A stretch of DNA of 64,000 bases from Chondrosia reniformis (Eukaryota; Porifera; Demospongiae; Chondrillida; Chondrillidae), in NCBI GenBank assembly GCA_947172415.1, contig OX359199.1:832001-896000 (forward strand). Direction: 5' to 3'. Under the pieces are notes generated by a model. The model did not search any database, was not told where the DNA came from, and saw only the letters and a list, made by a program, of their open reading frames with translations. Each line of letters opens with the position of its first letter. Positions within the stretch are counted from its first letter, which is position 1. Made by a program: the position numbers and the translations under genes. Shown in pieces: positions 1 through 64,000 of the stretch.

Positions 1-300
1 CGTGGAATCGAAGGCTTCTCAGTTCCAACCTCTTCTGCCATATCCACAGTCGATTCAAACCACATTTTGTGCCAGTCATCTACTTCCTCTCTTAGTTCTT
101 TTAGCTGTTCCTGCACATCCTGAACCAAATCAATTCCCTGAACAATATCCAAGGATCACTGCTGGTGCAACACAGTCAAACCTTTGAGGATATTGAAGAC
201 CACTATCATTGTCAGTAGAAAAGAAAACTTAATTCTATAGCAGAAAGCAAACCATTTGCGTCATTGACTGTTTCTCTGTTCCAGGAGACAGGATCTTCTC
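1..300 (-). pseudogene. hAT-type transposase-like relic
   Basis: The reverse strand from about 140 down to 1 reads GIDLVQDVQEQLKELREEVD, then a segment beginning DWHKMWFEST and ending KPSIPR. This is the pattern (q-x-L-x-x-x-R-x-x-V-D-x-W-H, then T-E-P-S-x-P-R) of hAT-derived proteins annotated as '52 kDa repressor of inhibitor of protein kinase'. A second stretch at about 180-260, in another frame, resembles the preceding conserved block (ANGLLSAI, NILKGLTVLHQ). A stop and a frame change separate the blocks, so it is a decayed fragment that continues past the left edge. Family recognition is from memory of the pattern. Confidence 0.6.
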
Positions 301-1085
301 CATATGCAATGTCATGGAGAACCAATAAATGGAGGATATAAACCTCTCTCGTAGCTCAGACTGCTTACTCATCTCCATATTTAAGTGATGACATAGCACG
401 GTGTCCAGTCACTGATCTGGAGAGACTATATATGAGAGGTGAGCATGTATGGGTGTGTGTGAGTGTGGAGGAGCTGGAGAGGGCATGAGATGAGTGTTAA
501 TAGATATGTAGGAGGGGAGAAGCTGCAAGACAATGGTGGAGTGCACATGGGAGATGCAGGAGTTTGGATTTCCTTGGGAGAAAGACGTTGTGGAGTTGGA
601 TGCATGCATAGATGCATGGTGGAGAGTGGGGAACTCAAGGCCCATGGGAGGAATGTACAGGTGGGAAGGAGTGAGTAGGAGTGAGAAGGTTCACGGGGAG
701 CGGGAGATGCAGATGGATTAGTCTGATGAAAGCAGACCTTATTGACTGTGTGTTGCTTTTTGAAGCGGTGATTGTGCAATGAAAGGGTCTGATTTCATCA
801 GACTACAGATAGGGAGCAGGCTTAGCAGGATACTGTGGAAAGTTAATTATTAAGGGCTAAAGATTAGATCAGCTTTCAAAATTTTGCATGAATGAAGTAT
901 GCTTAGCTGCAGGAAGTTAATTTGGCAAAAGAATTCCAATTGAAAGACTCCTATAATTACCTCCAACAATATGATAATCAACCATAATCATAATAATTAC
1001 ATATATACATTATAAATATTGAATTATGCAATTCATTCAATAAAATTTTGTCAAATTGTTTAAAATGTTGACGATATGAAATGTG
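301..1085. other. Intergenic, no gene seen
   Basis: From 420 to 720 the DNA is purine-rich on the plus strand, which opens several short overlapping reading frames on both strands with biased composition (His/Ser/Pro-rich or Gly/Glu-rich). None resembles a known domain. From 790 to 1085 the DNA is AT-rich and holds the 3' flank of the kinase gene. Confidence 0.5.
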
Positions 1086-4000
1086 TTATAGTTTTAGGAA
1101 TGGATGTCGCAAGAGATCTTCTGTAGACTTTCTTGCACATCTGTCAACCTGAGATAGTGGAAGACATTACTCAATATTGGACATAAATATCTTATCATGT
1201 CAGATATACATTATAAAGCCAAGACACACTAACTCAAGTATAATAGTATCTTATTTTAACTGGAAGACCTTTACCCAATGGCTACCCTATTAGGTAATTG
1301 TTTTATGCTTAGGAGTCGATACAGTAATAGGGTGTTACTCACTTGTAGAGCTTCTCTTATGAAGAGACCAGCCTGATGTAGCTCTCCTTCACAGCTGAGC
1401 AGGTCTTCAAGTTGCAGAAGAGGTATTAAAGCTTCCTGTCTTCCCTTAGGACCTTGATCCAGTACAGCATAGATCTACCAAATGAGTGATGACATGATAT
1501 TGTATTCTGTACTACTACAGTATTCACTTCAAAGCTAGTTATAAACTTCATGCAGCCTTCTAGTACAGTCATTGATGGAATTGTACATAATATATGTAAT
1601 ACACAGAAATGTAATACACTTACAGTTCGCTTAACTCCTTCCATTTCTCTGCCAAGAAATAGTCTGGTAGCAACTGCTCCGAAAGCCCATATATCCATAT
1701 CTGTACATACTACATAGTCATAAGCCTATGGAATGGATGAGAAGACATATAATATGTGATTGGTTGAGAAAAAGGGTCATTTGGGACAAAATCCCAAATA
1801 TGCAGTAAAAATGGCAACAAGTTGACTTTGTGGCTATCACACATGATTACTTGTAGTGATAATCAAATTCATGTTTGCTGACACTCAATAAGACTTTATT
1901 CTCTATCAAATATACGTACACTTGTGCAATAGCAAAATGCTATATATACAAGACTGTGCTCACTTCAGGGGCTCTGTATCCGTGTGTTCCTGGGATGTGT
2001 TTGGAAGCCGGTTTGGGTCCATTAATGATCTTCTGTCCGATGGGAACCAAACTATCAAAGTCAGTTAGGGCTACCTGGTATTTAATCTCTGAAGGACACT
2101 CGCACAGAAAGACATCTTCACAATGACATCGGTAGTCAACTAGAATATTGTGCTCTAAAGGAAAAGTCATATTAATCTGTGAAGTACACATGCAGTAGTA
2201 GTATATAACATATGAAACACTGTGCATTTAATGTCAATAAAAATGTGGGCGTAGTTCTAGCTGTGTTTATGGATTTGTTGATTATACACGTAAGTGCTTC
2301 TAATCAGCAAATGAATTCAGTAATTGGACATTTTCATTTGTAGATCTTCTTATTGATGAAGACTTACAAATTGAAATGTCCAAATACTGAATTTTAAATT
2401 GCTGGGAGCTCAATGAGAATAATTAATCATATTAATGTCTGCAGCTCATCAGTTCAGATGTATAAAAATGGCTGTTATATGACATAATGTTTGCAAGCTA
2501 TGTATTATGCATACCTTTGAGGTCTCTGTGTACAAAATTATACTTTTTGTGAAGTACTTGAACACCCAATAGAATCTCCCTCAAAATGAACTTGGCATTC
2601 TTCATCATAGTGCCAGCCTTGTCTGGATAGGATTTCATTCGGTCAACAAGATTTCCACTCTTCTCAATGATTGTTGTTAAGTCAGCTGGAGAGATTCATG
2701 AAAAGTTAATAGTACAACTTAGCATCATAAGATGAGTAACAGTTCATTTAGTGACACTCACTGTCCATGATTGGCATGTAAGCAAATAGCTGTGCTTTGA
2801 GGGCAATCTGTCCTTCAGGAGCTGGAGTTTGCCTGTCGTACTCAAAGTGTAGCTGAGCTCCCAAGAGGGGGACCAAGTGAGGGTCTTGCAGTTTGATCCA
2901 GTTTTCCAGCTCCTTGATACGATATACATTCTAGTATAAATATTCACAACAGGTGACATGATAAGCAAACCACAACCATTACAAAGCAGGTACACTCTTA
3001 CTATTGTCTTCACTGCGAATGTATGGTTGCGAAGTGTTGTCGTATGTACTGAACCATTTCCTCCTTTGCCCAAATAGTCAGATCTAATGGGAGGTTGCTC
3101 CGTGATTTCACCACCTTTCAGAAGGTCTGGCATAACCTTGGATGAACAGAAAAAAGAGAAAATGTTCATATTAATAACTATTATTATGAAAGTTCATTAT
3201 TGCATAGATTTATCTATGCAATAATATATTAATTGAGTTAATCAACAAAATGGCAGCTACGGGAATAAACAAACAATTTCAGAAAGTTTTGATCCAAAGA
3301 TCTTTCTCAACAAATACAGTTAAAATGACATGACTTAAAAGAGACCTCCCAAATAAGTATGTAATATCAGTTGAGAAAGATCTTTCATATGAAAAAGTTC
3401 TGCAAATTGTTCATTGTTTATCCCAGTAGCTACGATTATGCACATTAGCTAGAACTACTGTATGTAATGTCTTGAAGAATACATGTTAACTTACAGAGTA
3501 TGTTGTGTAGTACTTTTCCACTATCCCCACATCAAACTTGTTTGGATAAACAACGTTGGAGTACACTCTTCCCCACTTGGTACTAGCTGACAACATCTTG
3601 ACAGCTTTGTCCAAGGTCATTCTGTTGGGGTCTCTATAGCTAGCTAATACTGAACTATTGGTTCCGCTGGTCCTTTTGGTAGGAGTTGGTTTGGGGAGAG
3701 AGCAAGGAGGAAGGAATGTTCTCTGCTGACCAGTCCCAGTTTGTGAGGCAGTAATCTCTCCTTTAGACCTATACATTGGAGGTACAATTTACTCACTGTT
3801 CCATGGAGAACTTGTTAACTTACATTACCTGTTGTTATCACAATGTGGTATTTTACACTTTCCTGCTTGCACAGTGCAAATATTCCTGTGGTACTCAAAT
3901 AGTCTCTCCATTGATCTGCATACTGAACAATTGTGTTGCAAGCATCCAAAAAAGGGATGTTCGGCTAAAGATTTGAAAGATTCGAGAGATTCTTTTGCCA

Positions 4001-6385
4001 AATTCCCATTACAGGTCTCCTTTGATTTAAAGAGAAAAAGTGTTAACATAATCTTCAGGTGCAGTCATTTATTTCAAAAGTCTTTAAATCTTACTTTGAA
4101 AATGCAGGGAGTATCCATTCCATTATACTTGTGTTCCAAGGCATGTAGGGGCTTGTCAACCTATATATTAAATAGAGATATAAATACATTCCATTTAAAG
4201 TACAATACATATATACGTATGTACATAAATGTATGCAATAATAATAATAATGGCACTTACACTTAACAACTTTGCACTATTCACAGGAGACCTATATATA
4301 CACAATCAATAGAAATACAGTATACTTCCTTACATATTGTATATATAGTACATAATTGATACATGAGTGATGCAATAATATACGTAAGTAGGGATTTTCC
4401 CACTGAAAGTACCTAACTGATCACAACCTCTTAGATGTGTTTGTTTAGCTACAAATTAGCCCTTCCCATATTGGGTGGGATGAGTCATGCAATGAATTGA
4501 ACTAACCCCCTAGTGAGTATTAAGTTGATTGTATTATGCAAGCTAGGGTCTTGTTAGATAAACAAGTCGAATATTGAAAGTGAATTCTTCCCATGATTCA
4601 AAACACACTAGATATAGCTGGAGGATAATTCTCTATACATCTAGCAACCTATTTCAAATGTTTGCATCTATGTGTACCTTTGTTGGCACTCTGTATTACT
4701 GGATGTTACTACAGGATCGTTTTGAGTAAGTCCCTGAGGTTGGTTGTGTTGCACAGACTTGGACAATTCATTTGGCTGAGCAACTTGAATAAGACCATCC
4801 TTTGCTACAGATAGAGAAGACGCGTATATACATATTGCTTGCACACACACACCTAAGACAGGTTTGGACTCATTGTCACGTACTTATTCGTCCAATGTCC
4901 TTTGCTTTTGAAGGAGCTCGAGGTACAACTGCCTCTGCCTTTCCATAGCTTTTATTGCCTTTTTGTACTACTGATTTGATTGGCTGTTCCTCTTCCTCAG
5001 GATTGTCCAAGGATTCCTGATCAGGGGCCCCCTTTTCATGTCTTTGAGATACTAGAGGAAGGCCTGTTTGAGAGATGAACTCCTTTCCTACTTTTGAATT
5101 TATGGCTTTGTTAGTTGTATTCTTCATAGCTGATGTAGTTTCTTCTACTGGAGGATTCAGGGGATCTCTCATGGAAGCCATTAGAGGTGGACTGTGATCA
5201 GATAAGCTTTCTAGACACTTTTCATCAAGCTGGACCTTATAAGGAAGACAGAGCCAAATTAAAATCAACTATTTAAGCTGGAAAGGGCCAAAGTTAAAGA
5301 CAACACTATACTCTGTCATATATAAAGTGTATTTAGTACTAAAACCTATTTGACCCATACTCTAATGTCTTAAGCAGCCAACTCACCTTTGTGTCATTCC
5401 CAGTACAGAAGGTCTTGGGACTCCTTGGAGGCCCTCCAGCAACCAAATGATCATCATCCAACTCAACACAAGCTGTTGGTTCATATTGTTGTAGTTGCTT
5501 GGCAACCCCTTCTGGTTTGAGTTGAACAACCTTAGTTGGTGTTGGTGGGTTCTGTTGCTCCACTAGAGTGTGTCTCTGGATGGAGCTGCCATGACCTTGT
5601 TCTCTGTCGAGTTTTGTACAATCTTCATAAATTGTCTGTTTCTCTTGAAATGCCTCCACTTCAGATTGATACATTATGACACCCTTCATAAAGGCTGTGT
5701 ATTGTATATATGAAAAGCAATTCCATCAGTTTTAATCCTTTATTGATCAATAGGCATAGTATATACACGATCTCTTGAATGCATGTAATAATGTCTACAT
5801 GTCAACTTAAAATACCTGCATATATATATTTTGCTAAATATTTGGATAGAAATTGAGCCTCGATGTATTAGAAACAAATAAAAAGTTTAATATCTACCAC
5901 ACTTATCCTTATATACTTACTCAAAATATATACATACACTCACCGTCACTATTTCTCGTAGTAGTAGATTCTAAGAGAAAAGATACATGATCGAGTTTCA
6001 GATCAGTCACTTGGGGATCGTTCGGATAAACTAGAGCGAATAACTGTAAAATATTTTCTTTCGTTCGGCATTCCTCGTCATGTGTGCTTGCGGCCAAGAG
6101 ACGCTGGGAGTAAGATGTTGGACCTGAATGCCACGCTTCTCTTGGTAGGAGCAAGAAGAAATATTTTCGTAAGCAATCGGGCGGAACGGAAGAGTGAGTT
6201 ACGGCATAGTCTCTTGTGGAAAGAAACGGTTCTTGAGGAGCTTCACAGTTACTTTGGAGAAGATCGAACCACATTTTTGCTGTAAATTGCTGGAACTCAT
6301 CCAACATTTCAGAGTTGTTGTCGATGCTGAACTTGACAGTAACGACTGCAGTACCATCCAATTCCAAGGTCTCCGTAACCTCCAT
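1086..6385 (-). CDS. TAZ-like zinc-binding / protein kinase fusion, 15 exons, 917 aa
   Basis: Exons from the start: 5944-6385, 5387-5694, 4884-5235, 4678-4804, 4261-4291, 4095-4160, 3829-4019, 3495-3768, 3002-3136, 2762-2930, 2515-2685, 1964-2154, 1624-1725, 1343-1474, 1086-1148. They sum to 2754 bases and every phase joins. Residues about 443-505 (exon 7) carry HNC-x2-C-x7-L-x3-H-x3-C-x5-C-x-IPHC, the spacing of a TAZ zinc finger. Residues about 610-915 are a kinase: glycine loop GKGGNGSV, lysine in FAVKTI, HRDLKEHN catalytic loop, RAPE, DIWAFG and a C-terminal LLRHPFL. The metal-binding DFG reads DFD. A Cys-rich insert lies between the catalytic loop and DFD. The N-terminal 440 residues are unrecognised. 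Activity is plausible because Lys, catalytic Asp and Asn are kept. Partner and substrate are unknown. Confidence 0.85.
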
Positions 6386-7140
6386 GATCTGTACTCGTGA
6401 AACCTGTAGGCTTTCAGTTAAATTACCGGATGATTATGTATTCTCAATGCTGGCAGACCATCTCCAGCCGAAAGTTCCGAACAAATTGAATTAATTCCAA
6501 GAATTACCTAACTTGAAGCAACAAACTGATGTAATGCTGCTTTAGGGACTTTCTAAGGGGAAATCCCTACAGGTCACGTGGAACGCTTTCGCACAATACC
6601 TATGATAAATCATTTTTCGAGTAAAATACATATTTGATATATATCAAACATTATCATGACATAAAATATAACTTATACACAACACACATGGTGGAACATT
6701 TGGTAAATGTTCTATTAAGTCTCTAAACTCATGAAGATGCTGACCAAATCTACAGATACAAATAGTTGGGCTTCGTTTCTACCTTTCTCAATTGGGCCAT
6801 GGTCATACAGCTGTTTCATAGATTTCCACCCTTGATCAGTGACATGCATGCAGGATCCTCTATATACATGTATAGCTACTTAATGCATGTGCATGGCTTA
6901 ACATGTACATATAAGACTTATACTGTAGCTCACATAATATTTTCAGTGATTATTTGTGTCACACCATAGCATTAATATTTGCATAGGCTTAGCACAATGT
7001 TAGATCCACATGATTACTAAATATATAAAAGACATCAGTTTGCCCCTATACTACTTAGTTACTTAGTTGGGTAAATTTAAGTCTTTATTTGCTGTAATCA
7101 CGCATAGTTAACCAGTTATGACAGTACCCATCCCTTAATT
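6386..7140. other. Intergenic upstream of the kinase gene
   Basis: The first 200 bases must hold the kinase promoter and 5' leader; no TATA box is obvious. The remainder is AT-rich with no supported gene. Confidence 0.4.
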
Positions 7141-7878
7141 TTTTAGGCTTGTTAGAGGCTGTGCCCATGCATCTCTATGTGTGTATGTTGACACAGGTGA
7201 TCCTCCCTCTGGGCTGACATGAGTAGGCACACTAACTTTAGAGGTCAAGCATGTGAGGAAGTTTATTGGAAAATTCACTGCTTTATAAACACTATGACCA
7301 GAATGAATATTATTTCAGAAAATAAATTCTTCCTATAAGATAATTTCTATATACAAACTATATATACATATACGTATAAGAAGACATCATGCTAACATCT
7401 ATATGTATATATATTATCGAGGTGATCATGAGTATAACCTATATACCTTGTATATGACTAAGTCTCAATATGTTTACATGACATATACATGCATTGCATG
7501 GCTCATAAATGGCAAAGTTACAAACTTTATAAAACCATCAATATCCTTAATTTTATAAAGCTTAAGGCTTTCTTGTATATTATGTAGACTGAAAGTCTGC
7601 ATGGTTTTATTGTTATTACAATATAACCGTATGCCTGTAATTTAATCCAAATAATATATATAGCCTTTGCAAAGACATGCATGCCATTAAAATGGCCAGA
7701 TAATATATTGCCGCGGCCGGCCATGCACAAGTCTGTGATGTATACACAATAGTAATAGCTGAAATGAAGTTTAAGTATAAACTTAGTCACAATTCATTTG
7801 ATTTGCATGCATGGTACATCTACATGTATTAAAGCATGAATTTCTATTCCTACGTATTTAAGCATATTATGCAAAAAC

Positions 7879-8513
7879 TTATAACTCTACTCTTTGAGGC
7901 TTATTTTTAGCATGTTCAGTTAACATATACTGATTAAAGCTGTGATGGGCCTCATGGTAAACATAATCAGTAATCCTTTGCCTTTCCTGTTCAGAAAGAC
8001 TTCTTGGTCGACTTTCATAATAATGTTTTGTCCTTTTTCTAAGCAATCTTCTCTTAGTTTTCTTGTATACCAATATAGTCGGCTTTAAGCTAAAATTCAA
8101 ACTGGCTATCATGTAAGAAAAGTCCATGGTTCTATCTTGCTTTCGTAATGTAGCAAACTTTGCATAACTTGAAATACCAGTTCCCCGCTCAAAATGGAAG
8201 GACTGTACTTGGGCTTTATTTACTTGGGCATACATTCCATCTAAAATAGAATCCTTAACTTGTTGAGAAAGACCATGAGCTTTAGTTAGTTCTTCCACTT
8301 TTGAGGTAAACAAACTTCTGGACAGACTACGAAATATACTATTTGCTGTGAGGTCTTGAAATCTTTCAAAGGGCAGTTGCTTCACTGCAGCCTTGACAGC
8401 CTTTAGTTTTCCGGAGGGGTAATTTGATAGCAGACTTGATTCTACAGTTTGAGCAGAAACAAAGCTTCCAAATGCAACACTTGAAGCCAAGAGAGTAACA
8501 TTGTGACTTGCAT
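7879..8513 (-). pseudogene. A1: secreted-family paralogue with a frameshifted signal peptide
   Basis: From residue AQTVESS to the C-terminus PQRVEL this copy is almost identical to A2 at 10724-11359. The ATG matching A2's start is at 8511-8513, but one base is missing near 8470 (ccaaatgc here, ccaaaatgc in A2). The signal peptide frame therefore no longer joins the mature frame. The open frame upstream of AQTVESS has no ATG, only TTG. The next in-frame Met (within SILDGM) is past the first third of the protein. It is either a recent pseudogene or a sequencing error; the nearly unchanged body fits both. The mature part has no recognised domain. Confidence 0.65.
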
Positions 8514-8857
8514 TTTACTACAATGGGCTATATACCCAGCTAGTTTCGCCAATTTCAAGTGACAACATGATACGAATGATCAAGTCTCTAAGTAGGGATT
8601 TATATAACTGCAATAAGAGATCTAGGCTCTTATATCACTATATACAATAACAATGAAAAAAGGTCAAAAGGTTCCCACCAAATGCGTATAAACGCTAGGC
8701 GCTTCAAAATGCGTATTAACAGCGTATATTTTAATTTTTTTATTATTATTATTAAAGTGCATCATGTGCAAAGCACATGCCTGCATGCCTATATAACACA
8801 TATACCACGGTGCTTCGGTATATTTCTATACGCGTTCCCAAATAATCCCTATGCAAC
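8514..8857. promoter_or_regulatory. A1-B1 head-to-head intergenic region
   Basis: This region separates the divergent A1 and B1 starts. Compared with the 146-base A2-B2 spacer it carries about 200 extra bases with two copies of a motif like atgcgtatwaacrgc (about 8684-8732), a (TTA)n run near 8740-8755 and an imperfect palindrome around gtgcaaagcac. The last 25 bases before the B start (cccaaataatccctatgcaa) are shared with the A2-B2 spacer and are the best candidate for a conserved leader or core element. Confidence 0.4.
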
Positions 8858-9544
8858 ATGCCTAAACTGTTTTGGATTATTACACTGTGTCTCCCAGTTA
8901 TCTGTCATGGTATTGACCCGCAAACGGTTCTGGCAGGTGTCAAAGTTGCAAATGCAATGATCAAGCACTTCTCTACCGAGAAAGAGAGAACCCGAGATAT
9001 CACGGCTGCCGAGGAAGCTATACGGGGAACTACATTTGATCTTTTTAATGAGAAAGTCTCTAGTCAATTGTTGTTAGGAATTAAATTGACCGACTTTGAA
9101 AATGTTATTGATGGAATAGCAAAACGTTTGGACCTTCCCAATGATATAAAAGACTCTATCCTGGACGGAATGTTTGCCGCTGTGAACCAGGAGATAATTA
9201 AAGAATTTAAATTCACAAAAGGAGATACTGGAGATTTTTTGTTTGGTCGTGTAGCAACAGTAAAAACAGAGGAAAATACGATAGACCTTGCTTATGCAAT
9301 TTACATTTTGAAATTTAAGTTGTCTCCTAGAGTAATAGAACATACAAAAACAAAGAAATTCCTATGGATGCGCAAGAAGAAAGTGTGGCGAGAAACTCAA
9401 GAGAGAAATTTAAGTATCAAGGAAAAGGAAGATCTAGAAGAGTACTGCAAACAGAAAGCAATTGATGGTTTCAGAGAAAGCTACCAATCATTCATTACTG
9501 CAGACTCAAGTAAAGTAGCACAGCATGATCATGCGGAATTGTAA
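8858..9544 (+). CDS. B1: small secreted protein of an unrecognised family
   Basis: A 228-aa intronless frame. The N-terminus MPKLFWIITLCLPVICHG is a good signal peptide, so the product is probably secreted or enters the ER. The body is charged and mostly helical-looking, with the family blocks IKDSILDGMFAAVNQ, FLFGRVATV, TIDLAYAIY and NLSIKEKEDLEEY, and a basic stretch FLWMRKKKVWRET. The same blocks occur in B2, in C2 (VKDTLL, VFGRVAAV, TIDLAYAIY, ISIKEKDQLEMY) and, more diverged, in the A proteins (VKDSILDGM, TMDFSYMIASL, SLSEQERQRI). No known domain or catalytic motif is recognised. It is divergent from A1, with the two starts 344 bases apart. Confidence 0.75.
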   Translation: MPKLFWIITLCLPVICHGIDPQTVLAGVKVANAMIKHFSTEKERTRDITAAEEAIRGTTFDLFNEKVSSQLLLGIKLTDFENVIDGIAKRLDLPNDIKDSILDGMFAAVNQEIIKEFKFTKGDTGDFLFGRVATVKTEENTIDLAYAIYILKFKLSPRVIEHTKTKKFLWMRKKKVWRETQERNLSIKEKEDLEEYCKQKAIDGFRESYQSFITADSSKVAQHDHAEL

Positions 9545-9731
9545 AGTGTCGATCTGTGCTGAATGGCCTAGCCTTTATATAGTTAGCTAGATATCATTAG
9601 AATTGAAACGTTTCTAGCAAGCCAATAATATGCTTTATTGTGTTTCCTATGCATGGAGATAGACGTGTAAAAATATTAATCCTTTACATTAAGTGGAAAA
9701 GATTGTCACTTGCACTGCACATTTTTAATTA

Positions 9732-9765
9732 GACTACCATACCATGCTGAATATAGGTCTGGTTC
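9732..9765 (+). repeat. Short 5S rRNA-derived fragment
   Basis: The stretch gactaccataccatgctgaatata plus ctggttctcgt matches positions near 3-40 of the 5S gene at 24403-24521. It stops abruptly at the junction between duplication units 1 and 2. Confidence 0.6.
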
Positions 9766-10274
9766 TCGTTCTATCTCTATGATGATCCTCCTTTTGGGCT
9801 GACATGAATAGACACACTAACTTTAGAGATCAGGCATGTGAGAAAGTTTATTGGAAAGTTCACTGCTTTATAAACACCATGAATATTATTTCAGAAAATA
9901 AATTCTGAATTTCTATATACAAACTAGCAACACTGTAGTATATACATATACGTATAAGAAGACATCATATGCATGCTAACATCTATATCGCGGTGATCAG
10001 TCGTGAGTATATATAACCTATATAGCTATATACCTATATATAAAGATACTGTATAACTATAAGTCTCATTATGTTTATTACATATTATACATGACATATA
10101 CATGCATTGCATGGCTCATAAATGACAAAGTTACAAACTTTATAAAACCATCAATATCCTTAATTATATAAAGTTTAAGGCTTTCTTGTATATTATGTAG
10201 ACTGAAAGTCTGCATGGTTTTATTGTTATTACAATATAACATTGTATGCCTGTAATTTAATCCAAATAATATAT

Positions 10275-10501
10275 CACAGGATCAAATATCAGGTTTCAGA
10301 AGGCATGAAACTTATTTGAAACTCTATGAACTGCCAGGTTTCAAAAGGTATGAAAGTATGTATAAAACTCGGAAAGGGGGCTGTTAAAATTTGAAACCAG
10401 CGAAATTAATCTGTTAGCGCATTCATGAGCACCTTTTGAAACCTGGCTGTTCAGTTTCAAATAGATTTCAAACCATATGAAACCTGTAATTTGATCCTGT
10501 G
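10275..10501. mobile_element. Palindromic MITE, family 'cacaggatcaaat', copy 1
   Basis: It begins cacaggatcaaat and ends atttgatcctgtg, and the whole element folds on itself (caggtttcagaaggcatgaaa against the opposite arm). The empty site is visible in unit 1 near 7653, which shows that this copy inserted after or during the unit duplication. Likely target duplication TAT or TATAT. Related copies lie at 59914-60068 and 60192-60409. No coding capacity. Confidence 0.85.
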
Positions 10502-10723
10502 TATATGGCCTTTGCAAAGACATGCATGCCATTGAAATGGCCAGATAATATATTGCCGCGGCCGGCCATGCACAAGTCTGTGATGTATACACAATAGTAA
10601 TAGCTGAAATGAAGTTTAAGTATAAACTTAGTCACAATTCATTTGATTTGCATGCATGGTACATCTACATGTATTAAAGCATGAATTTCTATTCCTACGT
10701 ATTTAAGCATATTATGCAAAAAC

Positions 10724-11359
10724 TTATAACTCTACTCTTTGAGGCTTATTTTTAGCATGTTCAGTTAACATATACTGATTAAAGCTGTGATGGGCCTCAT
10801 GGTAAACATAATCAGTAATCCTTTTCCTTTCCTGTTCAGAAAGACTTCTTGGTCGACTTTCATAATAATGTTTTGTCCTTTTTCTAAGCAATCTTCTCTT
10901 AGTTTTCTTGTATACCAATATAGTCGGCTTTAAGCTAAAATTCAAACTGGCTATCATGTAAGAAAAGTCCATGGTTCCATCTTGCTTTCGTAATGTAGCA
11001 AACTTTGCATAACTTGAAATACCAGTTCCCCGCTCAAAATGGAAGGACTGTACTTGGGCTTTATTTACTTGGGCATACATTCCATCTAAAATAGAATCCT
11101 TAACTTGTTGAGAAAGACCATGAGCTTTAGTTAGTTCTTCCACTTTTGAGGTAAACAAACTTCTGGACAGACTACGAAATATACTATTTGCTGTGAGGTC
11201 TTGAAATCTTTCAAAGGGCAGTTGCTTCACTGCAGCCTTGACAGCCTTTAGTTTTCCGGAGGGGTAATTTGATAGCAGACTTGATTCTACAGTTTGAGCA
11301 GAAATACAGCTTCCAAAATGCAACACTTGAAGCCAAAAGAGTAACACTGTGACTTTCAT
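10724..11359 (-). CDS. A2: small secreted protein of the same family
   Basis: Intact intronless frame. The ATG at 11357-11359 is chosen because it gives 211 aa with signal peptide MKVTVLLFWLQVLHFGSCISA; an upstream in-frame ATG at 11404 would put 15 polar residues before it. The mature protein has VKDSILDGMYAQVN, FERGTGISSYAKFATL, TMDFSYMIASLNFSL, a basic cluster KKTKRRLLRKRTKHYY and C-terminal SLSEQERKRITDYVYHEAHH. These align block by block with the B and C proteins. It has a single internal Cys before cleavage and none after, so disulfides are unlikely. Function unknown. Head-to-head with B2. Confidence 0.75.
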   Translation of the reverse strand: MKVTVLLFWLQVLHFGSCISAQTVESSLLSNYPSGKLKAVKAAVKQLPFERFQDLTANSIFRSLSRSLFTSKVEELTKAHGLSQQVKDSILDGMYAQVNKAQVQSFHFERGTGISSYAKFATLRKQDGTMDFSYMIASLNFSLKPTILVYKKTKRRLLRKRTKHYYESRPRSLSEQERKRITDYVYHEAHHSFNQYMLTEHAKNKPQRVEL

Positions 11360-11505
11360 TTTATTTAATTCTACCCAGCTAGTTTCGCCAATTTTAAGTG
11401 ACATTAGACTATATCATTTTGCATATTATACAGCGATAGTGCAGATAGTAGTATCTACCGTATTAACATAAAATACGCTCGTTTCCCAAATAATCCCTAT
11501 GCAAT
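11360..11505. promoter_or_regulatory. A2-B2 bidirectional intergenic region
   Basis: Only 146 bases separate the A2 and B2 ATGs. Any promoter must serve both directions. AT-rich patches (gcatattatacag, taacataaaata) are present, but no motif can be assigned with certainty. Confidence 0.4.
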
Positions 11506-12192
11506 ATGCCTAAACTGTTTTGGATTATTACACTGTGTCTCCCAGTTATCTGTCATGGATATATTGACCCGAAAACGGTGCAGGCAGGTGTCAGTGTTGC
11601 GAATGCAATGATCAAGCTCTTCTCTACCGAGAAAGAGAGAACCCGAGATATCACGGCTGCCGAGGAAGCTATACGGGGAACTACATTTGATCTTTTTCAT
11701 GAGAAAGTATCTACTAAATTATTGTCAGGAATTAAATTGCCTGACTTTGAAAATGTTATTGATAGAATAGCGAAGAGGTTGGGCCTTCCCAATGATATAA
11801 AAGACTCTATCCTGGACGGAAAGTTTGCCGCTGTGAACCAGGAGATAATTAAAGAATTTAAATTCACAAAAGGAGATACTGGAGATTTTTTGTTTGGTCG
11901 TGTAGCAACAGTAAGAACAGAAAATACGATAGACCTTGCTTATGCAATTTACACTTTGAAATTTAAGTTGTCTTCTAGAGTAATAGAACATACAACAACA
12001 AAGATATTCCTGTGGATGCGCAAGAAGAAAGTGTGGCGAGAAACTCAAGAGAGAAATTTAAGTATCAAGGAAAAGGAAGATCTAGAAGAGTACTTCAAAA
12101 AGAAAGTAATTGATGGTTTCAGTGAAAACTTCCAATCATACATTACTGCAGACTCAAGTAAAGTAGCACAGCATGGTCATGAGGAATTGTAA
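11506..12192 (+). CDS. B2: small secreted protein, paralogue of B1
   Basis: 228 aa, starting MPKLFWIITLCLPVICHGY (signal peptide), about 90% identical to B1 by eye. Differences cluster in the first third of the mature chain (KTVQAGVSVANAMIKLF against QTVLAGVKVANAMIKHF) and near the C-terminus. It keeps IKDSILDGKFAAVNQ, FLFGRVATV and TIDLAYAIYTLKFKL. Intact frame and no intron. Function unknown. Confidence 0.75.
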   Translation: MPKLFWIITLCLPVICHGYIDPKTVQAGVSVANAMIKLFSTEKERTRDITAAEEAIRGTTFDLFHEKVSTKLLSGIKLPDFENVIDRIAKRLGLPNDIKDSILDGKFAAVNQEIIKEFKFTKGDTGDFLFGRVATVRTENTIDLAYAIYTLKFKLSSRVIEHTTTKIFLWMRKKKVWRETQERNLSIKEKEDLEEYFKKKVIDGFSENFQSYITADSSKVAQHGHEEL

Positions 12193-12389
12193 AGTGTCTG
12201 TGCTGAATGGCCTAGCCTTTTTGCATAGTTAGCTAGATATCATTAGAATTGAAACGTTTCTAGCAAGCCAATAATATGCTTTATTATATATGTTACCTAT
12301 GCATGGAGATAGACGTGTAAATATGCATATATTAATCCTTTACATAACAAGTGGAAAAAATTGTCACTTGCACTGCACATTTTTAATTA

Positions 12390-12489
12390 GACTACCATAC
12401 CATGCTGAATATACTGGTTCTCGTCCTATCATCAAAGTCAAGCAGCATCGGGCTGGGTAGTTAGTACTTGAATGGCCGGTGACGGCCTG
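12390..12489 (+). pseudogene. 5S rRNA pseudogene / 5S-derived repeat
   Basis: About 100 bases match nucleotides 3 to about 95 of the 5S gene at 24403-24521, including ccatgctgaatatactggttctcgt and gtcaagcagcatcgggctggg. Small changes occur in the internal control region (tagttagtacttgaatggcc), and the last 20 bases are absent. It lies at the right end of duplication unit 2. Confidence 0.8.
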
Positions 12490-12736
12490 TTGTAATCACA
12501 GCCAGTTAAGACAGTTACCCATCCCTTAACCCAACAGGCTTGTTAGAGGCTGTGCCCATCTCTATGATGATCCTCCTTTTGGGCTAAAGTGCATGAGTAG
12601 GCACACTAACTTTAGAGGTCAAGCATGTGAGGAAGTTTATTGGAAAGTTCACTGCTTTATAAATAATGCTGTCACAACCATTAAAAAGTAAATTCTTTCT
12701 ATTATGTACATACTAAACAAATAGCTACACATGCAT

Positions 12737-13502
12737 GGCTCAGTTGAGGATGTACATTGATACAGGAATATATAGAGCATGACTGTTGCTGAGGCTCACT
12801 AATGACATATTATTTTAAATTAAGAATGCAACAAACATCATATATAGTTATATACATTCTACGATACTATATATATGAATAAACTTAGACATTATAAATA
12901 TATTGCATAGTGTCACATAATAAGTGAGACTTTTGTAATCCTGCATTTACATGTACATGTACATGTGAGGTTTCATAGCTATATAAAAAATTCTCCACTA
13001 TAAACTTGCAATTGACAGCCTCAAAATATTGTTAGTTCCATGCAACCACGTGCAAAAAGTGGGCGTGGTAACCAGAAGTGGGCGTGGCATCCCTAAATAT
13101 ATTCGGGCATAGCTATGCCTCCTGGTATATATACAGCCATTTCATGGATAGAATTAATACTGACAAAATAGATCTGACATGAACAATCTGTGGTTTGGAC
13201 TACTGTTGGGAACCAGTACACTATTTATAGGATTTAATGGTGCATGGTTTGGCATCATTGACACTATGATAAATCTGTTCTCGAGTGAAGTGGAGAAGGT
13301 AGTCGATATCAGGGAAACGGTTGATGATATTCGCGACACAAATTTTGATTACTTCGATGAAAAAGTGGAGAGCGAACTCATGTTTGGTATCGAGCTATCA
13401 GAGTACGATTCCGTAGTTAATTCACTAGCAATTAACCTAGGTTTACCAGACACTGTTAAGGACACACTTTTGTCAGCCAAAAATCAGCTATATATACGGA
13501 GC
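12737..13502 (+). repeat. Segmental duplicate of 22436-23189
   Basis: About 760 bases nearly identical to 22436-23189, starting inside the retrotransposon reading frame (gttgaggatgtacattgata) and ending within gene C. A few single-base changes and small indels are visible. Confidence 0.85.
13059..13087 (+). promoter_or_regulatory. Paired gtgggcgtgg motifs upstream of C1
   Basis: Two copies of gtgggcgtgg, 19 bases apart, about 100 bases before the C1 ATG; the same pair is at 22754-22782 before C2. They resemble GC-box/KLF-type sites. A TATA-like ggtatatata follows at about 13123. Confidence 0.35.
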
Positions 13503-13601
13503 AATGGAAAATTTATATTCAAACCATGTGTTATATTAATAAAAAATTTCAATTTGTCAGATAACTGTGAAACCAACATATATCATGGTACATGTGCATA
13601 G
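13179..13601 (+). pseudogene. C1: truncated copy of secreted-family gene C2
   Basis: The first 100 or so residues, signal peptide MNNLWFGLLLGTSTLFIGF included, are the same as C2 except one residue (LGLPD for LGLPG). After KNQL a 4-base insertion (agctatatacgg for agctacgg) and then unrelated repeat DNA replace the rest. The frame ends in 30 residues of repeat-derived sequence. All downstream family blocks (FGRVA, TIDLAYAIY, SIKEK) are missing. It could at most make a short secreted peptide. Confidence 0.75.
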
Positions 13602-13955
13602 GAAATGTCTGGCGAAGTTTTGCTTAATTAATTATATAAATGAGCAAAATAATCAAGATAATAATGAAAAATTCAAGGTTACGATTGCGCAATCTGATGA
13701 TGTATTATGATGTTTCCACCTCTCGTATATTGCTCCGTATACACTTTTAGTGAATCTTGTGACGTTGCGAAAACGTCACCGCCTCGTTGCTAAAGAAGAC
13801 CATCCCTTTCGTGAACGGCTGTGACAAGTCGACGCTCTCCTACGAGAAGGAGCTACGGAATAAGCGAGTTGTAGCGAAGGTTAGATAAAGCGTATTTGTA
13901 TACGTTCATGTTAAGTTTAAGCCAGAATTGTTGCTATATATTGATGTAAAATAAA
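13503..13955 (-). mobile_element. Dispersed repeat, inverted copy of 20455-20910
   Basis: The reverse complement matches 20455-20910 throughout (for example ggttagataaagcgt and gacaaattgaaattttttat). Part of it also matches 18104-18210. It begins exactly where C1 loses homology to C2. No coding capacity is recognised. The element type is unknown. Confidence 0.75.
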
Positions 13956-14080
13956 TAAAATAAATTCTTCTGTATACAAGAGTAAGTAAAGAAACAGTAG
14001 TTCTGAACTGAATTCCTAATAGTTTGTGATCTAAGGGACCTGAAATAATATTTTGTTAAATCAAATTCATGATTGCCATA

Positions 14081-14137
14081 ACTCAGCTATTATGGGTGTG
14101 AACATGGAGACATGTTCACACCCCAAATGGCTGAGCT
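14081..14137. repeat. Perfect hairpin, 13-bp stem with 4-base loop
   Basis: gggtgtgaacatg at 14094-14106 pairs perfectly with catgttcacaccc at 14111-14123 around a gaga loop. Imperfect pairing extends outward to ctcagc / gctgag. It is probably a small foldback repeat. Otherwise 13956-14334 shows no gene. Confidence 0.6.
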
Positions 14138-15231
14138 GAGCTGAACATGGAGCTTGGGGTTATATAAACTGTACAAGTAATTGTTTTTCAGGTATACCTG
14201 CTGTACTATACCAGTATATGTTCATGTACCTATACCAGTGATCAATGTAATGGAAATCCTTGTGCGTACTGTGTGCTTATTACTAATAAGTAATTTATAT
14301 TGTTACTATGGGCATGTTTGTATATAATATGTAGGTGATAGGTAAGAGTAGTGAGGTGGTGGGGGAGGGAGGAGATGAGGAGAAATACCTCATTGCTACC
14401 AGCGAGCACCCGATTGCTGTCTTCCACCGTGGGGACTGGATGGATCCCACTGAACTACCAAAGAGATATGCTGGCTTCTCCACCTGCTTCAGACAAGAGG
14501 TGGGAGCACATGGCAGAGACACAAGAGGAATATTCAGAGTCCACCAGTTTGAAAAGGTTGGCTAATAGGTCTGTATAGTTCATATACTTCCCTCTGAAGA
14601 GCTGTGCATAGGAATATCTACACTAATGGTTAATAGGAGATGTTAAACATGTGTAATTGGTAGTTGTTAATGATATGCATATTGAAATACTTTGACAAGA
14701 CAAGCTTTCATACATATAAATAAACAATCGGTACACTCAGGTGACTTCCATTATACCTAGCAAATGCTTGAAAGGTCAGCTGATTTCAGATGGTTAATGA
14801 AATTCATTGAGTTGAGTATGTACATGTTCATTTTACATGCAGCTAATGGAATAGGTAAAGAATAATCCCTAATGAAACTGTAACCACATTTCTATATCAG
14901 AGGATGATATAGTATTTTTTAAATAGGAACTTAAAGAGTATATGATGAGAGGAGCCTAATGTCAAATTGTCATGGTTGTCTGCTATATATTCCAGTCCCT
15001 TATCTCATGACTATATCTCATTATCCAACTTGGTGTGTTTAGGTTGAACAGTTTTGTCTTACTAGTCCTCATGATGGAGAGTCTTGGAAGTTATTTGATG
15101 AAATGATTGACAATGCTGAGAAGTTCAATCAGGCACTCGGTCTACCTTATAGAATAGTCAATATAGTCTCTGGAGAACTGAACAATGCTGCAGCTAAGAA
15201 ACTTGGCAAGTCTAGTAAAAATGTCTGCCTC

Positions 15232-15604
15232 CCTGCCCCACCGACCTACCTCCTTCCCTTCCTGCCTGCCCCACCGACCTACCTCCTTCCCTTCCTGCCT
15301 GCCCCACCGACCTACCTCCTTACCTCCCTGCCTGCCCCACCGACCTACCTCCTTCCTTCCCTGCCTGCCCCACCCACCCACCTCCTTACCTCCCTGCCTG
15401 CCCCACCCACCCACCTCCCTCCCTCCCTGCCTGCCCCACCCACCTACCTCCCTCCCTCCCTGCCTGCCCCACCCACCTACCTCCCTCCCTCCTTGCCTGC
15501 CCCACCCACCTACCTCCCTCCCTCCTTGCCTGCCCCACCCACCTACCTCCCTCCCTCCTTGCCTGCCCCACCCACCTACCTCCCTCCCTCCTTGCCTGCC
15601 TGCT
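15232..15604 (+). repeat. 33-bp pyrimidine-rich minisatellite, about 11 copies
   Basis: Unit like gccccacccacctacctccc plus tccctccttgcct, repeated head to tail just inside the SerRS intron. It opens long Pro/Leu-rich frames in several registers that are not genes. Confidence 0.9.
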
Positions 15605-15625
15605 TGTAGATATATTTTTGGTTGT

Positions 15626-15845
15626 TACATGAACACAGGGGTGGGTCAGCTAGTGTTACATGAACACGGGGGTGGGTCAGCTAGTGTTACATGAACACAG
15701 GGGTGGGTCAGCTAGTGTTACATGAACACAGGGTGGGTCCACTAGTGTTACATGAACACAGGAGTGGGTCAGCTAGTGTTACATGAACACAGGGGTGGGT
15801 CTGTTAATATTATATAAACACTGGGGTGGGTCCGCTACTGTTATA
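15626..15845 (+). repeat. 31-bp minisatellite, about 7 copies
   Basis: Unit gttacatgaacacaggggtg plus ggtcagctagt, with the last copies diverged (ttatataaacactggggtgg). Confidence 0.9.
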
Positions 15846-15984
15846 AAGAGATGTGTAGCAGTGGGAGGATCTTACTGAACTCAGCAGATTATATTGCAGA
15901 TATGTGTGTAGTCTCCAGTGTCCAATATCACCATGATCATGCAATCACTGGAATTTAGGTTAATATTAGTTACATGTGCATATA

Positions 15985-16495
15985 CAGTGGAACCTTGCTT
16001 AACGACCACCTCAGTATTAAGACCACCTCAAAATTGCAACACATTTTTTTGGTCCCGAGTAATTCTTGTATCTCGCACTGTACTTTAGGTGTTCAGAAAA
16101 GTGACCACCTCGGAATTCACTTTTACGACCACTATTTTCGGACCGATATTAAATAACCGGCAAATAACCTTGGTATAACAACCAGGTGTGAAAACAAAGT
16201 TCGAGTTCCGGTCGTCACCAATGCCATATCTCATAGAAAACGTTTGTGCAAGCTTTACCTTAGTAAAAGTGCTTTCTAAATCCCTTTTGCTGGTTCAATG
16301 CTCGACGTTAAGGAAGAAAAAGCTTATTTTTCAAGGTAGAAAACGAAAGCCAGCCGAGCGCCCGCCATTTTGTTAACAGATATTTCCTACGTCTACATGT
16401 ACGTAATAATTTCACAATTTCACAATTAGGACCACCTCAAAATTAAGACCAAAAAATGTGGTCCCAAAGGTGGTCACATTTGTGAGGTTTCACTG
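15985..16495. mobile_element. Tigger/pogo-like MITE
   Basis: Terminal inverted repeats cagtggaacctt and aggtttcactg, flanked by TA on both sides; subterminal 'gaccacctcaaaatt' motifs recur in both orientations. TA target and CAGTG ends are typical of pogo/Tc1-mariner elements. No transposase is visible. Confidence 0.75.
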
Positions 16496-16650
16496 TACAT
16501 ATGAATACAATGGCAAATATTTGAGGTAGCTAATGTTACAACTAGATATCCTTATGTATAGTAAATTATGGGAGTGTTACTTTAACTATAGATATAGCTA
16601 ACCTAACAGCTATAATAATGAAAGATTCTTCCCTAACTATGTCAAACTTA

Positions 16651-16820
16651 CCTTTGAAAGGGTTCATCTTTCAATCTCTTTTGAGCATCTGCACAGCCTC
16701 TTGGTTGGAATTCTTGTCAGATGTTTCAATCCAGGGATCAGTTACTGCATGAAGAGGTCTCCTGTGAGGTCAAAACATGCATCTTTAGATACTCAAAAGA
16801 TAAAAGATGAACTTCTTTAA
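16651..16820. mobile_element. Foldback repeat, family 'ttcatctttcaatctcttttgag'
   Basis: The arms ggttcatctttcaatctctt and agataaaagatgaacttctt are inverted. The centre (cagatgtttcaatccaggga ... gaggtctcctgtgaggtcaa) is a degenerate version of the middle of the copy at 51642-51814. Confidence 0.55.
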
Positions 16821-17552
16821 AGTGTATGGAGCTGCTATTTGTGTGTTACATATTGAAAGTCTTTTGGGCTTCACATGTAACATCTTCTTCTCCATGCACA
16901 GACTGAGTTTGTTCACATGTTGAATGCCACATTATGTGCCACTACTAGAACCATCTGTGCCATCCTGGAGAACTACCAGACAGAGGAGGGTGTGGCAGTG
17001 CCGGATGTACTAAAACAATGGATGCCTCCTCATTATAGAGACTTTATCACGTTTGTGAAGCCAGCCCCAATTGATGAGGAGAAGTGCAAGTGCAAGAAAG
17101 AAAAGAAGAGGAAATAATTATTTATTTGGTACATACATAATAATGTATTCCTATGTTTTGATTGGTGTAGGTCATGATCAGTTATTATTGCAATTAAAAA
17201 CTTTATGTAGATTCCTAAGCATCAACCATAACACTGTCCACCAAGTAAGTGTATAATAATAGATCGAGTCCCTTTTGCAAAGAGAAATGCTGTGCTATTA
17301 TTAATGGTAAGGTTCTCCTTAAAGGTGCGGGGTAAACGGCATGGTGGTCCAATAAGTAGAGAAGCTATATAAAAGAAGCTGATCATGAAAGAATGAAAAA
17401 TATAAAGTTTGGTAGCTTCATTGTTATCACCCAAACTGGTGGTGTGACCAGGTAAAACATGTTTTATAGTCAAGTTTTATCAATTGTCAACTCAAATAAA
17501 AAAGGAATTTAAAGTCTTACCATATGGGCATTGATCTTATGTAAATATTATA

Positions 17553-18018
17553 TAATATTAAAATTACAATCAAGTACTACACAGTACAAGTTACAAATTT
17601 ATGAGATCCAAGTGACTATGTAATATTAAAATTACAATCAAGCTATATAGTACTAGCTACACAGTGCCAGTTACAAAATTAAAGAGATCCAAGTGACCCC
17701 TAGGATAATCAATATTTTAAATAGTACGTATAGTTGCAGACTTTGAAATTCTTAACTACTGCATGCATAGAGAGTAATAGTTGATACAGATCATCCAATT
17801 GCAAGGTAGAACACATGGCCTACCAATTACCTTTTCACATCTTAGTATAGACTGATGATGATGCATGCATCTGCATGCCATATATCAACAAAGGTTCCAG
17901 TCTTAAAGGGGTCTAAGCTAATAACCACAGCAGATTTGATTTGCCTTGTGAGGGAGCTAAGAATACCGACGGTTGGTTGCATGCATTCGCATAATCAACA
18001 GGGTTAGAGACCATTTTG
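17553..18018 (+). repeat. Left arm of a long inverted repeat
   Basis: About 466 bases, reverse-complement match to 19358-19823. Near its outer end the arm has two tandem copies of a block around taatattaaaattacaatca and agatccaagtgac. Between the SerRS end (17117) and this arm no gene is seen. Confidence 0.85.
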
Positions 18019-19357
18019 TAACTTGTACACAAGGGACATCATATGACATACATATATAAAGGCCTTGGCCTTTTATGTCCTTGTGTATTTTCGCCAGATG
18101 TTTGACATACACATGTACCATGATATATGTCGGTTTCACAGTGATCTGACAAATTGAAATTTTTTATCAATATAACACATGGTTTCAATATAAATTTCCC
18201 TTAGGTTTTCTATAGTCCTATGGCCTTTTATATACAGACTTTATCCTCTGTTTTCTAACAAACGAAGACCTAAATCAAAAATCCCTTAATTTCAAATGAG
18301 TTTTATACCCTAAACTTTATGATACTATTCTCATTCTGTTGCTAGGTCCTTTCTTGGAGCCATATGAATTATTTAATTATACTATTTATTTATTTATATT
18401 AGATTACCTTATATAGTATATTGTAACTTGTACTGTATATAGAGAGAATATATATAATGCACCACCTCTGAACTCGGTGCTTGTGTATGTGACTGTCTGG
18501 GAAGTGTGGCCTGGTATATAGCAATTGCGGACCCCACATTTTACCGAATACAATCAAATAACGGACGGCATCTCCAACTGCTGACAAAAGGCCAAGGACT
18601 ATTCACAAGTAATCGCTAATCTCTACTGTTGCACGTGACACAATGCTATCTACCGTGCAAAGTTCAAAGTTCAATCAATGTTCATTCAATGCACCCAATT
18701 ACTCAATCAGACATGTGTAGTAAAACAGAGTCCTAGATTGGATGAAATAGCTACAAAATAACCGCTTCGTTAAATAACCGTTTTGTTCAAAAGTAAAGAC
18801 CTAGGCTATCTGACGGTACAAAACTTGCGACAGTTGGCGGCCATTTAATATTGTGCAATACCGCAACGATTAAATTTAGTTCAAACCCTTATCTTAGATG
18901 TGATGAAAGCAGACTATGGCTACGGTTACCTAACTTTAGACAGCGTTTAAAATTCTGAAATGCTATGTTTCCGATGTTTGATGAAGCTGCCCGTTGACAG
19001 ATGGTCCGAAAGGTCTAGCAAAAGAAGCAAGCCACCAGAAAACGCACGATCAGAACTTTGCAAATGAAACACTCGTAGATTGCTGTTGTTACACTGGACT
19101 TGCATATAGCATTATATGAAACGCTACTCACTGTTTATTTAGGTGATACAGCGCTGTCCGTGTGATGGTGTCCGAACATTGCATACTTACTCTACAATGT
19201 ACTTAAATTAATAATAGTTTTGTAGTTTTTAATAAGATTATGAGTCCTAGATTGCCAGTTATTGCATAGCTGGTGCTGCTCATGTGTTCCATTGAAAGCA
19301 CACATGTGTCTGGTAGATTAAGATAAAGAAATACACTTTAATATTGTACGTGCAAAA
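18019..19357. other. Spacer of the long inverted repeat
   Basis: It contains a partial copy of a dispersed repeat (18104-18375, direct match to 20811-21080) and a piece around 18458-18530 (tgcaccacctctgaactcgg, gtgcttgtgtatgtgactgt) that recurs at 56480-56540. No transposase or other gene is recognised in it. Confidence 0.5.
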
Positions 19358-19823
19358 CAAAATGGTCTCTAACCCTGTTGATTATGCCAATGCATGCAAC
19401 CAACCGTCGGTGTTCTTAGCTCCCTCACAAGGCAAATCAAATCTGCTGTGGTTATTAGCTGAGACCCCTTTAATACTGAAGCCTTTGTTGATATATGGCA
19501 TGCAGATGCATCATCTTCAGTCTATACTAAGGTGTGAAAAGGTAATTGGTAGGCCATGTGTTCTACCTTGCAATTGGATGATCTGTATCAACTACTACTC
19601 TCTATGCAGTAGTTGAGGATTTCAAAGCCTGCAACAGTACTAGTGTGACTAAAGTCTTGTACTGTTTAAAATACTGATTATCCTAGGGGTCACTTGGATC
19701 TCTTTAAATTTGTAACTTGCACTGTGTAGCTAGTACTTGATTGTAATTTTAATATTACATAGTCACTTGGATCTCTTAAATTTGTAACTTGTACTGTGTA
19801 GTACTTGATTGTAATTTAATATT
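19358..19823 (-). repeat. Right arm of a long inverted repeat
   Basis: Reverse complement of 17553-18018; for example ggtctctaaccctgttgatt here against aatcaacagggttagagacc there. About 90% or more identical by eye, with short indels. Confidence 0.85.
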
Positions 19824-20008
19824 TTATATATTTGCTAGTAACTTGCACTGTGTAGTGTACTTGAGTGTAATTAGCTAACAAAGTATTTCACTATACTTAT
19901 AGACATTCGCTATAAGCAATTTCGTTACTGTATGTAGTACACATGGAAAACGTACTAACATGGATAAGAATAAAGCCTAGTTGAAAGTCAGCAATATGAA
20001 TTTACTAA

Positions 20009-20311
20009 TTCTGGACGTTTCGACCCAGAGGTCTTCATGCATCAGCAATATATGAGGAGTGGGAATACAATTCAGTATAAATAGGAAATTAGTAAATTCA
20101 TGTTGCTGATTCTGGACGTTTCGACCCAGAGGTCTTCATGCATCAGCAATATATGAGGAGTGGGAATACAATTCAGTATAAATAGGAAATTAGTAAATTC
20201 ATGTTGCTGATTCTGGACGTTTCGACCCAGAGGTCTTCATGCATCAGCAATATATGAGGAGTGGGAATACAATTCAGTATAAATAGGAAATTAGTAAATT
20301 CATGTTGCTGA
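20009..20311. repeat. 101-bp tandem repeat, 3 copies, with hammerhead-like motif
   Basis: Copies start at 20009, 20110 and 20211 and are almost identical (ttctggacgtttcgacccag, aggtcttcatgcatcagc, ggagtgggaatacaattcag). On the reverse strand each unit reads CTGATG-CATG-AAGACC-TCTG-GGTC-GAAACGTCC. This is a hammerhead-like core with a 4-base insertion in the conserved CUGAUGA box. Confidence 0.8.
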
Positions 20312-20454
20312 CACTCAACAAAGCTTTATTCTCGTAATGATCGCAACAAACACTCCTAATTCCTACACATGGACAAGTAAAAATATTAACAGATAACGTA
20401 AGAAGAGAAGACAGAGCTTAAATTACCAAAGTAATACGGTCGACCAAACGAATC

Positions 20455-21080
20455 CAGTCTTTCGCATCAATATAGGAACAACTCTGCCTCAAACTTGACG
20501 GGAACGTATACAAAAACGCTTTATCTAACCTTCGCTACAACTCGCCTGTTCGGTAGCTCCTTCTCGTAGGAGAGCGTCGACTTGTCATAGCCGTTCTCGA
20601 AGGATGATCTTCTTTAGCAACGAGTCGGTGACGTTTACGCAACGTCACATGATTCACAAAATGTGTGTACGGAGCGACATACGAAGGTGTTGGTGACGCA
20701 TTAGAAAAACATCACAATACATCACCAGCTTGCGCAATCGTAACTTTGAATTCTTCATTATATCTTGATTATTTTGCTCATTTAATTAAGCAAAACTTCG
20801 TCAGACGTTTCTTATACACATGTACCATGATATATGTTGATTTCACAGTTATCTGACAAATTGAAATTTTTTATCAATATAACACATTGTTTGCATATAA
20901 ATTTCCCATAGGTTTTCTATAGTCCTATGGCCTTTTATATGCAGACTTTGTCCTCTGTTTTCTAACAAACGGAGGCCTAAATTAAAAATCCCTTAATTTA
21001 CAATGAGTTTTATACCCTAAACTTTATGATGATATGCCCATTTTGTTTCTAGGTCCTTTCTTGGAGCCATATGAATTATT
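20455..21080 (+). mobile_element. Dispersed repeat, direct copy
   Basis: Its first 450 bases are the inverse of 13503-13955. Its last 270 bases match 18104-18375. Likely a non-autonomous element; its ends are not defined. Confidence 0.65.
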
Positions 21081-21264
21081 TAATTAATTAATTATATTAT
21101 TATTATTATTATTATGAGTACAATAAATCAGTAAAACGGGGATATATACTAACATCAAAAATCAAAATACAACCTTAACATAAAATTTAAATTTACAATG
21201 GATAAATAATAATAATAATATTAATAATATTATATAATATATATATAATATAATGTAAATTTGT

Positions 21265-22503
21265 TTAGTTCATTGTTGACATGATGGACATTGCGTTCCC
21301 CTTCTGAGTGGCAACTGCCAGCTGATGGCAGTGTGCCATGTCCTCCCCTGTGATGGATCTAATTCTGGTTGTCAGATTACGAATAAACTCCATGGTTTCT
21401 GGTCCCATCACGCCAGTAGTCTCGATTGCCACTGGGGTGAATTCATGAATGGTTGAAAGCTCTTCATACTTTTTCTTTTTCCTGCTTTCGGCTATAGCAG
21501 CCACTGAACCAGCCTCTCTGGTTGCTTCTTCCACATAGGATGGAGCAAATGTGTCAATGCATGTAGCATCCCATATAAGGATGCGACCTCTTGTCCAGGG
21601 AGTGATGGTTACACCATCAGGTCGTTTCCCATCTGACCTAGAGAGACCTGATGGTTCCAGCCGAGATGGAATATTAGCTGTTGCAAGGGACCGATGGATG
21701 ATGTTATTGATAGCAGCATGTCTGAAGTGCCGTCCAGTGTTACGATAGCAAGATAAGCCATGAGTAGCGTATTGGTCAACATCATGCCCGCAAAGATGAC
21801 ACTTGTATGGATGGCAAATTGGAGCACCAAGACGAAGGGCTGTTGCAAGCTGTACCTCATCATCATTCATACGTAACCCAACAGCGGAGATGGGCAGGGC
21901 ATTGATCCATGCACCAGATTCTTTCACATTCGCCGCCAGGAGACGGGCACGACTGACGCTATTTCCAGCACTTTCAATTAAGGTGTGATAAGTGGCTTTA
22001 TACTGGGGTTCATCCCAGGCCTGTTGTTTCCTGTCCCTTGGTGAAGCTGGAGGAGGGCAATCCACTGATTGAAGCCAAAGATTAAGAGCATCCTCTTTAG
22101 GGACATAAGATACACCAGTGAGCCTACCTGGTAGAAGTTGTTGGATCAGTGGTGAGGAGGCAGCAGCAGAGGCCAAAAAGGCAGAAGGTGCCAGCTGAAC
22201 ACTCCTTCTAACACCAAGGCCACCACAGCCAACAGGGAGAGTTTCCTGCAACCAAGTATGGTGGTCCTCAAAGGGGATGTTAAGGGTCAAGTTCAGTAAG
22301 GAACGAAGCTCCTGGTCAAACACCTCAAGGAGGGGCGAGTGAAAGCATGGTGCAGTGCGGAGGAGGTACAAAGTTTTAGGAATAGCTAATGCACAACGAA
22401 TCAAAAAGAGAACCTGCTTTGACAGGTGTGGTAATCTGTTGAGGATGTACATTGATACAGGAATATATAGAGCATGACTGTTGCTGAGGCTCACTAATGA
22501 CAT
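21265..22503 (-). mobile_element. Non-LTR retrotransposon, 3' end of ORF2
   Basis: Open 412-aa frame, 5'-truncated. It has the post-RT region (LPVGCGGLGVRRSVQLAPSA), then a C-X2-C-X9-H-X3-C zinc knuckle (CHLCGHD ... HGLSC), then KRPDG followed about 16 residues later by WDATC. That order, with the PDG and D residues of a PD-(D/E)XK fold, is that of elements with a restriction-like endonuclease (R2/CRE/NeSL-type). The RT catalytic core is absent because of truncation at 22503. AT-rich triplet and TA repeats at 21090-21240 lie past the stop, as expected for a 3' tail. The frame is intact, so the insertion is young. Confidence 0.8.
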
Positions 22504-22870
22504 ATTATTTTAAATTAAGAATGCAACAAACATCATATATAGTTATATACATTCTACGATACTATATATATGAATAAACTTAGACATTATAAATATATTG
22601 CATAGTATACACATAATAAGTGAGACTTTTGTAATCCTGCATTTACATGTACATGTACATGTGAGGTTTCATAGCTATATAAAAAATTCTCCACTATAAA
22701 CTTGCAATTGACAGCCTCAAAATATTGTTAGTTCCATGCAACCACGTGCAAAAGTGGGCGTGGTAACCGGAAGTGGGCGTGGCATCCCTAAATATATTCG
22801 GGCATAGCTATGCCCTTGGTATATACAGCCATTTCATGGATAGAATTAATACTGACAAAATAGATCTGAC
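22504..22870 (+). promoter_or_regulatory. C2 upstream region
   Basis: It begins directly at the truncated end of the retrotransposon. It has paired gtgggcgtgg motifs at 22754-22763 and 22773-22782 and a TATA-like ggtatataca near 22817, about 50 bases before the ATG. It is nearly identical to the C1 upstream region. Confidence 0.4.
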
Positions 22871-23716
22871 ATGAACAATCTGTGGTTTGGACTACTGTTG
22901 GGAACCAGTACGCTATTTATAGGATTTAATGGTGCATGGTTTGGCATCATTGACACTATGATAAATCTGTTCTCGAGTGAAGTGGAGAAGGTAGTCGATA
23001 TCAGGGAAACGGTTGATGATATTCGCGACACAAATTTTGATTACTTCGATGAAAAAGTGGAGAGCGAACTCATGTTTGGTATCGAGCTATCAGAGTACGA
23101 TTCCGTAGTTAATTCACTAGCAATTAACCTAGGTTTACCAGGCACTGTTAAGGACACACTTTTGTCAGCCAAAAATCAGCTACGGAGCAGAGATAAGGCA
23201 CTAAAAGAATTTCATTTTGCTGCTGATCCAGAAGGTCACACTGGCCCTGATTTCATAAACGTTTTCGTGTTTGGCCGAGTTGCTGCTGTAAGACGTCCGC
23301 TCGACTGTTGGATCTGCTGGCTTTGGCAAAGAGAGACTATTGATCTCGCTTACGCTATATATATCATGAAGTTTCGATTGCCTCCGATGTTACAGGAACA
23401 CCACAAAATTGTTACATATATCGCTTCGTCTGAGGAAAAGAAATGGAATGAAACTGCACGAAGAGGTCAAATAAGTATTAAAGAAAAAGACCAATTGGAA
23501 ATGTATTTCAGAAAAAAAGCCCTGGAAGGGTTTAAAGACAGCTATATAGCATTTATGTCTGATGAACAGAAAGAAAGCCTGGCTCGCTTGGGAACTGGTC
23601 AACAAATATCTCAATCGACAGGATCAAAGTCTAAGAAAGAAGGTGAAGAATTTTCTGAAGAGCAGAATGAGCCCGTTGAAGAGGAATCTAATCTGCCAGC
23701 TCACGATGAACATTAG
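22871..23716 (+). CDS. C2: secreted-family protein with acidic tail
   Basis: 281 aa, intronless. Signal peptide MNNLWFGLLLGTSTLFIGF. It shares the family core with B1/B2: FDYFDEKVESELMFGIEL (B: FDLFNEKVSSQLLLGIKL), LGLPGTVKDTLL, VFGRVAAV, ETIDLAYAIYIMKFRLPP and ISIKEKDQLEMYFRKKALEGF. Two features set it apart: a 10-residue insert PLDCWICWLW between FGRVAAVRR and TIDLAYAIY, and a hydrophilic, Glu-rich C-terminal tail of about 45 residues. It is the only intact C-type copy. Function unknown. Confidence 0.75.
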   Translation: MNNLWFGLLLGTSTLFIGFNGAWFGIIDTMINLFSSEVEKVVDIRETVDDIRDTNFDYFDEKVESELMFGIELSEYDSVVNSLAINLGLPGTVKDTLLSAKNQLRSRDKALKEFHFAADPEGHTGPDFINVFVFGRVAAVRRPLDCWICWLWQRETIDLAYAIYIMKFRLPPMLQEHHKIVTYIASSEEKKWNETARRGQISIKEKDQLEMYFRKKALEGFKDSYIAFMSDEQKESLARLGTGQQISQSTGSKSKKEGEEFSEEQNEPVEEESNLPAHDEH

Positions 23717-24402
23717 AATTGAACTGCACAATTATCAGTAAATTTAGCGATTGATTTTTTTAGCATAAAGTCATACTTTAAAATTGAATTGTACTAAGGA
23801 AGTCTGTAATGTACTTCAGTGTGCTGCCAACAGGTTTTTGTCTTTTCTGGTGTACAATGTAACCTTCTTATCAAACAAGCTTTTCTTTGTTATTCTCACT
23901 CCTCAGTCAGAGTCTATTGACACCCTATAACCCTACTACACGTTTCAGTGCCTCCTCTGTTTCTCTCTAGTGTAGTATCCTATATTATGTAGCTTGTAAT
24001 TACTTTGAACAAATGCTACTCTTAACAATTATAGTTCTTATCATGAACCCACAAGTTATATATACACAGTATAACAAATAGGAAAATATACATTTAGTGC
24101 ACCCCTTAAGGTATATTTATTCTTTCAATAGGATTTTCTTATTATTATTATTATTATTAGAGTGCCCATGCATACAATGAATGTATAAAAAGCAAACCTA
24201 TATATATATATATCTTAACCATCATTTTCCAGGCCTACAAGTAAGCCACCATTGATAACAAATAGGAAAATATACATTTAGTGCATGCTTTAAGGTATAT
24301 TTACTCCTTCAGTAGGATTCCAGACTGACCCTAAAAAGTAAAGCCACCATAAATGGGTCATCTCATACAGGTATAAAACACTAGGATGTTCAGCGTCACT
24401 CG
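23717..24402. other. Intergenic between C2 and the 5S gene
   Basis: Nothing gene-like. A block around taacaaataggaaaatataca occurs twice (about 24064 and 24256), which suggests a small local duplication. A (TTA)n run lies at 24138-24160. Confidence 0.4.
24372..24378 (+). promoter_or_regulatory. TATA-like element of the 5S gene
   Basis: tataaaa begins 31 bases before the first base of the 5S transcript, the usual place of an upstream pol III TATA element. Confidence 0.6.
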
Positions 24403-24521
24403 GCCTACGGCCACACCATGCTGAATATACTGGTTCTCGTCTGATCACCAAAGTCAAGCAGCATCGGGCTGGGTTAGTACTTGGATGGGTGACCGCCTGG
24501 GAATACCCAGTGCTGTAGGTC
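24403..24521 (+). rRNA. 5S ribosomal RNA
   Basis: 119 bases. The ends gcctacggc and gctgtaggt pair to form helix I. The internal control region is intact (gtcaagcagcatcgggctgg, then gttagtacttggatgggtga and ccgcctgggaatacc). A T run follows at once. It looks functional. It is a single copy in this window, and related fragments lie at 9732 and 12390. Confidence 0.95.
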
Positions 24522-24526
24522 TTTTT
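24522..24526 (+). terminator. Pol III terminator
   Basis: A run of five T directly after the 5S 3' end. Confidence 0.8.
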
Positions 24527-25137
24527 CTCTTTTTCCCTCGTTAAAATAATTCGTTTTCTCTTTTTTTCGCATCACAACTGAATTTTCACTTTAGTGGAAA
24601 GAGTGATCGATTAGATGTGTAAGCACGCAAGACCTACCTTTTCAACTCCTTTGTTGGAAGTACAGAGTAGTAAATTTTATATATTCAATATATTTAAGTG
24701 CACCATGTGCATTGAACACTAGGACGAGAGCATGCCCCATGCAGCACTATAAAGAAAGCAAAAAGTTATAAAAGAACACTGTGTTGCAAAACAGACAAAT
24801 ACATTAATAAATGAATTCAGTATAAAATGACACTACTTATGTCTGACAGTGGAACCTCTATAGAATGCCTGATTGACATTAATGCATGCACTTCAAAACC
24901 AAACACTAGTGCTATAAATTGAAATTGCTACTTATTCTTTTTGTAGATGAAAGTTATGCCACATTACCATGAAAGATCATTACAATTTAACAACTACTTC
25001 TGAAAAGTAATAATTATAGTAAAAGGTTATGTTCACATTAGTATCTCTTATTTCACAAAACTAGATCAAGAAATTTAGACTATATACCTGTATATCAGCT
25101 ACAGCTAAATATTAAGTTCAAGCATAGTAAATAAACT
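24527..25137. other. Intergenic between 5S and the first tubulin
   Basis: No gene. A single pogo-like terminus (cagtggaacctctatag) lies near 24848 without a recognisable partner. The last part is the 3' flank of tubulin gene 1. Confidence 0.4.
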
Positions 25138-29272
<4,135 letters not shown>

Positions 29273-29664
29273 TCAGATAGATGAAGAAAATGACTTCACT
29301 CGACTCGCGACGAATGTAGGACGTTTTTTAAATGTGACCTCTGATCCTGTAAAATGATTGGATGGTGACTTTCCCGCCCCCAGGAAAGGTTGCGGTCTAC
29401 ACCAGGAGATATGTCGCTTTATTATGACGTCATACTGTTCTGAGTCTCCTTGGCGCTTCCATAATATGCAAACCCGAATATCTTAATTATCCATACCATT
29501 CTTAATTTTTAGTGAATTAAATGTCTGTGATGTTTATTGAATAAGCTTATATAAAGCTTCATCGAAATATGAACAGAATTGACTCAAAATAATATTAACA
29601 AAATACAAGTATGCATAATTATCAACATTTTGTGATAAAGAGAATGTCCTCTAAAGCAGAAGCG

Positions 29665-31029
<1,365 letters not shown>

Positions 31030-31434
31030 CTAAAGAAAACAGATTACGAAAAGTTCTTTGGAAACCCGCGATGGAAGAGACGGCAGTTAAGACACGGAGG
31101 ATTATATGCGTTGTTCGTTGCCAGGAAGTGATGGCGATTGCGTGTCTACATACAGGTCCCTGTAAGGTTTCAATCGCCATTATGTCGATCTGTTATACAA
31201 ATAGACTCGTAATTAACACTATTTATACTTTTCAAAGCTATATTTTTGCATTGGGGACCTTAATAATTAACTATTCAGCTATAGTAATACTTCAAACAGT
31301 TTCTATATCCCTATTTCAGCATGATAATAATAGTACATAAGGTTGATATAGGTTATATACAAATGTTGGGGATAAAATGTGATATAAATAAGAAGTTATA
31401 TGGTATGTTACAAGATGGTAAAAGGATCTAAAGG

Positions 31435-52910
<21,476 letters not shown>

Positions 52911-53449
52911 ACACTTGGTTTCTATGTCAATACTGTTTGCTGCTTCAGTGAACACTTTGGTATTATTAAGAATCTCGTATAGTATATGCGTCTATAGTTG
53001 TATCTAGCAGACTGCACAGGTACATTTATATGGACATGCACTGTACTCCATATATGGTCTGGCTTGCTAAATAGGTACCCAAAGGCATTGAAGGATGAGG
53101 AGAGGGAGGATCTGTTGGCACTGTAGATAAAATAACACATTTGTATTAATGCCTTGTAGCTATGAATGGTTTTACCTGGGATTCCGGGTAAATGCATCTG
53201 ATTGGTCAAAAGCTTCTATTTAATTGATAGTGCAGCTGCACCATCCCTCCCTTCCATGCCTTAACTTATTAGGGATGGTCTAGCAAGTCAGACCTTTTCT
53301 GCATGCTGTATACTACACACTAATTTACCAGTCTATATGTATGATTAATTGAATAATTAAGAAATTAGACTGCGTACATTAATTTGTAATTGTAAATATC
53401 CTAAACGGGTTATATACTACATCCATGCCAGTTGCAAAAGATAATCAGT

Positions 53450-53953
53450 TTAGAAAACATCTTCGGCTGTCAGAAAGATTTTCAAAAGGATCTCATGGTA
53501 TTCCTCAAAGGACAGATATCCATCTCTGTCAGTGTCTGCAACTGCGAAGATCTTATTGGCTATCTTCTTATCAAGATTGGCAGCTTCAAGAAGAGCTTTA
53601 AGCTCTGGAAGAGAAATGCGCTTATCATTATTGACATCCAATATTTCACAGAGTCCTTCACAATATTCTCTAATCACGTCCTTGGCGTCCTTTCTAGAAA
53701 CTAATTTCTTCATTTTTTCAACAAATTCTTTTTTTGATACACTCTTTCCATCATCATCGTTATAAAAGAGCGCACTGACTCTTTTGAAATAGTATTCTTC
53801 TTTTTCAGAACCAACTTTGTGTATCTTGGCAAGGTTTTTAGCATAGATTTCAAAATCTTTCTTCTCCAGATACCCGTTCTTGTTGAGGTCAAGCCCGTCA
53901 AACCTTCTTTCCATCTTGCTTATCCAAATAGGGTTGCTGGTAAAATCAGCCAT
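53450..53953 (-). CDS. EF-hand protein SCP2, 167 aa
   Basis: Intronless. Predicted cytosolic four-EF-hand calcium-binding protein of the sarcoplasmic calcium-binding / luciferin-binding type. Loops: residues 22-33 DLNKNGYLEKKD (good), about 64-76 YNDDDGKSVSKKE (irregular spacing), 106-117 DVNNDKRISLPE (no Gly at position 6) and 140-151 DTDRDGYLSFEE (canonical). There is no signal peptide. The sequence differs from SCP3 at only eight or so residues, and the 5' flank is also shared, so this is a recent duplicate. It lies downstream of EFTUD2 in tail-to-tail orientation. Confidence 0.9.
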   Translation of the reverse strand: MADFTSNPIWISKMERRFDGLDLNKNGYLEKKDFEIYAKNLAKIHKVGSEKEEYYFKRVSALFYNDDDGKSVSKKEFVEKMKKLVSRKDAKDVIREYCEGLCEILDVNNDKRISLPELKALLEAANLDKKIANKIFAVADTDRDGYLSFEEYHEILLKIFLTAEDVF

Positions 53954-54000
53954 TGATAATTGTCTTCTCGAATTTTGAAAGATATATCTAGATTCTGAAA

Positions 54001-55085
54001 CAGGTTGCTCACACGCTATGAAGGATAGATAGATACAAGTGATTTATATATATACATAATATAAAGGAATTTGAAATATTTAAAGGAATTCTAATTATAT
54101 AATAATATAAGTATAATAGGTTAATAATTGAATTTCAGCTAGGAAGCTTATGCAACATCCAGCTTAAAATTACATATGAACAGTATATATTCATACAGTT
54201 ATCCACAGTCTACGAAGTACGTCACCAGCACACGTTACAATGAATAATGATATTTCAACAGGAAGAACCTATCAGCTGAAATTGCTGGTCTACCTGCATG
54301 GGTGTTCTGATTAGTTACATAAATAAATATAAGTAAATATATATATAATGTTATTGCCAAAATTTTCTTTGATTATTATATAACATGTACAGTTGCATTA
54401 TAATTTTATAAATAATTAATAAGATAGTGTTTCTTGCAGACAGTACCTTCCCAATGCTTGCTTAAAGATGTTTCCTGACTTGATGGTTCTAATATCACTT
54501 GGGAGGAGGTTCCAATCGTGTGTTCCTCTATACATGTAAATGATTTCCCATAAAAGGATGTCCGTGCTGGGAGCACATGCAATTTGTTCCATCCTCTTGA
54601 AGATCGGCAGCCAGCAGCCTTGTTGCCGATCTACGTACGAGAGGGTGTATATAAATGGCTTTATGTACATGTACACACCTCTGTGACTGCATGTTAGAGA
54701 GTTAGAATTGCAGCCCTATATCTGCAAATAAACAGCTTTCAAGCCTCGCCAGCAGGAATATGAAAGAATTAAGACCCTACACAGCAGGTGTCTCCCACAA
54801 GCAGCTAATTAAGCAATGCAAAGAGATTTCTGCTGTATAGCTGTATACAACCACTATATAGGATCAAGAAATGTAAAACACTCCACCTCCAAAAGTACAG
54901 TACATCTGTTTCAGGTTTAAAGTTCCCTATATGGTCTTTTACAGAGTATATATAGGCATATATGCATGGTATGTAGGAAAATGGTGTATCATATATAGAT
55001 TTTTCATCTGTTTCAATAATTACAATGGTCTAACACTATTGATCGATAACTATGTATCCTGTCAGAGGATAGAATTTACTGTGAC
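54001..55085. other. Region upstream of SCP2 with repeat remains
   Basis: It has the SCP2 5' flank, a retrotransposon relic (54416-54676) and an inverted partial R1 (54895-55010). GH3 exons 1 and 2 would be expected here by comparison with the second module, but neither is found. Confidence 0.5.
54416..54676 (-). pseudogene. Non-LTR retrotransposon relic
   Basis: 86-aa frame ending GTHDWNLLPSDIRTIKSGNI then FKQALGRYC. The W-N-x-L-P-x-x-I-R-x-x-x-S-x-x-x-F-K pattern is typical of the C-terminal end of LINE reverse transcriptase ORFs (CR1/jockey type). Short and isolated. Confidence 0.6.
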
Positions 55086-55679
55086 ACTGGCACCGGCCAT
55101 AGAAAGACTTGGAATTAATCCTTACCAGTGGGGAACAGAGTGTCTTAGCGGTGATGTTCATGCAGGACCTGCTACCTCATTTCCTCAGTCCATCGGAATG
55201 GTATATAACCTGACTCAGCATCCTACATTATAATTATATGTTTATATAATAGAATAATTTAGTGAATGGAATCAGTTTTAATTTTCTTCAGTATATATAA
55301 TGCATCCATTAATGGAACTGTTACTCCACTTCTATAGGCTGCCACATTCAATTACGACATAGGCTATGCTGTTGCCAAGGCCATTAGTGATGAAGTTAGA
55401 TCTAGAGCTAAAGTGAGTATCGATAGTTTCCAATCAGAAAATTTGTTCAATTTACTGAATTATCCCATGTGAATTCTAAATTAACAGAACAATAACTACA
55501 CTGCCCATGGAAACTATGGTTTTCATACGTATATATATACAGGACTGAGTTGTTGGTTAGTAATACTTTAAAATGGTAGTAAATTAACTGTTATCATCCT
55601 ATGAGATGATTGCACCATATCTCCATACAGGTCTCCGGTTATAAATATTCTCAGAGATCCGAGATTGGGAAGAAACCAG
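55086..55679 (+). pseudogene. GH3 glycosidase pseudogene fragment (exons 3-6)
   Basis: Four segments match exons 3-6 of the gene at 58197 with introns in place: 55086-55200, 55338-55412, 55488-55555 and 55631-55679. Changes include an in-frame 6-base duplication (tctaga) in exon 4, a 12-base TA-rich insertion inside exon 5 and a Trp-to-Leu change in DPRWG. Exons 1-2 and everything after exon 6 are absent. Minisatellite follows directly. Non-functional. Confidence 0.9.
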
Positions 55680-55734
55680 GTGGGGGTGACTTTGTGTTGT
55701 TGCCCTAGATCTTTAAAAATTAAACTTGTTACTC

Positions 55735-56035
55735 CCACAGGCTGCTAAATAAAAGGGTACTCCCACAGGCTGCTAAATAAGAGGTGACTCCCACAGGCTG
55801 CTAAATAAAAGGTTACTCCCACAGGCTGCTAAATAAGAGGTGACTCCCACAAGCTGCTAATTAAGAGGTTACTCCCACAGGCTGCTAATTAAGAGGTTAC
55901 TCCCACAAGCTGCTAATTAAGAGGTTACTCACACAGGCTGCTAAATAAGAGGTACTCCCACAAGCTGCTAATTAAGAGGTTTCTCCTACAGGCTGCTAAA
56001 TAAGAGGTTACTCCCACAGGCTGCTAAAGATAAAA
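55735..56035 (+). repeat. 28-bp minisatellite, about 11 copies
   Basis: Unit actcccacaggctgctaaat plus aagaggtt. It replaces the part of the GH3 pseudogene after exon 6. Confidence 0.9.
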
Positions 56036-56039
56036 CAGT

Positions 56040-56700
56040 ACATCTGTTTCAGGTTTAGTTCCCTTTGGTCTTTTTTACAGTGTATATGTAGGCATATGCA
56101 TGGCATGTAGGAAAATGGTGTATCATATATAGATTTTTCATCTGTTTCAATAATTGCAATGGTCTAACACTATTGATATGTCTACATATATCCTGTCAAA
56201 TACCTAGGTACCTATATAGACATATATAAAAGCTGATAGTGGCATTGACTGAGACTTGCAGGAGTACTAAAATCGGGTTTTTAATAATAAAAATGTGGAA
56301 AAGACGAAACTACGTCAGATAATAACCCCATGGCTCGCTCCCCTGTGTATATTTCACTTATATTTTATTAATTTCTTATTACTTTTGTGTATACACACAC
56401 CTACATTATCTACATTACCCACATCACCCCACTCTGTAAATCACCCTTCACCCCTTTTTTCTTTTTCACTTGAACTAAATAATGCACCACCTCCGAACTC
56501 GGTGCTTGTGTATGTGACTGTTTGGGAAGTGCGGCCTGGTAGCCTTAAGTGGCGAGGGCTTAATGCGCCCAGGCAGTCGGGCTATGTACCTGGGCGGACA
56601 GCCTGGTAGCCTTAAGTGGCGATGGTTTATATATGTCCAAGTATAGCCCTGTGCCCCTTAACCAGAACTGGTCGGCATTTATCTACACCTTAATGTATGC
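56040..56700. other. Repeat-rich stretch between modules
   Basis: An inverted R1 part (56040-56145) is followed by DNA that includes 56480-56540 (tgcaccacctccgaactcgg), which matches 18458-18530, and a local duplicate of cctggtagccttaagtggcg. No gene. Confidence 0.5.
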
Positions 56701-56963
56701 ATGTCGGCTGCATTAAATGGACCATCCCTCCCTGCCATGCCTTTGGGCGCTTATTATAATTTAAGGATGGTCTTGCAAGCCAGACCTTCTCTGCATGATG
56801 TATATATACCATACACTAATTTACCAGTCTGTATGAATAATTAAGAAATTAGAGAGCATACGTACATTAATTTGTATATAGTTGTAAACATCATAAACGG
56901 GTTATTAATGCCTACATATGTAATTATATACTGCACCCATGTCAGTTACAAAAGATAATCAGT

Positions 56964-57467
56964 TTAGAAAACATCTTCGGCTGTCAGCATGGTTTTCAAA
57001 AGGATCTCATGGTATTCCTCAAAGGACAGATATCCATCTCTGTCAGTGTCTGCAACTGCGAAGTTCTTCTTGGCTATCTCTTCATCAAGATTGGCAGCTT
57101 CAAGAAGAGCTTTAAGCTCTGGAAGAGAAATGCGCTTATCATTATTGACATCCAATATTTCACAGAGTCCTTCACAATATTCTCTAATCACGTCCTTGGC
57201 GTCCTTTCTAGAAACTAATTTCTTCATTTTTTCAACAAATTCTTTTTTTGATACACTCTTTCCATCATCATCGTTATAAAAGAGCGCACTGACTCTTTTG
57301 AAATAGTATTCTTCTTTTTCAGAACCAACTTTGTGTATCTTGACAAGGTTTTTAGCATAGATTTCAAAATCTTCCTTCTCCAGATACCCGTTCTTGTTGA
57401 GGTCAAGCCCGTCAAACCTTCTTTCCATCTTGCTTATCCAAATAGGGTTGCTGGTAAAATCAGCCAT
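56964..57467 (-). CDS. EF-hand protein SCP3, 167 aa
   Basis: Intronless near-duplicate of SCP2. The EF-hand loops are the same; differences include LEKEDF, LVKIHK, EEIAKKNFAV and LLKTMLTAEDVF. The Lys-to-Glu change in EKEDF makes loop 1 more acidic. About 130 bases of upstream DNA and 250 bases downstream (accatccctccc, taatttaccagtct) are also shared with SCP2. It is divergent from the GH3 gene, with starts 729 bases apart. Confidence 0.9.
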   Translation of the reverse strand: MADFTSNPIWISKMERRFDGLDLNKNGYLEKEDFEIYAKNLVKIHKVGSEKEEYYFKRVSALFYNDDDGKSVSKKEFVEKMKKLVSRKDAKDVIREYCEGLCEILDVNNDKRISLPELKALLEAANLDEEIAKKNFAVADTDRDGYLSFEEYHEILLKTMLTAEDVF

Positions 57468-58196
57468 TGATAATTGTCTTCTCGAATTTTGAAAGATATA
57501 TCTAGATTCTGAAACAGGTTGCCTACACGCTATTGAAGAATTGATAGATACAAGTGATTTATATACATAATTATATAATATAAAGGAATTTGAAACATTT
57601 TAAAGGAATTCGTATATAAGAGGATAAAAGCTTATGTAAACACAACATTCAGCTTAAATGAACAGTATATATTTCACACAGTTATCCACAGTCTACGAAG
57701 TCGCATGGTCTAACGCTATTGATATTATTACTACGTATCCTGTCAAAGTTTCAAGTTTGCATTATATCCAGTCACTCAATACGACAGCCTTTCTAGACAA
57801 AGGTTGCACCGTGATGATGCAGACATTCTAGAAAGAGAAAGAGAAAGAGAGTGGGGATACAGAATTAGGGCATATTGGTATTAGGAATGTGGTAAATTCA
57901 ACAACAAGCTATATTTTCTCTTAAACACTGAATAATCCACTTTTTGTTTAAGATGTATAAACTTAATTAGGCATTCCCTCACCCCACCAATTTTTGTTAC
58001 TAGTAAGCCTATTTGGCTGGTCCGCTTACTGATTGTCACTCTAAAAAGGGTTGTTACTATTATTATTATAGGGAAATGTAGTACCTATATAGACATATAG
58101 CATGCAATCTATTGGATTATAAATATAGCGTGAATAAACATGGAGTAGCAATACTAAGGGCTGTATTGAGAGAATTCGTATGGGTGTGTCCAAAAG
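57468..58196. promoter_or_regulatory. SCP3 / GH3 divergent intergenic region
   Basis: 729 bases between two divergent starts. The first 130 bases match the SCP2 upstream region. No core promoter motif can be assigned. A (gaaaga)n tract lies near 57828-57850. Confidence 0.35.
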
Positions 58197-61100
58197 ATGG
58201 CAAAGTCCTTGCTCGTCTTCTATTCAATTGTGATTCTTATTGTAGCATTAGCTGCCGGTAATGGAAGGTCTGAGGATTATCCATTCAGAAATACTTCTCT
58301 ACCGTGGGACGAAAGAGTGAAGGTAGGTAGTACGTATATTCTCATAGCTCATATAGATCTCATAGCTATAGGCTATGAGATCACGTTTTAAAAAGTGTTT
58401 TAATGACTTAGGATCTTGTTGATCGACTAACATTAGACGAAATGGTCGCACAAATGTCTCACGGAGGAGCTGAACTGAATGGTAAGTCGCCTGCATGTTG
58501 CCAAACCGACTGCATGTTATGTATGTATGTATTAGGCATAGACATGACCTTACGTATGAGTCGTAATAGCGTCCGCATATTATTGTTGTGCATGTAATAA
58601 TTACTAGCACTTTTTATCGTGTTAGGCCCCGCACCGGCCATAGAAAGACTTGGAATTAATCCTTACCAGTGGGGAACAGAGTGTCTTAGCGGTGATGTTC
58701 GTGCAGGTCCTGCTACCTCATTTCCTCAGTCCATCGGAATGGTATATAACCTGACTCAGCTTCCTACATTATAATTATATGTTTAATAGAAACATTTAGT
58801 GAATTGGAAGCAGTTTTGATTACTCTTAACGTTCTTCAGTATATATAATGGAACTATTACTCCACTTCTATAGGCTGCCACATTCAATTACGACATAGGC
58901 TATGCTGTTGCCAAGGCCATTAGTGATGAAGTTAGAGCTAAAGTGAGTACCAAAAGTTTCCAATCAGAAAATTTGTTCAATTTACTGAATTATCCCATGT
59001 GAATTCTAAATTAACAGAACAATAACTACACTGCCCATGGAGACTATGGTTTTCATACAGGACTGAGTTGTTGGTTAGTAATACTTTAAAATAATAGTAA
59101 ATTAACTGTTATCGTCCTATGAGATTATTGCACTTTATCTCCATACAGGTCTCCGGTTTTAAATATTCTCAGAGATCCGAGATGGGGAAGGAACCAGGTG
59201 GGGGTGACTCTGTGTTGTTGCTGTAGATCTTAATTAAAAACTAAACTTGTTGGTATTTGTTAATAAGGAAACGTATGGGGAGTGTCCATTCTTGTCTTCA
59301 ATGCTCGCTGATGCAAATGTGAGAGGACTGCAAGGAAGTAAGTTTTGTATTTAAAATACCCAAGCATTTACTATGACATTATATTACAGCGCTATAGCTT
59401 TTTAAGTGAAACAACTTCTTATAGTTGCTTGGGTTTTTCTTAGAGTAGTAATACTTCATTTTTATCACTCCTTTCAGATGATAAGCGTTACATTGAGACT
59501 AATGCTGGCTGCAAGCATTTTGATGTTCATGGAGGTCCAGAAAATATTCCTGTGTCAAGGTTCAGCTTCAATGCTGTGGTTTCAGAACGGGATTGGAGAA
59601 CAACTTTTCTTCCTCAATTTGAAGCTTGTGCTAAAGCTGGATCATTTAGTTTCATGTGTAGCTACAACAGGTCTGAAATGAAGCAAATAGCAATTAAACT
59701 TCTCCAACAATGACTTAAATTTAATTTACTGCATGCATTGGCCTTTCTGTGTTCTACATCTTCTTGCACACATTTTTCTGCAGTATCAATGGAGTACCAG
59801 CATGTGCTAATAAGAAGCTATTGACAGACATAGCCAGAAATGAGTGGAACTTTACTGGCTATGTAGTCAGTGATCAAGGAGCAATTGGTAAGCCTCAGAC
59901 CCTCCTGTTCCTGACTCAGGATCAAATTTCAGGTTTCAAAGGGGATGAAACCTATTTTTGCTGCCAGGTTTCAAAAGATATAAAAGTATGTATAAACTCG
60001 GAAAGGGGGCTGTGAAAAACTTGAACCCATGAAATTGATCTATTGGCTCATACTTGAGCACCCTTCAACAGAGAGCATGGGCCACTCCCGTCTACTGTGT
60101 GTGGTTAATGATAAAGAATAAACAATCTGGGGGAAGTTAAGTAATTACTGACTATTTAACAGAGCCTGGTAGATTTGTTTTGATTTGGTTTCACAGGATC
60201 AAATTTCAGGTTTCAGAAGGCATGAAACCTATTTGAAACTTCTTGAACAACATGGTTTCAAAGGGTGCTCAAGTGTGTGCTAACAGATTAATTTCACGTG
60301 TTTCAAATTTTAACAGCCTTGTACATGTTTTCATACCTTTTGGAACCTGGCTGTTCAAAGTGTTTCAAATAGTTTTCATGCCTTCTGAAACCTGACATTT
60401 GATCCTGTGTTTGATTTGAATTGTTTAACATCATTAAGCATTAAGCATCTTGCTAGCTATATATATATATATATATGTCACAACATCACTGTTTTTTCTC
60501 ATTCCCTGATGATGATCCCTGTAAAGGCATCGGAACGTTGGAGTAATAAATTGTAATAAATTGTTACCAGGCTAGAGACAAATGATTAACTGCATAATAA
60601 TTGCTGTTTTTTAATTTAAGCCGGGTTGCTCTATCATGAGATTATATAGTTATACAATAGTTTTTATGCTGACTTTACACATGATCCTGTAGGTACCTTG
60701 TCGCACATCCTCTCAAACATTTTGATTTGGAGCAGTTAGAGAACATGTTTTAGAAAAATATACTAGAAGCTTCTACATTTGCAGTTACAATGGCGCATTA
60801 TATAATAATTCCTTTCTTCATTTTCTTTTTCTTCATCATCTCCTCGCCTGTTTCACCTCTACAGAGAACATTATGTACGCCCATCACTACACAAACAACA
60901 GTGTAGACACAGCCGCAGCTGCAGTGAATGCAGGAACATGTTTAGAGGATGCGAATTATGAGAAAAATATCTTTTCTTACATTGGTCAAGCTGTAAATGA
61001 GGTAATTAGCACCATTGTATATCAAACAGAATACCGATATATCTCAGTTATAAGATACAAACCAATATCCGATATGATTAACCTTGAACCATTATATACA

Positions 61101-63874
61101 GTAGAATCTCATTAACACGAAATTTGTAAGCAGTCCCTTGGATTTCGTGTTAACGAGATTCTACTGTACGTACACGTACACTGAATATCTTTATTGTTGT
61201 CTGATATATGAACACTTGTTTGTAGGGTAAGATTAGCAATGACACTGTAAAGGATGCAATGAGTAGACTGTTTATGACCAGAATGAGACTAGGAGAGTTT
61301 GATCCACCAGACATGAATCCTTACACAAAGTTAGTTCTGTACGCCATATAACACACTCACTGTAGTGAAGCTTCAGAGGAATGTAAAAGGTTCTTGTATA
61401 TATCAGTGATAATTAATTGCTTTTGTATTTTTGCATGAATAAAATTATATGATGAGACTGTATTTAAGTCTAATATATACAGTATACAGTACTGTTATAA
61501 TGCTGGTATCATCTATATATAAGAATATCATTAACTGTTTGTTGTGGCAGGTTGAATGTTAATGACTACATTCAGAGTCCATCTCACAGAGCACTTGCTC
61601 TGAATGCAACTCTTCAGTCTATGGTTCTGCTAAAGAACGACAACTTCTTTCTTCCTCTTCAAAAACAGTACAAAACTGTGGCAGTAAGCAGTGTCCTTAT
61701 CAGGACTGCACATATCCTACATGACGTGTATTATGTATACCAGTGATCTGATCAGGACTATATTGTACATGTATTATATACGTATGAAAAATCTAAGATA
61801 CCATTTTCCTACATGCTATATGCCTATATTCTGTAAAAGAGCCTATAGGGGAACTAAACCTGAAGAGAGCTTTGGATGAAGACACAGGAGTCTTTTCTTC
61901 CTTCTTTTCCCTTCTTTCATCTTCTTCTCCACTGGGTCAGACAGCCGTTTCTGGGAATTCCACCCTTCATCAGTGATCCTGGGAGTCTTTGTCCTTTTCT
62001 TTATCTTGATCTTCTGTGAATCCGTGGCTCCTTGTATTATATACATATGTCTGTCTGGTGCAGGAGAGTAAAAGGATGGCTCAGTAGAGAAGACACAAGT
62101 AAGAGGAGAAACTCTTGTATCCTCATCCAAAGCTCTCACTAGTTTTAGTTCCCCATAGGCCTTTTACTCTAAAGTAGAAGTATAGCTTGCTCAATATCTT
62201 CTTCTCTTCTCCACTGAGCCATGAATTACAATGTAAATGTTCTGTTACTGCACCTCCCGTTATTTCTATCATTGTGAGGTGGTAGGTCCATTCATCGATG
62301 ATCCAACTGCCCTCTTCGGTGACTATGCACCAGATCCAATGGTATGAACAGACACTGTTCACTTTTTGTACATGTATAATATAACATATGTACCTTTTAT
62401 ATAGATCACAATGTGTATATGTAGAGTTTGTATTAGCCCGTATGTCATTTATACGTATATGTGTGGCATGGTAATAGCTGCATTATTATGCTGGTTCAAG
62501 GGCTGTACATGCATGTTTTGGGACAGAGCTTTGGAGTGTGTATGATATAATGTAAAGATGTTAAATAGTTTTTGTAAGAAAAGGCAACACTACTTGATAA
62601 GTAACTATGATAATCAAAAGGGACTTCAGTCCAGTTAAACTAGCAATTGAAGTATATTTACATACAAGTGACTGTAATATCAACCATTTTGTGTCAGTAA
62701 TAATTATTTGTATTCAATGCAGATGCAGTACATATTAACACCCTTGAAAGCAATCTCCTCAACCTTTACCAAATCCAAAATCCAAAGTGCCTCTGGTTGT
62801 TCTGACCCGAAATGCCAGTGAGTTGAATGTGATAGTTTGTGAGTATTTCAGTGCTTTTAGAGTAGCTTGTACAACAAATGCACATGGAAATACTGAAGAA
62901 TTTAATTATTGAAAGCCAAAAAACTTGATGTATGTCTAATAATTAGCTAGTTAGTGAATAATTCACAGACAATGACTCAACTACCCACAATATCTGTTCT
63001 CCATAATGAAGGGCCCTCACCTGTAGTTACGTCTTGTTTATAAGATTTTCAATTAGCAAAGTCTAACCTCCGGATAATGTAAACTTACGTTTATATTATT
63101 ATATAGTCATATGGAGTCTATATATACATAACTAAAAATAGGTACGTAAATGTTACAACATCTTTAATCAGTCTCCAGATATGTTGCACTATGTTGATGC
63201 CCTATTCTGCTAGATCATATGACAAGGACTCCGTATTGAAGGCTACAAGCGGGGCTGACATTGTACTAGTTTGTTTAGGCACAGGAAACTCTATTGAGTC
63301 TGAAGGAAACGACAGAGCTGATATTAATCTTCCTGGCTCACAGCTGCAACTCCTTCAAGATGCTGTCTCCAATTCAAGTTGGTGAATCCAATTCTGATTT
63401 CAAACTGTGTTTACCCCAAAATTTTGTAATAATATATGTACGTACATGTATGCAAATGTAATATTGATGCATAATATCTGCAGAAGCACCAGCTATTCTT
63501 GTACTTTACAATGCTGGGCCACTGGATATCTCTTGGGCAAAGAACTCTCAAAATGTCAGAGCAATCATTGAGAGCTTCTTCCCAGGACAGGTACGTACAT
63601 ATGTATATACACTCAGTCTGATTGCCTATTTTCTCTTAAATCAGTCTCTCTATTCACGTCCTCTTACACTGACTGCCTATTCTCTCTTCACTGCACAGTC
63701 AGCAGGAGAAGGCCTGGTCCAGATATTGACTGGCAAGTACAATCCAGCCGGCAGGCTCCCTAACACATGGCCCACTTCACTGAGCAGTGTACCCGCCATC
63801 ACCAATTACACAATGGAGGGAAGAACCTATCGCTACTCTACTGCAACACCTCTGTATCCATTTGGCTATGGGCT
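58197..63874 (+). CDS. Secreted GH3 beta-xylosidase/glucosidase-like enzyme, 3' end outside the window
   Basis: 17 exons seen: 58197-58322, 58412-58481, 58626-58741, 58874-58942, 59018-59073, 59149-59197, 59268-59337, 59478-59670, 59784-59887, 60865-61001, 61226-61329, 61551-61683, 62279-62341, 62723-62817, 63214-63377, 63484-63590, 63699-63874. Phases all close and give 610 residues before the last donor. N-terminal MAKSLLVFYSIVILIVALAA is a signal peptide. SPVLNILRDPRWGRNQET, AGCKHFDVHGG, the nucleophile Asp in GYVVSDQGAI, and IESEGNDRADINLPGSQ with the likely acid/base Glu identify GH3 of the plant/fungal beta-xylosidase type. LYPFGYGL precedes the missing fibronectin-III-like C-terminal domain. 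The substrate cannot be fixed. It probably hydrolyses glycosides outside the cell or in lysosomes. Confidence 0.9.
59914..60068 (+). mobile_element. MITE family 'cacaggatcaaat', truncated copy 2
   Basis: Starts ctcaggatcaaatttcaggt and follows copy 1 through cggaaagggggctgt, then ends without its right terminus. In GH3 intron 9. Confidence 0.75.
60192..60409. mobile_element. MITE family 'cacaggatcaaat', copy 3
   Basis: Complete palindromic copy, cacaggatcaaatttcaggt to cctgacatttgatcctgtg, flanked by ttt. In GH3 intron 9. Confidence 0.85.
60505..60545 (+). repeat. Hammerhead-like motif
   Basis: CTGATGATGATCCCTGTAAA then GGCATCGGAACGTTGG: a CTGATGA box, imperfect stem and a GGAACGTT box. A degenerate relative of the 49837 motif. 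Confidence 0.3.
61099..61166. mobile_element. 68-bp palindromic MITE
   Basis: cagtagaatctcattaacac pairs with gtgttaacgagattctactg; flanked by TA. Minimal pogo-like derivative in GH3 intron 10. Confidence 0.8.
61790..62030 (+). repeat. Dispersed repeat R1, copy in GH3 intron 12
   Basis: Nearly full copy, very close to 51875-52095. A short inverted part follows at 62100-62175. Confidence 0.85.
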
Positions 63875-64000
63875 GTGAGTGCTCCTTTGTAGTATCACAA
63901 GGCACACACTGCATCCTTGCTATTTCATATGATCACCAATTACACAATGGCTGAATGCATTGACCCTTGTGTCCATTGACCCTTCGCAATAGATGATGAT

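Follow-up and report, generated by a model that had tools for sequence, protein, structure and literature searches.

A possibly lineage-restricted protein family of the sponge Chondrosia reniformis, in part with tails of ER-retrieval type

A signal peptide on an orphan protein is commonly taken to mean secretion. Retrieval to the ER has its own strict C-terminal pattern, [KRHQSA][DENQ]EL, which forms a PROSITE entry. The KDEL receptor is described as relying most on positions -1 and -2 of the tail and less on positions -3 and -4 (PMC9220330), its residues D50 and E117 are reported to proofread position -4, and for human FKBP proteins HEEL is listed among the retrieval signals (both PMC8248988). 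For the sponge Chondrosia reniformis, a small protein with a signal peptide has been described under the name Chondrosin; it has 199 aa and a pI of 5.11, and its signal peptide of 21 residues is cleaved between AEA and SK (PMC7459819).

Here we describe a protein family encoded in a window of 64,000 nucleotides, the whole stretch of DNA analysed, which lies on chromosome 11 (OX359199.1) of the C. reniformis assembly odChoReni1.1 (PMC12181767; 117,379,552 bases in 15 contigs). A previous sequence-only reading of this window had counted five genes or gene remnants, a number that has to be raised to six, namely two divergent B-A pairs in tandem (B1-A1 and B2-A2) plus C1 and C2, with a seventh copy, D, outside the window. 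The order along the chromosome is B1(-), A1(+), B2(-), A2(+), C1(+), then a seryl-tRNA-synthetase-like fragment and repeats, and finally C2(+). B1 (7879-8514, minus strand) is a remnant, the mature part of which is open while the frame is lost in the signal-peptide part; A1 (8858-9544, plus strand) encodes 228 aa, B2 (10724-11359, minus strand) 211 aa and A2 (11506-12192, plus strand) again 228 aa. The starts of B2 and A2 diverge from an interval of 146 bp (11360-11505), presumed from this layout to be a shared promoter. C1 (13179-13601, plus strand; 140 aa in total) is a truncated copy, in which repeat sequence replaces the family sequence after 104 codons, and C2 (22871-23716, plus strand) encodes 281 aa. 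The distant D (C11:4259898-4260698, minus strand; 267 aa) lies 3.4 Mb from the window, and a frame that resembles a retrotransposon gag by eye (L015:203-1006, minus strand) adjoins it.

Queried with A2, B2, C2, D and the A2 core, the whole genome yielded seven places, i.e. the six copies of the window and D. The latter was retrieved by A2 (E 1e-7) and by the A2 core (E 1e-4), and in the reverse direction D retrieved A2 and A1 (E 5e-7); with B2 or C2 as the query it was not found. Since no intron model was used and the best candidates alone were scored, distant multi-exon relatives may be missed.

Several other features share the window with the family. The exons between C1 and C2 (14335-17117), likened by eye to a seryl-tRNA synthetase, include one with six further matches of 91-96% identity on contig C10; on account of these matches we may be dealing with a stray copy here and with an amplified gene on C10. 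Within the same region, positions 15225-15600 form a minisatellite-like array with many self-matches. Further downstream (25138-32773) lies a tandem array of four single-frame beta-tubulin copies, recognised by eye in the first frame, with 95.6-97.7% identity among the pairs listed.

The N-termini of A1, A2 and B2 are hydrophobic, with hydropathy peaks within the first 30 residues of 2.49 for A1 and A2 and 2.32 for B2, compared to 1.77 for C2 and 1.10 for D. Signal peptides may thus be present, as predicted from hydropathy only, in A1, A2 and B2, in keeping with the earlier description as signal-peptide proteins; B1 has no in-frame signal peptide. D combines a weak N-terminal hydrophobic stretch with a strong one at its C-terminus. 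The proteins vary in charge (pI 6.9 in A1, 8.9 in A2, 10.0 in the basic B2, 4.9 in the acidic C2 and 9.4 in D) and possess few cysteines after residue 22 (one in A1, none in A2 and B2, two in C2, three in D). From the FGRVA block to TIDLAYAIY, C2 is 10-11 residues longer, and its tail, acidic near the end, is longer as well; a short intron spanning the extra stretch was considered, and no frame-keeping GT-AG pair could be seen by eye.

As the sequence-only reading had proposed, no described family was matched in the libraries searched. Pfam, searched with six proteins, gave a best E of 0.019, which is under the curated cut-off, NCBIfam returned no family for five members, and the matches in PHROGs (best E 0.0096) were not clear and concerned one member each. 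Among PDB sequences the best E values were 0.88 for the A2 protein, 0.4 for the A2 profile and 0.27 for D, all taken as chance. No relative was confirmed in viral contigs (alignments of A2, D and C2), in prokaryote genomes (alignment of A2) or in plasmids and phages (A2 protein only), and a literature search with the block peptides of the family found no match and nothing on the family. On the present comparisons we would therefore call the family orphan in the sense of lacking a relative in these libraries, the genome of C. reniformis having been the one animal sequence compared.

A1 ends in HAEL, A2 in HEEL and both B1 and B2 in RVEL; each of the four A/B frames is thus closed by -EL, and position -4 is always H or R. 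No valid ER-retrieval tail is present in C2, which ends in HDEH, or in D, which ends in the hydrophobic stretch. The strict pattern fits A2 only, while A1, B1 and B2 fit the looser x-x-E-L. The window has 233 stop-to-stop frames of at least 60 aa, almost all non-coding. Six of them close with -EL, namely the four A/B frames and, among the 229 others, two short frames of one repeated sequence. From the composition of the family, the chance of an -EL end is 0.008 and that of [KRHQSA]xEL is 0.003. Although A and B have become hard to align ahead of their tails, they share the -EL end, and A1 and A2 likewise differ in the last residues before -EL while keeping it. The A/B tails count as two independent tails at most, and as one if inherited.

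A single KDEL receptor locus was found in the sponge genome (C4:7957804-7958531). Its protein, joined from three exon pieces, carries the human residue at all nine positions compared (R5, R47, D50, N54, E117, W120, E127, Y158 and R169). As a control, KDEL-ended frames were sought at two calreticulin loci and at seven of nine FKBP loci, and one of these nine gave a result: behind one of the calreticulin loci there is a 15-residue frame in which an acidic run precedes a terminal KDEL. In the stretches scanned, no such frame was found at the other calreticulin locus or at the seven FKBP loci, whose last exons perhaps lie outside these stretches. The four upstream stretches scanned for ER-stress motifs contained no ERSE, ERSE-II or UPRE. 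A poly-A signal, A[AT]TAAA, occurs within 400 bases downstream of A1 and B1 and is absent there for A2, B2 and C2.

The -EL tails of A and B make doubtful the earlier view of these proteins as secreted. We consider it somewhat better than an even bet, judging from tails and receptor, that A and B reside in the ER lumen. Points that speak against residence are the fit of A2 alone to the strict pattern, the tails of C2 and D, the missing ER-stress motifs, the poly-A signals not seen behind A2, B2 and C2, and a thin control with its single KDEL-ended frame. The strongest alternative is genuine secretion, with a place in the matrix or on the surface of the sponge and with -EL ends that are a coincidence or a leftover. 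The hydrophobic N-termini fit this, C2 and D have no valid tail, the tails of A1 and B are loose, and, should the tail have had a single origin, the small chance of an -EL end would still have to be reckoned with. On the other side, -EL is kept in four of four A/B frames despite the difference between A1 and A2 in the residues before it, and we regard true secretion as a serious candidate, if less likely than not.

A second alternative is that the proteins are membrane-active and serve in defence (cytolytic or antimicrobial), being kept in the secretory route until wounding sets them free. The structure prediction and structural search proposed along with the sequence-only reading yielded a model, of low confidence (mean pLDDT 55), with a hydrophobic N-terminus, helices, a three-strand region and a long C-terminal helix; the model was too weak to name a fold, and no structural match reached Z 8. 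Beta-lactamases, SecB, PAS and LOV domains score an equal or higher Z in the structural list. Together with the lack of a Pfam match and with the different length and cleavage site of Chondrosin, this makes a defence role improbable.

Of the six longest stop-to-stop frames between 7000 and 24000, five belong to the family (286, 232, 232, 229 and 211 codons). A null of 200 first-order Markov sequences, matched in length, gave a longest frame of 119 codons on average and of 178 at most. The ordered blocks noted earlier recur in identical order in the five long copies aligned. In local alignments against 500 shuffles, A1 and A2 scored 39 and 31 s.d. with B2, 61 and 57 s.d. with C2, and 16 and 17 s.d. 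with D; B2 scored 11 s.d. with C2 and 4 s.d. with D, and C2 with D 0.8 s.d. By these scores A, B and C are clearly homologous, and D connects to the family through A only. Over 223 codons, A2 and C2 differ at 200 of 528 nonsynonymous sites and at 121 of 142 synonymous ones (p 8e-25); for A2 and B2, over 207 codons, the counts are 246 of 491 and, for synonymous sites, 93 of 131 (p 1e-5). This synonymous excess shows long-lasting purifying selection between the A-C and A-B subtypes, and the notion of A and B as homologous, much diverged and old is borne out.

The local copies, likewise suspected to be recent, differ in few codons (2/104 for C1/C2, 4/194 for B1/B2, 35/227 for A1/A2). Constraint since the latest duplications is looser: B1/B2 show four nonsynonymous and no synonymous changes, C1/C2 one of each, and A1/A2 are without clear constraint (dN 0.054, dS 0.073, omega 0.74, bootstrap 0.36-1.78). 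Positive selection in A had been considered since A1 and A2 differ far more than B1 and B2, and was rejected as the interval of omega spans 1.

Self-comparison of the window shows that the head-to-head B-A pair has been duplicated in tandem, unit 1 (B1-A1) covering 7198-9775 and unit 2 (B2-A2) 9783-12430. Identity amounts to 96.5% between 7625-8564 and 10471-11403 and to 92.5% between 8835-9775 and 11483-12430, with looser similarity in the flanks (7198-7659 and 9783-10274, 78%; 7112-7289 and 12502-12663, 79%). The B half is near-identical between the units (2 mismatches in 600 aligned bases at 7782-8381), whereas the A half is more divergent (40 in 740 at 8832-9581), and the simplest reading of this contrast would be a later homogenisation of the B half. 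A repeat of about 230 bases with ends resembling inverted repeats (10275-10501; similar copies at 59917-60065 and 60192-60409) was probably inserted after the tandem duplication, because it is present in unit 2 and absent in unit 1. Another repeat (8603-8823), parts of which match at least dozens of places in the genome, lies between B1 and A1 and is absent between B2 and A2.

A segmental duplication accounts for C1: the segment 12740-13490 is 98.5% identical to 22435-23182, which contains the first part of C2. As the C1 segment starts inside a frame, transposon-like by eye, that is found upstream of C2, the latter is its probable source. Just upstream of C2 lies a 414-aa stop-to-stop frame (21265-22509, minus strand) that resembles the end of a retroelement protein by eye, of which the C1 segment includes about 75 bases. 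In B1, the signal-peptide part is one base shorter than in B2, which puts the mature part in another frame. While both modes of duplication inferred in the sequence-only reading are confirmed, plain expansion is not: two of the six window copies (B1 and C1) are broken, and thus birth and death describes the family. That the copies are relics or transposon-borne frames instead of a working gene family is very unlikely, since the broken B1 and C1, the lack of clear constraint in A1/A2 and the repeats around the copies are set against frame lengths beyond the Markov null, the strong synonymous excess in A2/C2 and a genome-wide total of seven places, unlike that of a transposon gene.

Our preferred reading, tentative and in our estimate of slightly less than even probability as a whole, is that of a lineage-restricted family, the A and B members of which would be ER residents by virtue of their H/R-x-E-L tails, with an escort role as the likeliest task. 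Under this reading, the single-frame genes would be restricted to the lineage of C. reniformis, the products of A and B would enter the ER through their signal peptides, and the KDEL receptor would return them by their tails. A and B would be transcribed divergently from the shared 146-bp interval, on which account they are probably made together; the layout is thus in keeping with genes that are perhaps co-expressed and with products that may be partners. The opposite charge of B and C, together with the divergent A/B layout, would fit mutually binding partners. C2, without a valid tail, may be released or may be retained by other means. Since most of the proteins end in a retrieval-like tag, they may be better described as helpers resident in the secretion route than as proteins set free from it. 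Folding help or escort of secreted cargo as the actual task of A and B is a guess, and taken by itself an unlikely one. The body of C. reniformis is made largely of collagen, and a matrix protein would therefore be the obvious candidate for such cargo. A far-reaching version, to which we attach little probability, is a sponge-specific ER helper system. Its partners would be diverged, strongly basic in B, neutral to basic in A and acidic in C, with A and B standing head to head and being made together; they would be kept by the KDEL receptor, be dedicated to an unusual secreted cargo such as the collagenous matrix, and evolve by duplication and gene conversion faster than the usual ER machinery.

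In this orphan family the C-terminus argues for residence in the ER, which changes the choice of experiments. If ER residence is true, the animal has added resident proteins of its own to a compartment usually attributed to a conserved toolkit alone, and their clients would be worth finding, given the use of Chondrosia as a collagen source.

Among known systems, the Cyt/volvatoxin fold was compared; the family has no Pfam match, and other folds score as well with the low-confidence model. Chondrosin, as described (PMC7459819), shares with the family the species, small size and a signal peptide, which in the family is a predicted one; identity with it was rejected in a comparison by description only, the members having 228, 228, 211, 281 and 267 aa and, by eye, no AEA/SK site. 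The clients of the KDEL receptor were compared likewise: unlike them, the family has no sequence match to any such client family, the tails of A1 and B are off the strict pattern, and C2 and D are without a tail; like them (e.g. calreticulin, or the FKBP proteins with HEEL), A and B combine a hydrophobic N-terminus with an H/R-x-E-L end, in a genome that also encodes a receptor with the conserved residues. Neither lineage-restricted families nor ER residents are new in kind, and their combination would be an uncommon one rather than a new class.
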